Of a stretch of 64,000 nt of DNA, positions 1-64,000 are shown piece after piece. Position 1 is the first letter of the stretch. Every line of letters starts with the position of its first letter. The notes beneath the pieces are model-generated. The model saw only the letters and a list, made by a program, of their open reading frames with translations. It was not told the origin of the DNA and did not search any database. This DNA is from Archangium sp. (GTDB lineage: Bacteria; Myxococcota; Myxococcia; Myxococcales; Myxococcaceae). The stretch is from positions 1 through 64,000 of the forward strand of contig JALHMW010000006.1 of NCBI GenBank assembly GCA_022843845.1. Reading direction: 5' to 3'. Made by a program: the position numbers and the translations under genes.

Positions 1-112
1 TAAGCTGCCCGTGAAGACACCCGTGAAGCCGTATGCGGGAAATCCGCACGTACGGTTTGAAAGGAGGAGAGTGGAAACGGGTCGCTGATGCGACACCGCG
101 CCACTCCTCTAC
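1..112 (+). mobile_element. 3' end of a group II intron (domains V and VI), cut by the window edge
   Basis: Bases about 25-58 match a group II intron domain V: an AGC triad (27-29), a stem around the CCGT/ACGG pairing, and a distal stem capped by GAAA. Bases about 62-112 fold as domain VI (arms near 70-74 and 101-105) and end in AC, the usual AY intron end. I therefore place the 3' splice site near 112, two bases before the ATG of the next gene. The maturase/reverse transcriptase and the 5' end lie outside the window, so it is unknown whether the intron is complete. An ATG at 88 lies inside domain VI and should not be used as a gene start. Confidence 0.8.
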
Positions 113-114
113 CA

Positions 115-699
115 ATGGAAGCGACTTCTCTCGCGCAGTCTGACCAGCTCGTGACGATGCGGCTGGGGTGGTCTGACTTCGAGCTGTTTCTGCGGATGCG
201 AGGCGAGTCACTCAGCCCCCGGATCACCTACCTGGACGGAGTTCTGGAGCTCATGTCTCCATCAAAGTCGCACGAGGGCATCAAGAGCCGCATCGGGAGG
301 CTCCTTGAGATGTGGGCTGCGCTCGAGGGCATTGCGGTGAGTCCGTTCGGCTCGACGACCCTGAAGAAGCGTCGCGGCAAGGCGGTCGCCGAACCCGACG
401 AATGCTACGTGGTCGGCCGTTCTGACATGGCGTCGGTTCCAGACATCGCGATTGAAGTGAACTGGAGCCGCTCCGGCATCGACAAGCTCGAGGTCTACGA
501 ACGGTTGGGCGTTCCAGAAGTCTGGCTGTGGGAGAACGATCGCATTGGCGTTTTTGCTCTCAAGACCAACCGCTACATGAAACGGAAGAAGAGCGCATAC
601 CTTCCGACGCTCGATCTCGAGTGGTTGGCTCGCTTCGTCGCTGATCCCGATCACACGCGGGCCGTAGCGAATCTGCTCGCGGAGTACCGCAGCAACTGA
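115..699 (+). CDS. Uma2 family endonuclease-like protein (DUF820)
   Basis: A 194-residue protein of the Uma2/DUF820 family, which has a PD-(D/E)XK nuclease-like fold; its cellular role is poorly defined. Family traits seen are the early ITYLDGVLELMSPS segment, the central AEPDE, the PDIAIEV strand, and the following YERLGVPEVWLWE that is typical of the family. I chose ATG 115 because the in-frame ATG at 88 lies inside the group II intron domain VI. The length from 115 is normal for the family, so the gene looks intact. Its ribosome binding site should lie in the 5' exon beyond the intron, outside this window. It runs tail to tail into mfd with no spacing. Confidence 0.8.
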   Translation: MEATSLAQSDQLVTMRLGWSDFELFLRMRGESLSPRITYLDGVLELMSPSKSHEGIKSRIGRLLEMWAALEGIAVSPFGSTTLKKRRGKAVAEPDECYVVGRSDMASVPDIAIEVNWSRSGIDKLEVYERLGVPEVWLWENDRIGVFALKTNRYMKRKKSAYLPTLDLEWLARFVADPDHTRAVANLLAEYRSN

Positions 700-4236
<3,537 letters not shown>

Positions 4237-4293
4237 GACGCGGTGGGGTAAGGCGCGTGCCGAGCCGCGTCAACCAGAAGGACGTGCTGTCAC

Positions 4294-6822
4294 CTACTCG
4301 CAGTACCCGGTCGTGGCGTTGCAGGCCTGCGGCGCGTCGCAGAAGTCGGCAATCGCGGTGCAGCCCGGAATACACACGCCGATGCCGCTGCTGTCGTCTT
4401 CACACACGTAGTTCGCGCGGCACGTCGACCGGCCACGCCGTGGCGCGGCGCAGGTCTCGAGGCACAGCGACACCGTCGCCCCCGAGAGGCACTTCGCTCC
4501 GGCAGGGCACGACGCCGTCTCGCAGTCGCGCGTGCAGTAGCCCTGAGGAAAGCCCGTGGCGCAGATGCCATCGGTGCCACACGTCGAGGCGTCGGTGCAC
4601 GCCGTGCCGATGACGCGCGCTTCGTCGCCGCTCAGGTTGACCTGCGGGGCCACCACGAAGTTGTTCCCCATCAGGTTGGCGCCGTCGGTGATCGTGAGCG
4701 CCTTCGGAGAGTCGGTGTTCGGCCACAAGCCGATGGGCTCCTCGTCTTCGAACTGGCCGTTGCCGTTCGCGTCTTGCGCGCCGAAGAGAAAGTACGTGCC
4801 CGTCGGCGCGACGAGGCCGTAGCTGAAGTTGTTGATGGCCTGCGCTTCGACGGCGGCGGCCACCTTCCACTCCCCGTTCACCTGGTGAATCAGCGCGACG
4901 GCCACGTTCCGGCCTGCGGCCCCACCAGCGCGTAGCTTCACCGAGATGTTGCCGTTGCCGCCGTTCGAGGTCGCCGAGATGGTCGCCGAGCCCGTCACGC
5001 TGGTGGCCAGGCCCTGCAGGTCGCCGGTGATCTGCACGGCCGCGGTGGCGCCCGGCGCGATGGTGCGCGTGCTGCCTCCCGCCACCGCCACGCGCGCGGC
5101 CTCGGTGCCCGCGACGGCGAGGGTGACGGTGAGTGGCTGACCGCCGACGTTGGTGATGGTGATGCTCTGCGAGGTGGTGGCCGGCGTGAAGAAGAGGTCG
5201 GTCGCGCTCAGCGCCAGTCGCGCAGGGCCCATCGGCTGGGTGCCCGACGCGCGCAGGAGCGCCGCGTGCACGTTGACGAGCCCGGCGCCGCAGCCCTCAT
5301 TGCAGCGACTGGCCTGGTTCGCGGTCTCGGTGAGAATCTGCCGCGCCTGCGCGAACGTGAGCGATGCGTTGCGGGCCTTCATGAGCGAGATGATGCCGGC
5401 GACGTGCGGGGTCGCCATCGAGGTGCCCTGCTCGAAGCTGTAGCTGGGCATGCCGGTCGCGTCGTTCTTCACCGTTGAGAGCACGCCGTCGGGGTTGCCG
5501 TCGCCGTTGGCGTCCTCTGACACCTCACCGCCCGGGGCCATCACGTCGATGCGCTGCCCGAAGTTCGAGTAGCTCGCCCGGGTGCCGTTGAAGCGGGTGG
5601 CGCCGATGCACAAGACGCCTGACTGGTTGCAGGGCGTGAAGCGCGAGGCGTCGATGTTGTCGTTGCCGGCGGCGACCACCACGATGGCGTTGCGCGTGTT
5701 CGCGGTGTCGATGGCGTCCTGGTAGGTCTGCACCGGCTCGCCCTCGCCGCCGAGGCTCAGGCTGATGACCTGCGCCGGGTTCGCGTTCGCTGCCATGCCT
5801 GGCACCGTGGCTCCCGCCGCCCAGGTGATGCCGGCGGCGATGTCGAGGTCGGTGCCACCGCCTTTGCCCAGCACCCGCACGGGCACGATGCGGGCGTTCC
5901 AGTTCACGCCTGCGATGCCAGCGCCGTTGTCGGTGACCGCGCCGATGGTGCCGGCGCAGTGCGCCCCGTGCCAGCTCGACGCGCCGTTGGGCAGATCGCG
6001 GCCCGGGTCGGTCGCGTCCGAGTCACGGCCATCGCCGTCCTGGGCGCGATCGGCGTCAGAGATGAAGTCGGCGCCCTGCGCGACGCGCGGCGTGAGGTCG
6101 GGGTGCTGGATGATGCCGGTGTCGATGACGGCGACGGTGACGCTGGCCGTCGAGCCCTTCTCGAGCTCCCAGGCGGCCGGCATGTTGATCGGCGCGAGGT
6201 GCCACATGGCCGAGTACAGGCTGTCGTTCGGCACGGCGAGCGGGTGTCGAATGCGGTTGAGCTCCGCCCACTTCACGCCGGGCACCCGCGCGAGCTGCTG
6301 CACGAGCTCGACCGTCTCACCGTCGGAGAGCGCCCGGCCGTCGTCGCGACGGAAGCGCACGAGGTGCATGAACTCCGAGCCGAAGCCGCCGTGTGCCGTC
6401 TTGAACCCCGGCAGCGTCACGCGTCGGAGCACGTCGGCGACCTTCTCCTTCTCGAGCATGCGAACGATGACCTCGCCGGTGACGAAGCGCGGGCGCTCGT
6501 GCGCGCCGAGCAGGCGGCCGCTCGTGGAATAGGGGAGCGGCGCGATGACGGCGCGCTCGACGGCGCGCGGGGCATTCGACGGCACCCGGAGGCGCGTACG
6601 GCCCTCGTTGACCTGTGACAGCACGGTGCGCTTGAGCGTGGCGTCGACCACGCCGCGCGGCGCCTGCACCGAGTCAGCCCCTCGAAACGGGGTGACCGTG
6701 CCGCTCACACGCCCTTGCGGTCCGGTGATCGTTCCGCCGTCAGCCTCCTCGAAGAACTCATCGCAGGCACAGCCGGGAATGAACGGAGTCAGGACGAGCA
6801 GGCCAAGGAGCGATCGACGCAC
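4294..6822 (-). CDS. Secreted subtilisin-like serine peptidase (S8), lipoprotein
   Basis: An 842-residue peptidase with a lipoprotein-type signal peptide (MRRSLLGLLVLTPFIPGCAC). A propeptide-like region follows, then an S8 domain with the full Asp-His-Ser triad: D234 in VAVIDTG, H288 in WHGAHCAGTI and S468 in GTSMATPHVAG. After the catalytic domain come a beta-sandwich-like region and a cysteine-rich tail of about 90 residues with repeated C-x(n)-C spacing, a style common in myxobacterial surface proteins. It probably acts at the cell surface in protein degradation or predation; that role is inferred from family and context. Confidence 0.93.
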   Translation of the reverse strand: MRRSLLGLLVLTPFIPGCACDEFFEEADGGTITGPQGRVSGTVTPFRGADSVQAPRGVVDATLKRTVLSQVNEGRTRLRVPSNAPRAVERAVIAPLPYSTSGRLLGAHERPRFVTGEVIVRMLEKEKVADVLRRVTLPGFKTAHGGFGSEFMHLVRFRRDDGRALSDGETVELVQQLARVPGVKWAELNRIRHPLAVPNDSLYSAMWHLAPINMPAAWELEKGSTASVTVAVIDTGIIQHPDLTPRVAQGADFISDADRAQDGDGRDSDATDPGRDLPNGASSWHGAHCAGTIGAVTDNGAGIAGVNWNARIVPVRVLGKGGGTDLDIAAGITWAAGATVPGMAANANPAQVISLSLGGEGEPVQTYQDAIDTANTRNAIVVVAAGNDNIDASRFTPCNQSGVLCIGATRFNGTRASYSNFGQRIDVMAPGGEVSEDANGDGNPDGVLSTVKNDATGMPSYSFEQGTSMATPHVAGIISLMKARNASLTFAQARQILTETANQASRCNEGCGAGLVNVHAALLRASGTQPMGPARLALSATDLFFTPATTSQSITITNVGGQPLTVTLAVAGTEAARVAVAGGSTRTIAPGATAAVQITGDLQGLATSVTGSATISATSNGGNGNISVKLRAGGAAGRNVAVALIHQVNGEWKVAAAVEAQAINNFSYGLVAPTGTYFLFGAQDANGNGQFEDEEPIGLWPNTDSPKALTITDGANLMGNNFVVAPQVNLSGDEARVIGTACTDASTCGTDGICATGFPQGYCTRDCETASCPAGAKCLSGATVSLCLETCAAPRRGRSTCRANYVCEDDSSGIGVCIPGCTAIADFCDAPQACNATTGYCE

Positions 6823-6849
6823 GGGGGACCTCGGGGAAGGGGAGGAGCG

Positions 6850-7197
6850 TTACTTCGAGCAGGCGTCGACTTCTTTCATCGTCTTCGCCTTCAGCAGGCA
6901 CTGCTCGGTCTTCTTGTCGTAGCGCGAAGGGCAATCACGCTTGAGCTCGGCGAGCTTGGGGTCGGCGAGGGCTTCGCGACGGGCCAGCTTCTCGGTCACC
7001 TCGCGCTCCTTCGGCGTCATCTTCTTCACCTCGGGGTCCTCGGCGAGCGACTGATCGACCGAGAGCAGCACCACGTGGTCCATCAGGGCGTTGCAGGCGC
7101 TCGCGCTGACCGCGGGCGTGCCGCCATCTCTGGCGTCTTTGGTTTGAGCGGAGGCAACCGAACAGATCCCAAGTGCCAACAGCAGAGTCGGGCGCAT
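6850..7197 (-). CDS. Small secreted protein, unknown function
   Basis: A 115-residue protein with a clear signal peptide (MRPTLLLALGICSVASAQ) and a charged, helix-prone mature part with three cysteines, including CPSRYDKKTEQCLLKAKT. I do not recognise a family. It lies 27 bases upstream of the subtilase and 27 bases downstream of the next gene, all on the minus strand, so it probably belongs to the same transcription unit. Periplasmic or extracellular location is inferred from the signal peptide. The cysteines could form a disulfide, and the charged helix could bind another exported protein, but neither is shown. Confidence 0.65.
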   Translation of the reverse strand: MRPTLLLALGICSVASAQTKDARDGGTPAVSASACNALMDHVVLLSVDQSLAEDPEVKKMTPKEREVTEKLARREALADPKLAELKRDCPSRYDKKTEQCLLKAKTMKEVDACSK

Positions 7198-7224
7198 GGG
7201 TACCGTTATCCCTCAGCGGCGGCG

Positions 7225-7890
7225 TCACTCCAACAGGTACGCGACGACGGCGGCCACGGCAGCTCCAGCGGCGAGCGCATAGGCCACGTTGGCACCCGTC
7301 GCGTTGGCCCGCGCGGCGCCGGCCTTCTCTCCGAAGAGCTGGTCGGTGCGCGCCTCGTTCGCCTGAATCGACAGGTTGCGCGCGTTCACGCCGAGCCCGA
7401 CCCCGATGGCCAGCGCGACCCCGGCGCCGATGCCGAGCGCGGTCGGAGCTGGGTGCTTCTCGAAGACGCCCGGCTCGGTGGGAAAGGTCTTCGGCGCGGC
7501 CGGCTCGAGCTTCGGTTTTTTCGGCGCATCAGGCGGGAAGTCGTCTTCGGGGAACGGCTCGGGCTGTGCCTGCAGCGAGCGCTTCACCTTGAGGAACAGG
7601 TCGACGGCCTTCGGGCTGGAGTAGGGCGGCAGGTCGGCCGTCTCGTCGATTCGCAGCGCGGTGCGGAAGTGCTCGACGGCCGTCTTCTGCTTGCCGAGGT
7701 TGAACTGGCAGAGGCCCGAGTAGACCTCGATGTCGCGCAGCTCGTCCTTCGTCGACTGCCATTGGCTGGTGGCCTGCTCGAGACGCGCGACACACTTCTC
7801 GAAGTCGAGGCCTTCGTAGAGCTCCTTCGCCTGGGAGAGGAAGGGGTTGGGCTGGGCGCCCAGCACCAGCGAGAGGACGAGCGCCGTCAT
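7225..7890 (-). CDS. TPR-like exported protein with C-terminal membrane helices
   Basis: A 221-residue protein. The first 17 or so residues form a signal peptide or anchor (MTALVLSLVLGAQ). A TPR-like helical region follows (residues about 18-110, with ...YSGLCQFNLGKQKTAVEHF...), then a Pro/Lys-rich linker and two C-terminal hydrophobic segments (GIGAGVALAIGVGLGV and a final Ala-rich helix). I chose ATG 7890 because it overlaps the stop of the upstream lipoprotein gene in an ATGA arrangement, and longer forms begin with a low-complexity Arg-rich stretch. It is probably an envelope protein acting with that lipoprotein. Function is unknown. Confidence 0.7.
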   Translation of the reverse strand: MTALVLSLVLGAQPNPFLSQAKELYEGLDFEKCVARLEQATSQWQSTKDELRDIEVYSGLCQFNLGKQKTAVEHFRTALRIDETADLPPYSSPKAVDLFLKVKRSLQAQPEPFPEDDFPPDAPKKPKLEPAAPKTFPTEPGVFEKHPAPTALGIGAGVALAIGVGLGVNARNLSIQANEARTDQLFGEKAGAARANATGANVAYALAAGAAVAAVVAYLLE

Positions 7891-8807
7891 GGAACGTCTC
7901 CCAGCACGGCGTCGGCGTCTTCGGCGAGCTGCCAGCTGTTCACCGTCACCGAGAATGGCCCACCGTCGACGCCGTCGAGGCGCATCAGGCCGAGCCGGAA
8001 TCGATCGGGCGGCGCCATCACCGTCGTGGAGGGCAGGGCGACCTCTCCGAGCTGCTGGCCGTTGAGCCACACCGTGCGGCTCGCCCCGCGCCGCCAGCGA
8101 ACTTCGAACAGGTAGTCACCACGCTGCCAGCCGCCGTCGATGGCGTACCGGGTGGACACGGCGTTGTCGGCCACCGTCATCGGCATGCTGCTGACGACCA
8201 GCTCGTTGGAGGGCGAGATGGCGAGCTGCAGATGCACGCGGTCGGGCTGAGCGCCGAGCTCGGCGAAGGGCGCGTTGCCGGCGAGCCTGGGTGTCCCTCC
8301 GAGCGTGAGCCGGCCGCGCACCCGGCCCTCGAGGCGCGTGGGCAGGCGCTGCGTCGACAGCATGTTCGCGCTCGCGGTGTCTTCGTTGTCCCGCGACGAC
8401 ATCACCGAGGCCACGACGAGGTTTCCACGAGACGGATCGATGGTGGCGGTGCAGCCCGTGTCCTGGGTGACGTCGGTGAAGCCGTGCAGCCGCTGCTGCC
8501 AGAGGGGTTGTGGGCCTGCATCGATGGGCCCGGCGTCGATTGGCCCTGCGTCGACCGCAGTGCCGCCGGCGGTCGTTCCTCCGCCCGTTGCGCTGCCGCC
8601 GCCCGCGCCACCACCCGTGCTCGCGTCGGGCCTTCCTGCGTCGAGCTCGTCGTCGGCGAAGCAGGCCCCCGCGATGCACCGGCGCGGCTCACGACACGGC
8701 GAGGCTTCGTCGCAAGCGCGGCCGGGACGATCGTCGAGATCGACGAAGCAGCCGGTGAGGAGCGCTCCCACTGCGCACCAGCCGAGGCGGGTCGAGACAG
8801 AGGCCAC
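7887..8807 (-). CDS. Lipoprotein with Cys-rich N-terminus and lectin-like C-terminal region
   Basis: A 306-residue protein with a lipobox (GALLTGCF), a short cysteine-rich segment (CDEASPCREPRRCIAGACF), a Gly/Thr/Asp linker with repeated DAGPI units, and a globular C-terminal region of about 190 residues. The globular region looks beta-rich, with RLEGRVRGRLTLG, DYLFEVRWRRG and WLNGQQLGEV, and resembles concanavalin-type laminin-G folds. The fold call is inference. It is the first gene of the leftward unit and is translationally coupled to the TPR-like gene by a 4-base overlap. Surface exposure is likely. Confidence 0.7.
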   Translation of the reverse strand: MASVSTRLGWCAVGALLTGCFVDLDDRPGRACDEASPCREPRRCIAGACFADDELDAGRPDASTGGGAGGGSATGGGTTAGGTAVDAGPIDAGPIDAGPQPLWQQRLHGFTDVTQDTGCTATIDPSRGNLVVASVMSSRDNEDTASANMLSTQRLPTRLEGRVRGRLTLGGTPRLAGNAPFAELGAQPDRVHLQLAISPSNELVVSSMPMTVADNAVSTRYAIDGGWQRGDYLFEVRWRRGASRTVWLNGQQLGEVALPSTTVMAPPDRFRLGLMRLDGVDGGPFSVTVNSWQLAEDADAVLGDVP

Positions 8808-9020
8808 TGCGCCCTCGTACCACCCGAGCGGCGAGGTGGGTACTCGTGAGCACGGCGCGGTCGGCTGGCCTGCTTGAGAGCCTCCTGTCCGTTATGGCGG
8901 CGGTGGCGCTCCGCGTGGTTAAGAAGGGTGCCAGTCGTTCGACTCTGGCTAAGGCATCCGTTTCGAATTCCAATTAAACGAACACTTGTCTGCTATAGCG
9001 GATAGTGCGAGAAGGGCGCC
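8808..9020. promoter_or_regulatory. Divergent intergenic region between the lipoprotein and rhodanese units
   Basis: This 213-base spacer separates divergently transcribed genes and is clearly more AT-rich near 8960-9000 than the coding DNA on either side. A GCTATAG box at 8992-8998 is a candidate -10 element for the rightward GTG start at 9021, which is preceded by a purine-rich GAGAAGGG. No convincing -35 element is visible. I see no gene in this spacer. Confidence 0.35.
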
Positions 9021-10322
9021 GTGAGCCCTCGTTCCTTCATGGTCGGTGTCGTTGCGGCTGGAGCCCTCGGGTGCGCGGCGGGTGGTCCTGACGCTCCCGC
9101 GCCGGCGGTTCGACAGGTCGCGACGCCCGCCACGCTGGCCGTGCGTTCGGCCGATGACTTCCGTGACAATCGCGCGGGGCTGGTGACGCGCGAGACCGTC
9201 GAGCGCTGGTTCGCCGATTGGGCCGCCAACCGCCCTGCAGGCATCGAGGGCGAGCTGGTGGTGCTCCAGCCTGACGAGGCGCCGGGGCTCTTGAAGTACC
9301 TCTCTTCGCCTGCGGGCGTTCGGGCCTACCACGCAGGCGATCTGCCGATGCTGCTGCAGCAGCGGAACAACGGCGTCGTGGCCGTCGGTCGGGTCCCCGC
9401 CAATGGCGTGCGCGCGGACAGCTATCTGCGGCGGTACGGCATTCGGGCCGATCGCGATCTGGTGCTGCTGGTCGCCGGGAGCTCGTCGGTGGCGTCGATG
9501 AGCGAGCTGGCCCGCGCGTGGCTGACGCTGCGGTACTGGGGCCTCGAGCACCGCTCGCTCGCGATCCTCGATGGCTCGGTGGCCGACCTGCCGCAGTCGT
9601 TGCGCGTCGAGACCTCACCGCCGCCGCCCATCGCCAACGACGACGTGCGCGTCCCCGGGCTGCTGCGAAACCACTTCGCGGTGGTGGCGGCCCTCGGCGA
9701 CGTGCGCACGGCGGCCATCGAGAAGGCGCCGCTGTTCGACGCGCGCACCCTCGAGGAGTTCGACGGCGCCTCGACCGGGCCCAGCGCGTTCGACGACACG
9801 TGCCTCGCGGGCGCGCCGAACTGTACGGCCACGTTCAGTGGACGAATCGGCGGCGCCACCCACTTCCCGCTGTCGCTGGTGTTCGACGAAGCCACTGGCC
9901 GGTTTCGAACGTTGGCAGACCTCGACACGGCGGCGCAGCGATTCGCCGGAGCACCGACCCCCATCCTCTACGACCGTGACGGCACCCGGAGCGCGCTGGT
10001 GACGTTCGCGCTCCTCGGCGTCTCTGGAACGCCTGCGCGGTGGTACGCCGCGTCGTTCCTCGAGTGGGGCGCGCTCAACGCGACCCACCCCGTCAGCGGG
10101 CTGCAGAACCTGCCCGTGTCGAGCCCGTGGAGGACCGATGCGCCTGCGCTGACCTCGGCGCTCGGCGGGTGGGCCTCGACGGAGCAGGGCATTCGCCCCC
10201 TGGTGTTCGACCCCGCCGCGCCGTCGGCCGACCGCGTGCTGCACGACGATCTCGCCTACCTCGAAGCCCCAGCAGCGCTCCCGGCCCCCGGCATCGGCGA
10301 GAGCAGCTGTCTTCGCGACTGA
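9021..10322 (+). CDS. Rhodanese-like lipoprotein with the active-site cysteine replaced
   Basis: A 433-residue protein with a signal peptide and lipobox-like GALGCAAG. It has the layout of a tandem rhodanese (sulfurtransferase): an N-terminal domain with LRRYGIRADRDLVLLVAG, and a C-terminal domain with LFDARTLEEF and an active-site loop. The canonical loop is C-R-x-G-x-R-S; here residues 318-324 read D-R-D-G-T-R-S, so the catalytic cysteine is Asp318. Sulfur transfer should therefore be lost, and a binding or regulatory role is more likely. Its paralogue lies 51 bases downstream and keeps a cysteine. GTG start with upstream GAGAAGGG. Confidence 0.75.
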   Translation: MSPRSFMVGVVAAGALGCAAGGPDAPAPAVRQVATPATLAVRSADDFRDNRAGLVTRETVERWFADWAANRPAGIEGELVVLQPDEAPGLLKYLSSPAGVRAYHAGDLPMLLQQRNNGVVAVGRVPANGVRADSYLRRYGIRADRDLVLLVAGSSSVASMSELARAWLTLRYWGLEHRSLAILDGSVADLPQSLRVETSPPPPIANDDVRVPGLLRNHFAVVAALGDVRTAAIEKAPLFDARTLEEFDGASTGPSAFDDTCLAGAPNCTATFSGRIGGATHFPLSLVFDEATGRFRTLADLDTAAQRFAGAPTPILYDRDGTRSALVTFALLGVSGTPARWYAASFLEWGALNATHPVSGLQNLPVSSPWRTDAPALTSALGGWASTEQGIRPLVFDPAAPSADRVLHDDLAYLEAPAALPAPGIGESSCLRD

Positions 10323-10373
10323 CGTTCACCCCAACCACCGCAGCACCTTTCACCCGAAGCCTGAAGGACAGCC

Positions 10374-11915
10374 ATGTCACGCCCAGTCACTCGTCATCTT
10401 CTTCTCCAGCTGTTGGTCTCTGCGGTCCTCCTGGCCAGCGCCGCGTGCACGCCGCCGGGAGCCGACCCGAACACCGACGCTGGCTCGAGCCCTTCGCTGC
10501 CACCCGTCTCGTCGGTGCAGTCCCTCGCCAACGCGTCCGCCGCTGACTACGCCCACAACCGCTGGGGCCTCATCGAGGCGTCGACGCTTCAGGCGTTCGC
10601 GAGCAACTGGGCCACTGTCGACTCTGCCGCATCCAACGCGTCGGCCAACGGCCGCCCCGCCCATCTCGCCGCCGACGCGAGGCTGGTGGTGCTGCAGCTG
10701 AACAAGGCCGGCCGGGCGCCCGGTGAAGACTACGTGCCCTCGGCGCCGGCGTCGAACGTCTACGTCTACGAACTCGACGCGTTTCGCTTCAATGAGACGC
10801 GCGACACGGGCCTCATCTCGAACTCGGTGCGCTACCAGGCCAGCGGCCCGACGACCGACGCCTTCCTCGCGCGTTACGGCATCGACCTCTCGCGCGATCT
10901 CGTGGTGTTCGCCGCGGGCGAGAACACGCCGACCAACAGTGGCTTCATTCAGGACCTCGCCCGAGCCGTGTACTGGCTGCAGTACTGGGGCGCCGAGCCC
11001 AAGCACCTGGCCATCGTCAACGGCACGCTCAAGCAGAACTACACCGGCGCCCTGCGCAGCGCGAAGACGGCCGACGGCTCGGTCTCGAATGGTGGGTTCT
11101 CGGTGAAGCAGCTGCGCGTCGACAGCACGGTGCTGACGCTCTCGCTCGAGGAATTCCAGGCCATCGTCGACCAGAAGCTGGCGGCCGACGGCGTCGTCAA
11201 CGGCTTCGACAAGCAGTTCATCATCGACGCCCGGCCCACGCCGCAGTTCAACCGCACCGCGCCCAACGCCGCCTTCGTCACCACGCACCCCGGCCAGTTC
11301 ATCACCACCGCGTGGAACTCGACGGGCGCTCCGAGCCCCGACGCCGTCGGCCAGGCCAAGAACTACGTCTTGTACGAGGGCCACGTGAAGGGCGCCGTCA
11401 GCTTCCCGTGGGCCAACCTCACCGTCGACGTCGGCGGCAACAACTGGAAGTACAAGTCGAAGGCCGAGATCGAGGCGCTCTTCACGGCGGCGGGCTACTC
11501 GCCGGGTGACGCGGCCTCGAAGGTCGTCGTCTCGCAGTGCCGCACCAACTTCGAGGTGCAGGTCAACGGCTTCGCGTCGCGCATCATCCTCGGGTACCCG
11601 ACGGTGCACTTCGATGGCTCGCTCATCGAGTACTTCTCGCTCGTCTCGAACCACCCCAACGCCGAGCTGAACCTCGCGCCGACCGACCCGGCCTACAAGT
11701 TCCGCACGGACATCGCGACGCGCAGCCAGCGGTACCTGCCGAGCGCGAACCCCGAGAGCCCGACGACGACGGCCGACGACACCGGCGTCACGGCCTACAA
11801 CGTGCCCACTGGCACGGGGCCGAGCGACCGCAAGGTGGGCCAGGCGGTGGTGAACAAGAACGCCACCACCACGCGCAAGGCGCTGGACGAAGACCGCGAA
11901 TACAAGCGGCAGTGA
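10374..11915 (+). CDS. Rhodanese-like sulfurtransferase lipoprotein
   Basis: A 513-residue paralogue of the preceding gene, with a lipoprotein signal (LLASAACTPP) and the same two-domain layout: FLARYGIDLSRDLVVFAAG in the first domain and FIIDARPTPQF in the second. Cys389 in SQCRTNFEVQ sits where the rhodanese active cysteine is expected, but the rest of the loop departs from C-R-x-G-x-R. The protein also has a longer insert before the loop and a tail of about 90 residues. It may move sulfane sulfur outside the cytoplasm, or bind a partner together with its cysteine-less neighbour. The envelope location comes from the signal; the activity is inferred. Confidence 0.75.
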   Translation: MSRPVTRHLLLQLLVSAVLLASAACTPPGADPNTDAGSSPSLPPVSSVQSLANASAADYAHNRWGLIEASTLQAFASNWATVDSAASNASANGRPAHLAADARLVVLQLNKAGRAPGEDYVPSAPASNVYVYELDAFRFNETRDTGLISNSVRYQASGPTTDAFLARYGIDLSRDLVVFAAGENTPTNSGFIQDLARAVYWLQYWGAEPKHLAIVNGTLKQNYTGALRSAKTADGSVSNGGFSVKQLRVDSTVLTLSLEEFQAIVDQKLAADGVVNGFDKQFIIDARPTPQFNRTAPNAAFVTTHPGQFITTAWNSTGAPSPDAVGQAKNYVLYEGHVKGAVSFPWANLTVDVGGNNWKYKSKAEIEALFTAAGYSPGDAASKVVVSQCRTNFEVQVNGFASRIILGYPTVHFDGSLIEYFSLVSNHPNAELNLAPTDPAYKFRTDIATRSQRYLPSANPESPTTTADDTGVTAYNVPTGTGPSDRKVGQAVVNKNATTTRKALDEDREYKRQ

Positions 11916-11985
11916 CGATGCGCGTCGACAGCTCTGGCCGGGGACTCGCTGGTGATCGCCAGCCCCCGCGCTAGAACCCGATTCC

Positions 11986-12831
11986 GTGGGACTCTCCGAC
12001 ACCATCAAGCAGGGCCTTCGGCAGTGGACGTTGGCGATGAGCCGCGACGATCTCGACGAGCGCTTGCGCGATGGGCGCACCGCCAACGAGTACGGCGTCG
12101 ACCCGTTCGGCCTGTCGCTCGAGTACGCGCTCTCGGCGGTCGGGCCCTTCGTGTGGCTCTTCAAGAACTACTTCCGGGTGCAGACCTACGGGCTCGCGCA
12201 CGTGCCCGCGGGCCGCGTGTTGCTCGTCTCGAACCACGGCGGTCAGCTGCCGGTCGACGGCGCGATGATCGGCGTCGCGCTGCTCACCGAGGCGAAGCCG
12301 CCCCGCATCGTGCGCTCGATGGTCGAGAAGTGGGTCGGCTCACTGCCGTACGTGTCGACCTTCTTCTCGCGCATCGGGCAGATCGTCGGCACGCCTGAGA
12401 ACTGCCGGCGGCTGCTCGAGAACGACGAGGCCATTCTCGTCTTCCCCGAGGGCCTCAAGGGCATCTCGAAGCTGTACGCCCAGCGCTACCAGCTGCAGGA
12501 CTTCGGCCTGGGCTTCATGCGGCTGGCGCTCGAGACGAAGACGCCCATCGTGCCCGTCGCGGTGGTCGGCAGCGAGGAGCAGGCGCCGGCGCTCATCAAC
12601 CTCAAGAGCGTGGGCAAGCTGTTCGGCATGCCCGCGCTCCCCGTGACGCCCTATGGCCTGCCGTTTCCCCTGCCCACGAAGTACCGCATCTACTTCGGCG
12701 AGCCCCTCGTCTTCACCGGCCGCGCCGACGACGAAGACGCCGAGCTCGAGAAGAAGGTGAACGTCGTCAAAGGCGCCATTCAGTCGATGCTCGAGAAGGG
12801 CCTCGCCGAGCGGAAGGGGATCTTCTTTTGA
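11986..12831 (+). CDS. Lysophospholipid acyltransferase family protein (LPLAT, MGAT-like)
   Basis: A 281-residue acyltransferase. The catalytic histidine lies in SNHGGQLPVDG, a spacing like the MGAT-type branch rather than strict H-x4-D, and the FPEG motif follows (ILVFPEGLKG). The C-terminal half has the usual PIVPVAVVGSEEQ strand. It is likely to acylate a glycerol- or lysolipid-type acceptor at the inner membrane. The start is GTG 11986, with a TAGAAC box at 11972-11977 immediately upstream. The stop overlaps the next gene's start (TTGA), so the epimerase-like enzyme is probably made together with it. Confidence 0.85.
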   Translation: MGLSDTIKQGLRQWTLAMSRDDLDERLRDGRTANEYGVDPFGLSLEYALSAVGPFVWLFKNYFRVQTYGLAHVPAGRVLLVSNHGGQLPVDGAMIGVALLTEAKPPRIVRSMVEKWVGSLPYVSTFFSRIGQIVGTPENCRRLLENDEAILVFPEGLKGISKLYAQRYQLQDFGLGFMRLALETKTPIVPVAVVGSEEQAPALINLKSVGKLFGMPALPVTPYGLPFPLPTKYRIYFGEPLVFTGRADDEDAELEKKVNVVKGAIQSMLEKGLAERKGIFF

Positions 12832-13763
12832 GCGGCGAGGGCGTGGTGCTGGTGACCGGCATCTCGGGCAACCTGGGCCGCGTCGTGGCGAAGCTGCTCC
12901 ACCGCACCGAGCGCGTCGCCGGCATCGATCGCCGCCCCTTCGTCGGCAAGCCGAAGGACGTGGAGCACTTCCAGATCGACCTGCGAAAGAAGAAGACCGA
13001 AGACGTCTTTCGCAAGCTGCCCGTGAAGGCCATCGTGCACATGGGCATCATGCATGACCCGCGCATGAGCGCGGAGGACCACCACAACTTCAACGTGCTC
13101 GGCACCACCCGCGTGCTCGAGTGCGCGGCGAAGTACGGCGTGAAGAAGCTCGTCGTGCTCTCGAGCGCCAACGTCTACGGGCCGTCGCCAGACAACTCGA
13201 ACTTCCTCTCGGAAGACGCGCCGTTGATGGCCGCGAGCCGGTTTCCGTCGGTGCGCGACCTCATCGAGGTCGACATGCTCGCGCACGGCTTCTTCTGGCG
13301 GCAGCCGAGCGTCGAGACGGTCGTCGTGCGGCCCGTGCACATCGTCGGCCCCACCATCAAGAACGCGCCCTCGAACTACCTGCGCCTGAAGCGGCCGATG
13401 ACGCTGATGGGCTTCGACCCGATGGTGCAGCTCATTCACATGCAGGACGTCGGCTCGGCGCTCGTGACCGCGCTCACGCCGGGGCTCAAGGGTGTCTACA
13501 ACGTCACCGGGCCGGGCGAGGTGCCCCTGTCGTCGTGCTTCAAGGAGCTGGGCGCCAGGCCCCTTCCCGTGCCGCACCCCATCGCGCGCGGCCTGCTCTC
13601 GTCGATGTTCAAGTACCGCCTCGCCAGCTACCCGCCCGAAGAGCTCGACCACATTCAGTTCCTCTGCATGGTCGACGGCGCGCGGTGGCGCAAAGAGACT
13701 GGCTGGAGCCCCGGCTCGTCGATGCGCGACACCATTCGAGGTGTGCTGTCTGACCTCAGCTGA
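12828..13763 (+). CDS. NAD-dependent epimerase/dehydratase (extended SDR)
   Basis: A 311-residue protein with an N-terminal Rossmann fold (VLVTGISGNLGRVVAKLL), the acidic IDLR strand, and an active-site region with SSANVYG. The expected YxxxK tyrosine helix is not obvious, so the substrate is unclear. A VRPVHIVGPT strand and C-terminal epimerase features support the family. The TTG start at 12828 overlaps the acyltransferase stop by four bases and is preceded by AAGGGGA. Coupling to an acyltransferase suggests a lipid or sugar-lipid modification step, which is inference. Confidence 0.82.
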   Translation: MSGEGVVLVTGISGNLGRVVAKLLHRTERVAGIDRRPFVGKPKDVEHFQIDLRKKKTEDVFRKLPVKAIVHMGIMHDPRMSAEDHHNFNVLGTTRVLECAAKYGVKKLVVLSSANVYGPSPDNSNFLSEDAPLMAASRFPSVRDLIEVDMLAHGFFWRQPSVETVVVRPVHIVGPTIKNAPSNYLRLKRPMTLMGFDPMVQLIHMQDVGSALVTALTPGLKGVYNVTGPGEVPLSSCFKELGARPLPVPHPIARGLLSSMFKYRLASYPPEELDHIQFLCMVDGARWRKETGWSPGSSMRDTIRGVLSDLS

Positions 13764-13885
13764 TCGGCCCGATTTTCAGTCGATCATGACGTGGCTGTCA
13801 GGTTGGAGCGGTGGCATGTCGCAGTTCTTCGAGACTCCTCTGCGGCAACCGCATGATGTTGCTTCTGGAATGGAAGGTCATCAGC

Positions 13886-13933
13886 ATGGCACTGGTGTTG
13901 CTGAGTAATCCTCTCGGTAAGGGGGTTCCATAG
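13886..13933 (+). other. Possible small ORF (15 codons) just before the terminator
   Basis: ATG 13886 is preceded by TGGAAGG and begins the peptide MALVLLSNPLGKGVP, which stops at TAG 13931-13933. A GTTCC/GGAAC hairpin overlaps its end and the intrinsic terminator follows 12 bases later. In-frame upstream ATGs at 13853 and 13856 could lengthen it. It could be a leader peptide, part of a 3' untranslated region, or chance. The spacer lies between the epimerase gene (ends 13763) and the sigma factor gene and is visibly less GC-rich than its neighbours. Confidence 0.25.
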
Positions 13934-13945
13934 GGGAACACCCGA

Positions 13946-13990
13946 CGCCCGTCGCCTCGGCCGGCCCCGAGTCGACGGGCGCTTTTTTTT
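13946..13990 (+). terminator. Strong intrinsic terminator
   Basis: Perfect 9-base arms CGCCCGTCG (13946-13954) and CGACGGGCG (13973-13981) continue into an inner CTCGG/CCGAG stem with a GC-rich loop. The run of T residues at 13983-13990 follows directly. This is the clearest intrinsic terminator in the window. It closes the transcript of the acyltransferase-epimerase unit, or of a small RNA in the spacer. Confidence 0.9.
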
Positions 13991-14108
13991 GTCCGCACGA
14001 GTCCCTCGCGTCGAGCCCGATGGCTCGGCGGTAACCGGGGACGGTGGTGGGCGCGTACCGGAGTCGATGACAGCGTTTGCCATCTCGTGGGAAGTCTTCG
14101 GCCCCGCC

Positions 14109-14663
14109 ATGAGTGCCATTCCGGTCGCAGCCGACTCCGACGAAGGGCTGATGGAGCGCTTCCAGCGCGGCGACCGGTCTGCGTTCGAGTCGCTCTTTCG
14201 CCGGCACGTGGCGCCGCTGACGAGCTTCCTGACGCGGCTCACCGGGAGCGCCGCCGCCGCCGAAGACGCGGTTCAGCTGACCTTCCTCTCGCTCGTTCGC
14301 TCGAGAGATCAGTTCGTGCGCGGCTCGAAGGTGAAGCCGTGGCTGTACGCCATCGCCTCGAACGCCGCGCGCGACCGGTTTCGCCGCACCAGGCGGGAAG
14401 ACCCTGGCGCCGAAGAGCCGGGAGAGGTCGCCATCGACGCGACGCATGGCGACGCGGGACTGAGGCGACGGCTGCACGCGGCGCTGCAAGAGCTGCCAGC
14501 GCCACAGCGCGAGGCCGTGGTGCTGCATCGCCTCGAGGGCTGGAGCTTCGGTGAGATCGCCGAAGCCGTCGGGGCCAGTGAGACGGCAGTCAAGGTGCGA
14601 GCCTTTCGCGGCACCCAGGTGCTGCGCGAACTGTTGAAGGACGTCTGGGAGGTCGACTCATGA
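14109..14663 (+). CDS. ECF-type RNA polymerase sigma factor
   Basis: A 184-residue sigma-70 family factor of the extracytoplasmic-function group. Region 2 is visible (LMERFQRGDRSAFESLFRRHV, then AEDAVQLTFLSLVRSRDQF and WLYAIASNAARDRFRR), and region 4 carries the helix-turn-helix (LPAPQREAVVLHRLEGWSFGEIAEAVGASETAVKVR). I place the start at ATG 14109; ATG 14067 is an in-frame alternative that adds 14 residues. It overlaps the next gene by ATGA, and that gene's product is a predicted membrane partner. It probably responds to an envelope signal relayed by that partner. Confidence 0.9.
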   Translation: MSAIPVAADSDEGLMERFQRGDRSAFESLFRRHVAPLTSFLTRLTGSAAAAEDAVQLTFLSLVRSRDQFVRGSKVKPWLYAIASNAARDRFRRTRREDPGAEEPGEVAIDATHGDAGLRRRLHAALQELPAPQREAVVLHRLEGWSFGEIAEAVGASETAVKVRAFRGTQVLRELLKDVWEVDS

Positions 14664-15310
14664 GCACACCACACCCATTCGGGAGTTCGTCTGAACCGCT
14701 CCCGCCTGAGCTCGAGGCGAGGCTGAAGCGGGCGGTCGAGGCCGAGCTCGACGCGCCGACCAGGCCGTGGGGCCGCGACGCCGCCCTCTTCGTGGTCGTC
14801 ACGCTGGTGCTCTTCTGCGGCGGCAGCTTCATCTTCAACTCGTCGATGTCCCCGATGGCGGTGAGCGCGCCCATCTGGGGCCAGTCGCTGGGGCTGTTGG
14901 CCGTCGCGTTGATCGCCGGCGTCGCCGGGCTCGCGCCGTGGCCTCAGCGGACGTCTCGCCCGCTCCTCCTCGGCTCGCTCCTGGGCGGGGCCGTGCTGGT
15001 GACGCAGCTGTTCTCGATGGAGCTGTCGGCCTTCACGCCTCGCGTGGGCTGCTTCGCGTGGGAGCTCGTCTGCTCGCTCGTCCCGGCGGGCATCGCGCTG
15101 GTCGCGGCGAAGCAGCACGCACCGCGTCTCTCTCGCGCGATGGTGTTGGGCTGGGCGGCTGGCACCATGTCGCTCGCCGTGATGCAGCTGAAGTGCCCGC
15201 ATCGGGACGTCGGCCACGTGCTGCTGTTCCACGTCGCGCCGCTGCTGCTGGTCGTCGCCGCGACGATGTTCGTGCGCCGCCGCTTGCCGACCCTCAGCTA
15301 CGCACCCTGA
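14660..15310 (+). CDS. Polytopic membrane protein, candidate anti-sigma factor (NrsF/DUF1109-like)
   Basis: A 216-residue protein with a cytoplasmic N-terminus of about 40 residues and six probable membrane helices. A CFAWELVCSLVP segment and a conserved-looking LKCPHRDVGHVLLFHVAP near the C-terminus resemble the cysteine and histidine features of NrsF-type anti-sigma factors, which hold ECF sigma factors at the membrane. It is translationally coupled to the sigma gene (ATGA overlap), as anti-sigma genes usually are. The anti-sigma role is inferred from position and topology; the family match was judged by eye. Confidence 0.65.
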   Translation: MSTPHPFGSSSEPLPPELEARLKRAVEAELDAPTRPWGRDAALFVVVTLVLFCGGSFIFNSSMSPMAVSAPIWGQSLGLLAVALIAGVAGLAPWPQRTSRPLLLGSLLGGAVLVTQLFSMELSAFTPRVGCFAWELVCSLVPAGIALVAAKQHAPRLSRAMVLGWAAGTMSLAVMQLKCPHRDVGHVLLFHVAPLLLVVAATMFVRRRLPTLSYAP

Positions 15311-15321
15311 AGAAGACGCCT

Positions 15322-15786
15322 TTAGAGCACCCCTGCGTCCACGACCCCTGCGTCGCTCGCCGGCAGCGCGGGGGCAGGCATGAGATCGGGAAAGGGGCCG
15401 TCGTCCTGGCTCTCGAGCCACCACCTGCCATCACGCCACACGAAGACGCTGGTGACCGTGGCCGACTTCTCGACGTTCGAGGGGAGCCGGTACCAGCTGA
15501 TGCGTGACACCACCTCGGCGATGCCAGCGCCCGAAACCTTCGCGTCGTCGAGATCGAAGTTGGTGATGAAGAGGTCGCGCTCGTCGTCGGTTTTCGTGCG
15601 CGCCTTCACGAAGGCCTTCCGCCGCTCGGGCACCAGCAGCTCGGCCGCGCCGCGAAAGTCCTTCCAGCGCGCCCGCTGGTGAAAGGCCTCGATGGCGGGC
15701 TTGAGCTCTTCGACGTCAGGCCGGGCACGCCAGGCGGCGCACGACGAGAGGATCGAGAGCAGCACCACGATGACTCCAGTTCGCAT
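15322..15786 (-). CDS. Small lipoprotein of unknown function
   Basis: A 154-residue protein with a lipoprotein signal (MRTGVIVVLLSILSSCAAW) and a mature domain resembling NTF2-like or DUF4440-type folds: an opening helix (ELKPAIEAFHQRARWKDF), then strands ending in FVWRDGRWWLESQDDGPF. The fold assignment is tentative. I chose ATG 15786 because it starts right at the signal peptide. It ends 11 bases from the convergent membrane gene and is divergent from the large TPR gene. It is probably anchored in the envelope. Confidence 0.65.
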   Translation of the reverse strand: MRTGVIVVLLSILSSCAAWRARPDVEELKPAIEAFHQRARWKDFRGAAELLVPERRKAFVKARTKTDDERDLFITNFDLDDAKVSGAGIAEVVSRISWYRLPSNVEKSATVTSVFVWRDGRWWLESQDDGPFPDLMPAPALPASDAGVVDAGVL

Positions 15787-15911
15787 GGTCGCGGACGGTA
15801 CCACCCGAGGGAGGGGCGGCCAGTCCAGCACCCGCGATTGTGCATGGCCCACCGCACGGGGAAGGGTATGTTTCCGCGGCCGTTTCGCCCTTCAGAGCCT
15901 TCCGAGCGCCC

Positions 15912-18900
15912 ATGTCGAAGTCGATGGTTGAGAAGTACGAGCAGATGCTCTCGCAGGACCCCACCTCGACCGTCTTCGTCGAGCTCGCGCGGGCGTACCT
16001 GGACAAAGGCGAGAACTCGAAGGCCATCGAGGTGTGCCAGCAGGGGTGCGCCCATCACCCGTCGTCCGTCGTGGGCCGCGTGTTGTGGGGCAAGGGCCTC
16101 ATCAACAGCGGTAAAGCGGCCGAGGCGATGCAGCAGTTCGACACCGCGGTGAACATCGACAAGGAAAACCCGCACGCGTACAACCTCATCAGCGAGGTGC
16201 TGCTGAGGAAGGGCCTGTACCGCTCGGCGCTCCCCATCTTGCGCAAGGCGTCGGCCCTGCAGCCGAACGACGCGCGCATCAAGCAGTGGGTCGAGCAGGC
16301 GCGTGCGGCCCTCGCTGGTGGCCCCGCTCCGATTCTGTACGACGAGACGTCGGTCAACACGAAGGCGCTGGTCGCCGAGCCCGCGACGCCCCCGCTGTCG
16401 GTCGAGGCGCCAAAGGCCGCTGACGCCGAGCCGACGACGGGCGTCGTGCCCGCCGTGTCGACGCCCTCGGGTGAGTTCCCCAACTCCGACCCCGATGTCT
16501 TCGCCGCCTTCACACCTGCCAAGGACGATCCACGCGCCGAGCCGACCGTGTTGATGTCTGCCTACACGCCCGAGACGCCGGCCGGCCGCTCGACGCTCGA
16601 GATGCCCACGCAGACCTCGCAGATTCCTGAGGCCTGGCCGTCGGCGCCGCGCTCGATGGATCACAAGCCGGGGCCCCCGGTGCCGACGCTGGAGCTGCCC
16701 GCCGTGCCCGGCTCCGCGCGCGCGCTCGAAGACAACCGGCCGACGATGGAGATCCCCGCCTCCAACGTCCTGGTGGCCTCGTTGCGGCCGAGCCACGATC
16801 AGCTCCCGATGGTGATGGGCAGCCTCGACGATCGCACCTCGACGGCCGAGCTGCCGCTGCAGCAGGGCTACGCGGCTGAGGCGCCCGACCCGTTCGCGGC
16901 GCTGTCGAAGCGCACCGAGTCGACCGAGACGTTCCGCGGTCTGACGAGCACTTTCCAGGCGCTCGAAGAGGCCGAGCCCGGGCCGCTCCCCTTGCCGTTG
17001 CCGCCGGCGCCGCCGGTGCCGAGCGACCCGAACATGCCGTCGGTGATCCCCTCGGCCGAGCTGCACCTGCCGCCGTCGACGCCCGCGATGCGGGCGAAAG
17101 AGCAGGGCGGGCTGCTCGACGAGGTGGTCTCGGCACAGTCCGAGGTGCCGACGAGTGAGTTCCAGATGCCGGGGCTCAACCAGGGCCCGGCGCGGGCCGC
17201 GGCCCCTGCGAAGCCTCCAGCATCGTCGGGAGGGCTGCTCGACGAGATCCCCGACTCCATCGAGCCGCCGTCGGGAGGCCTCGAGGCCCCGCGCGTGGAG
17301 TTCTCGACCCAGGCCACCGAGGCCATCGCGAAGGAGTACGAGCGCGAGCTGCGCGAGAAGCTCCAGGCCCGGCAACAGGAGAAGACGTTCTTCCAGAAGC
17401 ACGGGCTGAAGGTGGGCCTGCTCGCGGCCGTCGCCGTGGTCGCGGTCGCCCTCGGCGGCTCCTTTCTCTACACGCGTCAACAGCACGGTGGTGAGAACCT
17501 CGAGCAGGCGATCGCCCGTGGCCTCGCCGCCATCAACGCCGACACGAAGGAGCAGTACGTGCTCGGCATCGCGGCGCTCGAGCAGGCGCTCTCGATGGAC
17601 GAGGCGAACGTCGACGCGTGGGCCAACATCGGTCTGGCGAAGGCGATGCTGTACGCCGAGCACGGCGGGGCGTTGACCGATCGGCAAGCCGCGATGGCGG
17701 CGATGAACAAGCCCAAAGTGCGCGAGCTGCACCCCGAGCTCGCCCTCGTCGTCGACTACCTCACCGCCGACGCCGCCGAGCTGCAGGGGCGACGGCAGCA
17801 GCTGCTCGGCTCCGAGCTCAACAACAGCACCGTCGAGGCGCAGGCCGGGCGGGTGTTGCTGGCCGACAAGAAGCTCGACGAGGCCTTCAAGCACCTGCAG
17901 CGCGCCACCGAGCTCAACGCTCGCAACCTGCGCGCGCTGGTGGCGCTGGGTGAGTACTACCTGATCTCCGAAGACTACGAGAGCGCGGCCCGCATCCTCT
18001 CCACGGCGTACAACCTCTCGAAGTACCACCCGCAGCGGGTGATGGGCCTCGCCGAGGCGCGGCTCGAGCTGGGCCGCGAAGCGCAGGAGGCCCTCGCCGA
18101 GCTCGAAGGCCTGCCGGCCAACGCCGCCGTGCCCGACGCGATGAAGGGCCGGTACGCGCTGGTGCTCGGCCGGGCGCAGTCGGCCGCCGGGAAACACGAA
18201 GAGGCCGCGAAGACGCTCACCGAAGGCCTCGCCGCGAACAAGGACCTCGCCTTCGACTTCGAGATGGCGATGGGCATGGCCGCCCGAAACGCCGGCCGCA
18301 TGGCCGAGGCGCAGCGCGCCTACGACGAGGCCATCAAGGTGCGGCCGAAGAGCGAAGAGGCCAAAGAAGGCCTGGGCCGCGTGTTGCTCGCCCGCAGCCG
18401 CGAGAAGGAGCTGCTCGAGCGCCTCAAGCCCGAGGGCGATCAACGCAAGGTGTCGCTGGTGCGAGGCATCGCCGCGGTGCGAATCGACGACACCCGCCGC
18501 GCGCGCACCGAGCTCGAGCGCACCCGGGTCGCCGGCAAGTACCCGGCCGAGGCAGTCGTGTACCTCGCCCTCATCGACGCCGCCGAAGAGGGCGGCGACA
18601 AGGCGGTGCAGACGCTCGAGAAGGTCGTCGCCACCACCAAGCGCAACAAGGCCACCGCGCAGATCGCCCTCGCCCGCGTCTACATGAAGCGCAACGAGCT
18701 GACGAAGGCGCGCGCCCAGCTCGAAGAGGCCGCGAAGGACCCGCAGGACTACGAGGCCAACGCGCTGCTCGGCCAGCTGTACCTCGAGGCCATCGACATG
18801 GGCGTGCCGGCCGACACCGCGCTGGCGCCGCTCCAGAAGGCCGTCGAGCGCAACGGCAGCCACGGCCCCTCGCGCCACCTGCTGACCCGCACCTATCTCG

Positions 18901-19751
18901 GCCTGGGCCAGTTCCCCGAAGCGACCAGGCAGGTCGAGCAGTGGACCGCCGACAACCCGACCAGCGAAGACGCGTGGGTCGACGCCGCCTTCGTCTATCT
19001 GCACACCGGCCGCTTCAAGGAGGCCGAGGCCGCGGTCGCCAAGGGCGTGAAGGACAACGCCGACGTGCACGCCTTTCGCGTGAAGGCGCAGGTGCTCTTC
19101 GCGCGCGGAGACGCCCGCAACGCCTTCGCCTCGCTCGAGCGCGCCAACAAGCTGAACCCGAAGGACGCCGAGACCTTCTGTGAGATCGGCAACGCCTTCG
19201 TTCGCCAGGGCAACGCCGACACGGCCACCAAGGCGTACGAAGCTGCGCGCCGTGAGAACGCGAAGGTGCTCTGCGGCCTCGTCGGGCCCCACCACGCGAA
19301 GCCCACCGCGAAGGGCGGCCGGCCGACGCCGAAAGAAGAGCTGCTCGGGTTGCAGAAGCAGGCCTTCGCCGTGTGGGATCGCGCGCTGGTCGACGCGTCA
19401 CTGGCCCGGGTGCTGCTCGAGGAGCGCGATCTGAAGCACGCGCTCGAGTACGCCGAGAGCGCCACCCGAACGGCGCCCTTCTCGGCGGCTGCGTGGTTCG
19501 CGCTCGCCGAGGTGTCACGCAAACAGAAGAACGAGGCGAAGGCGCTCGAGTCGTACGGCAAGGCGGCCGAGTACGATCAGTCGTGGGCCGCGGCCCGCCT
19601 CTCGTACGCCGACGCCCTCATGCGCAGCGGCGGAGAAGGCCCGGCGAAGGCGCTGCCCGAGTACGAGGCGGTGTTGACGCTCTCGCAGAACGAGCCGGAT
19701 CTCGCGCGGGTGAAGAAGGTCGTCCCCGTCTTGAAGAAGCAGCTCAAGTGA
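15912..19751 (+). CDS. Large TPR membrane protein
   Basis: A 1279-residue protein. Residues 1-130 form a first TPR block (VEKYEQMLSQDPTSTVFVELARAYLDKGE and following). Residues about 130-480 are Pro/Ala/Thr-rich and probably disordered. One membrane helix lies near residues 500-520 (LLAAVAVVAVALGGSFLY), preceded by a basic charged helix. The remaining 750 or so residues are TPR-type helical repeats. The N-terminal block should be cytoplasmic and the C-terminal solenoid periplasmic, suggesting an envelope scaffold. Start ATG 15912 excludes a proline/arginine-rich upstream extension. It overlaps the next small membrane gene by GTGA. The role is unknown; motility or envelope assembly are possible in myxobacteria. 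Confidence 0.85.
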   Translation: MSKSMVEKYEQMLSQDPTSTVFVELARAYLDKGENSKAIEVCQQGCAHHPSSVVGRVLWGKGLINSGKAAEAMQQFDTAVNIDKENPHAYNLISEVLLRKGLYRSALPILRKASALQPNDARIKQWVEQARAALAGGPAPILYDETSVNTKALVAEPATPPLSVEAPKAADAEPTTGVVPAVSTPSGEFPNSDPDVFAAFTPAKDDPRAEPTVLMSAYTPETPAGRSTLEMPTQTSQIPEAWPSAPRSMDHKPGPPVPTLELPAVPGSARALEDNRPTMEIPASNVLVASLRPSHDQLPMVMGSLDDRTSTAELPLQQGYAAEAPDPFAALSKRTESTETFRGLTSTFQALEEAEPGPLPLPLPPAPPVPSDPNMPSVIPSAELHLPPSTPAMRAKEQGGLLDEVVSAQSEVPTSEFQMPGLNQGPARAAAPAKPPASSGGLLDEIPDSIEPPSGGLEAPRVEFSTQATEAIAKEYERELREKLQARQQEKTFFQKHGLKVGLLAAVAVVAVALGGSFLYTRQQHGGENLEQAIARGLAAINADTKEQYVLGIAALEQALSMDEANVDAWANIGLAKAMLYAEHGGALTDRQAAMAAMNKPKVRELHPELALVVDYLTADAAELQGRRQQLLGSELNNSTVEAQAGRVLLADKKLDEAFKHLQRATELNARNLRALVALGEYYLISEDYESAARILSTAYNLSKYHPQRVMGLAEARLELGREAQEALAELEGLPANAAVPDAMKGRYALVLGRAQSAAGKHEEAAKTLTEGLAANKDLAFDFEMAMGMAARNAGRMAEAQRAYDEAIKVRPKSEEAKEGLGRVLLARSREKELLERLKPEGDQRKVSLVRGIAAVRIDDTRRARTELERTRVAGKYPAEAVVYLALIDAAEEGGDKAVQTLEKVVATTKRNKATAQIALARVYMKRNELTKARAQLEEAAKDPQDYEANALLGQLYLEAIDMGVPADTALAPLQKAVERNGSHGPSRHLLTRTYLGLGQFPEATRQVEQWTADNPTSEDAWVDAAFVYLHTGRFKEAEAAVAKGVKDNADVHAFRVKAQVLFARGDARNAFASLERANKLNPKDAETFCEIGNAFVRQGNADTATKAYEAARRENAKVLCGLVGPHHAKPTAKGGRPTPKEELLGLQKQAFAVWDRALVDASLARVLLEERDLKHALEYAESATRTAPFSAAAWFALAEVSRKQKNEAKALESYGKAAEYDQSWAAARLSYADALMRSGGEGPAKALPEYEAVLTLSQNEPDLARVKKVVPVLKKQLK

Positions 19752-20119
19752 ACGAGTCGCCGTCGCCGGTCGTGCGCGAGAGCGCGCCGATTCCCGTCTT
19801 CCGCATCAGCTTCGCCAACGCGACCCTGCTCTCGGCCGGGTACCTGGTGGTGGGCGCGATCGTCGAGCTCGTCCGCCGCACCTGGAACCCACGGTGGGCC
19901 GAGCAGCTGTCGTGGTCGATGGAGGCGTTCCCGGCCGGCATCTTGCGCACCTTCGGCGCGCTGGACCCGCTGCGCGAGGCGTACGCCGCGGGCACGCTCC
20001 ACGAGACGCACGTGCGCCTCATCTACGCCGGCGCCGTCGTGCTCACCGTGTACGGCATCGGCCTGCTGGTCGGCGCGTCGATGTGGCTGATGGTGCGCTC
20101 GCGGCGCAGCGCCGGCTGA
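19748..20119 (+). CDS. Small two-helix membrane protein
   Basis: A 123-residue protein starting at GTG 19748, which overlaps the stop of the TPR gene by four bases. It has two membrane segments: one near residues 23-40 (LLSAGYLVVGAIVELV) and one near residues 88-112 (AGAVVLTVYGIGLLVGASMWLMV). A WNPRWAEQLSWSMEAFPAGI amphipathic stretch lies between them. I do not recognise the family. The coupling strongly suggests it works with the TPR membrane protein, perhaps as its membrane partner. Confidence 0.65.
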   Translation: MNESPSPVVRESAPIPVFRISFANATLLSAGYLVVGAIVELVRRTWNPRWAEQLSWSMEAFPAGILRTFGALDPLREAYAAGTLHETHVRLIYAGAVVLTVYGIGLLVGASMWLMVRSRRSAG

Positions 20120-20131
20120 CGGCTCCGCGCG

Positions 20132-21301
20132 CTACAGCCAGTGCCGCAGCTGGAACGCGAACCACGACAACATGCGGTGGAGCAGCCCGTAGCTCTTCAC
20201 CGTGGCGGGGGTGACGCGCTCGCAGTGGGCGAGGTCTTCGCCGAAGAGCTGCTCCATCGACTTCCCGAACGTCGGGTCGACGATGACGGCGTTGACCTCG
20301 AGGTTCTGGCGCATGGACAACGAGTCGAGGTTCGAGCTGCCGATGGTGGCCCAGGTGCCGTCGATGACGGCGGTCTTCGCGTGCAGCACGCGGCCGCGCC
20401 ACTCGTACACCTCGACACCGTTCTTCAGCAGCTTTGGGTACAGGCCGCGGGTGCCCCACAGCACCAGCTTCACGTCGGTGGTGGCGGCCACGATGACGGC
20501 GACCCGAACGCCGCGGCGCACCGCCCGGTACATCGTCTTGAGGAACTTCCCCGGAGGCAGGAAGTACGCGTGGGTGAGGAAGATACGTTGCTTCGCGCGG
20601 CCGATGGCGTCGACGTACGCCTTGCGAATCAGCTTCTGGTGCACGCCGAAGTCGTTGCCGACGATGGCGAGGGCGGCGCAGGTCGCCGCGCGTGGCCGAA
20701 CGAACCTGGCGGCGTCGAAGCCCGGGCCCTTCTGCTTCTTCCAGGTGCCCAGGAAGAGCGCCTCGAGCTGGAGCGAGCCCGAGCCTTCGACGCGCACGTG
20801 GGTGTCTCGCCAGCCACCTCCTCCATCTGCGACCGCGGCGTACTCGTCGCTGAGGTTGAGCCCGCCAGCGAAGCCGACCACGCCGTCGACGACGAGCGAC
20901 TTGCGGTGGTTTCGGCGCCGAAGCCGGGCTGCGAAGCGGGTCAACCCCAGGCCGAAGCGCAGCGGCAGGAAGACGTGCACCTTCACGCCCGCGCTGCGCA
21001 GCTGCAGGAGCGTGATGTCCGACACGTTCGAGCCCCAGCCGTCGACCATCAACAGCACCTCGACGCCGGCGCGCGCCCGCTCGCACAGCGCGTTGATGAA
21101 GCGCATGCCCGTGCTGTCATCCCGGAGGATGTACGTCTCGAGGCAGATGGTGTGCTGGGCGAGCGCGATGGCGGCCAGCATCGCAGGGTAGGCCTGGTAG
21201 CCGTCGCGGAGCAGCGCCACCCGGGTCGGCCCGATCACCACCTCTGCGTAGGGTTCACGCCCCTCGAGGAGCGGTGAGCGTCGAGCGAGGGCGGTGTTCA
21301 T
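20132..21301 (-). CDS. Phospholipase D / cardiolipin synthase family protein
   Basis: A 389-residue protein with two HKD motifs: HRKSLVVDG in the first half and HAKTAVIDGTWATIGSSNLD in the second. This is the arrangement of bacterial cardiolipin synthases and related phosphatidyltransferases. There is no N-terminal membrane segment, so it resembles the ClsB/YbhO group, which joins phosphatidylglycerol with another phospholipid or glycerol. It lies 10 bases downstream of the cysteine-rich lipoprotein gene and is probably cotranscribed. Substrate choice cannot be read from the sequence. Confidence 0.88.
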   Translation of the reverse strand: MNTALARRSPLLEGREPYAEVVIGPTRVALLRDGYQAYPAMLAAIALAQHTICLETYILRDDSTGMRFINALCERARAGVEVLLMVDGWGSNVSDITLLQLRSAGVKVHVFLPLRFGLGLTRFAARLRRRNHRKSLVVDGVVGFAGGLNLSDEYAAVADGGGGWRDTHVRVEGSGSLQLEALFLGTWKKQKGPGFDAARFVRPRAATCAALAIVGNDFGVHQKLIRKAYVDAIGRAKQRIFLTHAYFLPPGKFLKTMYRAVRRGVRVAVIVAATTDVKLVLWGTRGLYPKLLKNGVEVYEWRGRVLHAKTAVIDGTWATIGSSNLDSLSMRQNLEVNAVIVDPTFGKSMEQLFGEDLAHCERVTPATVKSYGLLHRMLSWFAFQLRHWL

Positions 21302-21311
21302 TTGCTCGTCG

Positions 21312-22871
21312 TCAGCGTCGAACGGTGAGCGTCACGCGGCCGGCCGTCGCGGGCTGGGTCGAGTCGAGCCACAGGTAATACGTGTCGGGCGCCAGCGTCG
21401 CGGTGAAGGTCGCGGCCTGGTCGAGGGCCGGCGCGGCGGCGCACTGCTCGACCGTCATGGCGTCGCAGGTGGCCTTGCGCAGCGACAGCACGGGCGCTCC
21501 GCCACTGCCGGCCTCAGGCGTCGCGGTGAAGGTGTACGAGCCCGTGGTGGTGACCGAGAGCCGGAAGACCTGGTCGGGGCTGCCGGCGCCGCCACAGGTC
21601 GCGGCGCTCGCGTCCGTGCCGAGGCTGGTATCGACCGACGCGCTCGTCTCGTTGAGGCCGGCCGGGAACACGAGGTCTCGCGGCAGCGCGCAGGTGTCGT
21701 TGCTGGGCGGAACGGAGGCGGGCCCGGCCGTCGCGCTCAGCTCCATGCGGCCGAGGGTGACGGGGCCGGGCGTCTCGACCACCAGCGTGTAGTCACCCGC
21801 GTTGAGCCGCCGCGCGATGAGCCGACCGGTGGGGGAGGTCGACGTCGAACACGCGGGCTGCACGGGCGGCAGCCGGCAGGCCCGGCCTGTCCACAACGCC
21901 ATCACCGGGAGCTGCGGGCCCGAGCCCATCGCGTTGATGATGACGTCGGACGCCTGCGGCAGCGTGAAGCGGTAGAAGAGATCGGGGCTGCGCGGCGTCG
22001 GGTTGCAGCTGAGCTGAACGTCGTCGTCGGCGTCGATGAGGTCGACCCGCACCGAGCCTCCATCGAGCGCGAGCTGCTGCGCCTGCAGACACGTCTCGTT
22101 GGTCGAGCCGGTGGGCGGGAGCACTTCGACCTTCGCGAGCGTCGGCCCGGAGCCCGACCGGTCGTACCCCTGGAGGACGAAGGAGTACGGGCCTGGCTGC
22201 AGGCGTCGCGCGCGGAAGCTGGCGACGAGGCCGCCGCTGTCGACGCAGGCGAGATCGACGTCGGTGGAGCACTGGGTGCGGAGCGCCGCGACCGGCTGCG
22301 CGCCACCGGGGCCCGGCGAGACGGTGACCCTCACGTCGGAGGCGACGCCGAGGAGCACGTTGAAGACGACGTCTCCACCGCCAGCGTCAGGCGCAGCACA
22401 CGCGGTCTGCACGTTGGTGTTCGTCGAGAAGAGGTTGACGCTGACGTCGAAGGTCTTCGGCCCACACGCGAGGGCGGTGGGCGCGGTCGCGCAGGTGTCG
22501 GAGGGGACGATGACGCCCGCGTCTTCCGCGTCGGGCTGGCAGACGTTCGCGCTGCACAGCGGCGTGGGGCACGCGCACTGGGCCGCGGTGAGGCACTGCA
22601 CGCAGCGGCCAGTCGCGGTATCGCAGACCGGGGTGGCGCCGGTGCAGCCGGGCTCGCAGGCGAGGCCCGCGTCAGCTGCCGTGCCGCCGCCCGCGCCGCC
22701 GTCATAGCCGGCAGGCAGCTCACAGACGCCGCTGGTGGGGTTGCACTGCTTGGGCCTGTCGCACTTGATCCTCGCGCAGGGCGGAGTGGTCGGCCCGCAG
22801 GCCCCGAAGAGCGCCGAGGCGGCGAGCACGGCAAAGAGGAGAGAGAAGACGACGTGTCGGGAAGCAGACAT
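21312..22871 (-). CDS. Cys-rich lipoprotein with repeated pre-peptidase-like domains
   Basis: A 519-residue protein with a lipoprotein signal ending in ALFGACG, then about 90 residues rich in cysteine (CARIKCDRPKQCNP, CEPGCTG, CVQCLTAAQCACP). Three or four beta-domains of about 100 residues follow, each resembling pre-peptidase C-terminal domains (for example DVVFNVLLGVASDVRVTVSPG, LFYRFTLPQASDVIINAMG and QVFRLSVTTTGSYTFTATPE). Such domains usually mediate surface or substrate binding. It is the first gene of a leftward unit with the phospholipase D-type gene. Function is unknown. Confidence 0.75.
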   Translation of the reverse strand: MSASRHVVFSLLFAVLAASALFGACGPTTPPCARIKCDRPKQCNPTSGVCELPAGYDGGAGGGTAADAGLACEPGCTGATPVCDTATGRCVQCLTAAQCACPTPLCSANVCQPDAEDAGVIVPSDTCATAPTALACGPKTFDVSVNLFSTNTNVQTACAAPDAGGGDVVFNVLLGVASDVRVTVSPGPGGAQPVAALRTQCSTDVDLACVDSGGLVASFRARRLQPGPYSFVLQGYDRSGSGPTLAKVEVLPPTGSTNETCLQAQQLALDGGSVRVDLIDADDDVQLSCNPTPRSPDLFYRFTLPQASDVIINAMGSGPQLPVMALWTGRACRLPPVQPACSTSTSPTGRLIARRLNAGDYTLVVETPGPVTLGRMELSATAGPASVPPSNDTCALPRDLVFPAGLNETSASVDTSLGTDASAATCGGAGSPDQVFRLSVTTTGSYTFTATPEAGSGGAPVLSLRKATCDAMTVEQCAAAPALDQAATFTATLAPDTYYLWLDSTQPATAGRVTLTVRR

Positions 22872-22957
22872 GGGCGAACACCATACAGGCTTTTCCGAAC
22901 GCCTCGCGTTTCGTCACCGGCGCCTCACCCTCAGTTCGGCGAGGGCTCGTCGGTGCC

Positions 22958-24718
22958 TCAGCTCAGCCCATGCGCGACGAGCCGTGCGAAGGCGCCGTTC
23001 GCGGCCATCAGCGCGTCCCACGCGCCTTGCTCGACGACGCGGCCCTGCTCCATCACCACGATGCGATCGGCCTTCCGAACGGTCGCGAGCCGATGCGCGA
23101 TGACGAGCACGGCGCGGCCCTCCATCAACTTGGAGAGCCCGGCCTGCACCTCCTGCTCGGTGCTCGCGTCGAGGGCGCTCGTGGGCTCGTCGAGGAGCAG
23201 CAGGCTCGGCGCTTTCAGGAAGGCCCGGGCGATGGCGAGGCGTTGGCGCTGGCCGCCCGAGAGCGTGGCGCCGCGTTCACCGATGGGCGTGTCGAGGCCG
23301 TTGGGGAGCGCCTGCACGAAGGCCTTCGCGTGCGCGCGGTCCAGCGCCGTCCACAGCGCGTCATCGCTCGCGCCTTCCTTCGCCATCCACAGGTTCTCGC
23401 GCACCGTGCCCGAGAGGAGCACTGGCTCCTGCGGCACCCACGCGAGGTGGTCCCGAATGCTGCGCCGGGAGAGCTGACTCGTCTCCACCCCGTTCCAGCG
23501 CAGCGCGCCGCCCGCAGGCGCGGAGAAGCCCAGAAGCAACGACACCACCGTCGACTTGCCGGCGCCCGATGGCCCGACGAGCGCCACGTGTTCGCCCGCC
23601 TTCACCGAGAAGCTGACGGCCGCGAGCGCCTCTCGCCCATCGCCGTACGAGAACCGGACGTTCTCCAAAGTGAGCGCCTCGAGTGGGCCGGCTTGCGCGC
23701 CGCGCTCCGGCTCCACGTGCGCGTCGAGGATCTCGAAGAGCCGCTCTGCCGCGCCGAGGCCCACCAGCACCTGCGAGAAGTTGCCCGAGAGGCTCTTCAC
23801 CGGTTGGTACATGAGGAGCGCGGCCGCGAGGAACGACACGAGGTGGCCCGCGAGCTGGGGCTCTTTCGCGACGGCGTTCGCACCGAAGACCAGCGCGATG
23901 GCCACGCCGATGATGCCGAGCAGCTCGGTCGTCGGGGTGAACGCTCCGCGAATGAACAACGAGCGCTTCATCACCGACAGGTAGCGGCCCTGCTCGGCAT
24001 CGAACGCGGCGAGCGCCTGAGGCTCCCGGCCGTAGGCCTGAACGATGGGCAGCGCCTGCAGGTGCTCGGAGGCGAGCTGCGTCAACGCGCCCAGCGAGGC
24101 CTGTCCCTTCGTCGCCGCCTTGCGCGCGCTCTTCGCGAAGCGACTCACGGGAAGAATCATTCCCGGGATGACGAGGAAGGTGAGGAGGAAGAGCCGCCCA
24201 TCGATGCTCGCGCAGACGGCCAGCAACGCGAGCGTCTGGAGCGAGTCCTTCACCCAGGCCGACAACGACGTGCCGACGGCGAACTCCACCTGCGCGACGT
24301 CAGCGGTGAAGCGCGAGAGCAATTCGCCCGAGTGCCGCTTCTCGAACCAGCTCGGCGGCAAGGTGAGCACTCGATCGTAGAGGGCCCGTCGGAGTGACGC
24401 GAGCGCGAGCTGCGCGACGTTCGACATCAGCCCCGAGTGCAGCCACGTCGAGAGCGCCTTGAGCACCGCGACCCCGACGATCGCGAGCGGCAACTTCACC
24501 GCCAGCGCCTTCGGCTCGAAGGTGACGCCCGCGAGCGTCACGGCGCCGCCTTTGAGCACCGATTCGAGCAACGGGCCCAGCAGCCGGGCCCAGCCCGCCG
24601 TCGCCGCCGCCGCCACCACGCCTGCCGCCGTCGCCAGCGCCACCTGCCCGCGCCACGGCCTCACGAAGCCAACCAGCCGCCACCACGAGGACAACGCTGA
24701 GCGAATGGGTGGCTTCAC
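22958..24718 (-). CDS. ABC exporter, fused permease and ATPase (MsbA-like)
   Basis: A 586-residue half-transporter with an N-terminal six-helix permease and a C-terminal nucleotide-binding domain. Visible motifs are Walker A GPSGAGKST, signature LSGGQRQR, Walker B LLLLDEPTSALD and switch IAHRLAT. It is expected to work as a homodimer. MsbA-type family members flip lipids, but drugs and peptides are also substrates in the wider family, so the cargo is uncertain. It is divergent from dnaJ over a 61-base spacer. Confidence 0.92.
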   Translation of the reverse strand: MKPPIRSALSSWWRLVGFVRPWRGQVALATAAGVVAAAATAGWARLLGPLLESVLKGGAVTLAGVTFEPKALAVKLPLAIVGVAVLKALSTWLHSGLMSNVAQLALASLRRALYDRVLTLPPSWFEKRHSGELLSRFTADVAQVEFAVGTSLSAWVKDSLQTLALLAVCASIDGRLFLLTFLVIPGMILPVSRFAKSARKAATKGQASLGALTQLASEHLQALPIVQAYGREPQALAAFDAEQGRYLSVMKRSLFIRGAFTPTTELLGIIGVAIALVFGANAVAKEPQLAGHLVSFLAAALLMYQPVKSLSGNFSQVLVGLGAAERLFEILDAHVEPERGAQAGPLEALTLENVRFSYGDGREALAAVSFSVKAGEHVALVGPSGAGKSTVVSLLLGFSAPAGGALRWNGVETSQLSRRSIRDHLAWVPQEPVLLSGTVRENLWMAKEGASDDALWTALDRAHAKAFVQALPNGLDTPIGERGATLSGGQRQRLAIARAFLKAPSLLLLDEPTSALDASTEQEVQAGLSKLMEGRAVLVIAHRLATVRKADRIVVMEQGRVVEQGAWDALMAANGAFARLVAHGLS

Positions 24719-24744
24719 GGGGTGCGAATAGCGTCACCGGTCGA

Positions 24745-24772
24745 TTGCCCGGGGGGAGACCTGCGTTATATG
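24745..24772 (+). promoter_or_regulatory. Candidate promoter for dnaJ
   Basis: TTGCCC (24745-24750) and TATATG (24767-24772), 16 bases apart, resemble a housekeeping -35/-10 pair. The -10 box ends 7 bases before the dnaJ ATG at 24780, so the transcript would begin at or next to the start codon. No Shine-Dalgarno sequence is seen, consistent with a leaderless mRNA. Confidence 0.4.
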
Positions 24773-24779
24773 CGCCGCC

Positions 24780-25895
24780 ATGCCGGCTGGCTCGAAGCGC
24801 GACTACTACGAAGTGTTGGGCGTCGAACGCTCTGCTGACGCAGACGCCCTCAAGAAGGCCTTCCGCAAGCTGGCCATGGAGTTCCACCCGGACCGCAACC
24901 CCGGCAACAAGGAGGCCGAGGAGAAGTTCAAGGAGATCTCCGAGGCGTACGAGGTGCTGTCCGACCCCGACAAGCGCGCCCGCTTCGATCGTTTCGGCCA
25001 CGCGGGCATGGGCGGCTTCCAGCCTGGAGAGGGCTTCAGCGGCGCGAACATCAACGACATCTTCGGAGAGATCTTCGGCGACTTCTTCGGCGGCGGCCGG
25101 CAGCGTCGGCAGCGCAACCGCGGCGCCGACCTCCGCTACAACCTCGAGCTGTCCTTCGAAGAGGCCGCGTTCGGCGCCGAGGTGACGGTGAAGCTGCCGC
25201 GCCCGAAGCGGTGCGAGCCGTGTGAAGGCACGGGCTCCAAGTCGAAGCAGATGCGCCAGTGCCCCACGTGTGGTGGCGCGGGCGAGGTGCGCTTCACGCA
25301 GGGCTTCTTCGCGGTCGCGCGCACGTGTTCGCAGTGCAGCGGCTCAGGCCAGGTGGTGGCCGACCCGTGCAAGAGCTGCGGCGGCACCGGCAAGCTCGAC
25401 GCGACGAGCGAGCTGACGGTGAAGATTCCTCCCGGCGTCGACACCGGCACGCGGGTGCGGCTGGCGGGCGAAGGAGAGGTCGGCGAGCAGGGCGGGCCTC
25501 CGGGCGATCTCTACGTCGTCGTCCACGTGAAGGAGCACTCGCTCTTCCACCGTGAGGACCAGGACGTGTTCGTCATCGTGCCGGTCGGCTTCGTGCAGGC
25601 GGCGCTCGGCGCGCAGATCGACGTCCCGACGCTCGACGGCGTGGTGAAGATGAAGATCCCCGAGGGCACGCAGACGGACAAGGTGTTCCGCCTCAAGGGC
25701 AAGGGCATTCCCAGCCTGCACGGTGGCGGCCGCGGCGATCAGCACGTGAAGGTGGTGGTCGAGACGCCGACCAACCTCTCGTCGAAGCAGAAGAAGCTGC
25801 TCGAGGAGTTCGCCACGCTCGATCACGACGAGGCGCACCCGCAGTCGAAGAGCTTCTTCGCGAAGGTCAAGGAGCTGTTCGGCGCCGCGAAGTGA
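24780..25895 (+). CDS. dnaJ: Chaperone DnaJ
   Basis: A 371-residue full-length type I DnaJ, the co-chaperone that delivers unfolded proteins to DnaK and stimulates its ATPase. The J domain holds the essential HPD at residues 36-38, followed by a Gly/Phe-rich linker. Four CxxCxGxG zinc motifs come next ([32 protein letters not shown]), then the C-terminal substrate-binding domains. It is not next to dnaK or grpE here, so it may be a second copy or an isolated locus. Confidence 0.96.
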
Positions 25896-25930
25896 TGCGC
25901 TGACGAGCGTCGCCGGGGCCTGATTGGTTT

Positions 25931-25959
25931 TTGTCGGAACTGCGGGCGACTGGTACAAG
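25931..25959 (+). promoter_or_regulatory. Candidate promoter for the Ser/Thr kinase operon
   Basis: TTGTCG (25931-25936), a 17-base spacer ending in an extended TGG, and TACAAG (25954-25959) form a plausible sigma-70-type promoter in the 119-base gap after dnaJ. It precedes the kinase start at 26015 by about 55 bases. Confidence 0.4.
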
Positions 25960-26014
25960 GCGCCTGCTCCGATGACTCCGTTGCCCACGAACAGTGTGTC
26001 GTCAGGTGTCGCCC

Positions 26015-27580
26015 ATGGCTGAGCTGGCCCGCGGCACCATCGTGGCGCACATCTACGAGATCGAGTCGCCGCTCGGCTCGGGTGGCTTCGGCGCGACGTA
26101 CCTCGCGCGCAACACCACGCTCAAGGGCGGGCAGGTCGTCGTCAAGCAGGTCGCCAGCGAAGACCAGGGTGAAGAAGAGGCCATGGTGCTGGTCGGCCTG
26201 CAGAGCGCGAACGTGGTGCGCGTGCTGGCCTTCGACGAGAAGCACCGCGCCATCGTCATGGAGCGCGCGGCCGGTGAGCCGCTGGCCGATCTGATCCCCA
26301 AGCTCAGCATGGTCGACGCCGTGCGCATCGCGCGGGAGGTCGCCGTCGCGCTGAGCGAGCTCGAGACGCGCGAGCTGGTGCACCGCGACGTCAAACCCGA
26401 GAACGTGATGGTGACGTTGCGCGGGGCTGATGGGCGCCTGTCGGTGAAGTTGATCGACTTCGGCATCGCGCTGAAGGCCGGCAAGCCGCTCAAGGGCGAC
26501 CCGGTCGGCAGCCCGCTCTATTGCCCGGCGGAGCAGCACGATCGACATGTGCCTCCGCACCCCGCTGACGACGTCTACGCGCTCGGTGGCGTGCTGTTCC
26601 ACATGGTGACGGGGCAGGCCCCGTACGCGCCCGAGAAGTTGTCCGACGAGCAGCGCACCGATTTTTTGACGGGCCTCGGCTTCGACCCGACCGTGACCGA
26701 CTCGTCGATCCTCGAGGCGCTGCAGCTGCGCATGATGCACCAGAGCGCGCCGCCGCCGAGCATCTTCTCGTACCTCGATGAAGCCCAGCAGCGCGCGGTC
26801 GACCCCGAGCTGCTGCAGACGCTCGATGAGCTGCTCAAGCGCATGCTGGGCAAGCACCGCTCCGGCCGGCCCCGCGCCCGGGAAGTCGAGCACGTGCTGG
26901 AGCGCCTCGACGCAAGGTTCACCAGCGGCGCGACCCAGACGAACTTCAAGCTGCGAACGGCGCCGTTGCCGCCGACGTCGACGCTGGTGCTGCCCAGGCG
27001 CATCGTCCCGAAGGCCACCAACGTCACGCCCTCGGGAGCCGTCTCTCCCGACCGCGTCTCGACCGATCAGCTCGCGCAGCAGGTGAGGCCGAAGCCGCGA
27101 AGGGCGCTGCTCGCCGGGTTGTTCGCGTTCGTGCTCGGCGGAGTGGCGGTGCTCTCGTTGTGGCCTTCGAGTGGCTCGCAGGGCGATCCGACGCGTGTCA
27201 CGCCCGTGGTCGAGCCGCCGTCCGTTCCCGTCCTCGCCGCGGTCGATGCGAGCGTCTCGCCTCCGCTCGTCGTGAGCCCGGTCGTCGACGCGGGCGACGA
27301 GGAGCTGACGCCGTTCGGCAAGATTCCCGTGAAGCCCGTCGTCAAGCCGGCCGTGCCGACGGTGGTCTGCGACGATCGGTGGCGACGCGCCGTGAAGCAG
27401 GAGCTGCGCGATCTGCACGCCGAGGTCGCGAAGAAGGACGATGACGCGCTCTTCATTCGTTTCGAGAAGGACGAAGAGCGGGTGCTCGACAAGATGAACG
27501 CAGAGAAGGTGAGCACACCTGCCGGGTGCGTCGAGGCCGACACGGCCGCCACCCGGTTGCTGACCGACTACCGAAAATGA
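26015..27580 (+). CDS. Transmembrane Ser/Thr protein kinase with a novel C-terminal Cys/Trp domain
   Basis: A 521-residue Hanks-type kinase. The catalytic domain (about 8-270) has the glycine loop GSGGFG, Lys44, HRD with Asp125, and DFG with Asp148; the activation segment GSPLYCPAEQ replaces the usual APE. Asp125, Lys44 and Asp148 are all present, so activity is expected. One membrane helix lies near residues 361-385. The outside part ends in a 70-residue domain starting VCDDRW and containing a second cysteine (PAGC) near its end. A close relative of this domain occurs twice in the protein encoded by 31309-32400. It heads a four-gene operon. ATG 26015 was preferred over GTG 25994. Confidence 0.9.
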   Translation: MAELARGTIVAHIYEIESPLGSGGFGATYLARNTTLKGGQVVVKQVASEDQGEEEAMVLVGLQSANVVRVLAFDEKHRAIVMERAAGEPLADLIPKLSMVDAVRIAREVAVALSELETRELVHRDVKPENVMVTLRGADGRLSVKLIDFGIALKAGKPLKGDPVGSPLYCPAEQHDRHVPPHPADDVYALGGVLFHMVTGQAPYAPEKLSDEQRTDFLTGLGFDPTVTDSSILEALQLRMMHQSAPPPSIFSYLDEAQQRAVDPELLQTLDELLKRMLGKHRSGRPRAREVEHVLERLDARFTSGATQTNFKLRTAPLPPTSTLVLPRRIVPKATNVTPSGAVSPDRVSTDQLAQQVRPKPRRALLAGLFAFVLGGVAVLSLWPSSGSQGDPTRVTPVVEPPSVPVLAAVDASVSPPLVVSPVVDAGDEELTPFGKIPVKPVVKPAVPTVVCDDRWRRAVKQELRDLHAEVAKKDDDALFIRFEKDEERVLDKMNAEKVSTPAGCVEADTAATRLLTDYRK

Positions 27581-27588
27581 GGACTCAC

Positions 27589-28533
27589 ATGCGCGGGCTC
27601 GTGGTGGGGTGGTGTCTGCTCTCGGTGGTGGCGGAGGCGCAGCCACAGCCGGTCGTCGCTCCGTACCCGTTCGAGGTGCTCACGCGTGGCATCGAGCCCG
27701 CGAAGGTCGAAGAGCTGCAATCGGTGGCGAGCCGATTGTTGTCGAACGCCGGGGTCTCTCCGCAGCCGAAGGGGATGATCAAGAACGCCCTCGAGCGCCT
27801 CAAGCGGCAAGACTGCGGAACCGAAGACGATTGCCTGCGGCAGCTCGCGACGCTCTCCGATGCGCTCTACGGCCTGTACTTCAGCGTGGCGGCGACTCCG
27901 ACGGCCGTGACGGTGGCCGGGCGAGTCGTGCGTGACGACGGGAAGCGTGTGGCGGGGCCCGAGCAGATCGTCGAGGAGCGCAAAGCGAAGGAGCCCATCG
28001 ACGCGACGATGAAGCGCGCGCTGCCGAAGTTGTTCGCGGCGCTGAAGCTGTCGCAGTTGCCCGCGGTGCGCGAGGTGGTGACGACGGTGAAGCCGCCCGA
28101 TCCCGTGAAGCCGCCGGATCTGGTGAACCCGCCGCCTGCCGTCGACGCGGGCGTGGTTGGACTCCCGCCACCTCCGCCGCCTCCGGTTGAAGAGTCGGTG
28201 CTGCGGCCGGCGGGCATCGTGACAGCGATCGCTGGTGGTTCGCTCGCGGCGGGTGGCACGGTGATGCTCATCGTCGGGCGTGCTCAGGCTGATGCGGTGC
28301 TGCTGCCGGGTGGCGTGCTGAAACCGGGCGGGAGCGCGGAGGACGCGACGACAGCCCGGAACGCGACGTCGCTTCAGTCGGCCGGAGTGGCCGTCGCTGG
28401 TCTCGGGGTCGCGGCCATCGGCGCGGGGCTGGTGATGGTGCTGATGGCTCCGGCGGAGCCCGTGAAGACGTCGGTGTTCGCAGCGCCCATGCCGGGCGGC
28501 GCTGCGGTGTTCGTGACTGGAGTGTTGCCATGA
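27589..28533 (+). CDS. Exported Pro-rich protein with C-terminal membrane helices (kinase operon)
   Basis: A 314-residue protein with a signal peptide (MRGLVVGWCLLSVVAEAQ). A folded region of about 130 residues resembles proteins that sense or assemble in the envelope (VASRLLSNAGVSPQPKGMIKNALERL). A proline-rich linker (VKPPDPVKPPDLVNPPP) follows, then two C-terminal hydrophobic segments. I chose ATG 27589, which has GAGG six bases upstream; ATG 27577 overlaps the kinase stop in ATGA form and adds four residues. The gene is in the kinase operon and overlaps the next gene by four bases. The domain layout resembles the product of 7225-7890. Function is unknown. Confidence 0.7.
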   Translation: MRGLVVGWCLLSVVAEAQPQPVVAPYPFEVLTRGIEPAKVEELQSVASRLLSNAGVSPQPKGMIKNALERLKRQDCGTEDDCLRQLATLSDALYGLYFSVAATPTAVTVAGRVVRDDGKRVAGPEQIVEERKAKEPIDATMKRALPKLFAALKLSQLPAVREVVTTVKPPDPVKPPDLVNPPPAVDAGVVGLPPPPPPPVEESVLRPAGIVTAIAGGSLAAGGTVMLIVGRAQADAVLLPGGVLKPGGSAEDATTARNATSLQSAGVAVAGLGVAAIGAGLVMVLMAPAEPVKTSVFAAPMPGGAAVFVTGVLP

Positions 28534-31301
28534 CGCGGCTGCTGGTGGCGTTTGCGGTGCTGTCGGTGTCGGGGTGCCTGTGCGCGAAGGAGTGCATAAA
28601 CGATTCGGACTGCACTGACGGCGCAATCTGCGGCGCGCAGAAGCTCTGTGAGTCCCGGCCCGATGGTGGGACTGGTGGCGGTTCGGTCGGTGGCGGGTCT
28701 GGTGGCGGTGGTGCTGTAGCCGGCGGCGGTGCGATGGGTGGTGGCGGGGCGGCTGGCGGCGGTGCGATGGGTGGTGGTGGCGGTGCGATGGGCGGCGGTG
28801 GCGCGATGGGCGGCGGCACGACCGGAGGCGGGACGGGTGGAGGAATGGGGGGCGGAGCGGCTTCCGTCTGCTCGCCTGGCTGCGCGGAGTGGGCGGCGTG
28901 CACTCGTCTGGCTGATGCTGGCCTTGGCTGCGTGCCGGGCCTGCTCATCGTGACGTCTCCGGCCGATGGCGAGCCTGTGCCTGCAGATGGGAGCGTTCCG
29001 TTGCTCGCGAGGCTCGAGCAACAGGGCGGCGCTGCCTGGCCGACTGACGCGTCGATTCCGGTGACGACGTCGTGGGGGCAGGTGGTCGCTCCGGTCGTGA
29101 GTGGACGTCCGAGCATCGTCACAGCGGCGGCGGGACCGGGCTTCGGCAGCGTGACGTTCGGTTGGGTCGGAGATGGTGGACCGATTCCCCAGACGATCAC
29201 TCGCGGCGTCGAGTTCACCGAGTGCACGCCGAGCGTCGCGATCACGGTTCAGCCGTGGGAGAAGTGCGTGCCGACGACGGACGGCGGTCGCCGCGAGGCC
29301 GTGGTGTTGGCCGTCGCCTTCTCGAGTCCTGATGCAGGCACGGTCGGCCCGAACGTGTCGGTTGGAGCAACGGTCGTGCTGACCCTGGCGAGCGATGCCG
29401 GGCCGTTCGCGAGTGCCGTGCCGTGGAGCGAAGCTTCGATGCTGACCGGAGCCGGCAACACGCGCACCGGCACTGCGACGACGCCGAATTCGAACGGGCC
29501 CTTCACGCTTCGTGCGGGCTGGCCTGGTGGACCAGACGCGAGCGTCACGCTGCAGGTCGACGCGGTCGGGCCTGTCTTGACCTGGAAGCTCCGGCCGGAT
29601 GGCGGGGTCGTCGGCGGCAGGCGCGACGAGGTGGTGCTTGCCCAGCTCGAGTCGAGCGAGACCCTGCAGGCGCCGCCGGTCGTCTCGTTCGAGGACGCGG
29701 GTGTGAGCACGATTGGGACTGGCGCGTGCCCAGGCTGGTCGTGCGCAGGCGCGAGGTGTGACTGCTACGAGCTCGACCTTGCTGTGCCTGACTTGATGCA
29801 GCTGACCGGTCAGTTCGGGCTGCGGGCGTCGGCGAGAGATGTGTATGGGAACCCAAACACTGGGAGCGCGTCCGTTCCGGTGACGCGCCTGCGGTGGAGG
29901 ACGAACATCGCTGTCGGGGGCGCGGCGCCGTTGCGTGCCGCCCCAGCCGTCGACTCGCAGGGAAACCTCTACATCGGCACTGATGACACGGGAGCAGGCA
30001 CGACGGGACGCCTCGTGTCGCTCAACCCAATCGACGGTGCCATGCGCCCCGGCTTCCCCGTGACGACCGGAGCCGTCCAGTCCGTCTCGGTCGGCCGCAG
30101 CCGTGTCGGCGCAGTGTTGGGCGAGGTCGTGTACGTAAACTCGAACGTCACCGCGGGAAGCCGAATCGACATGTTCACGACCGACGGTGGCTCGACGGGC
30201 AGCGCGTTGGTCGAGCCAGTTCAGAAGACGTACTCGGCAATCGCGTTGTTTCGCGCTGACTCGAACGCGATCGCAAACGTGGGCGCAGCGGCGGTGTTCA
30301 ACACTGCTGGGACGAGTGGATACATCGGCAGTGCTACTCCCAACGTCCCAGCACGGTTTTCGAGCCTGAGCGCTGATTACGTCCTCCCAATCCCCGGGGC
30401 GTCAGTGCTCTCAAGCCCCGTGAACGCGATTGCGTTCAATCGAGATGGCGGCACCGAGCTCCAGTTCCCGACCGGGTCTGGGGTTCCGAATGCTCGGCGA
30501 CTCCAGTCGAGGCTTTTCGACCCAATGGGCGCCTCATGGGGGGCTGGCAGCATGAGCAGCACCGCCTACGTCAACCTGAGTGGCTCGGCCGCAAGAGGTC
30601 TGGCTGCGGCTGGTGGAACGACCTTCGTCAGCATCGAGGGCAGCCTCACACCATTGCGTGCATGGAGGCCGCTCGGGACTTTCGCTGAATTCCCCGAATT
30701 CCCGGCACTCGATGGCGTGGGTCCCGCCGTCGTCGCGGTGGCGAGCGGTTCTGGTGGCATCGATTCCAAGCTGCTGTTCGGGACGAACCTCTCCGACGAA
30801 ACCTCGACGGCCTGGGTGCTGACAGCGCCCGCAAACAGCGCCACTGGCACGTTGCCGGGCGACGCTGGCGTCATGACGACTCAGAACGGCATGGCAGGTC
30901 GAGTTCTGACGAGTCCGGTCATCGGCGGTGGTGGACTTCCCCACGGCACCAGCGGCACCGCCGACCGGGTGTACGTCGTTCATGAAACCGGCGTCGTGCG
31001 GGCCCTCGTGAGTCCGACTTCTTCATCGGCAGTCGTCGAGTGGACGGCCTCCGCGGTCGACGTCTTCGGCGGCGTGAAGACCATCTACGCCCACCCGACA
31101 CTCGACTGCGGCACTCGGCCCTTCGTCGCCGGCCGGCCCGGAGTCCTCTACGTCGTCGCGACCGACGGCACCGTCGCAGCCATCCTCGTCGACTCCTCGA
31201 AGCTCTCGATGACCGCTCCGTGGCCGAAGTGGCAACGCACTGCAGGCAACGCCGGCAACGACGACGAAGGCCTCTTCCCGCGAAACCCCGGCTGCAACTG
31301 A
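28530..31301 (+). CDS. Large lipoprotein with Gly-rich linker and beta-propeller-like domain (kinase operon)
   Basis: A 923-residue protein with a lipobox (VLSVSGCLCAKEC), a small cysteine-rich domain, and a long glycine-rich linker. Ig-like beta-domains follow (residues about 140-450). The C-terminal half is PQQ-type beta-propeller-like, with RAAPAVDSQGNLYIGT and LNPIDGAMRPGFPV. It would be a surface sensor or adhesin exposed outside the outer membrane. Third-position GC looks lower than in neighbouring genes. It overlaps the upstream gene by ATGA, and the next gene begins 7 bases later. A ligand-sensing role for the kinase is inference. Confidence 0.75.
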   Translation: MTRLLVAFAVLSVSGCLCAKECINDSDCTDGAICGAQKLCESRPDGGTGGGSVGGGSGGGGAVAGGGAMGGGGAAGGGAMGGGGGAMGGGGAMGGGTTGGGTGGGMGGGAASVCSPGCAEWAACTRLADAGLGCVPGLLIVTSPADGEPVPADGSVPLLARLEQQGGAAWPTDASIPVTTSWGQVVAPVVSGRPSIVTAAAGPGFGSVTFGWVGDGGPIPQTITRGVEFTECTPSVAITVQPWEKCVPTTDGGRREAVVLAVAFSSPDAGTVGPNVSVGATVVLTLASDAGPFASAVPWSEASMLTGAGNTRTGTATTPNSNGPFTLRAGWPGGPDASVTLQVDAVGPVLTWKLRPDGGVVGGRRDEVVLAQLESSETLQAPPVVSFEDAGVSTIGTGACPGWSCAGARCDCYELDLAVPDLMQLTGQFGLRASARDVYGNPNTGSASVPVTRLRWRTNIAVGGAAPLRAAPAVDSQGNLYIGTDDTGAGTTGRLVSLNPIDGAMRPGFPVTTGAVQSVSVGRSRVGAVLGEVVYVNSNVTAGSRIDMFTTDGGSTGSALVEPVQKTYSAIALFRADSNAIANVGAAAVFNTAGTSGYIGSATPNVPARFSSLSADYVLPIPGASVLSSPVNAIAFNRDGGTELQFPTGSGVPNARRLQSRLFDPMGASWGAGSMSSTAYVNLSGSAARGLAAAGGTTFVSIEGSLTPLRAWRPLGTFAEFPEFPALDGVGPAVVAVASGSGGIDSKLLFGTNLSDETSTAWVLTAPANSATGTLPGDAGVMTTQNGMAGRVLTSPVIGGGGLPHGTSGTADRVYVVHETGVVRALVSPTSSSAVVEWTASAVDVFGGVKTIYAHPTLDCGTRPFVAGRPGVLYVVATDGTVAAILVDSSKLSMTAPWPKWQRTAGNAGNDDEGLFPRNPGCN
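28665..28860 (+). repeat. Gly-rich low-complexity coding repeat
   Basis: About 196 bases of imperfect GGTGGCGGTGCGATGGG-type units encode GGGAMGGG-like repeats inside the lipoprotein. The repeat is in frame, so it is a flexible linker rather than a mobile or CRISPR repeat. Slippage here could vary the linker length between strains. Confidence 0.85.
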
Positions 31302-31308
31302 CCCGTCG

Positions 31309-32400
31309 ATGAAGGGCCTGAACGTCAACGGCTTCATCATCGTCGAGACGCTCGGCTCGGGCCGCTCCGGACTGCTGTACCTCGCTCGTCACCCGACGAC
31401 CGGCCAGGAGGCCATCATTCGTCTGGCCGGGAACGCCGAAGACGGGGTGACGGCGAAGGTGTTCCTCGAAGAGGCGGCGTCGCTGCTCCCGTCGTTGCGC
31501 GGGGTCGAGCCGTCGGTCACCTCAGACGGCCGGAGCGTGCTGATGGCGCGCGCGGATGCTTCGACCGAGCCGCTCCCGTCGGTGCCGCCGCAGCCCGAGC
31601 TTCGCACGGAGCCGCTCCCGCAACCTCGTGCCGGCGAAGGTCGAACGATGCACCCGAACACGGCGCAGCTCCCGGTCGCGGTGCCCGGGCAGCCACGCCG
31701 GGTGCTCCCGCTCGCGATGATGTTCATCGGGCTCGCGGCCCTCGGCGCTGGCGTCACCGTCGCGATGCTCGCGCTCGAGGCCCGGCCGACGCCCGCTCCA
31801 CGCGTCGCACCGAGTGCCACGCCGTCCGCGCCACCGGTGCAGCCGAACGTCGCTGCTGTCCCCCAGCCGTCACCACCTGAACCCGCGCCGCTGCCCGTCG
31901 TTGCCGTGAAGCCAACTCCGCCTCCTCGCGCTGCCGCGAAACCCCGGCCAGCCGCAGCGCCACGACGCGAGTGCATTGCCGACCAACAGTGGCGAAAGGC
32001 TGCACAGTCCGATCTTCTCCAGCACCGTCGCTTTGCTGCGCAGCTGGGGCCTGAGCCCTTCCGGCGCTTCGAGCTCGCCGAGGACGCCATCGTGGAGAGC
32101 ATCGAAGCCCTCCCGATGGATGGTGATTGCAGTGAGGTCGACGCAGAGATCGACAGACTGCTCCTCTCAGTCAAGCCGACCCCGGCCCCGAAGGTGGTGT
32201 GCACACCCGACGTGCTGTGGAAGCGCACCATGCAGAACAACCTCGCCGAGGTCGAAGAGCGGGCCAACGCGATGGAGCCGGTCGACGTGCAAGCCGAGGT
32301 GCGCGTCATCGGCGCAGCGGTCGAACGCGCTGAGAACCAGACACAGTGCGAGCAGGCGATGCGACGCTTCGAGGTGCTGCTCAAGCGCGCCATCAAGTAG
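31309..32400 (+). CDS. N-lobe-only pseudokinase with two Cys/Trp repeats (kinase operon)
   Basis: A 363-residue protein. Residues 1-75 resemble the N-terminal lobe of a Ser/Thr kinase: LGSGRSGLLYLARH matches the glycine loop, but the ATP-binding lysine is replaced in EAIIRLA, and there is no HRD or DFG. A Pro-rich linker, one membrane helix (MMFIGLAALGAGVTVAMLAL) and another Pro-rich linker follow. Two copies of a 70-residue domain then occur: CIADQQWRK... and CTPDVLWKR..., each with a second cysteine near its end (DGDC and QTQC). The kinase of the same operon has one copy. It probably pairs with that kinase through these domains. The start is ATG 31309, 7 bases after the lipoprotein. Confidence 0.75.
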   Translation: MKGLNVNGFIIVETLGSGRSGLLYLARHPTTGQEAIIRLAGNAEDGVTAKVFLEEAASLLPSLRGVEPSVTSDGRSVLMARADASTEPLPSVPPQPELRTEPLPQPRAGEGRTMHPNTAQLPVAVPGQPRRVLPLAMMFIGLAALGAGVTVAMLALEARPTPAPRVAPSATPSAPPVQPNVAAVPQPSPPEPAPLPVVAVKPTPPPRAAAKPRPAAAPRRECIADQQWRKAAQSDLLQHRRFAAQLGPEPFRRFELAEDAIVESIEALPMDGDCSEVDAEIDRLLLSVKPTPAPKVVCTPDVLWKRTMQNNLAEVEERANAMEPVDVQAEVRVIGAAVERAENQTQCEQAMRRFEVLLKRAIK

Positions 32401-32537
32401 CGCCCATCGACCTGAGCGATGCGCGTCCTGCTGCGTGAAGAACGAGCTCGCAGGCGGAAGCGCCTCGCAAGAAGTCCGAGCACTCGTGCATGACTGGCCA
32501 ATTTCCGGGGCATGGCTAGCTTCACGTCGAGGCCTTC

Positions 32538-33332
32538 ATGCGCACCAGCCGGCCAGCCGCAGTCGCAGGCTCGTTCTACGAAGGGAACGCCTCGGCGCTC
32601 GCGCACGACGTCGACTCGTTCTTGACCGACGTCACGCCCGCCTCCGGCCGACCGCACGCCTTCATCGTTCCCCACGCTGGCTACGACTACTCCGGCCCCA
32701 TCGCCGCGACGGTCTACGCGCAGCTCGCACGACAGAACCCCCTCCCGACGCGCGTCATCCTCCTCGGGCCGTCGCACCACGTGGGCTTCACCGGCCTCGC
32801 GCTCCCGGGCTGCGACGCCTTCGAGACGCCGCTCGGCGCCATTCCCCTCGACGTCGACGGCCTGCGCCGCGCGCTCGAGTTCCCGCAGGTCCGCGAGCTC
32901 CCGAAGGCCCACGCGAAAGAGCACTCACTCGAGGTCCAGCTCCCCTTCCTGCAGCGCGTGTTGAAGACGTTCACCCTCGTGCCGCTCGTGGTCGGTGACG
33001 CCACGCCGACCCAGGTCGCCGACGTGCTCGACGCGCTCTGGGGCGGCGATGAGACCGTCGTGCTCGTCAGCTCCGATCTCTCGCACTTCCTTTCCTGGGC
33101 CGACGCGAAGCGGCTCGATCGACAGACCGCCGAGCACATCGTCTCGCTCGACGAGACCTCGCTCGAAGGTGATGAAGCGTGTGGCTGCCAGCCCATCAAC
33201 GGCCTGCTCGAGGTCGCCCGACGCCGGGGCCTGAAGGCCACCGCGCTCGATCTGCGCAACTCGGGTGACACCGCAGGCGATCGGTCCCGCGTCGTTGGCT
33301 ACGGCGCGTTCGCGTTCGAGGAGGCATCATGA
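32538..33332 (+). CDS. amrB: AmmeMemoRadiSam system protein B (MEMO1 family)
   Basis: A 264-residue MEMO-like protein, related to extradiol dioxygenase folds. Its histidine-bearing segments are IVPHAGYDYSG, LLGPSHHVGF and KEHSLEVQLPFLQ, with SSDLSHF later in the chain. These match the family's putative metal site. It is the first gene of a three-gene unit and overlaps the AMMECR1-like gene by ATGA. The biochemical role of bacterial MEMO proteins is unsettled; comparative genomics links them to a radical SAM reaction. A TAGCTT box at 32517-32522 is a plausible -10 element 16 bases before the start. Confidence 0.92.
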   Translation: MRTSRPAAVAGSFYEGNASALAHDVDSFLTDVTPASGRPHAFIVPHAGYDYSGPIAATVYAQLARQNPLPTRVILLGPSHHVGFTGLALPGCDAFETPLGAIPLDVDGLRRALEFPQVRELPKAHAKEHSLEVQLPFLQRVLKTFTLVPLVVGDATPTQVADVLDALWGGDETVVLVSSDLSHFLSWADAKRLDRQTAEHIVSLDETSLEGDEACGCQPINGLLEVARRRGLKATALDLRNSGDTAGDRSRVVGYGAFAFEEAS

Positions 33333-33877
33333 CTCGCGGCGAGACCCTCCTGAACATCGCGCGGAGAGCGCTCGAGGCGCACTTCGACGGGACGAAGCTC
33401 GAACGGCCTGCGAATGCGCCGTGGCTCGACGAGAAGCGCGCGGTCTTCGTCACGCTCAAGAAGCACGGTGCGCTGCGCGGCTGCGTCGGCCAGCTCAAGG
33501 CCCGGCTGTCACTCTTCGACGCGGTGGTCGACGCCGCGACGGCCGCGGCCTTCCACGACACGCGCTTCACGCCGCTCGACGCGTCGGAGCTGCCGGACCT
33601 GCACGTCGAGATCTCCGTCCTCTCTGCCCTCGAGCGGCTCGACGTCCACTCCGAGCAGGAGACCCTCGAGGCCTTGCGGGTCGGCATCGACGGCGTCCTG
33701 CTGACGTCCGGCCTCCGCAGCGCCGTCTTCATTCCCGAGATGTGGAAGGAGCTGCCCGACCCGAAGGAGTTCCTCTGGCATCTGCGACGAAAGGCCCGAA
33801 TCCCCCTCGAGCAGTGGCCCGACGACATGACCGTCGACCGCTTCACCGCCGAGCTCTTCGAGGAGCCCACGTCATGA
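33329..33877 (+). CDS. amrA: AmmeMemoRadiSam system protein A (AMMECR1 family)
   Basis: A 182-residue AMMECR1-domain protein. Family features include VFVTLKKHGALRGCVGQL and the later LPDLHVEISVLS and VDGVLLTSGLRSAVFIPE-like strands; the central conserved cysteine in LRGCVGQL is present. Length is normal. It overlaps the upstream amrB and downstream amrS by four bases each, so the three proteins are made together in the classic B-A-S order. The enzymatic role is not established. Confidence 0.93.
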   Translation: MTRGETLLNIARRALEAHFDGTKLERPANAPWLDEKRAVFVTLKKHGALRGCVGQLKARLSLFDAVVDAATAAAFHDTRFTPLDASELPDLHVEISVLSALERLDVHSEQETLEALRVGIDGVLLTSGLRSAVFIPEMWKELPDPKEFLWHLRRKARIPLEQWPDDMTVDRFTAELFEEPTS

Positions 33878-34953
33878 AGGGCCCGGTCGTCCCCGCGCGC
33901 TGGTGGCATCGGCTGCCCGACGGCCGCGTGCAGTGCGATCTCTGTCCACGCGACTGCAAGCTCAGCGAAGGCCAGCGCGGCTTCTGCTTCGTGCGCGCGC
34001 GAGAGAACGACGAGATGGTGCTCACGACGTACGGCCGCTCGTCGGGCTTCTGCGTCGACCCCGTCGAGAAGAAGCCGCTCAACCACTTCTTCCCGGGCTC
34101 GAGCGTGCTCTCGTTCGGCACCGCGGGCTGCAACCTGGGCTGCCGCTTCTGCCAGAACTGGGACATCTCGAAGGTCCGCGAGCTCGATCGCCTTCAAGAC
34201 CAGGCGTCACCAGAGGCCATCGCCACGCGCGCCAAGCAGCTCGGCGCGAAGAGCGTCGCCTTCACCTACAACGACCCCACCATCTTCGCGGAGTACGCGA
34301 TAGACGTCGCCGACGCCTGCCACGCACTCGACGTGCGCACCGTCGCCGTCACGGCAGGCTTCATTCACGCCGACCCGCGCCGCGCCTTCTACGAGACGAT
34401 CGACGCCGCCAACGTCGACCTCAAGGCGTTCACCGAGACGTTCTACGAGAAGCAGACGCTCAGCCAACTGAAGCCGGTGCTCGAGACGATCGAGTACCTG
34501 GTGAAAGAGACGCGCGTCTGGGTCGAGCTCACGACCTTGCTCATTCCCACGCTGAACGACTCGGAGCGGGAGATCGCCGAGCTCTCCGAATGGGTGATGG
34601 GCCACCTTGGGCCCGACGTGCCGCTGCACTTCTCGGCGTTTCACCCCGACTACAAGCTCACGCACCTGCCGCCGACGCCTCCCGAGACACTGTCGCGCGC
34701 GCGGCGTCAGGCGATGCAGGCCGGGCTCCGCTACGTCTACACAGGAAACGTTCACGACCCCGAAGGCGACACCACGCGCTGCCCCTCGTGCCAGGCCGCG
34801 GTCATCGAGCGCGACTGGTACCAGCTCAACGCCTACCGCCTGGGGCCTCTCGGTGAGTGCAGTGCCTGTGGAGGCGCCATCGCCGGTCACTTCGACGCGA
34901 AGGCCGGCGACTTCGGCCGTCGCCGCGTTCCGATCCAGATGACAGCCAGCTGA
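33874..34953 (+). CDS. amrS: AmmeMemoRadiSam system radical SAM enzyme
   Basis: A 359-residue radical SAM protein related to pyruvate-formate-lyase-activating enzyme. The cluster-binding CX3CX2C is C86-C90-C93 (GCNLGCRFCQNW). An N-terminal CDLCPRDCKL segment and a C-terminal CPSC...CSACGG pair likely bind zinc or a second metal. ATG 33874 overlaps amrA by ATGA and gives the family-normal length. It is predicted to generate a 5'-deoxyadenosyl radical for a reaction shared with the two neighbours; the substrate is not known. Confidence 0.93.
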   Translation: MKGPVVPARWWHRLPDGRVQCDLCPRDCKLSEGQRGFCFVRARENDEMVLTTYGRSSGFCVDPVEKKPLNHFFPGSSVLSFGTAGCNLGCRFCQNWDISKVRELDRLQDQASPEAIATRAKQLGAKSVAFTYNDPTIFAEYAIDVADACHALDVRTVAVTAGFIHADPRRAFYETIDAANVDLKAFTETFYEKQTLSQLKPVLETIEYLVKETRVWVELTTLLIPTLNDSEREIAELSEWVMGHLGPDVPLHFSAFHPDYKLTHLPPTPPETLSRARRQAMQAGLRYVYTGNVHDPEGDTTRCPSCQAAVIERDWYQLNAYRLGPLGECSACGGAIAGHFDAKAGDFGRRRVPIQMTAS

Positions 34954-35179
34954 GGCATTTCCCATGCAGCACCCTGGTGGATGCCCGACCACTTCTCGAC
35001 CCGAAACCTCTTCGAGCGGGCTCGTCTCGCCCGCCAGACGTGCACGCTGACCTCACGGCCTGACGACAGGGAGCCCTTCTCAGCCCCTCTCGGCCAACTT
35101 CGCCTCGCACCAGCACCCAACCAATCTGATGCCAGGACCTTCACTCTGAGCGGTCGCGACCCGAGCGGGCAGGCTCCCC
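34954..35179 (+). other. Intergenic spacer after amrS
   Basis: This 226-base gap precedes the HypB-like gene. The only structure I see is a short hairpin (GCGGGC 35016-35021 and GCCCGC 35029-35034), without a T-run. A 68-codon plus-strand reading frame and an 85-codon minus-strand one cross the gap but show no family features, and I do not call them genes. It is unclear whether the HypB-like gene is cotranscribed. Confidence 0.4.
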
Positions 35180-35845
35180 ATGAGTGACGACTCGGGTGTG
35201 CCCCCAGGCGCGCGGGCGCTCGAGCCCGAAGCGAAGAACCACCTGGCCGCCGAGCTCAATCGCACCCGCTTCGCGGCCGAGGGCACCTTCGTCGTCAGCC
35301 TCGGCTCGGCGCCAGGGAGCGGAACCACGACGCTGCTCGTTCGCACGCTCGAGGCGCTGAAGGCCCGTGGCCAGACGCTGGCGGTCATCGCCGGCGATCA
35401 ACCGGCGACGCTCGCAGCCGTGCCTGCCGACGTGGCGACGACCACCGCGAGCCGTGGGCTCGACGCAGAGGCGATCGCGCAGGCGCTCGTCACGCACCCC
35501 GCGCCACTCGGAGGCACGCTCTTCATCGAACGGGGTGAGTCGCCCCGTCTCGATCTCGGCGAGGCCAAGCGCGTCGTCGTCACGGCCGTCTCGGAGAGCT
35601 CGGAGCTCTCCATCAAGGCTCGCGACGAGTTCGCGGCCGCCGACGCCGTGGTGCTGAACAAGATCGACCTGGTCTCGACGCTGGGCTTCGACGCCGTGGC
35701 GCTCGAGCGAAACGTGCGCAGCGTCAACCCCACTGCGCGCGTCTTTCAGGTCTCGGGCCGCACCGGCGCAGGTTTCGACGAGTGGGTGTCGTGGCTCGAA
35801 GAGTCACGGACGCGCGAGTTCACGGCGATGGCCAGCCCGGTCTGA
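35180..35845 (+). CDS. HypB-like GTPase relative lacking key residues
   Basis: A 221-residue protein aligned by eye with HypB, the GTPase that inserts nickel into hydrogenases. The strand GTFVVSLGSAPGSGTTTLL matches the HypB P-loop, but the essential lysine (PGSGKTT) is replaced by Thr49. The CHLDA metal-binding motif is missing. The later AADAVVLNKIDLVSTLG strand, with its NKID guanine motif, remains. No hydrogenase or hyp gene is nearby. It may bind nucleotide differently, act as a pseudo-GTPase, or serve the AmmeMemoRadiSam unit upstream. I left the symbol empty. Confidence 0.7.
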   Translation: MSDDSGVPPGARALEPEAKNHLAAELNRTRFAAEGTFVVSLGSAPGSGTTTLLVRTLEALKARGQTLAVIAGDQPATLAAVPADVATTTASRGLDAEAIAQALVTHPAPLGGTLFIERGESPRLDLGEAKRVVVTAVSESSELSIKARDEFAAADAVVLNKIDLVSTLGFDAVALERNVRSVNPTARVFQVSGRTGAGFDEWVSWLEESRTREFTAMASPV

Positions 35846-35847
35846 CG

Positions 35848-36537
35848 TCACAACGACCAGTCGATCGGCCCGCGACCCGCCGACGTCAGGAGCGCGTTCG
35901 CCTTCGAGAACGGCGTGTCCTTCGCCACCGCGTCGACGAACGCAGTGCCGTTGAGCGGTGAAGGGTGAGGCGTCACCAGCACGTGGTGCTTCGTCGCGTC
36001 GACGAGCTTCGTCACCATCGCCTCGGCCGGCTTGCCGAAGCAGAAGAAGACGATGGGCCCGGGCAGCGCTGCGACGTGACGGAGCACCGACTCGGTGAAC
36101 GGCTCCCAGCCCTGCTTCTTGTGGGAGTTCGCTTCGCCTTCGCGGACCGTCAAGACGGTGTTCAGCAGCAGGACGCCGCGATCGGCCCAGGGCGACAGAT
36201 CGCCCGTCGTCGGCGCCGTGATGCCCACGTCGATGACGAGCCCCTTGAAGACGTTGCGCAGTGACGCCGGCGTCTTCACGCCCGGGCTCACCGAGAACGC
36301 GAGGCCGTTGGCGTCACCAGCCTTCGGGTACGGGTCCTGCCCGAGGATGACGGCCTTCACGTTCGAAGGCGGCGTGCGGCTGAGCGCCTCGAAGACCTTC
36401 TCGCGCGCGGGAAAGACCGACGCGGTCTGCCACTGTGAGGTGAGGAAGGTGTCGAGCGCAGCGAAGCTCTCGGCGGCCATCGCGGTGCCGAGCGCATCAC
36501 GCCACGCAGGAGGAACGAGGTCCGCGAGCGTGCTCAC
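35848..36537 (-). CDS. ung: Uracil-DNA glycosylase (family 1)
   Basis: A 229-residue UNG, which removes uracil from DNA to start base excision repair. The catalytic motif GQDPYP holds Asp68. LLLNTVLTV and HPSPL, the leucine-loop histidine motif, are also present. I chose GTG 36537, which overlaps the upstream barrel gene by GTGA; longer forms run into that gene. It ends two bases from the convergent HypB-like gene. Its place in an operon with a TonB-dependent-receptor-like protein is unusual and may reflect compact gene packing only. Confidence 0.95.
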   Translation of the reverse strand: MSTLADLVPPAWRDALGTAMAAESFAALDTFLTSQWQTASVFPAREKVFEALSRTPPSNVKAVILGQDPYPKAGDANGLAFSVSPGVKTPASLRNVFKGLVIDVGITAPTTGDLSPWADRGVLLLNTVLTVREGEANSHKKQGWEPFTESVLRHVAALPGPIVFFCFGKPAEAMVTKLVDATKHHVLVTPHPSPLNGTAFVDAVAKDTPFSKANALLTSAGRGPIDWSL

Positions 36538-38495
36538 AGCCTGGCCTCGACGCCGAGCACGGGAATCGGAAAACCAATCGGTGACGAGGCCGGCCTCGTC
36601 GTCAACGTGAGCGCGCCGCGCGCCTGCTCCTCGAGCGTGGCCGGGGCGATGCCGTACGAGGTGCCGGTTGGCTGCGCCCAGATCGACAGGTTCTGCACGT
36701 CGAGGAAGGCCTCGATCTCGAGCGCTCCGGGCTTCCACGTCTTCGACACGCGCCCGTCGACGCGCAGCCAGGGAGACGCGTTGCCGACGAGATCACGATC
36801 GAGCGGAACCCAGCGGCGGAAGCCAGTGATGGGGTCGACGCCTTCACGTTGGCCTTGCGAGTACAGCCCACCGACCATCGGCGCTCCCGACTGCAGCGTG
36901 ACCGTCGTGCCCAGCGACCAGCCGTGACTGAAGCGAAAGCCCGCGGCGCCCTGGAGTTGGTGCGTCTGCTCGAAGGCCCACGGCACGGTCGCCTGCGCGT
37001 CACCGGTGGCCAGCCCGTTGCCGCCGAAGCGCGTGATGGTGAGCGTGCGGGACGAGGCGACGAGGCTGTACGACGCGCGTACCCAGAGATGGGTCGACGG
37101 CTCGAAGGCCCACGCGATCGATCCACCGGCTGCGAAGCCGCTCCCGGTTCGGCGCGCGACGTCTTCAGCCGACAGGTTCACCTGAGGCAGGAACGAGTCA
37201 TCGAATGGCGAGAGCTCGACCGAGCGGCGCAGCGACGTGCCGAACGCGCGGGCCTCGAGCCGATGCGCAGGCGCCGGCGTGAAGCGCGCGGTCACGTCAC
37301 CGACGACGGCCTGCTGCAACCCGAAGCGCCACGACGCGGTGTCGAGCACGGGCACCGGCACCAGCCAGCTCGCCGGTTGATGACGAAGGCCTGCGCTGGC
37401 GCCGATCGTCCACGCGTCGCCGAGGTCGCGCTCGAACGAGAGGCGCGGGTCGATCGCCGCCATCGCGTCGGCGTCGAGCGGCTTCCAGACATCGCCGCGA
37501 AGCCCGGCGCTCCAGCGGAACGGGCCGACCGTGTCTTTCGCCTCGAAGAACAGGCCGGCCGTGAACGCGGCGCCGAGGTCCTGCCGCGACGAGGTCGACA
37601 CGACCGAGGGGTCGACTCCCGGCAGTGGCGGGAGCGCCGTCTCGGACGCACGGCTCACCACCACGCGACGCACCGACGCATCACCGCCGATCGCGAGGTG
37701 AATCTCGTCGGCGACCTTCGGACGGAAGGCTGCACGGGCGGTGAGCGCCTGCTCGCCACCGATGATGTCGTTGCGCGACTGCGTGCCGCGAATGCCCAGC
37801 GCGATGGAGTCGTGACTTCCGGTGAGGCCCAGCTCGAGCGCGCCGCTGGTCCACCGGGCATCGGCGAGCTGGCTCACGATGCGCGCGGCGATCGGAATTC
37901 CAGAGACCGTGAGCGCGACGTCGTTCGCCGCGCCGAGCGCCAGCACGCGCAGCTCACCGTCGGCGATCGGCTGCGCGACCCGCAGCTGCCAGTCTCCCAA
38001 CAACGCGCGCACCTTGAAGAGCGACGCACCGATCGCCGGAAGCGTGAAGAAGCGCGCCGCGGCCAGCACCTGCGTCTTCGTCTCGGGGACCACGCCCGAC
38101 ACCGAGAGGCCGGTCGAGAGCACGTCGAGGCGAACGCTCCCGTGCCAGCCCGAGGTCGGCGCGGCGCGGGGCAGCAGGGTGAGTGAGCGTCCCAGCGTTC
38201 GGCCCTGTGCTGCCGAGCCAGCAGCCTGACTGACGTGCACGCCGTCGAGCCACGCCGCAGGAAGCGACGTGGGGCCGAAGAAGCCATGCGCGGGGTACCG
38301 GAGCAGCACGCCATCGAACGACACCGCGGACGCGGCGGGTTGAAGCCCATCGAACGAGACCGGGCTGAAGCCAGAGAGGATGGAGCGTGCGCCGGGGACG
38401 AGAAACGCCGTGCGCGCCGGGTCGGCCCACGTTCCCGCTGCGTCGCGAGGCACGTCAGCCTGTGAGAGCAGGAGTGCGACGAGCACGCCCGTCAT
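36534..38495 (-). CDS. TonB-dependent-receptor-like outer membrane beta-barrel
   Basis: A 653-residue protein with a short signal-like N-terminus (MTGVLVALLLSQA). A small plug-like segment follows (LVPGARSILSGFSPVSFDG), then a long series of alternating beta-strands, including GSVRLDVLSTGLSVSG and TGSGFAAGGSIAWAF. This suggests an outer membrane barrel. It lacks a full plug and shows no obvious TonB box, and its C-terminal strand ends ...VLGVEARL without the usual aromatic end. It is coupled by 4-base overlaps to the PHP gene upstream and ung downstream. Substrate is unknown. Confidence 0.7.
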   Translation of the reverse strand: MTGVLVALLLSQADVPRDAAGTWADPARTAFLVPGARSILSGFSPVSFDGLQPAASAVSFDGVLLRYPAHGFFGPTSLPAAWLDGVHVSQAAGSAAQGRTLGRSLTLLPRAAPTSGWHGSVRLDVLSTGLSVSGVVPETKTQVLAAARFFTLPAIGASLFKVRALLGDWQLRVAQPIADGELRVLALGAANDVALTVSGIPIAARIVSQLADARWTSGALELGLTGSHDSIALGIRGTQSRNDIIGGEQALTARAAFRPKVADEIHLAIGGDASVRRVVVSRASETALPPLPGVDPSVVSTSSRQDLGAAFTAGLFFEAKDTVGPFRWSAGLRGDVWKPLDADAMAAIDPRLSFERDLGDAWTIGASAGLRHQPASWLVPVPVLDTASWRFGLQQAVVGDVTARFTPAPAHRLEARAFGTSLRRSVELSPFDDSFLPQVNLSAEDVARRTGSGFAAGGSIAWAFEPSTHLWVRASYSLVASSRTLTITRFGGNGLATGDAQATVPWAFEQTHQLQGAAGFRFSHGWSLGTTVTLQSGAPMVGGLYSQGQREGVDPITGFRRWVPLDRDLVGNASPWLRVDGRVSKTWKPGALEIEAFLDVQNLSIWAQPTGTSYGIAPATLEEQARGALTLTTRPASSPIGFPIPVLGVEARL

Positions 38496-40048
38496 GCGCG
38501 TCTCCTCGTGAGCAAGAACGCGAGCGCGAGCACCCCGAGCAGCGCGCCGTCGGCTTCACTGCAGCCCTGACAGCCCTTCGCCTCTGGCCGCGCGCCCGTC
38601 ACCGGCGGCCCCGGCGGAGAATCTGCTGCCAGCCACAGATGCGACGTCACCGTTCGTGGTGATGCGCCGACTCGCAGCTCTGCGCGCAGTCGAGCCGAGC
38701 GGCCGTCCGGCGCCGTCAGCGTTCGTTCGCTCGTGAACGGATCGCTCGTCACGACGATCTCTTGAACCGGCACGCCGTTCTCGACCCAGACCAGCGTCGT
38801 TCCCCCTCCGCCCGTCACGAGCGCCTGCACCGTCGAGGACGAGCCGACCAGCGTGTCGCCGACGCGCGGCAAGGTGGTGAGCGAGCTGATCGAGACGAAG
38901 GGGTCTTCCGGCCCGCGCAGCTTCACCACCGAACGGCCTTCTCGAAGCGCGCGCGTGAGTCCGGCGACGGAGAGCTCGGTGGAATAGAGCAGGGTGGTCG
39001 GCGAGCCGATGGGGCTCTGCGTCTGGTTGAGGCCGACACCGGCGCGGTGATCGTCGCTGCCTCCGACAGCGGTCAGGTGCACGCCCTGGTCGGCCAGCGC
39101 TTCCCAGTACGCGATCGCCGACTCGTCGAAGAGCGAGCCCGTCTCGTCCCAGCCGCCGACGCCGATCTCGATGGCCCGCATCAGGCTCGGCACCACCGGC
39201 TGCTGCCACGCGCACCCGATGCAGAAGCTGCCGAGATCGAGGGTGGGGTGGTTGATGGTCGCGATCGCGCCTTGTCGATCGAAGGCCTGCAGCGCGCTCT
39301 GCAACGTGACGCCGTCGCGGCCGAGCCAGAAGGGGACGAACTGCGACGCGCCGAAGGCGTTGAGGTGGCCCGCGTAGGTCGTGAACTCGACGGACGGCAC
39401 CAGCAGCACGCGCGGGTGGCGGCCCTGTGCAGCGCTGATGAAGTCGTAGTGCGAGCTGGTGTTGTGATCGCTCACCGCGACGAAGTCGAGGCCGCGCGAC
39501 CGGGTGAAGGTGGCGATCTCATCGAGGCCTGGCCGCGCGTCGCCGCTCTCGATGGAGTGCACGTGCAGATCGCCGGAGTACCAGCGCGCGGTGTCGTCGA
39601 GCGGCGCCGCTGGTGTGTACGGCGAACGATCCTGGGCGCTCAGCGTCGAGCTGGTGCGGAGCTCGACCTCGATGCGGTACTTCGCGGGCCGCGAGTTGAT
39701 CTGCGCCTTGCCGACCAGCACCTTCCATTGGCCGGCGTCCAGCGCGCCTGGCAGGTAGCTGCGGCTCGCCGCGGTGCGACCGATGACGATCGGCTCCGAG
39801 TTCCCTCCGCCCCAGCCGCGGAAGTCGTTCGTCGCGTCGATGAGTCCCCAGTCGAGGATGTTGCTGCTCGAGAGATCGTCGTGGCGAACCGAGAGCTCGA
39901 CGGTGCCGCGGGTGACGGTGAACGGCACGGTGAAGAACGCGCCGCCGTCTTCGGGCACCTCGCCTTCGAGGATGAGCGGGGCGGCCCGGGCCGACGTGAC
40001 GAAGAGCGTTCCGAGGAGGACGACGAGTCGCGCGAGGCCGTGCGGCAT
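38492..40048 (-). CDS. CehA/McbA-type PHP-domain metallohydrolase with MYXO-CTERM-like tail
   Basis: A 518-residue secreted protein with a signal peptide (LGTLFVTSARA). After an N-terminal beta-sandwich, the PHP domain shows its metal-binding histidines in GDLHVHS, VAVSDHNTSS, INHP and GGSDDH. The C-terminus (GCQGCSEADGALLGVLALAFLLTRRRA, positions near 490-518) has a cysteine-Ser motif, a hydrophobic helix and a basic end, matching the MYXO-CTERM sorting tail. It is therefore likely to be surface-anchored in the outer membrane, acting on a phosphoester or carbamate-type substrate. It heads the PHP-barrel-ung unit. Confidence 0.85.
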   Translation of the reverse strand: MPHGLARLVVLLGTLFVTSARAAPLILEGEVPEDGGAFFTVPFTVTRGTVELSVRHDDLSSSNILDWGLIDATNDFRGWGGGNSEPIVIGRTAASRSYLPGALDAGQWKVLVGKAQINSRPAKYRIEVELRTSSTLSAQDRSPYTPAAPLDDTARWYSGDLHVHSIESGDARPGLDEIATFTRSRGLDFVAVSDHNTSSHYDFISAAQGRHPRVLLVPSVEFTTYAGHLNAFGASQFVPFWLGRDGVTLQSALQAFDRQGAIATINHPTLDLGSFCIGCAWQQPVVPSLMRAIEIGVGGWDETGSLFDESAIAYWEALADQGVHLTAVGGSDDHRAGVGLNQTQSPIGSPTTLLYSTELSVAGLTRALREGRSVVKLRGPEDPFVSISSLTTLPRVGDTLVGSSSTVQALVTGGGGTTLVWVENGVPVQEIVVTSDPFTSERTLTAPDGRSARLRAELRVGASPRTVTSHLWLAADSPPGPPVTGARPEAKGCQGCSEADGALLGVLALAFLLTRRRA

Positions 40049-40087
40049 GCGGGCGTGGATACCATGACGAGCGACCAGCCTGCGGCT

Positions 40088-40642
40088 TCAGCTTCGCGCT
40101 GTGACGGTCTGCAGAAGCCTGTGCAGGCACGCGACGAGCTTCGCGAAGCTCGGGCTTCTTCGCAGGAAGTCACTTCGCAGGCCTCGTTCGCTATCGACGA
40201 GCGCGTGGCAAACGGCGTCTCGCTCCCTCATCGTTGGCTTCGAGGCGGGCAGGGGGCTGCCGAGCACATCGGCAGCAGCGCGCGCGACATCGTCCATGTT
40301 GCGCACGATCAGGACGATGTGGCTGGCCCGAGATCTGGTTTGCGCCGCAAGTTCTGTGACGACGGCCTCTTCTGACGCTTCCGATTTCAGCGCGAGGTGC
40401 TCGCGAATTCGATCTTCGTCGGGCGCGAGGACCTTTCGCTCTTCGTCATCAAGCTGCCTCGCATCAGCAATCAGCTTTGTGACGCCGTTCCTGCAGAGCG
40501 CCCTCACTTCGTTCCTCAGCGACCACACGTTCCGAGCAGGAATCAGGTCGCAGACGCACTGAAGGGCAAGAACATGAGGCCCGAAGTTGTTTTCGGTGTG
40601 CTGCTGCGAGTCCTCGTAGAAGACGCGAATGGGTCGAATCAC
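40088..40642 (-). CDS. Small acidic-motif partner protein of the AAA-type ATPase
   Basis: A 184-residue protein starting at GTG 40642, overlapping the ATPase stop by four bases. I do not recognise its family with certainty. It opens with a beta-strand ending in acidic residues (VFYEDSQ) and has a second hydrophobic strand ending in acids (IVLIVRNMDD) and a helix rich in D/E (LDDEER). This layout is loosely like TOPRIM or other metal-dependent nuclease partners, which is inference. The base composition is less GC-rich than in neighbouring genes. The two genes form a compact cassette, possibly a defence pair. Confidence 0.55.
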   Translation of the reverse strand: MIRPIRVFYEDSQQHTENNFGPHVLALQCVCDLIPARNVWSLRNEVRALCRNGVTKLIADARQLDDEERKVLAPDEDRIREHLALKSEASEEAVVTELAAQTRSRASHIVLIVRNMDDVARAAADVLGSPLPASKPTMRERDAVCHALVDSERGLRSDFLRRSPSFAKLVACLHRLLQTVTARS

Positions 40643-41850
40643 GAAGCGACCTCGACGAGCACCTCATCGAGCAGACCACTGCGTCTGAGTTCCGAGAGGG
40701 TGGCGTAGTTCTTTCTCCACTTCTCGAGTTGATCGGCGTCGACCCGCATGACCGTCGCTCGCCTCTGGGCGTCGAGGGTGAGAACGCGCACGTGCTGCGC
40801 TGGGGCTTCGAGCGCGTCGAGGAACGCGTCTGCATGCGTCGAGACAACGACCGGCCGGCTTTCCGCGATGTCGGCGAGCAGCCAGGCAGCTCGAGCAAGG
40901 AGGCTCGGATGGAGATGGAGTTCCGGCTCGTCGAAAACCACAGCTCCCGAAGTGCCTCCGAGGTGTTTGACAGCGACGAGCGCCAGGTAACTCAACTGTC
41001 CCTGTGACAACTGTGAGGCGGCGACGTCTCGTGCTCCGAACCGCACGGTCAACTGCAGAAGGCTCGGTGACGACGGCACAGCAGCGACGTGGGTGATGTC
41101 CATTCCAAGACCGGCGCGCACGTCCTGAAGCATCGCCCGGTAGACTTCAGGGCCTCGGCCATTGATGGCGAGAAACGCAGACGCGAGATTGGCTCCGTCA
41201 CGTGTGAGGCGATTGGCTGGAGCAACCTGTGACGGTGTCCGTATCGTTCGAATCGCGCCGAGTTCGTGGGGTTGAGCCCAGAGTGGGCCTACGTCGATCG
41301 GCGGGAAGACTTCGAGTGATTGCAGCACACGCCTGATGATTCCAATCTCTGGCGGTCCGCCCTGAAGACCGAAAGCGTGGAGCGTGGAGAAGGAAGGGTC
41401 TGTTGCCAGTTGCTGACCGCGCGTTGGCCCGTCGTTCGGGCCGCGATAGGAACCACTCGCATGTTCCCTCAGCAACACGGGGAAGGCGCGCTCGCCATTG
41501 ATGAGACGTTCAATCTGTTCGGCCGCGATCAGCGCGATCGACGAGTTCGGGTCGCTCTTCAGCTCCACCGAGTACTCAATCTCGCGCTCGTCGCTGGCGA
41601 TGACGATGGTCAGACGGAGCGGTTGTTCAGCACTCCTGACGAGTTCACGAATGTCGCCGTGACGTGTCTGGAAGTCGTATGTGAAGCGCCCTGGCTGCGC
41701 GAGGAGTCGAAGAATCTCGAACGCCTCGACGAGTGTGCTCTTTCCCGTTCCGTTCTCGCCAATGAAGAGCTGGAGCCCGTCGAGCCGAACCGTCATGTCA
41801 TCGATGCACCTGAATCCCTGAACGCGAAGAGAGATGAGTCGTTCCGACAT
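40639..41850 (-). CDS. RecF/AAA_21-type ATPase of a two-gene cassette
   Basis: A 403-residue ABC/SMC-like ATPase. The N-terminal FRCIDDMTVRLDGLQLFIGENGTGKST holds Walker A. LSQGQLSYLALVAVK is the signature motif, VVFDEPELHLHP is Walker B, and VVSTHADAFLD is the switch region. No coiled-coil or obvious nuclease domain is fused, and the middle contains the usual variable lid. This architecture recurs in anti-phage systems where a second gene supplies the effector. It overlaps the small gene by GTGA and lies only 38 bases from the divergent PLP-enzyme gene. Lower GC suggests acquisition. Confidence 0.85.
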   Translation of the reverse strand: MSERLISLRVQGFRCIDDMTVRLDGLQLFIGENGTGKSTLVEAFEILRLLAQPGRFTYDFQTRHGDIRELVRSAEQPLRLTIVIASDEREIEYSVELKSDPNSSIALIAAEQIERLINGERAFPVLLREHASGSYRGPNDGPTRGQQLATDPSFSTLHAFGLQGGPPEIGIIRRVLQSLEVFPPIDVGPLWAQPHELGAIRTIRTPSQVAPANRLTRDGANLASAFLAINGRGPEVYRAMLQDVRAGLGMDITHVAAVPSSPSLLQLTVRFGARDVAASQLSQGQLSYLALVAVKHLGGTSGAVVFDEPELHLHPSLLARAAWLLADIAESRPVVVSTHADAFLDALEAPAQHVRVLTLDAQRRATVMRVDADQLEKWRKNYATLSELRRSGLLDEVLVEVAS

Positions 41851-41888
41851 GGAGGTCAGGGTAGCAGACGCGCTAAGGCCTGAGCGCG

Positions 41889-43037
41889 ATGTCCTTCAAG
41901 GCCCACTTCAGCCGAGTCCTCGACGCAGCGCCCGGCCGGCTCCACTTCGCGGCGCACAGCCACCACCCGTGGCCTGACGTCACCTTCGAGGCGCACCAAC
42001 AGGCGTGGCTCGACGCCGCGAAGCACGTCGACGACAAGTGGGACGTCGTGTTCGGTCAGGTGATCCCCGAGGTGCAGCGCCGCGTCGCCAGCGAGCTCGG
42101 CCTGTCGTCGCCTGAGAGCCTCGTCTTCGCGCCGAACACGCACGAGTTCGTGCTGCGACTGTTGTCCTGTCTCCCCGAGCGGCCGCGCATCGTCACGACT
42201 GACTCCGAGTTCTACTCGCTCGAGCGGCAGCTCCGACGCCTCGAGGAAGACGGGCTGGTGCAGGTGACGCGCGTGCCGACCGAGCCGTTCGCCTCGTTCC
42301 AGGAGCGCTTCGTCGAGGCCGCGAACGCGCACCCAGCGCACCTCGTCTTCGTCAGTCACGTCTTCTTCAACTCGGGCGCGGTGCTCCGTGACGTCGACGC
42401 GCTGGTGAAGGCGCTGCCAGCCGACGCGATGGTGGTGCTCGACGGGTACCACGGGTTTTGCGCCGTCCCGGCCTCGCTCGCCGCCATCGAAGACCGCTGC
42501 TTCTACGTCTCGGGCGGCTACAAGTACGCGATGGCGGGCGAGGGCGCGTGCTTCCTCCACGTGCCGAAGACGACGTCACACCGGCCGCGCAACACCGGCT
42601 GGTTCGCCGCCTTCGGAGCGCTGCAGGAGAAGCTGCCAGGCCGCGTGCCGTTTGCGCCGGGCTCGGGAGCCTTCTGGGGCGCCACGTTCGACCCGTCGGG
42701 CCTCTACCGACTGGGCGCTGCTCTGCGCTGGCGGGAGTCCATCGGCCTCACCACGCAGACGACGCGCTCGCACGCCCGGGCACTCCAGCAGCGCTTCGTC
42801 TCGGGGCTCACCGCGGCCCACCCCATTCGCGCGGAGCAGCTCGTCGTTCCCCTCGCCGACGAACAGCGCGGCCAGTTCCTCACCTTCCGCACACCTGACG
42901 CGAAGCGCATCTCGGCTCAGCTCAAGCAGCGGCACGTCATCACCGACGCGAGAGACGACCGCCTGCGCTTCGGCTTCGGGCCCTACCAGGACGACGCCGA
43001 CGTCGACGCGCTGCTGGAGCGCCTCGGCCAGCGCTGA
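41889..43037 (+). CDS. Class-V aminotransferase-like PLP enzyme (kynureninase-like)
   Basis: A 382-residue PLP-dependent enzyme of fold type I. The cofactor lysine is K212 in VSGGYKYAMAGEG; the supporting aspartate is in VVLDGYHGF and the histidine-containing VFVSHVFFNSG precedes it. The overall sequence resembles kynureninase and related class V enzymes, but the substrate is not certain. It is divergent from the ATPase cassette over 38 bases. A TAAGGC box at 41874-41879 sits close to the start and may mark a short-leader promoter. Confidence 0.87.
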   Translation: MSFKAHFSRVLDAAPGRLHFAAHSHHPWPDVTFEAHQQAWLDAAKHVDDKWDVVFGQVIPEVQRRVASELGLSSPESLVFAPNTHEFVLRLLSCLPERPRIVTTDSEFYSLERQLRRLEEDGLVQVTRVPTEPFASFQERFVEAANAHPAHLVFVSHVFFNSGAVLRDVDALVKALPADAMVVLDGYHGFCAVPASLAAIEDRCFYVSGGYKYAMAGEGACFLHVPKTTSHRPRNTGWFAAFGALQEKLPGRVPFAPGSGAFWGATFDPSGLYRLGAALRWRESIGLTTQTTRSHARALQQRFVSGLTAAHPIRAEQLVVPLADEQRGQFLTFRTPDAKRISAQLKQRHVITDARDDRLRFGFGPYQDDADVDALLERLGQR

Positions 43038-43147
43038 GAAGGCCCGCCCGCGGCCGCCTGGCAACTGCCTTTTCCGACGGTGACACGTGGCCGTTCTCCC
43101 ACGGCGGAAAAGAGCGCCGCGCACCCTCGGTTTGCTATGTGGAGAGG

Positions 43148-45220
43148 ATGCTTCGTCGTCTCGTCGCGGTGCTCTTTCTGCTGGTCTTCACGGCTTGCCC
43201 CAGACCGGGCGGCACCACCGGCGGCGGCAACAAACCCGGTCCCCGTGAGGTGAAGTCCCAGCCGGCGGCCGATGAGGCGCTGCAGAAGGCCATCGTCGTC
43301 GCCGACAGCCGCACCCGCAAAGAGGGCCTCGAGGCGCTGTTCGCGGTTCGCAAGACGTACCCCGACTCCACGGCAGGGCAGGAAGCGCTCTACCGCGCCG
43401 GCGTGCTGGCCTTCGAAGAGGGCGACTTCGTCACCGCGCGCAAGGCCTTCACCGAGCTCGTCTTCGAGAACCCGCTCTACCCGCAGGCGAACCAGGCGCG
43501 GCTCAAGGCAGGCCTCGCGGCTGTCGAGCTCAAGGCGTGGCGCGACGCCTACCAGACGCTCTCTCCGCTGCTCGACTCGCTCGAAGGCGCAGACAAGGCG
43601 CTGGCGGAAGAGGCCCTGCAGAAGGCCGCGGCCGGCACGCAGCAGTTCGGCGAGGCGCTCAAGCTCGCCATGAAGGCCATCGACGCTGCGCAGTCCGACG
43701 ACGAGAAGAAGACCGCCCTCGCCCGGCTCGAAGACGTGGTGGAGACGAAGACGACGTTCCTCGCCATCACCGAGGTCTGGCACGGGCTGTCGACGACGCA
43801 CCCCGCGTGGCCCCTGCTCACGTTCAAGATGGCGCGCGTCTACTACCACCTGCGCGACTGGACGAACCTCGACTCGACGCTCAAGTCGCTGCTCCAGAAC
43901 GCGCCGGACTCGACGTACGCGCCCGAGGCGAAGCTGCTGCTGGCGCGCGTCTCTCGCCGGGCCGAGACCAGGCCGAAGGTCGTCGGCGTCGTGCTGCCGC
44001 TCTCGAGCAAGAAGTACAAAGCCTTCGCCGACACTGCGCTGCGCAGCCTGCAGCTCGGCTTCAAGGGCAGCGACATCGAACTCGTGGTGAAGGACTCCGC
44101 CGACGACCCGGGGCTCGCGGCCAAGCTGGTGGAGCAGCTCGCCTTCGACGATGGCGCCATCGCCGTCATCGGGCCGTTGCTCACCGACGACTCCCGCCGC
44201 GCCGCGCTCGTCGCCGAGGAGCTCCAGATTCCGCTCATCACCATGAGCCGCGCCGAAGGCCTCACCGAGATCGGGCCCCACATCTTCCGCACGATGGTGA
44301 CGAACTCGCAGCAGGCCGAGGCGCTCGCCGAGTATTCGATGCGCACGCTCGGCTACAAGAACTTCGCGGTGCTCTTCCCCAACACGCCGTTCGGCACCGA
44401 GTTCTCCAACGCCTTCTGGGACGCCGTCGAGACCCGCGGTGGCACCATTCGCGGCGCCGAGACGTACCCGCACGACGCGACGACGTTCACCGACGAGGCC
44501 AAGAAGGTCGTCGGCCGCTACTACCTGGAGGATCGCGCCGACTACATCGAGAAGCTCCGCGACATTCGCGAGAACGAGACCGACGCGTTCCGCCGGCGCA
44601 AGGCGCTCGAGAAGGCCAAGGCCGGCCTCAACCCCGTCATCGACTTCGAGGCGCTCCTGCTCCCCGACAGCTGGCAGAAGGTCTCGCTCGTCGCGCCCGC
44701 CCTCGCCGTCGAAGAGATGGTGACGAACGCGTGCGACAAGCGCGATCTCGAGCGCATTCAGAAGACGACTGGCAAGGACCGGCTCAAGACGGTGACGCTG
44801 CTCGGGCCCAGCACGTGGACGAGCCCCAAGGGCCCCTCGGGCGACCCACAGCTCATCGAGCGCGGCGGCAAGTACGTGCTCTGCAGTGTCTTCGTCGATG
44901 GCTTCTACGAGAACAGCGATCGTCCCAGCACCAAGGCCTTCGTGAACACCTTCCGCGAGGCGTTCCAGGGGCAGTCGATGACGCTGCTCGACGCCGTCTC
45001 GTTCGACACGGCCGGCGTGGTGCGCAAGGTCATCGACGGCTCGGCGCCGAAGACGCGCGCGGCCTTCCGTGAGGCGCTCCAGGCGCTCAAGGGCTACGAG
45101 GGCGCGACGGGCGCGATGGCCTTCACCGACAAACGCGAGGCCAAGCGCGAGCTCTTCATCCTCAACATCACCACCAAGGGCGTGCGCGAAGTCCTCGTGA
45201 CGAAGAAGCCGGAGGGCTGA
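43148..45220 (+). CDS. Lipoprotein with TPR-like N-terminus and periplasmic-binding-fold domain (LpoA/Leu-binding type)
   Basis: A 690-residue protein with a lipoprotein signal (LVAVLFLLVFTACPRP), a TPR-like helical region (residues about 40-270), then a type-I periplasmic-binding fold (VVGVVLPLSSKKYKAFADTAL, AVIGPLLTDDSRRAA, NFAVLFPNTPFGTEF). This layout resembles LpoA and other branched-chain-amino-acid-binding-like proteins, some of which activate peptidoglycan synthases. ATG 43148 was chosen; a GTG at 43139 is an in-frame alternative. A TATGTG box directly upstream would make the ATG the first transcribed base. It precedes the WD40 gene by a few bases. Confidence 0.8.
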   Translation: MLRRLVAVLFLLVFTACPRPGGTTGGGNKPGPREVKSQPAADEALQKAIVVADSRTRKEGLEALFAVRKTYPDSTAGQEALYRAGVLAFEEGDFVTARKAFTELVFENPLYPQANQARLKAGLAAVELKAWRDAYQTLSPLLDSLEGADKALAEEALQKAAAGTQQFGEALKLAMKAIDAAQSDDEKKTALARLEDVVETKTTFLAITEVWHGLSTTHPAWPLLTFKMARVYYHLRDWTNLDSTLKSLLQNAPDSTYAPEAKLLLARVSRRAETRPKVVGVVLPLSSKKYKAFADTALRSLQLGFKGSDIELVVKDSADDPGLAAKLVEQLAFDDGAIAVIGPLLTDDSRRAALVAEELQIPLITMSRAEGLTEIGPHIFRTMVTNSQQAEALAEYSMRTLGYKNFAVLFPNTPFGTEFSNAFWDAVETRGGTIRGAETYPHDATTFTDEAKKVVGRYYLEDRADYIEKLRDIRENETDAFRRRKALEKAKAGLNPVIDFEALLLPDSWQKVSLVAPALAVEEMVTNACDKRDLERIQKTTGKDRLKTVTLLGPSTWTSPKGPSGDPQLIERGGKYVLCSVFVDGFYENSDRPSTKAFVNTFREAFQGQSMTLLDAVSFDTAGVVRKVIDGSAPKTRAAFREALQALKGYEGATGAMAFTDKREAKRELFILNITTKGVREVLVTKKPEG

Positions 45221-45223
45221 GTG

Positions 45224-46795
45224 ATGCGACCTGTCGTGGTGATGGCGCTGGTGCTCGTCGCCAGTTGCAAGACGTTGCCGAAGACGCCGCCCGAGGTCCT
45301 GGCAGCCCTCCAGGCGAAGCCGGGCGCTTATCTGCGCGGCACGGTCGCGGCGCTCGGCTCGCCCCAGGTGTTCAACCGCGAGGACTTCGTGTGGGACACG
45401 AAGGTGTCTCCGGACTCGAAGTCGGTGGCCGTCTCGCGGCTCGGCATGAAGTCCTTCCACCTGTCGGTGTTCGGCCTCGAGGATCCAAAGAAGGCGCGCG
45501 CCGACGTCGTGGTGAACGCGCTCGAGTTCAACGTCGAGGGGCTCGACTGGTCGTCCGATGGCGCGTTGATCGCGGCGGTCAGTCGCGATCGCTCGGTGCG
45601 GCTGTTCGACGCCGTCAATGGTGCGCAGAAGGGCGCGTGGCTCACCGACGAGGCGCTCACCGCCGTCGCGTTCCACCCGAAGGCGCCGCTGCTCGCCGTG
45701 GCCAGCACGAAGGGCCTCATCACGGTGCTGACGTGGCCCGAGCTGGGCTTCGTCGCCGAGCAGCGCGGGCACACCGACGAGATCACCGGCCTCGCGTGGG
45801 CCCCGACAGGCGAGCTGTTCTCCTCGAGCTGGGATCGCTCGGTCTCTGTGTGGAGAGTGGAGGAGACGAGCTCGTCGGCGAAGGAGTCACGCGCGCGCTA
45901 CGAGAAGAAGTCGGGCGTGCAGGTCTTCCGCGCGGTGTTCGATGGCAAGGCCTCGGCCTCGTTCGTCGTCGACACGCGCCTGCCGATCGTCGTGGTGCGC
46001 AGCTCACTCGCCCAGACCGCCGGCATCGATGTTCTCTCGCTGACGGAGTCGATCTCGATTCCTTCCGCGATGGGCGCGCAGATGTCGCGGCTCGCGAAGG
46101 GTAAGAGCCTGGCGTTCAAGGGCCTCACCGTGCGCAACCTCGACGTCGCCGTGTGTGACGCGTGCCTGCCGCAAGACGCGCAGGCTGCGCTGGGCCAGGC
46201 CTTCGTCGACCGCGTCTCCATCGCCACCGACGAGTCCACCCAGGAGTTCGTGCTCACCCCCAAGGCCGACGCCGGCGACGTCAGCGCGACGTCTCCCCAG
46301 TCGCTGGTGCGGGCTCGCCGCTTCACCTTCGAGGGCTCGGTCAACGACGTCTCGGTCGACGCCTCGGGAACGGTGCTGGCGCTGGCGTTGAGCGAGCTGA
46401 AGGGCGAGCGCACTCGCGACGTGTACGAGCGCGAGAAGCGCAAAGAGGTCGAGCCGGAGCGCCCGTGGGACTGCGCGGCCCGCGTCGACGCGCAGCGCGG
46501 CACGGTGCTCGAGAACCTCAAGGGCCACCGTGGCGTGGTGTCGAGCGCGGCCATCAGCCCTGATGGGAAGACGGTGGTGAGCGGCGGGTGGGACAAGAAG
46601 GTCGTGCTGCACGGCGCGGTGGAGTCGCAGGTGGAGTCGTTCGGCTGGTCGATTCGCCGCGTGCGCTTCTCGCGTGACGGGCGCCTGCTCACCGTCGCCG
46701 CGTGGACGCCGCAGAACCCGCTGAGCGATCACCAGAGCGACCCCGCCGCCGTCGTCTACGAGGTCGTCTACTCCGAGGCGTCCGTCTCGCCGTGA
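45224..46795 (+). CDS. WD40-repeat lipoprotein with an inserted retropepsin-like domain
   Basis: A 523-residue protein with a lipoprotein signal (VVVMALVLVASCKTL). WD40-type repeats are visible before and after the centre (FNVEGLDWSSDGALIAAVSRDRSVRLFD and GHRGVVSSAAISPDGKTVVSGGWDKKVV). Between them, residues about 235-345 resemble an aspartic-protease fold: a SFVVDTR strand at 250-252 in place of DTG, then SSLAQTAGID, a FKGLTVRNLDVAV strand and LGQAFVDRV. The glycine of DTG is missing, so it is likely inactive or binding only. GTG 45221 is possible, but ATG 45224 has GGAGGG in register. Confidence 0.75.
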   Translation: MRPVVVMALVLVASCKTLPKTPPEVLAALQAKPGAYLRGTVAALGSPQVFNREDFVWDTKVSPDSKSVAVSRLGMKSFHLSVFGLEDPKKARADVVVNALEFNVEGLDWSSDGALIAAVSRDRSVRLFDAVNGAQKGAWLTDEALTAVAFHPKAPLLAVASTKGLITVLTWPELGFVAEQRGHTDEITGLAWAPTGELFSSSWDRSVSVWRVEETSSSAKESRARYEKKSGVQVFRAVFDGKASASFVVDTRLPIVVVRSSLAQTAGIDVLSLTESISIPSAMGAQMSRLAKGKSLAFKGLTVRNLDVAVCDACLPQDAQAALGQAFVDRVSIATDESTQEFVLTPKADAGDVSATSPQSLVRARRFTFEGSVNDVSVDASGTVLALALSELKGERTRDVYEREKRKEVEPERPWDCAARVDAQRGTVLENLKGHRGVVSSAAISPDGKTVVSGGWDKKVVLHGAVESQVESFGWSIRRVRFSRDGRLLTVAAWTPQNPLSDHQSDPAAVVYEVVYSEASVSP

Positions 46796-47403
46796 CGCGG
46801 TTCGCGAAGACGTCGACCGCCGATCTCCTCGACCTGCTCCGCTACGCCGCGCGCAAGAAGACGAACCCCTTCGCCGTGATGGACGGGCTGCGCGAGGTGC
46901 TTTCCCGTGACGTGACGCCGCCCGAGATCGGTGACGCCGTGTTGACCTTCGACGCCACGCTCGCCGGTGAGGCCCGAGACGTATTGGAAGGGCTCAGCGC
47001 GCCGATCGCCCGGTTCCTGCAGGCGTGCGTGCCGATGGACGTCGATGGGCTGCGCGTCGAGACGGCGTGGCAGTCGGCGGCGCAGGCTCTGACGAGGCTG
47101 GTGCGGCTCGAGAAGAAGCCGAAGAAGGCCGAGCTCGCGGCGCTCAAGAAGCTCGCGGTGAATGACGTGTTCCTCGAGGGTGCGCAGGTGGCGCTGGCGA
47201 CCGCGAACCCGGCCGAGGTCGAGGCGAACCGGTGGTTCCTTCCGCTGTTGATGATCGACGGAAGTGAGGTGTCGGTCGATGCGCTGCTCCCGCACGTCGA
47301 CGCGGCGTTGTCGTCGGGAGGCGCCGCGCTTGAGGCCTTCAAGCCGCTTCGTGCGCTCGCCCCACAGACGCCGGCCATCGCGCGCCTCGTCGAGCGGCTC
47401 TGA
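46792..47403 (+). CDS. Helical protein of unknown function
   Basis: A 203-residue cytoplasmic-type protein starting at GTG 46792, which overlaps the WD40 gene stop by four bases (GTGA). It has no signal peptide or membrane segment and seems mostly helical, with a Lys-rich LEKKPKKAELAALKKLAV stretch and repeated short Ala/Leu helices. I recognise no family. It probably works with the WD40 lipoprotein or its upstream neighbour, since all three genes sit head to tail. It ends four bases before the convergent flavin reductase gene. Confidence 0.6.
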   Translation: MTRFAKTSTADLLDLLRYAARKKTNPFAVMDGLREVLSRDVTPPEIGDAVLTFDATLAGEARDVLEGLSAPIARFLQACVPMDVDGLRVETAWQSAAQALTRLVRLEKKPKKAELAALKKLAVNDVFLEGAQVALATANPAEVEANRWFLPLLMIDGSEVSVDALLPHVDAALSSGGAALEAFKPLRALAPQTPAIARLVERL

Positions 47404-47407
47404 CGAG

Positions 47408-48082
47408 CTACACGTTCAGAAAGACCCGCGACGCCGGCACGCCCTGACGCGCGAGCAGCGCCGTCACGTCGTCGGTCATTTCTTTCTGCCCGACGAGGAA
47501 CGCGACCGTCTCGGCGGTGGCGACCCTGGGAATGACCGACTGCACCACGCCGACCGGCCCCGCCCAGCCAGAGGCCCCTTCGTCCACCACCGTGTGCACG
47601 ACGAGCCGGGGCACCTCGAGCAGCTCCTCCAGCCACGGGAGCTGTCGTGGGCTCCGCTGCCCTTGCACCAGCGTCACCGTCTTGAAGTCCTGCCGCGTCT
47701 TCATCACGAGGCCCACCACCGATCGAATCGGCGCCAGCCCGGTGCCGGTGCAGACCAGCAGGAGATCGAGACCGCGCGCGATGTCGAGCGGAAAGCCCGG
47801 CCCTTCGGGCGGCGTCACCTCGAAGCGGGTGCCGAGGGCGACGGTCGACAAGGCCTCTGACACGCCCGTGCCCCGGCGGATCAGGTAGTCGAACGTCGTC
47901 GTGCCCGGAGACGACGCGATGGCGAACATCGACTCGGCCTTGCCGCCGTGCCTGATGCGATGGAACTGACCGGGGCGGGCGAAGGCGGTCGAGACCGCTG
48001 CCGGCACCTCGAGGCGCAGCTGCACGAGGCCCTCGTCGACGATCTGCCGCGAAGTGATGCTGCCGAAGTGCCACGAACTCAT
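47408..48082 (-). CDS. FAD/NAD(P)H-dependent oxidoreductase (ferredoxin reductase-like)
   Basis: A 224-residue flavoprotein reductase. The FAD-binding half shows RPGQFHRIRHGG and the IASSPG strand. The NAD(P) half has LLLVCTGTGLAPIRSVV and ends with VAFLVGQKEMTDDVTALL and a short C-terminal VFLNV. No iron-sulfur domain is fused. It would move electrons from NAD(P)H to a separate acceptor. ATG 48082 was chosen because the longer form adds only eight unlikely residues. It is divergent from the GT51-like gene over 45 bases. Confidence 0.85.
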   Translation of the reverse strand: MSSWHFGSITSRQIVDEGLVQLRLEVPAAVSTAFARPGQFHRIRHGGKAESMFAIASSPGTTTFDYLIRRGTGVSEALSTVALGTRFEVTPPEGPGFPLDIARGLDLLLVCTGTGLAPIRSVVGLVMKTRQDFKTVTLVQGQRSPRQLPWLEELLEVPRLVVHTVVDEGASGWAGPVGVVQSVIPRVATAETVAFLVGQKEMTDDVTALLARQGVPASRVFLNV

Positions 48083-48127
48083 CGGACCGTGGCATAACGG
48101 CGCCACCTCGACTCCGGCAGGGAAAAC

Positions 48128-48916
48128 GTGCGCGCGCTCCGAAGCATGGTGCTCATCAGCCTCTTGCTGTTCTCGCTGCTCGCCATTCTCGGCTCGGGCT
48201 GGTGGCTCTACACCGCCAACACGCTCGCCAACCCAATCGAAGGCGAGATGGACCTCGAGACCTTCCTCCGCCAGTCCATCGAGAGCGATCGCCAGAGCCT
48301 GCAGTTCAACAAGCGCCTCTCGGAGCGCGAGAAGGTGACCTGGGCGAGGCCCGACTTCGCGCGGCTGCCGAAGAACCTCGTCGCGCTCTACATCACCGAG
48401 TGGGGCTGCCCGACGTACTTTCAGACGCCTCGTGAGGACGGCTGGGCGTGGACGAAGCGGGTGCTCAACAGCGCGCGCGGGGTCTTCAGCGAAGGCGACG
48501 GCGGGTGTGAGCTCATCTTCGCGCGCAGGCTTGGGTCGCGCCTCGGAGCGGCCACGCCGTCACAGCTCGCCGTCATGAGCGATCGCATTCACAAGTTCCT
48601 CAAGAAGGACCAGCTCGTCGCGTACGACCTGCACTCGATGCAGTTCGATCAAGCGCTCATCGGCGTCGAGGCGGCCTCTCGCTACCTCATGCAGAGGGAG
48701 CTGCTCGATCTCTCGCTCGCCGAGCTCGCCGAGTTCCAGCTCGGCATTCCGCCGTACAACTTGTGGAACGAAGTGAAGCTCTGCTCCAACGCCGCGCAGC
48801 TGAAGCTGGGCCGTGACTCGTTGCTGCAGAACCTCATCAACGTGGCGCTCATCTCGGAAGAGCAGGGCAAGGCCGCGATGGCGCAGCCGGTGCGGTGCAT
48901 GGCCGTGAAGCGTTAG
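48128..48916 (+). CDS. Membrane-anchored GT51-like protein (peptidoglycan glycosyltransferase relative)
   Basis: A 262-residue protein with one N-terminal membrane helix (MVLISLLLFSLLAILGSGWWLY). The strongest evidence for a GT51 (transglycosylase) fold is ALIGVEAASRYLMQRELLDLSLAELAEFQLGIPP, which matches the conserved helix of GT51 enzymes. The upstream ITEWGCPTYFQ might hold the catalytic glutamate, but the GASTITQQ motif is replaced (GGCELIFARRL). It may be a divergent or inactive synthase or a regulator. It is shorter than bifunctional PBPs and lacks a transpeptidase domain. GTG 48128 is preceded by AGGGAA. Confidence 0.6.
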   Translation: MRALRSMVLISLLLFSLLAILGSGWWLYTANTLANPIEGEMDLETFLRQSIESDRQSLQFNKRLSEREKVTWARPDFARLPKNLVALYITEWGCPTYFQTPREDGWAWTKRVLNSARGVFSEGDGGCELIFARRLGSRLGAATPSQLAVMSDRIHKFLKKDQLVAYDLHSMQFDQALIGVEAASRYLMQRELLDLSLAELAEFQLGIPPYNLWNEVKLCSNAAQLKLGRDSLLQNLINVALISEEQGKAAMAQPVRCMAVKR

Positions 48917-49386
48917 TCCTCGAGGGCGCTGAGCGGCAGCGGCGTGGCTTCGAGCCTCGCGCCGATGCGCAGGTGCACGACGCCGGAGGCGACCTCGAAG
49001 AACTGCGCGAGCTGAAACTGCGCGTCACGTCCGAAGCGGGCTTTGGCCTTGCTGTCCTTCACGCGCGTCGAGAGCACGCCGTCGTCATCGAGCCGCAGCG
49101 CGTCGACGTCGAGCCACTCGCCGGTGCGATCCGACAGGCGAACACTGAGCCGCTCACCCTCGGACACGTCGACCGCGACGATCTTGAACGGCGCGTCCTC
49201 GACCTCGAAGAAGCACCAGTCGTTCCCGAAGTGCAGCGTCACGTTTCCGTCGTCGGCGACACGAACGCCCTTGTTGAAGGCCTCGATGATGTTCGGGTGC
49301 TCGATCGGCTCGCCGTCGTGCCACCAGCGAAACTGCCGGTCGAGCCTGATGCCGCTGTCTTCCCGGGTGTGCCAGCGCGCGGGCAT
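48913..49386 (-). CDS. DUF1285 family protein
   Basis: A 157-residue protein matching DUF1285 by the opening DSGIRLDRQFRWWHDGEPIEHPNI segment and the later VEDAPFKIVAVDV strand. The N-terminal DSGIRLD and the two-domain beta layout are typical; family function is unknown. It ends by overlapping the GT51-like gene tail to tail and begins three bases after the polytopic membrane gene. It probably belongs to that leftward pair. ATG 49386 is used. Confidence 0.75.
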   Translation of the reverse strand: MPARWHTREDSGIRLDRQFRWWHDGEPIEHPNIIEAFNKGVRVADDGNVTLHFGNDWCFFEVEDAPFKIVAVDVSEGERLSVRLSDRTGEWLDVDALRLDDDGVLSTRVKDSKAKARFGRDAQFQLAQFFEVASGVVHLRIGARLEATPLPLSALED

Positions 49387-49389
49387 GCG

Positions 49390-50748
49390 TCACCAGCCAC
49401 GCACGAGCTCGGTGTAGCCCTTGAAGCCGAGCGCGCCCCAGAAGTTCACCAGCACGCCGAGCGTCAGCAGCGCGACCGGGAGCGGCTTCTTCAGGTTCCA
49501 GCCTCCGACCGCCAGCAGCACCAGCAGGTACGGCGTGTAGTCGAGCGAGAACCGGAAGCCGAACTGGGCGTAGCCGGTGTTCTGATAGAAAAAGCCCGGC
49601 AGCGCGCACGCGGCGACCGTCACCCAGAGCGGCCAGTGCAGACGCGGCTTCTCTTTCGGCATCACCAGCAAGACGAGCGCGGGCAGCGTGAGGAACAGCG
49701 ACATGCCCCACGGCGAGTACTCCAGCCGGCCGTTGGCGTACTTCGGGAAGAGCAGGAACGCCGCCTCGAGGTTGCGCGAGAGGTAGCTCGGGTGGAACAG
49801 GCCGAGCGTGTCGATGTCCTGGTTGACGCGGTTCTCGAAGAAGTACCGGTGACCGAACTCGCCGATGGAGCCGAAGCGCGTCTGGTTCATCACCATCGCG
49901 ATGATGGCCAGCGGCGCGGCGCCGATCAGGAAAGGCTGCAGCTTCGTCTTGAACAGCTCGGCCGGCTTCGCGAAGAACGCCTTGAGCTCCTCCACTCGTT
50001 TGCCGGGCGTCGGGGCCAGCGCCTCGATGAAGAAGAACACGCCGGTGAAGAGGAGCGGCGTTCGCGTCAGCACCGCCATCGACCAGAAGATGCCCGCCCA
50101 CAGCGGCTTGCGCGCGCCGACCGCGTTGCGCAGGTACGCGCACGTCAACGCGACGCCCATCACCTCGGCCGAGAACCAGACCTCTCCACGAATCGACGCG
50201 TAGAAGAACAGCGTGCCGAACCCGAGGATGAGCGCGAGCGCGGCGTTCTCGAGCTCCTTGCGCGCCGTGCCCTCGTGCTCCGAGAGCATGCGCAGCACCG
50301 AATAGAAGAGGGCGATGGCCAGCGCGCCGATGACGACGCCGAAGCTGGTGTCGTTGAGCTGGTACCCGTTCACCGCGACGAAGGGCAGCATCACCGCCGA
50401 CGGGAACATCGGGAACGACGAGTACCACTTGTCCGTCGCCATCAGCGGCCGGGTGCAGCGCTGCTTCACGCCGCCCACGTCGCGCACGCACGCCCAGTCT
50501 TCGAAGTTGGGCAGCACCTCGGGGTCGATGTCTTGCCGGCCGTCGAGCCAGGCCTTCGACTGGTAGACGAAGTGCGGCGCCGCGCTCTGCCGCAGGAAGC
50601 GCTGGCCTGAGAACATGGCGAGGGTGAAGAAGGACACCACGAAGAGCAGCAGCTCGATCCGGTAGGCCTGCCCCCAGACCTTCAGCGCCGTCATCGTGGC
50701 GCCGGGAGCCTGGGGCGCTTCGGGAGTGGCGTTGGCCGCGTCGCTCAT
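49390..50748 (-). CDS. Polytopic membrane protein, glycosyltransferase-C-like
   Basis: A 452-residue protein with about ten membrane helices (e.g. LLLFVVSFFTLAMFSG, FLIGAAPLAIIAMVMN, LLVLLAVGGWNL). A loop after helix 1 contains WACVRDVGG and KQRCTRPLMATDKWYSSFP, resembling the extracytoplasmic loop of GT-C enzymes that use lipid-linked sugars. The catalytic acidic residues cannot be assigned with confidence. It heads a leftward pair with the DUF1285 gene. It lies divergent from the RapA-like helicase over a 104-base spacer. The role in envelope polysaccharide or protein modification is inferred. Confidence 0.7.
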   Translation of the reverse strand: MSDAANATPEAPQAPGATMTALKVWGQAYRIELLLFVVSFFTLAMFSGQRFLRQSAAPHFVYQSKAWLDGRQDIDPEVLPNFEDWACVRDVGGVKQRCTRPLMATDKWYSSFPMFPSAVMLPFVAVNGYQLNDTSFGVVIGALAIALFYSVLRMLSEHEGTARKELENAALALILGFGTLFFYASIRGEVWFSAEVMGVALTCAYLRNAVGARKPLWAGIFWSMAVLTRTPLLFTGVFFFIEALAPTPGKRVEELKAFFAKPAELFKTKLQPFLIGAAPLAIIAMVMNQTRFGSIGEFGHRYFFENRVNQDIDTLGLFHPSYLSRNLEAAFLLFPKYANGRLEYSPWGMSLFLTLPALVLLVMPKEKPRLHWPLWVTVAACALPGFFYQNTGYAQFGFRFSLDYTPYLLVLLAVGGWNLKKPLPVALLTLGVLVNFWGALGFKGYTELVRGW

Positions 50749-50852
50749 GGGGCGCGCTTTTTGCGCTGTTTTCCCGCTCGCACAACCGTCATTCCCACGC
50801 GCGAGAAGGTGGTGCGTCTGGGGCGCTCAGCCGCTATGAGCCGCGCGCTCCC

Positions 50853-53800
50853 ATGAGCAGCGCATTCATCATCGGCATGAAGGTCAAATACCTGCCCCAG
50901 GCGGAATGGGGCACGGGTCATCTGCTGAGCCTCGAAGACGAGGGCATGCGTGCAGTCGTCGCGTTCCCTGCGCGAGAGAACGGCGCGCCGATTCTCGTCA
51001 GCACCCGCGGCGGCGCGCTCGTGCATGCGGCGTTGAGCGCTGGCGCGGGCGTTCGCACCGCGAAGGGCAAGACCGGCGTCGTCGTGCGGGAAGAAGAGGG
51101 TGGCCGCGGGCTCAAGCGCTACGTCATCACGCTCGACGACGGCTCCGAGACCGAGCTGCCCGAGACCGAGGTGCGCGCGCTGCCGCCGAAGCCCGACCTC
51201 ATCGCGATGATGAAGGAAGGCCGTATCGCCGACGGGAAGAGCTTTCTGCTGCGCAAGGCGACGCTGAAGCTCGACGACGAACGGCGCAGCGACGCGTTCG
51301 GAGCGCTCCTGGCCTCACGCGTGATGGTCAAGCCGCATCAGGTCGGCGTGGTGCAGCGCGTGTTGTCGTCGCGGCGGCCCCGGTTCGTGCTCGCCGACGA
51401 GGTCGGCCTCGGGAAGACCATCGAAGCCGGCATGATCTTCTCGGCGCTGAGGCTGGCGGGTCTCGCCAAGCGCGTGCTCGTCGTCGCGCCCTCGCACCTC
51501 ACCGTGCAGTGGCTCGTCGAGCTCTTCCACAAGTTCAACCACCTCTTCACCCTGATGGACTCGGAGCGGCACGAGAGCTCGCTCGACCAACAGCCGACGC
51601 TCAACCCGTGGGCCCGCTTCGATCTCGTCGTCACCAGCCTCGAGCTGCTGCAGCGCTCCGAGCAGTTCCGCGACGAGGCCGGCTCGAAAGAGGCTGCGTG
51701 GGATCTCGTGATCATCGACGAGGCGCACCACCTCAAGGGCGAGAAGGCCTACGAGGCCGCTGCGGCGCTCGCGAAGAACTCCTACGGCCTGCTCTTGCTC
51801 ACCGCGACGCCGATGCAGCTCGACCCGGCGGAGTACCAGTCGCTCTTGTCGCTGATCGACCCCGTCACGGCGCCGTCAGTGGCCGAGTTCGAGGCGCGGC
51901 TGACCCGGCAGGAAGAGCTCTCGAAGGCGGTGCGCGCGCTGCTGGAAGGGAAGAAGACGGCCACCGCCGTGAAGGAGCTCGTCGCCCGGTTCCCGAACGA
52001 CCCGTCGCTGAAGGAGATCGAGCACCCCGACGAGATGTTGATGCACCTCGCCGAGACGTACTCGTTGTCCGATCGCCTGATTCGCAACCGCCGCGTGCGG
52101 GTCGGTGGCTTCAGCGCGCGCAAGCTGCACGTGCACCCGGTGACGCTGCTCCCCGAAGAGCTGGCGGCGCGGCAGGCCGTGCTCGACGTGCTGGCCGAAG
52201 ACGGCTCGGTGCGCGGCGCGGCGCTGGCGAACCTCGTGCGGCGTCTGGAGTCGTCTCCCGCGTCGTTCCAGGCGGCGCTCGCCAGCAACAAGGTGCTGCA
52301 GGGACTCAAGGTGCAGGTGCCCGACAAGGACGCCAAGTTCGCGGCCTTCGTGAAGGTGCTCAAGGACGTCTGGGCGAAGGAGAAGAACGCCAAGGTGCTG
52401 GTCTTCACCGAGGCGCGCGACACCCTCGAGCGGCTGCAGACGCGGCTGCGTCACGAGCACGTCGAGGCGCTCGGGTACCATGGCGAGCTCCCGATGGTGG
52501 AGCGCGACCGCCAGGTGGCCCGCTTCCGCGACCCTGACGGCCCGAAGCTGCTCATCTGCACGGAGGTCGGTGGCGAAGGTCGCAACTTCCAGTTCGCGCA
52601 CCACCTCGTTCACTACGACTTGCCGTGGAGCCCCGCGACGGTGGAGCAGCGCATCGGCCGGCTCGATCGCATCGGCCAGACGCAGAACGTCGAGATTCAC
52701 GTCTTCGACGTCGAGAAGACCTTCAGCGCCGACGTGCTGGCCGTGCTGCGCGACGCGGTCGGCGTCTTCGGCGAGACCGTCGGCGGCCTCGACGCGGTGC
52801 TCGAAGAGGTCGAGCCCCGGCTCACCGAGCTCGCCCTCGCGCCCGTGAAGGATCGCGCGGCCTACGTGAAGGAGCTCACCCGCACGGTCACCGCGGCGCG
52901 GGAGCAGGTGAAGAAGGCGTACGATCCGCTCCTCGATCTGCGCAGCTTCGACGAGCTCGCCGTCACCGAGCTGGTAGAGCGCGCCGAGCGGCGCATCGAT
53001 CACGAAGCCGACGACGAAGACACGCTCGACGACCGCCTCTGGGGCCTCGCGCGCGATCTCGATGAGCGGCTCGAAGAGAACATCACCGAGCTCGCCGATC
53101 GCCTCGGCATCAAGGTCGACACCGATCAGGAGGTCGACGCGTTCCAGGCGGCCTTCCACTTCGGCCATGCGCTGTCGATCGAGGCGCTGCCGGGCTTCGA
53201 CATCGCCGAGGAGCGCACGGTGCTCGGCACCTTCTGGCGCGACACCGCCGTCGAGCAGGAAGAGATCGAGTACTTCGCGACCGGCCACCCGCTGGTCGAG
53301 GCGCTGTTCGGCTTCGTGAAGGACGGCCCGTTCGGTCGCAATGGCGCGCGGTACCTCGAGGTGCGTGGCCCGGTGAAGGCGCGCGGCGTCGAGGTGCTCT
53401 TCCACGTCAACCCGCCCGAGCCCGCAGACACCACGCTCGGCGCGAAGGTGCCGTCACGACAGCTCACCCGGTTCCTCGACTCGTCGCTGGTGCAGGTCGC
53501 GGTCGCGCACGGTACCGACGGCAAGCCGAAGGTCGACCCGAAGCTGGTCGAGCTCCTCAACGGCGCCGATGGCAAATCACTCAAGGGCAACGAAGCCCTC
53601 GCCGCGTTCCCCGAGCTGCCCGGCTTCCTCGACGACGCCATCGCGCTGGCGACGAAGACGGCGCAGGCGCGCCTCGAGAAGATGAAGCTCAACGCGCAGC
53701 AGGGCATCGAAGATGAGCGCGACCTGGCGATGATTCGCATCAAGCTGGCGCTGGAGCACCAGGGCGTGCCGGCCGATCGCGTGGAGAAGGCGCTCCTCAC

Positions 53801-53891
53801 CGAGCTGACTGCGTACGATCAGCTGCTCGACGCGTTGATGCGGGTGAAGGTGACGATCGACTCGGCCTGCGTGTTCGTCATCAACCGCTGA
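50853..53891 (+). CDS. RapA-like SNF2 family helicase
   Basis: A 1012-residue SNF2 ATPase related to RapA, which releases RNA polymerase from stalled or salt-trapped complexes. Residues 182-189 hold DEVGLGKT (Walker A) and residues 289-292 hold DEAH. Later motifs include LLTATPMQL, the helicase-C TEVGGEGRNFQFA and WSPATVEQRIGRLDRIGQ. N-terminal beta-domains and a long C-terminal part are consistent with RapA, and the length is close to the E. coli protein (968). Without a Tudor-type check I left the symbol empty. A TATGAG box at 50835-50840 could be a -10 element. Confidence 0.88.
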   Translation: MSSAFIIGMKVKYLPQAEWGTGHLLSLEDEGMRAVVAFPARENGAPILVSTRGGALVHAALSAGAGVRTAKGKTGVVVREEEGGRGLKRYVITLDDGSETELPETEVRALPPKPDLIAMMKEGRIADGKSFLLRKATLKLDDERRSDAFGALLASRVMVKPHQVGVVQRVLSSRRPRFVLADEVGLGKTIEAGMIFSALRLAGLAKRVLVVAPSHLTVQWLVELFHKFNHLFTLMDSERHESSLDQQPTLNPWARFDLVVTSLELLQRSEQFRDEAGSKEAAWDLVIIDEAHHLKGEKAYEAAAALAKNSYGLLLLTATPMQLDPAEYQSLLSLIDPVTAPSVAEFEARLTRQEELSKAVRALLEGKKTATAVKELVARFPNDPSLKEIEHPDEMLMHLAETYSLSDRLIRNRRVRVGGFSARKLHVHPVTLLPEELAARQAVLDVLAEDGSVRGAALANLVRRLESSPASFQAALASNKVLQGLKVQVPDKDAKFAAFVKVLKDVWAKEKNAKVLVFTEARDTLERLQTRLRHEHVEALGYHGELPMVERDRQVARFRDPDGPKLLICTEVGGEGRNFQFAHHLVHYDLPWSPATVEQRIGRLDRIGQTQNVEIHVFDVEKTFSADVLAVLRDAVGVFGETVGGLDAVLEEVEPRLTELALAPVKDRAAYVKELTRTVTAAREQVKKAYDPLLDLRSFDELAVTELVERAERRIDHEADDEDTLDDRLWGLARDLDERLEENITELADRLGIKVDTDQEVDAFQAAFHFGHALSIEALPGFDIAEERTVLGTFWRDTAVEQEEIEYFATGHPLVEALFGFVKDGPFGRNGARYLEVRGPVKARGVEVLFHVNPPEPADTTLGAKVPSRQLTRFLDSSLVQVAVAHGTDGKPKVDPKLVELLNGADGKSLKGNEALAAFPELPGFLDDAIALATKTAQARLEKMKLNAQQGIEDERDLAMIRIKLALEHQGVPADRVEKALLTELTAYDQLLDALMRVKVTIDSACVFVINR

Positions 53892-53909
53892 GGGCGGTAC
53901 ACTCGACGA

Positions 53910-54157
53910 GTGGATCTCTTCGACGAGTTCGGTCGCATCATCGACGTGCTGAACGCGAACGGCGTCGAGTACGCCGTCTGTGGTGGCGTCGCCGTCAACC
54001 TGCTCGGGCACGTGCGCGCAACGCGTGACATCGATCTCCTCGTTCGAAAACCAGACAGGTCGTCTCGCCGTCTGGGTTGATCGCGATGAAGCGTCTCGCG
54101 GGCCGGCCACAGGATCTCGCTGACATCGCGGTGCTGGAAGGCGCGGGTGATCCATGA
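53910..54157 (+). pseudogene. Broken nucleotidyltransferase gene (internal deletion and frameshift)
   Basis: Reading from GTG 53910 gives VDLFDEFGRIIDVLNANGVEYAVCGG...TRDIDLLVRKPD, the N-terminus of an MNT-type nucleotidyltransferase with its GG and DxD motifs, then a premature stop at 54078-54080. Continuing in another frame gives SGLIAMKRLAGRPQDLADI, the usual C-terminus of the same family, which ends at TGA 54155-54157. The middle of the domain is missing, so a deletion shifted the frame. The ATGA overlap with the next gene shows the ancestor was coupled to it. A TACACT box at 53898-53903 lies 6 bases before the start. Confidence 0.85.
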
Positions 54158-54618
54158 GGTTGCCCACCGAGCAGGAGACCGCGCAGCGGCTGCGCGAGCT
54201 CGGCGAACTCTATCGGTTCTCGATGTCGCTCCTGGAGGCGTCCGGGCCGCTTCAGACCGATGCTCAGCTCAGCCGGCGGGCCCTGACGATCACTCCAGTC
54301 GCGCGGGCGCCGGGTCTCGAGCCGGGTCCCGGCGAACGCGTGTTCGTCGTCGCGTCATCAGCGCGCCAGCACTTCGTCGGCGATGAGTACTCGTGCTGGT
54401 TCCCCGAGAGTCATCCCGCGCAGCCGACGCGTATCCGGGCGATCCTCGTCGGAGTCTCTACCGTGAGCGGTGCCCGAAGCGACTGGCTGCCTCCGGGGAC
54501 CGAAGGCTTCGTGAAGCTCCATTTCCCAGACGGCCCGGTCGAGCTGCCCGCTGGCCGTTTCTCGGTCGGCGACGTCACGCTTCTTCGCCTGCGCAAACCG
54601 GGCGCTGACGACCGCTAG
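54154..54618 (+). CDS. Unknown protein downstream of the broken nucleotidyltransferase
   Basis: A 154-residue protein with a helical N-terminus (RLPTEQETAQRLRELGELYRFSMSLLEAS) and a later basic, beta-rich region. The N-terminal helix resembles the short partner encoded after MNT-type nucleotidyltransferases, but I cannot confirm a family. It overlaps the pseudogene's old stop by ATGA, so it was once translationally coupled. It is unclear whether it is still functional now that the upstream gene is damaged. Its GC content is normal for the window. Confidence 0.5.
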   Translation: MRLPTEQETAQRLRELGELYRFSMSLLEASGPLQTDAQLSRRALTITPVARAPGLEPGPGERVFVVASSARQHFVGDEYSCWFPESHPAQPTRIRAILVGVSTVSGARSDWLPPGTEGFVKLHFPDGPVELPAGRFSVGDVTLLRLRKPGADDR

Positions 54619-54662
54619 CCCAGCCCTGACAGCCAGCAGGCTTTCTGCTTCGGTGCGCCCTC

Positions 54663-56393
54663 ATGCTCCCGCTCCTGGCGCTGCTCGCCGCCGCTCCGAA
54701 CCTCACCACCGTCGCCGAACGCTCGGGGTTCACCGAGACCGGCCGCCTCGACGAGGTGCAGGCGTTGTGCAGTGCGTTCCCCAAAGCGTTCCCCGGCAAG
54801 GTGAAGTGCGAGCCGTTCGGCACCACGCCGCTCGGGCGGCCGATGCTGGTGTTCATCGCGAGCGCCGACGGCACCTTCGCTCCCGACGTCGCGCAGAAGA
54901 AGAACCGGCCGGTGCTGTTCCTCCAGGGCGGCATTCACGCTGGAGAGATCGACGGCAAAGACGCCGGCTTCTGGCTCTTGCGTGACGTGCTCGAGGGCAA
55001 GGTGCTGCCCGGCGTGCTCGCGAGAGTCACCCTCGTCTTCGTGCCGATCTTCAACGTCGACGGTCACGAGCGCTTCGGCCCCAACCAGCGGCCCAACCAG
55101 AACGGGCCGCAGGCGATGGGCTGGCGCGTCACCTCGCAGAACCTGAACCTGAACCGCGACTACACGAAGGCCGACGCGCCCGAGATGCAGGCGATGCTGA
55201 AGCTGCTCCATCGGTGGAACCCGGTGCTCCTCGCCGACCTGCACGTCACCGACGGCGCGAAGTTTCAGCACGACGTGTCCATCACCTTCGAGCCCTCGAA
55301 CATCGGGCCCGACGGCCTGCGGAGCCTCGGCCGCAGCCTGCAGGTCTCGCTCTTCGCCGAGCTGGAGTCGAAGGGGCACCTGCCGGTGAACTTCTACCCG
55401 TCGTTCATGAAGGACGACGATCCATCGAGTGGCTTCGCGTACGGCTGGCCGCCCCCGCGGTTCGGCAACGCGTATTGGACGGCCAACAACCGGTACGGCC
55501 TGCTCGTCGAGACGCACTCCTGGAAGGACTACCGCACGCGCGTCGCCACCACGTACGACGTGTGCCTGGGGCTCTTGCGGCTCACCTCGGAGGACGGCGC
55601 CCGCTGGCTCAAGGCCGCGAAGGAGGCCGATGTCGCCGAGGCGAAGCGCGCGGGCTCGGACCTGGTGATGCTGTGGGAGCCGAAGAAGACGTCGCGGCCG
55701 CTCGACTTCAAAGGCTACGCGTACACGCGCGAGCCGTCGGAGGTCTCCGGTCAGCCCTGGGTTCGTTACGACGACACGAAGCCCCAGGTGTGGACCGTGC
55801 CGTACCTCGATGAGCTCGTTCCCTCGCTGACGGTGAAGACGCCCGCTGCTGGCTGGGTGGTGCCGGTGCCCTACGCCGGGTGGGTGGCCGAGAAGCTCGC
55901 GCTCCACGGCGTCGCGTTCACCACGCTGAAGGAGGAGCGGCGCACCGTCGAGGTCGAGGCCTACCGGCTGGTCGCGCCGAAGTTCCGCAACGTGCCGTAC
56001 GAGGGGCGCCTCGTGGTGACGGCGCGCGACGGTGAGTGGTTGCCGCGCACCATCGAGCTGCCGAAGGGCTCGCTCTTCGTGCCCGCCGCGCAGGCGAAGC
56101 TCTTCCTCGCGATGCACCTGCTCGACCCGACGTCGCCCGACTCCTTCCTCGCCTGGGGCTTCTTCAACGCGAACCTCGAGCAGAAGGAGTACCTCGAGGA
56201 CTACCTGTCGGAGGCGTACGCGCGTGAGCTGCTGAAGGACCCGGCGGTGAAGGCCGAGTTCGACGCGAAGCTCAAAGACGAGGCGTTCGCGAAGGACCCC
56301 GAGGCGCGCCTCAAGTTCTTCTCGTCGCGGCACCCGTCGGCCGACCCGATGCTGAACGTGCTGCCGGTGTACCGGGTCGCCACAACGCCTTGA
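54663..56393 (+). CDS. Secreted M14 family zinc carboxypeptidase
   Basis: A 576-residue protein starting at ATG 54663. A signal-like hydrophobic start (MLPLLALLAAAP) is followed by an M14 domain. The zinc ligands are H92 and E95 in GGIHAGEIDG and H194 in ADLHVTDG; the general base is E283 in VETHSW. Length from the N-terminus to the catalytic part is normal for family members that include an extended C-terminal domain. It is likely exported and able to trim C-terminal residues. A role in predation or nutrition is plausible, but not shown. It follows the damaged nucleotidyltransferase unit. Confidence 0.88.
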   Translation: MLPLLALLAAAPNLTTVAERSGFTETGRLDEVQALCSAFPKAFPGKVKCEPFGTTPLGRPMLVFIASADGTFAPDVAQKKNRPVLFLQGGIHAGEIDGKDAGFWLLRDVLEGKVLPGVLARVTLVFVPIFNVDGHERFGPNQRPNQNGPQAMGWRVTSQNLNLNRDYTKADAPEMQAMLKLLHRWNPVLLADLHVTDGAKFQHDVSITFEPSNIGPDGLRSLGRSLQVSLFAELESKGHLPVNFYPSFMKDDDPSSGFAYGWPPPRFGNAYWTANNRYGLLVETHSWKDYRTRVATTYDVCLGLLRLTSEDGARWLKAAKEADVAEAKRAGSDLVMLWEPKKTSRPLDFKGYAYTREPSEVSGQPWVRYDDTKPQVWTVPYLDELVPSLTVKTPAAGWVVPVPYAGWVAEKLALHGVAFTTLKEERRTVEVEAYRLVAPKFRNVPYEGRLVVTARDGEWLPRTIELPKGSLFVPAAQAKLFLAMHLLDPTSPDSFLAWGFFNANLEQKEYLEDYLSEAYARELLKDPAVKAEFDAKLKDEAFAKDPEARLKFFSSRHPSADPMLNVLPVYRVATTP

Positions 56394-56407
56394 ACTCCCG
56401 GCTCACT

Positions 56408-56923
56408 TCACTTCACGCAGCCCCAGACGCCCAGTCGTTCGAGCCACTCGGGCAAGCCTTGCACTTCCTCGCGCAGCTGATCGACCAGGGCCTTCTGCGG
56501 CGCCAGCGGGACGTCACAGCTCGACGGTCGTTGGCGGCATTCACGCTCCCAGGTCGGCCGCGACAGGTTCCGGCTCCAGCAGATGTCGAGGTAGCGCTGG
56601 CACGGCTCCCAGGCGCGGGTCAGCTCGATGAGCCTGACCTCGGCCGCGCGAAGGACCTGCCGCCGTTCATCGGCGTGTTTGAGCGCCCTGGCGCACGTTG
56701 GAACGTCGGTTCTCCAGTGCTCGCGATCGAAGCTGCGAAGGAGCGACGACTCCGTCGACTTCACCGTGGGCAGGGGCGAGTCCATGATGGCGCTCGCCTT
56801 CGCGGTCTTCGGCACCGACGACACCGTGTCGGTGTAGTGCACGACGCCCTCGTCATCGGTCCACGAGTAGACGGTCTGAGCAATCGCGGTCGAGGCGATC
56901 AGCGCGAGGGGCAGCGCACGCAT
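56408..56923 (-). CDS. DUF4124 domain protein
   Basis: A 171-residue exported protein with a signal peptide (MRALPLALIASTAIAQ). Its mature start (VYSWTDDEGVVHYTDTVSSVP) is the hallmark of DUF4124. The rest is helical and contains several cysteines (CARALKHADERRQ, CQRYLDICW, CRQRPSSCD), probably forming disulfides in the periplasm. It is 14 bases from the convergent M14 gene and 39 bases downstream of the DUF1552 gene, on the same strand. Function is unknown. Confidence 0.8.
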   Translation of the reverse strand: MRALPLALIASTAIAQTVYSWTDDEGVVHYTDTVSSVPKTAKASAIMDSPLPTVKSTESSLLRSFDREHWRTDVPTCARALKHADERRQVLRAAEVRLIELTRAWEPCQRYLDICWSRNLSRPTWERECRQRPSSCDVPLAPQKALVDQLREEVQGLPEWLERLGVWGCVK

Positions 56924-56962
56924 GAGTGGCCTCCTGACGAAGCGGCGCGTGGAAGATTCACC

Positions 56963-58441
56963 TCAGGTCGACGAGAACAGCTGCGGAATCGAGCCACTCA
57001 CTTCGCCCAGCGTCTCGGTCGGAGCCCCCACCGCCTTCATCGCCGAGATGACGACGTTCGCGGGGTGACGCCCGGCGGCGACGACGTGTTGACCGGGTGA
57101 GAGACCTCCGGCCCGGCCAGCGATGAGGCACGCCATGTTCTCGGTCGAGTGCGACGAGTTCTGCTTCACGCCTTCAGGATCGTACCCGTGGCCGCCTTCG
57201 AAGACGTACACCATGGCGCTCGAGTCGAGCATCGTGCCGTTGCCCTCGCGCGTGTCTCTGAACTTCTGCACCAGCCGCGCGAAGTGTTTCACGTGCCACG
57301 CGATGCCCTGCGACATCGCCATCGTCCCGCCCGGCACGCCGCCGTGGCCGAGCTCGTGGCAGTCGGTCGCCTGGCCCGTGATGGGGAACATGTTGAGGTG
57401 CGACTGGAACATCGTCATCTGCAGCGTCGCGACGCGCGTGAGGTCGCACACCATCGCCATGTGGATGAGGTCGACGAAGAGCAGGGCCCGCTGCTCCTCG
57501 TTCGAGTAGCCGAGGTTCTGCGAGTAGGTGTTCTCGGTGCCGTTGTTGGCCTGCGGCGAGCCGATCATCGGGTCGGCGCCGGGGTCCATCGGCTTCACGC
57601 AGCTGGTCGTCTCGGGAGGCGCGATGGCGTCGACGCGGCGCTCGAGATCGCGAAACGCGTCGAGGTGCCGCTGCATGCGAATCTTGTCGGCGGCCCCCAG
57701 CTTCGGCACGAGCCGCTCGGTGTCGCCGCGGACGATGTCGAGAATGCTCTTGCGGGAGCGCTTGTCGAAGTCGATCTGCGCGCGCGTGGCGGCGTCGACA
57801 CCCGGTGGCGTGAAGTTGCCGAAGAGCGCGTTGAACGCCTGCCTCGGGCTGACCTGCCCGGGGATGGCCGTGATGCGGTTCGAGCTGTCGCGGCGGTACG
57901 AGATGAAGTCGCGGCCGTACGGCGCCGACACCGAGAGGTACCAGTCGGCCTGCACCCGGTACGCGAGCGAGGGAAAGGCCGTGGGGCCGGCGAGGAACCC
58001 GGCGACGAGCTGGTCCGACGTGGGGCCCATCGCCGCGGTGGAGCTGGCAGACGAACGAACCCCGGCCAGCAGCGGCGAGACGGTCGAGACGTGAAACCCG
58101 TCGCGTCGCCCACCAGCGGGAATCACGCCGCCGTTCTCGGCCGCCCACGGAATCTTCAGCCCCGAGACGACGCTGACCTCGCTCTTCAACGCGCCGAGCG
58201 GCAACAGCGCGCTCTTCAGGTCGTAGTTGCGGCCCACGGTGTTGGGCACCAGATCGTTGTGGCGCGGGTCGTTGTCGGCCCCGAGCGACTGGCCATCGAA
58301 GAAGACCAGGTAGCGTTTGGGCGGCGTCGCGGCGCTCTGCGCGAAGGCCTTCGTGTCCAACATGATCTCGAGCAGCGGCAGCCCCAGCGAGACGCCACCA
58401 AGGCCACGCAGCATGAAGCGTCGGGAGAGTCGGGTCTTCAT
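56963..58441 (-). CDS. DUF1552 family protein
   Basis: A 492-residue protein with a twin-arginine signal (SRRFMLRGLG within the first 18 residues), so it is probably exported folded. DUF1552 proteins recur in Myxococcota and Planctomycetota beside DUF1592/DUF1588-type partners, as here. The mature protein has alkaline-phosphatase-like features (DSSAMVYVFEGG and a SHSTENMACLI stretch), but catalytic residues cannot be assigned. It starts 3 bases after the partner gene, so the two are cotranscribed. Function is unsettled. Confidence 0.85.
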   Translation of the reverse strand: MKTRLSRRFMLRGLGGVSLGLPLLEIMLDTKAFAQSAATPPKRYLVFFDGQSLGADNDPRHNDLVPNTVGRNYDLKSALLPLGALKSEVSVVSGLKIPWAAENGGVIPAGGRRDGFHVSTVSPLLAGVRSSASSTAAMGPTSDQLVAGFLAGPTAFPSLAYRVQADWYLSVSAPYGRDFISYRRDSSNRITAIPGQVSPRQAFNALFGNFTPPGVDAATRAQIDFDKRSRKSILDIVRGDTERLVPKLGAADKIRMQRHLDAFRDLERRVDAIAPPETTSCVKPMDPGADPMIGSPQANNGTENTYSQNLGYSNEEQRALLFVDLIHMAMVCDLTRVATLQMTMFQSHLNMFPITGQATDCHELGHGGVPGGTMAMSQGIAWHVKHFARLVQKFRDTREGNGTMLDSSAMVYVFEGGHGYDPEGVKQNSSHSTENMACLIAGRAGGLSPGQHVVAAGRHPANVVISAMKAVGAPTETLGEVSGSIPQLFSST

Positions 58442-58443
58442 GG

Positions 58444-60018
58444 TCAGAGCGCCTCTTCGTCACGGCGGAAGGCGAACGCGTCGTCGCTCACCAGCTCGAC
58501 CATCAGGTCGAGGAACTTTCGATCACTCGCGATGAACTGCTTCGAGACGCGGAGGATGAAGGCGTGGTCGCGCGGCTCTTCTCGCCGGCCAGCGGCGTAG
58601 CGGAAGACCTGCGTGGTGATGCACTCCTCGAACTGGCCTGAGGCGATGAGCGCGTCGGCCAGGCCAGTGGGCCCGTTGAACGTCGTGCCATCCACATCGC
58701 CTTCGCCATCGATCGCGCACTGCGGGAGCCCATCGTCCGTCGTGCGGTAGCGGCCCTGCCGATCGTACCGCTCGAGCCCGAACCCGATGGGGTCGATGGC
58801 GTCGTGACACCCTTTGCAGCCGCCGACCGACGCGTGCGCCGAGTACCGGTTCTTCTTGCACGGCGACGTCGACGTCGGCTGCTCGTCGACGTTCACGCCG
58901 GGCGGAGGCGGGGGGATCTCCTGACAGAAGAGCCGGTTCCGAATGAAGATGCCGCGCTGGGTCGGTGAGGAGTCGGCGAACTTCACGCCCTGCGAGAGCA
59001 CCGAGCCGTGGCTCAACAGGCCCTTGCGAGGCGCGCTGCCGTACGCCGTCCACGCGGGCGCCGTGCCGTTCGCGGTGAGGCCGTAGTGGGTCGCGAGCGT
59101 GCCGTCGATGAAGGTGTCGGTCGCGGTGAAGAGCGTGAAGTAGTCGGCGCTGCGGTCGAATACGACGCGGTCGACGAGGGCGTCGCTCTCGGCCTGCATG
59201 GCGGCGGTCAGCTGGGCCGCGTGCGGGAGCCGGTGGTAGCCGAGCCACAGGGCGTGGAACCGCTCGACCTGGTTCTTCGAGCGCGGGTCGTCGAGCAGCC
59301 GCTGCGCCGCCGTGCGCACGCCGTCACGGGTCGAGAGGTCTCCTGCCGCCGCCCTCTCGAGCAGCCAGTCTGGAGGCGTCGAGCCGACGAGGAGATACGA
59401 GAGCCGCGTCGCGCGATGAAAGCCGTTGAGCCCTTGAACGCCGGTCTGGCCCGTCGGCGTGCCGAGCTCGACGCGATAGATGAACTCGGGGTGCTGCAGG
59501 AACGCGCGCAGCGCCAGCGTCACGCCGGTGTCGAAGGCGTTCTTCTCGACGCCCAGGGCGTGCAGCGACATGAAGCGCTCGACCTCGTCGTCCGCCATCG
59601 GCCTGCGCAGCGCCTTGCGGCCGAAGGTGCGAACGAAGAGCCTGAAGCACGTGGCGTCGTTCGCGCCCGTCGGCATGCACGGCAACACCTGCGCGCGGCG
59701 AACCGGGTCGGCCACCGTCCGCTCGGCGGTCTGCTTCGCGAGCTCCTCGAACGAGTCGACCAGCGTCGTCGACGCCAGCTGCAGCCGGTAGTCGTTGTCG
59801 AACGGATCGGTCGGGTCGGGCGGGAGCAGGGTGCGGGCGAGCGGCTGCGTCTCACCCACGAGCTCCGTCAGCGTCGCTTCGAGCTCGACGCGAGTCAGCC
59901 GGCGCAGGCCCGAGACGCCCACCGCCTCGGCCTCTTCCATCGAGATGCTGCGTTGGCCCTCGATGATGCCGCTGCACCCGAGCAGAGGGACCAGGCACCA
60001 CACGAGTCGTTTGAGCAT
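58444..60018 (-). CDS. DUF1592/DUF1588/DUF1585 domain lipoprotein with CxxCH
   Basis: A 524-residue lipoprotein starting at ATG 60018 (the alternative ATG 60024 adds two residues). The lipobox is LVPLLGCSG. In order it holds DUF1592 (around GRKALRRPMADDEVERFM), DUF1588 and DUF1585, with a heme-type C-K-G-C-H motif in VGGCKGCHDAIDPIGFGLERYD. A c-type heme there would be periplasmic. It precedes the DUF1552 gene by 3 bases. The pair resembles planctomycete cytochrome-domain proteins whose substrates are unknown. Confidence 0.85.
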   Translation of the reverse strand: MLKRLVWCLVPLLGCSGIIEGQRSISMEEAEAVGVSGLRRLTRVELEATLTELVGETQPLARTLLPPDPTDPFDNDYRLQLASTTLVDSFEELAKQTAERTVADPVRRAQVLPCMPTGANDATCFRLFVRTFGRKALRRPMADDEVERFMSLHALGVEKNAFDTGVTLALRAFLQHPEFIYRVELGTPTGQTGVQGLNGFHRATRLSYLLVGSTPPDWLLERAAAGDLSTRDGVRTAAQRLLDDPRSKNQVERFHALWLGYHRLPHAAQLTAAMQAESDALVDRVVFDRSADYFTLFTATDTFIDGTLATHYGLTANGTAPAWTAYGSAPRKGLLSHGSVLSQGVKFADSSPTQRGIFIRNRLFCQEIPPPPPGVNVDEQPTSTSPCKKNRYSAHASVGGCKGCHDAIDPIGFGLERYDRQGRYRTTDDGLPQCAIDGEGDVDGTTFNGPTGLADALIASGQFEECITTQVFRYAAGRREEPRDHAFILRVSKQFIASDRKFLDLMVELVSDDAFAFRRDEEAL

Positions 60019-60195
60019 CCGCATCGTCCTCCGCACGTCTTGAGCCGGGCACACCAACCCCTGTCGCAAAGGCAAACGAGACGCCAACCGCGCGGTGGGG
60101 AGAAGCAGAAGAGAATCAAAGGGCTGCGTGGGGATCACAGGGCCGACGTGCTCTGAGGTCGGTCAATGTGTGGGGGCGAGCCCGCGCGTGTGCAC

Positions 60196-60936
60196 TCAAG
60201 GGTGCAGCGGAGGGAAGGGCTGGCCGAGCCACTCGGCGTAGTGCTGCTCCATCGCGTGCGCGAAGGCGCCGTCATCGGCCTCCGGTCCGGGCGGAGGGAT
60301 GGGCGGCATCACCGTCACCGTGACGTGGCTCTTCACCGCGAAGTGCGGGCCGTCTTCGAAGACGAGCTCCGAGGTGCCCTTCACCACCACCGGGACGATC
60401 GGCACCTGACACAGCTGCGCGAGCTTGAAGGCGCCACGCTTGAAGCGCAGCCGCTGAGGGCCCGAGGCGTAGGTGCCCTCGGGGAAGATGAGCACCGACT
60501 CGCCCGCGCGCAGGAGCGCTTCGCAGCGCACCATCATCTCCTGCGTCGACGGCAGCTTGCCGCGCTCGATCGCGACGTAGTGCATGCGCCGCATGATCCA
60601 CCCGAAGAAGGGAACCGTGAACAGCGAGGCCTTCGCGACGAACTTGAAGTCATGGCCCAGGCCCATCAACGCGAGGATGTCGGCCATCGACTGGTGGTTG
60701 GCGACCAGCACGCACGGCCCGCTCGGCAGGTGTTCGCGGCCCGTGACGGTGAAGCGCCACAGCGGCCAACACGCGCGCAGGTAGTTGGAGCACCAGAACG
60801 ACACCCACCGATGCACCAGCCTCGCGTGGCGATCGAACGGCCACGTCAGCACGAGCAGCACGACCGCCAGCACGTAGCCGACGGGCAGGGTGGTCGCGAC
60901 CACCGCCCAGAACCAGAGGGTGGTCAGCCGCCTCAC
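60196..60936 (-). CDS. 1-acylglycerol-3-phosphate acyltransferase (PlsC family)
   Basis: A 246-residue membrane acyltransferase. The H-x4-D motif is NHQSMADI, followed by FPEG in [11 protein letters not shown]. An N-terminal hydrophobic region ([26 protein letters not shown]) anchors it. It is expected to acylate lysophosphatidic acid in phospholipid synthesis, though specificity is not visible. GTG 60936 overlaps the upstream FabL-like reductase stop (GTGA), so the two enzymes are coupled, mirroring the acyltransferase-SDR pair at 11986-13763. Confidence 0.88.
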
Positions 60937-61724
60937 AGCTTCGAGGACAGGTACATCTGGTAGTTCACTTCGAGCCCGCCATCGACGTTCAGCGTGGTGC
61001 CGTTGACGTAGCGGGAGTCGTTCAGGCACAGCCACTCGATGGTCGCGGCGATGTCGTCTGCGCTCGCGATGTACCCCGACGGCACCTGCGTCTTCATCTG
61101 CTGCTCGAGCTTCTGCCACTGCTCGCCCACGTAGAAGCGCGACGAGTCGGTGTCGATGTAGCCGGGGTTCACCGCGTTCACGCGAATGGAGTCTCCGGCC
61201 AGCTCGGCCGAGAGGTACTTCACCAGGATCTCCATCGCGCCCTTCATCGCGCCGAGCAGCCCGTGGAAGGGCAGGGGAATGCGCGAGTCCATGCCTGAGA
61301 CGGCGACGATGCGCGCGTTGCGGCCCTTCATGAGCGGCACCGCCTGCTGCGTCGCCAGCAGGAACGACTTCACGGTGACGTTGAACGTCTTGTCCATCTG
61401 GTGTGCCTTCACGTCCATCAGCGGCGAGAACTTCGTCGAGGCGGCGTTGGCGACGAAGACGTCGAGGTGACCGAACTCGGCGGTGATGCGCTCGAAGACG
61501 GGCGTGAGCGACTCGGGCTCGAGCTGATCGGCGATGACGGTGACGCAGCGGCGGCCGAGCTGCTCCACGTCGGCCGTGAGCGCCTTCGCCGCCTCGACGT
61601 CGCGGCGGTACGTCGAGACGATGTGAAAGCCCTGCTTCGCGAGCCGCAGGGAGAGCGCGCGGCCGACGCCACGGCTGCCTCCCGTGATGAGCGCTACCTG
61701 ATCAGGCGTGCTGGAGGTCGTCAT
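60933..61724 (-). CDS. FabL-like short-chain reductase with catalytic Tyr replaced by His
   Basis: A 263-residue SDR starting at ATG 61724. TGGSRGVG is the NAD(P) site, and VFVANAAS and the C-terminal ...[11 protein letters not shown]...GTTLNVDGG regions match FabL-type enoyl-ACP reductases. FabL and FabI use Tyr-x6-Lys; here the corresponding residues are His154 and Lys161 in [11 protein letters not shown]. Enoyl reduction may be altered or lost. It is coupled to plsC by GTGA and divergent from cdd over 74 bases. Homology judged by eye; SDRs with other substrates cannot be excluded. Confidence 0.75.
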
Positions 61725-61798
61725 GAGGCACACGACCTAGCAGCTTGGGGCTGCCGAAAACACGACGGGCGCGCGGGCTGTGAAATGCTGGACGGCCC

Positions 61799-62224
61799 AT
61801 GGCAGAGCCCTCCTGGACACGTCTGTGGCGCGCGGCCGAGAAGGCCCGCCGGCAGGCCCACGCGCCGTACTCGAAGTTCTTCGTCGGCGCGGCCATCGAG
61901 TGTGACGACGGCTCCATCATCTCGGGCTGCAACGTCGAGAACGCGAGCTACGGGTTGACGATGTGCGCCGAGCGCAACGCCATCAGCGCCATGCAGCTCG
62001 CAGGGCGGACGCCGGTGCGGATCGTCATCGTCGTCGATCATTCGCGCCCGGTGCCTCCGTGCGGCGCGTGCCGTCAGGTGCTCGCCGAGTTTGCGCCGCC
62101 AGGCGTCGAGGTCCGCTCCCGAACGCTCGACGGCCAGGAGCTTCAGTCGACCGTCGGCGCCTTGTTGCCGTTCGCCTTCAGCGGCGCGTTCCTCGACGAG
62201 CGCAAGCCGCGGAAGAAGCGCTGA
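61799..62224 (+). CDS. cdd: Cytidine deaminase
   Basis: A 141-residue zinc-dependent cytidine deaminase, which converts cytidine and deoxycytidine to uridine forms for pyrimidine salvage. The zinc ligands are C56 with the proton-shuttle glutamate E58 in CAERNA, and C88 and C91 in PCGACRQ. Substrate-binding residues of NVENASYG are also present. Length fits the homotetrameric family. It is divergent from the FabL-like gene over 74 bases. Confidence 0.95.
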   Translation: MAEPSWTRLWRAAEKARRQAHAPYSKFFVGAAIECDDGSIISGCNVENASYGLTMCAERNAISAMQLAGRTPVRIVIVVDHSRPVPPCGACRQVLAEFAPPGVEVRSRTLDGQELQSTVGALLPFAFSGAFLDERKPRKKR

Positions 62225-62319
62225 GCAGGCTCGAGGCGCGAGCCCGGCGATGAGGCGCGACGCTGCGTACCAGCGCACCTCGTCTTCGCGGCGACCCGCG
62301 CGAGGATGCTGACGTCGAG

Positions 62320-63243
62320 CTAGGAGTTCGGGTTCTGCGCTCCGACGGCTTCGCGCCGGGGCGGCAGTGGAATGAGCATCGACACCCGCCGCTGATGGTC
62401 CGCGTAGTGCGGGCGACGCGCGACGCTGCGCTTCTCGGCCATGGGAATGCTGACGCCGACGAAGAGCACCACCATCGCAACCCAGCCGACTGCAGCCCAC
62501 CACGGAGCGCTCGCCGCGACGCCGAAGAGCCACAGGCCGACCCAGAACGAGATCTCGCCGAAGTAGTTCGGGTGCCGCGACCAGCTCCACAGGCCGACGG
62601 TGCAGATGTCGCCGTCGGCGCGCTTGCTCCCGCGAAACGCGCGCAGCTGCTCGTCCGCGATCGTCTCGATCGCGATGGCCCCGAGGGTCACGACGGCCGC
62701 CACCACGTCGAGGGCGCCGAACGCAGGCCCTGCGTCGACCAGCGCGGCCTGGAGCGGTATGCAGCCCAGCAGCACCATCACCGTCGGGAAGAAGTGCAGC
62801 CCGGTGAAGCTGACCAGCCAATAGAGCTTCCCGGTCTTGTTGCGGAAGTCGACGTAGCGCCAGTCTTCGTGGCGCAGGCCGGCCCAGCCACGCGCCCAGT
62901 TGTAGGTCAGCCGTGCGCCGTAGATCGTGATGAGGGTCACCACGACGAGCTGTCGCAGCTCGATGCCCTGCGCGGCGCCAGGCCCGAGCGCGAGCCACGC
63001 CGCGATGGCGACCGGCGCGACCGACCAGTAGGGATCGTAGATGCTGGTGTTGTCGCTCGCGACCGAGAAGATGAACACGGCCACCGTCGCGGCGATGTCG
63101 GCCAACGCGACCTTCACGAGCGGGTGCCACTCGACCGGGACGACCTTCAACACGCCCGCGGCCACCACCAGCCCGGCCACGTAGGCCAGGGTGACGATCG
63201 CGAAACCACTCCAGGGACGCTTCTCGACTGACGGCACGCTCAT
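62320..63243 (-). CDS. DUF1295 family membrane protein (steroid 5-alpha-reductase-like)
   Basis: A 307-residue polytopic protein of the DUF1295 family, related to the C-terminal domain of steroid 5-alpha reductases. The defining segment SRHPNYFGEISFWVGLWLFG is present, as is the short-loop RHEDWRYVDFRN. About seven membrane helices are predicted. Family members are often annotated as oxidoreductases, but the substrate in bacteria is generally unknown. It lies between cdd (convergent) and the CBS gene (same strand). Confidence 0.85.
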   Translation of the reverse strand: MSVPSVEKRPWSGFAIVTLAYVAGLVVAAGVLKVVPVEWHPLVKVALADIAATVAVFIFSVASDNTSIYDPYWSVAPVAIAAWLALGPGAAQGIELRQLVVVTLITIYGARLTYNWARGWAGLRHEDWRYVDFRNKTGKLYWLVSFTGLHFFPTVMVLLGCIPLQAALVDAGPAFGALDVVAAVVTLGAIAIETIADEQLRAFRGSKRADGDICTVGLWSWSRHPNYFGEISFWVGLWLFGVAASAPWWAAVGWVAMVVLFVGVSIPMAEKRSVARRPHYADHQRRVSMLIPLPPRREAVGAQNPNS

Positions 63244-63290
63244 GAGGCGCGCACCGTAACGGTCGCGTCACATCGAGGCGAGTGTTTGCG

Positions 63291-63749
63291 TCACGCCCGC
63301 TTCCTGGAGGCCGGCTTCTTCTTCTCGTCGGCGATGGCCGCCGCCTGGGGCAGGTCGCCCAGCATGTCGGCGAGCGCGCGCATGCCGTCGGTGACGGTGA
63401 AGACGCCGATCACCTTCTGGTTGGCGTTCACGATGACGGCGCTGCCGAGCTTGTGCTTGGCCATGTGCCTGGCAACGACCTCGAGCGGCGTCGTCGCGGC
63501 GATCGTGTACGGCGCCTGCGACATCGCCTCTTCGATGGGCACCTCGTCGGGGTCGACCGCCTCCATCGACTTCACCATCTGCACGTCGCGGTCGCTCACG
63601 ATGCCGACCAGCGCGTTGCCGTCGAGGACAGGCAGGTGCCGAATCTTGTGCGCCTTCATCATGTTCGCCGCGTCGGACAGCGACAGCGACGCACCGATGG
63701 TGTGAGGCGACGGGGTCATGTAGTCCTGCACGAGGATGGTCTGGGGCAT
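63291..63749 (-). CDS. CBS-domain pair protein
   Basis: A 152-residue protein of two CBS domains and a basic tail (EKKKPASRKRA). The domains run from residues 5-64 (VQDYMTPSPHTIGASLSLSDAANMMKAHKIRHLPVLDG) and 70-127 (AMSQAPYTIAATTPLEVVARHMAKHKLGSAVIVNANQKVIGVFTVTDG). CBS pairs usually bind adenosine nucleotides and regulate another protein. No fused effector is present. ATG 63749 was chosen because the longer form adds eight residues without a ribosome site. It is 47 bases upstream of the DUF1295 gene on the same strand. Confidence 0.88.
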   Translation of the reverse strand: MPQTILVQDYMTPSPHTIGASLSLSDAANMMKAHKIRHLPVLDGNALVGIVSDRDVQMVKSMEAVDPDEVPIEEAMSQAPYTIAATTPLEVVARHMAKHKLGSAVIVNANQKVIGVFTVTDGMRALADMLGDLPQAAAIADEKKKPASRKRA

Positions 63750-63862
63750 GATGTGAGTCCCAGAGCAACCCACGCGCCAACGGCGCCCTGCGGAGCGCTC
63801 GGAGAAGCACGCAACGCCTGCGGCGCTCGCCCGAATCGACGGCTCGGTGCGAAACCCCTGCG

Positions 63863-64000
63863 TCAGGCGAACAGCGGCGCGAGCCTGGCCACGAGATCGA
63901 GATCCATCGGCACCAGCTCGAGCTCGCCAGCAAGCACGGCCATCTGAGCGTCCTTCCGGCCCTTGAGCAGCGCGCTGAAGTCGTTCGCGGAGCAGCGCAC
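63863..64000 (-). CDS. C-terminal fragment of an SCP2-like protein (cut by window edge)
   Basis: The last 45 codons of a leftward gene whose start lies beyond the right edge. The end (DFSALLKGRKDAQMAVLAGELELVPMDLDLVARLAPLFA) resembles the C-terminal segment of SCP2-type sterol- or lipid-carrier domains: a short helix, a GELEL strand and a closing helix. The family call is tentative, since only the tail is visible. Confidence 0.55.
   Translation of the reverse strand: MRCSANDFSALLKGRKDAQMAVLAGELELVPMDLDLVARLAPLFA

Follow-up and report, generated by a model that had tools for sequence, protein, structure and literature searches.

We find that the window analysed here, a stretch of 64,000 nucleotides from Archangium sp., contains a conserved four-gene operon, KIN-EXP-LIP-PSK. 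Its first gene encodes a Hanks-type Ser/Thr protein kinase (KIN) and its last an N-lobe-only pseudokinase (PSK), i.e. a Hanks-type kinase N-lobe without catalytic residues, and both proteins end in a domain of about 70 residues with a Cys/Trp pattern. As the sequence-only reading had claimed, an exported protein (EXP) and a propeller lipoprotein (LIP) are encoded between them (Table 1).

Gene order and copies of the operon

The complete order KIN-EXP-LIP-PSK is found on one contig in five places (the window, L004, L077, L085, and L094) that span two genera, and the window's own genome holds the whole operon a second time. This second locus, the PSK juxtamembrane motif, the tight PSK-LIP linkage, and the hypervariability of the propeller (all described below) had escaped the sequence-only reading. 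ATGA overlaps join KIN to EXP and EXP to LIP, while PSK starts 7 bases past LIP, which lies immediately upstream of PSK in all seven cases where the contig permits the comparison. A scan for promoters and terminators gave no signal above chance. G152, a draft genome, has one locus with KIN-EXP-LIP and no PSK, and another with LIP-PSK and neither KIN nor EXP. In G151, the same place shows decay, with part of a LIP and a repeat ORF left on its own.

Table 1. Position of the operon genes and their main features in the window.
Feature	Position	Strand	Content or basis
KIN	26015-27580	+	Hanks-type Ser/Thr kinase gene
KIN hydrophobic segment	about 27104-27160	+	hydropathy
Cys/Trp domain of KIN	27365-27577	+	profile match
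EXP	27577-28533	+	exported-protein gene
LIP	28530-31301	+	lipoprotein gene
LIP propeller, hypervariable part (residues 651-850)	30480-31079	+	17-46% identity to G154 orthologue
PSK	31309-32400	+	N-lobe-only pseudokinase gene
Isolated kinase N-lobe of PSK	31309-31557	+	Gly-rich loop, b3 Lys replaced by Arg, aC Glu kept
PSK juxtamembrane motif GxGxTx[HF]xxTxxL, then Pro	31633-31671	+	sequence scan
PSK membrane helix (residues 133-157)	31705-31779	+	AlphaFold helix, hydropathy
PSK Cys/Trp domain copy 1	about 31969-32175	+	profile match, AlphaFold
PSK Cys/Trp domain copy 2	about 32197-32397	+	profile match

A three-helix Cys/Trp domain without a known family

Three related copies of the Cys/Trp segment were located in the kinase tail and the pseudokinase, in line with the relationship proposed earlier. 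The KIN tail and PSK copy 1 align with a z of 9.0, and none of 2,000 pairwise shuffles scores as well. Copy 2 is weak alone, as 26 of 2,000 shuffles match its score against copy 1 and 489 of 2,000 its score against the kinase tail. A profile of related copies recovers PSK copy 1 (E 8.4e-19) and copy 2 (E 1.1e-12), values that are partly circular because both copies are among the seed rows. The AlphaFold model of the KIN domain (27368-27577) is confident (pLDDT 94.2, pTM 0.78), with long helices at residues 3-22, 26-43, and 51-68; the helix layout first described is corrected to three helices. Given the shuffles, the profile scores, and this model, we reject a low-complexity origin of the repeats and conclude that the segment is a real domain. 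Its two Cys are invariant in all 24 rows selected for the domain alignment; the order of the helices would put both at one end of the bundle, and they probably form a disulfide.

No convincing known domain emerges, which agrees with the earlier view that the repeat belongs to no named family. Using an alignment in which a leading GTG was read as Met in two rows, we find that any given Pfam family is matched by at most one of the nine members (best E 0.0087), and that nothing convincing comes up by sequence in the PDB (best E 0.11). The best Foldseek match in the PDB has an E of 2.2, three-helix bundles being hard to place by fold. A tree of the repeats (39 rows, 68 columns, with 4 of 43 matches left out as too short) resolves little, as only 5 of its 36 inner branches are well supported. 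The tandem arrangement reported for the pseudokinase is present in the window but is not a rule, i.e. 6 of the 9 PSKs have a single match, and copy 2 is missing from the orthologous gene of G154.

KIN is a complete receptor-type kinase

KIN consists of a cytoplasmic catalytic domain, a juxtamembrane region, one membrane helix, a Pro-rich linker, and the C-terminal Cys/Trp domain. The catalytic domain matches PF00069 (E 1.2e-30) and its catalytic residues are complete, including the VAIK Lys (as VVVK), HRD, and DFG. The Pfam scan finds no PASTA repeats in KIN, and the PknB_PASTA_kin model covers only the kinase part, with 109 bits against a cut-off of 450.

PSK is a conserved kinase N-lobe

In PSK, an N-lobe is followed by the juxtamembrane motif, a membrane helix, a Pro-rich linker, and the two Cys/Trp domains. 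AlphaFold predicts the elements b1-b2-b3-aC-b4-b5, the membrane helix, and the helical domains in that order, and ends the kinase part after b5. The N-lobe-only nature claimed for this protein holds: the VAIK Lys is replaced in all nine PSKs (by Arg in eight and Cys in one), none of the nine has a C-lobe, and HRD and DFG are absent from the window PSK. Its kinase ancestry is visible in a Foldseek search, where the best 50 of 1,996 PDB matches (E up to 10) are all kinases; PknI is the top match (E 1.4e-3, probability 1.00), and none reaches 0.001 or below. A profile of the N-lobe also has a Ser/Thr kinase as its best match in the PDB (1.4e-5), and phmmer links PSK to the kinase of a related operon (1.3e-7), while Pfam sees the N-lobe only weakly (1 of 9 members, E 0.0012).

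The juxtamembrane motif is present in 9 of 9 PSKs and in no other ORF among the 4,474 six-frame ORFs scanned. The shorter TxxLP occurs in eight PSKs (shuffle mean 0.8; the G071 PSK is without it) and in the juxtamembrane stretch of 13 of 29 kinases (shuffle mean 1.8; absent from 16), although these shuffle counts take related sequences as independent, and the membrane helix of the L102 kinase is probably misplaced among the 29 stretches. An origin of PSK from a frameshifted full kinase is unlikely, as all nine run from b5 into the common juxtamembrane motif.

Selection on the N-lobe is purifying. Its dN/dS is below that of the rest of the gene in four of four comparisons (0.19 and 0.53, 0.16 and 0.26, 0.07 and 0.17, 0.11 and 0.47, respectively), which argues that it is not debris. 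In an unrooted tree with the 29 kinases, the nine PSK N-lobes lie on one side of a branch (99/98), with identities among them as low as 38%. The kinases adjacent to PSK in G153 and G071 are not on the branch that holds the window-type kinases in this N-lobe tree; since PSK-adjacent kinases come from different groups, the architecture seems to have survived the exchange of its kinase. Across the two operons of the window's genome, PSK N-lobes are 83% identical and KIN N-lobes 70%. We reject the view that the PSK N-lobe is generally better conserved than the active kinase, as this holds only between these two operons (83% vs. 65%); between species, the KIN catalytic domain and the PSK N-lobe are 100 vs. 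93%, 93 vs. 82%, and 94 vs. 88% identical.

EXP and a variable LIP

Read from its sequence, EXP has an N-terminal domain, a Pro-rich linker, and a C-terminal hydrophobic hairpin. It has no convincing match in Pfam or the PDB, and its homologues also follow kinases. LIP comprises a Cys-rich N-terminus, a Gly-rich linker, and a C-terminal PQQ-type propeller; its profile matches natural PQQ and designed propellers (best E 3.3e-54, up to nine stretches), while Pfam finds no propeller in the window LIP. With Cys16 invariant in all eight aligned LIPs, the sequence evidence supports the assignment made earlier, i.e. a predicted lipoprotein with a PQQ-type propeller. The C-terminal end beside the hypervariable part of the propeller is 96% identical to the G154 orthologue, and the LIP propeller at the second locus shows a similar drop in identity between the two genomes. 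Hypervariability at both loci is as expected of a sensor. Covariation of the PSK ectodomain with LIP was rejected, as it is seen at the first locus only; the PSK protein of the second locus is 87-98% identical.

Distribution among genomes

Genome counts are lower bounds, as in most genomes the first pass scored only 24 to 33 candidates. The Cys/Trp domain matches in 18 of 195 genomes of the phylum, 17 of them within one myxobacterial family. The sole match outside the family (G046, L112) was dropped as false, as it covers profile positions 26-66 only, in an ORF without a kinase match. The domain is C-terminal in 27 of the 29 kinases examined; the L113 match lies at a contig end, and its kinase domain is therefore out of view. 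We conclude that this family has a class of kinases whose extracytoplasmic C-terminus is formed by the Cys/Trp domain.

PSK is rarer: nine such genes occur, spread over 6 of the 96 genomes of the family, and a scan with the PSK alignment gave five loci. Two of seven genomes in the window's genus miss PSK, i.e. G149, where the domain is missing too, and G151. PSK was also not found in 11 of the 17 family genomes having the domain, so pseudokinase pairing cannot be the domain's general function. The profile search that the sequence-only reading had suggested thus bears out that the copies are related, while a repeat private to kinase-pseudokinase pairs is rejected.

A possible receptor complex and its alternatives

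The reading we favour, tentatively and as somewhat short of probable, is a receptor-kinase complex in which the variable sensor lipoprotein signals through both KIN and PSK while the isolated N-lobe controls KIN in trans. Its basis in the architecture, homology, conservation, gene order, grouping of the PSK N-lobes, and variability of LIP is observed, whereas we infer its disulfide, heteromer, ligand, docking, and phosphorylation, as follows. The four gene products would form a single envelope-spanning signalling complex, with the variable propeller of LIP recognising, beyond the inner membrane, a ligand that can change. As single-pass membrane proteins, KIN and PSK would expose on the outside the three-helix domain that they have in common, tied by a disulfide; it may pair KIN with PSK or let both bind LIP or EXP. 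Inside, PSK would offer a kinase N-lobe alone, incapable of catalysis, that may dock on KIN and, as a separate subunit, alter its activity allosterically in trans. KIN would likely phosphorylate both the invariant threonines in the juxtamembrane region of PSK (Thr113 and Thr118) and the TxxLP sites that it carries itself, and these would recruit a phospho-reader. Among these elements, a kinase-pseudokinase heteromer with modulation by the N-lobe is plausible. Rather doubtful is the wider idea that the half-kinase N-lobe is a dedicated membrane subunit switching partner kinases of different groups, with a sensor diversified like a recognition factor.

The common outside domain and the TxxLP sites of KIN and PSK favour the complex, as do the purifying selection on the PSK N-lobe, the grouping of the nine N-lobes, the exchange of the kinase, the position of LIP directly before PSK, the hypervariable propeller, and the invariant Cys pair. 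Against it count the domain genomes without PSK, the weak Pfam signal of the N-lobe, and the absence of TxxLP from 16 kinases and the G071 PSK. That PSK N-lobes are more alike than KIN N-lobes across the window genome's two operons looks as if one N-lobe served both, but a later duplication or gene conversion, and not a common partner, may explain it, as KIN is the better conserved of the two between species. The split loci of G152 look as if one of each sufficed, but the unlinked genes could also mean that PSK is independent of KIN. The residues that we take to form the back-to-back interface of PknB, Leu33 and Asp76, have counterparts in KIN but no obvious ones in PSK when aligned by eye, which may speak against a simple PknB-like dimer of N-lobes.

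PSK could also be chiefly a phosphorylation platform, its N-lobe a docking tag and its two invariant juxtamembrane threonines, phosphorylated by KIN, recruiting a phospho-reader (e.g. FHA) with kinase activity unaltered. This would fit a motif kept in every PSK despite the divergence of the N-lobes, as well as the TxxLP of kinase juxtamembrane stretches and, going by the title of the source, the phosphorylated juxtamembrane domain of StkP (PMC12077195). We consider it unlikely; it does not by itself account for purifying selection on an entire N-lobe that retains the Gly loop and the aC Glu. The same outside domain on KIN and on a PSK without catalytic residues would suit a negative regulator too, with dead-end heterodimers blocking kinase-kinase dimerisation until LIP removes PSK; the present evidence does not separate activation from inhibition, but such kinases would stay unrestrained in genomes without PSK, and we regard this role as quite unlikely. 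Under a distinctly improbable alternative, PSK works only for LIP, either as a partner in the membrane or by relaying its signal to a different kinase or other protein, and the adjacency of PSK to KIN is historical. The LIP-PSK linkage in seven of seven testable cases, including the G152 locus without KIN and EXP, and the different groups of PSK-adjacent kinases agree with this, but the four-gene order in five places and two genera does not, nor do the outside domain and TxxLP sites common to KIN and PSK. Finally, the missing C-lobe and the decay in G151 could point to PSK as a functionless, decaying kinase with leftover repeats, which nine grouping genes, a low N-lobe dN/dS, and an invariant motif make very improbable indeed.

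Relation to known kinases and pseudokinases

Receptor-type Hanks kinases of the PknB, StkP, and PknD class consist of a cytoplasmic kinase, a juxtamembrane region, a membrane helix, and an outside part, and KIN has a similar layout with one helix. Unlike in that class, KIN exposes a three-helix Cys/Trp domain that fits no known family, the propeller resides on a lipoprotein of its own, and there is a second, N-lobe-only subunit. The operon thereby extends the outside parts of bacterial receptor kinases by one domain family, and suggests a way in which such kinases can be linked to a fast-evolving sensor on a separate protein. If the proposed complex exists, a half-kinase would act as co-receptor in a kinase system, and nature would offer a test of whether the N-lobe of one kinase can by itself control another; a kinase fragment may have turned into a regulatory subunit, in relatives of social bacteria.

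PSK ends after b5 and differs in this from the pseudokinase families ActPs, GLW, CP1, DYD, and DLHK, which we take to be bilobal. In these families (ActPs1-3, GLW, CP1, DYD, and DLHK), the kinase fold is catalytically impaired as in PSK, and MviN (ActPs3) is reported to form a back-to-back dimer and to have family-specific N-lobe constraints (PMC12599244). The main text of that source does not contain "C-lobe", "truncat", or "Myxo", and unlike PSK, no family without a C-lobe is described in its available part (PMC12599244). The open-access literature searched here on N-lobe-only pseudokinases, C-lobe-lacking kinases, and Myxococcus pseudokinases yields no N-lobe-only pseudokinase family. HipS of HipBST, compared by its description only, differs from PSK in belonging to a HipA-type kinase of a toxin-antitoxin system (PMC10627512). 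EcpK of Myxococcus xanthus is a myxobacterial pseudokinase like PSK but, going by the title of the source, a tyrosine pseudokinase of exopolysaccharide biosynthesis (PMC12004946).

An N-lobe-only pseudokinase family

The genes for the Ser/Thr kinase (KIN), the exported protein (EXP), the lipoprotein (LIP) and the pseudokinase (PSK) likely form one operon, given the ATGA overlaps at both the KIN/EXP and EXP/LIP junctions and the 7-base gap between LIP and PSK. They lie between genes that we take to be dnaJ (24780-25895) and MEMO1/AMMECR1-like genes (from 32538 on). KIN has the complete catalytic domain of a Hanks kinase (PF00069 E 1.2e-30; HRD and DFG present). The genome holds a second complete operon (locus L004, contig C10).

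Genes of the operon and variable LIP segments
Feature	Position	Strand	Remark
KIN	window 26015-27580	+	window gene
EXP	window 27577-28533	+	window gene
LIP	window 28530-31301	+	window gene
PSK	window 31309-32400	+	window gene
Hypervariable LIP propeller	window 30480-31079		two draft genomes of the genus compared
Hypervariable LIP propeller, second locus	L004 8300-7101		two draft genomes of the genus compared

Pfam and NCBIfam return no kinase match for PSK. We find that its residues 1-85 are a kinase N-lobe, because a profile of nine relatives picks out PDB Ser/Thr kinases (lowest E 1.4e-5), phmmer matches PSK to a related operon's kinase (E 1.3e-7), the AlphaFold model has the topology b1-b2-b3-aC-b4-b5, and the best 50 of 1996 PDB fold matches are kinases (PknI first, E 1.4e-3; all E values above 0.001). 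Ten-residue blocks of the modeled N-lobe mostly have pLDDT 72-84, with one at 60; the whole chain reaches 65.7, with a pTM of only 0.28.

Nine PSK genes are present in 6 of the 96 genomes searched in the window's family, further matches of this search being kinase tails or a kinase N-lobe. All nine have lost the VAIK lysine (Arg in 8, Cys in 1) and lack a C-lobe after the N-lobe, which upholds the sequence-only reading of an N-lobe-only protein. Their N-lobes span two genera and fall on one side of a branch (99/98) in an unrooted tree with 29 kinases. Ratios taken from computed dN and dS are, for the N-lobe and the rest of the gene, 0.19 and 0.53 (window vs second operon), 0.16 and 0.26 (window vs genome G154), 0.07 and 0.17 (second operon vs G154), and 0.11 and 0.47 (second operon vs genome G150); the N-lobe values of 0.07-0.19 make a decaying gene unlikely.

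Between the window and the second operon, identity is 83% for the PSK N-lobe and 65% for the KIN catalytic domain. Between species, however, KIN is better conserved than the PSK N-lobe (100 vs 93%, 93 vs 82%, and 94 vs 88%), so a later duplication or gene conversion may be why the two N-lobes of one genome are so similar. These N-lobes (window 31309-31557, L004 6789-7037) are as alike as species orthologues (82%, window vs G150), whereas the two KIN kinases are 35% different.

A conserved bacterial family of N-lobe-only pseudokinases did not turn up in the open-access literature searched, nor in the parts examined of a 2025 review of bacterial pseudokinase families (PMC12599244). We place it within bacterial receptor kinase signaling with a pseudokinase partner, a known kind of system.

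Gene neighborhoods

KIN, EXP, LIP, and PSK occur together in five places: the window, L004, L077 (the G154 counterpart of the window operon), L085, and L094. PSK is immediately preceded by LIP in all 7 checkable cases; the other two PSKs begin at contig ends. Genome G152 has a complementary layout across L083 and L084, i.e. one KIN-EXP-LIP without PSK, the other LIP-PSK without KIN or EXP. PSK is missing in 2 of 7 genomes of the genus (G149 and G151). In G151, near the dnaJ neighborhood (L092 6704-7561), all that is left is a fragment of LIP and an orphan ORF with one full and one partial repeat. In genomes G153 and G071, the kinases adjoining PSK are not part of the window-type kinase branch.

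The Cys/Trp repeat

The copies had been proposed to be related. This holds for the KIN tail and PSK copy 1 (0 of 2000 shuffles as good), while copy 2 is detectable only with a profile that has copy 2 itself among its seed rows. In an alignment of 24 rows, excluding partial matches, three columns never vary (C, W, and C), and AlphaFold models the KIN copy with high confidence as three helices (pLDDT 94.2, pTM 0.78). In agreement with the claim that no named family covers the repeat, nothing convincing is found in Pfam (any one family hits at most 1 of 9 members), PDB sequences (best E 0.11) or PDB folds (best E 2.2).

A first profile matches 11 of 195 genomes of the phylum and a wider one 18, of which 17 are within the window's family; the match outside it (G046) was dropped as a partial stretch in an ORF without a kinase match. 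The remaining 43 matches in the loci examined comprise 28 kinase C-termini (one, L113, with its kinase domain out of view beyond a contig end), 12 in PSKs, and 3 in remnants. Six PSKs have one match and three have two, some partial. Among 29 kinases examined, the tail scores E 2.4e-7 or better in 27, and two are borderline (L094, E 0.009; L005, E 0.017). Because most matches are kinase C-termini and nearly all of the kinases examined carry the tail, we take the repeat to be the outside domain of a receptor-kinase class, usually with EXP next and PSK only sometimes present. It is not specific to the kinase-pseudokinase pair.

The L005 kinase (3236-4753, on contig C12 of the window's own genome) is a further kinase with a Cys-containing tail, and an EXP homologue lies two genes on (1239-2303). 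EXP has homologues in 90 of the 96 family genomes; for many of those listed the match is confined to the C-terminal part, which makes this part a widespread myxobacterial module.

Juxtamembrane motifs and proposed mechanism

The pattern GxGxTx[HF]xxTxxL, composed after inspection of the PSKs, lies between N-lobe and membrane helix in all nine and is absent from all non-PSK ORFs among 4474 six-frame ORFs scanned. In their juxtamembrane stretches, 8 of 9 PSKs carry TxxLP, against a shuffle mean of 0.8, and so do 13 of 29 kinases, against a shuffle mean of 1.8. These counts are not independent given that the sequences are related, and the G071 pair lacks TxxLP. These motifs are likely phosphosites, and PMC12077195, by its title, reports phosphorylation of the StkP juxtamembrane domain.

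In the most likely way of working, LIP would be the sensor, with EXP and the three-helix domains coupling it to both KIN and PSK; the N-lobe of PSK would act in trans on KIN, and the PSK juxtamembrane threonines would be KIN targets. In the alignment, counterparts of the PknB interface residues are not obvious in PSK, so the contact, should there be one, may be of another kind. For the MviN pseudokinase, PMC12599244 reports a back-to-back dimer and N-lobe constraints specific to its family.

Variability of the lipoprotein

The earlier description of LIP as a propeller lipoprotein is backed, for the propeller, by a PQQ-type profile (E 3.3e-54). Between the window and the corresponding G154 locus, DNA identity is 86-98% for dnaJ and the downstream genes and 95-99% for the KIN catalytic part, whereas LIP falls to 50-62% over 30180-30979; in protein, residues 651-850 are 17-46% identical and the adjoining end 96%. 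At the second locus, LIP protein identity goes from 71-78% (residues 381-480) to 21-38% (481-830), then 56%, with PSK at 87-98% and the downstream flank at 82-96% in DNA. As, in this one pair of draft genomes, identity collapses at both loci while neighboring genes stay at about 82-98% in DNA, the propeller behaves like a recognition module that is replaceable or diverges fast, and it looks polymorphic. Since dS is also high (0.89 for LIP), the divergence speaks for replacement through recombination more than for positive selection.

The PSK linker and outside domain (31780-32380) have also diverged from G154 (62-72% in DNA), at the first locus only and not the second; the G154 PSK (L077) misses the second repeat copy, and N-lobe and membrane helix are 88-92% identical. 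In L082 (about 600-900), the hexapeptide SPTGAA is repeated in tandem within the PSK linker.
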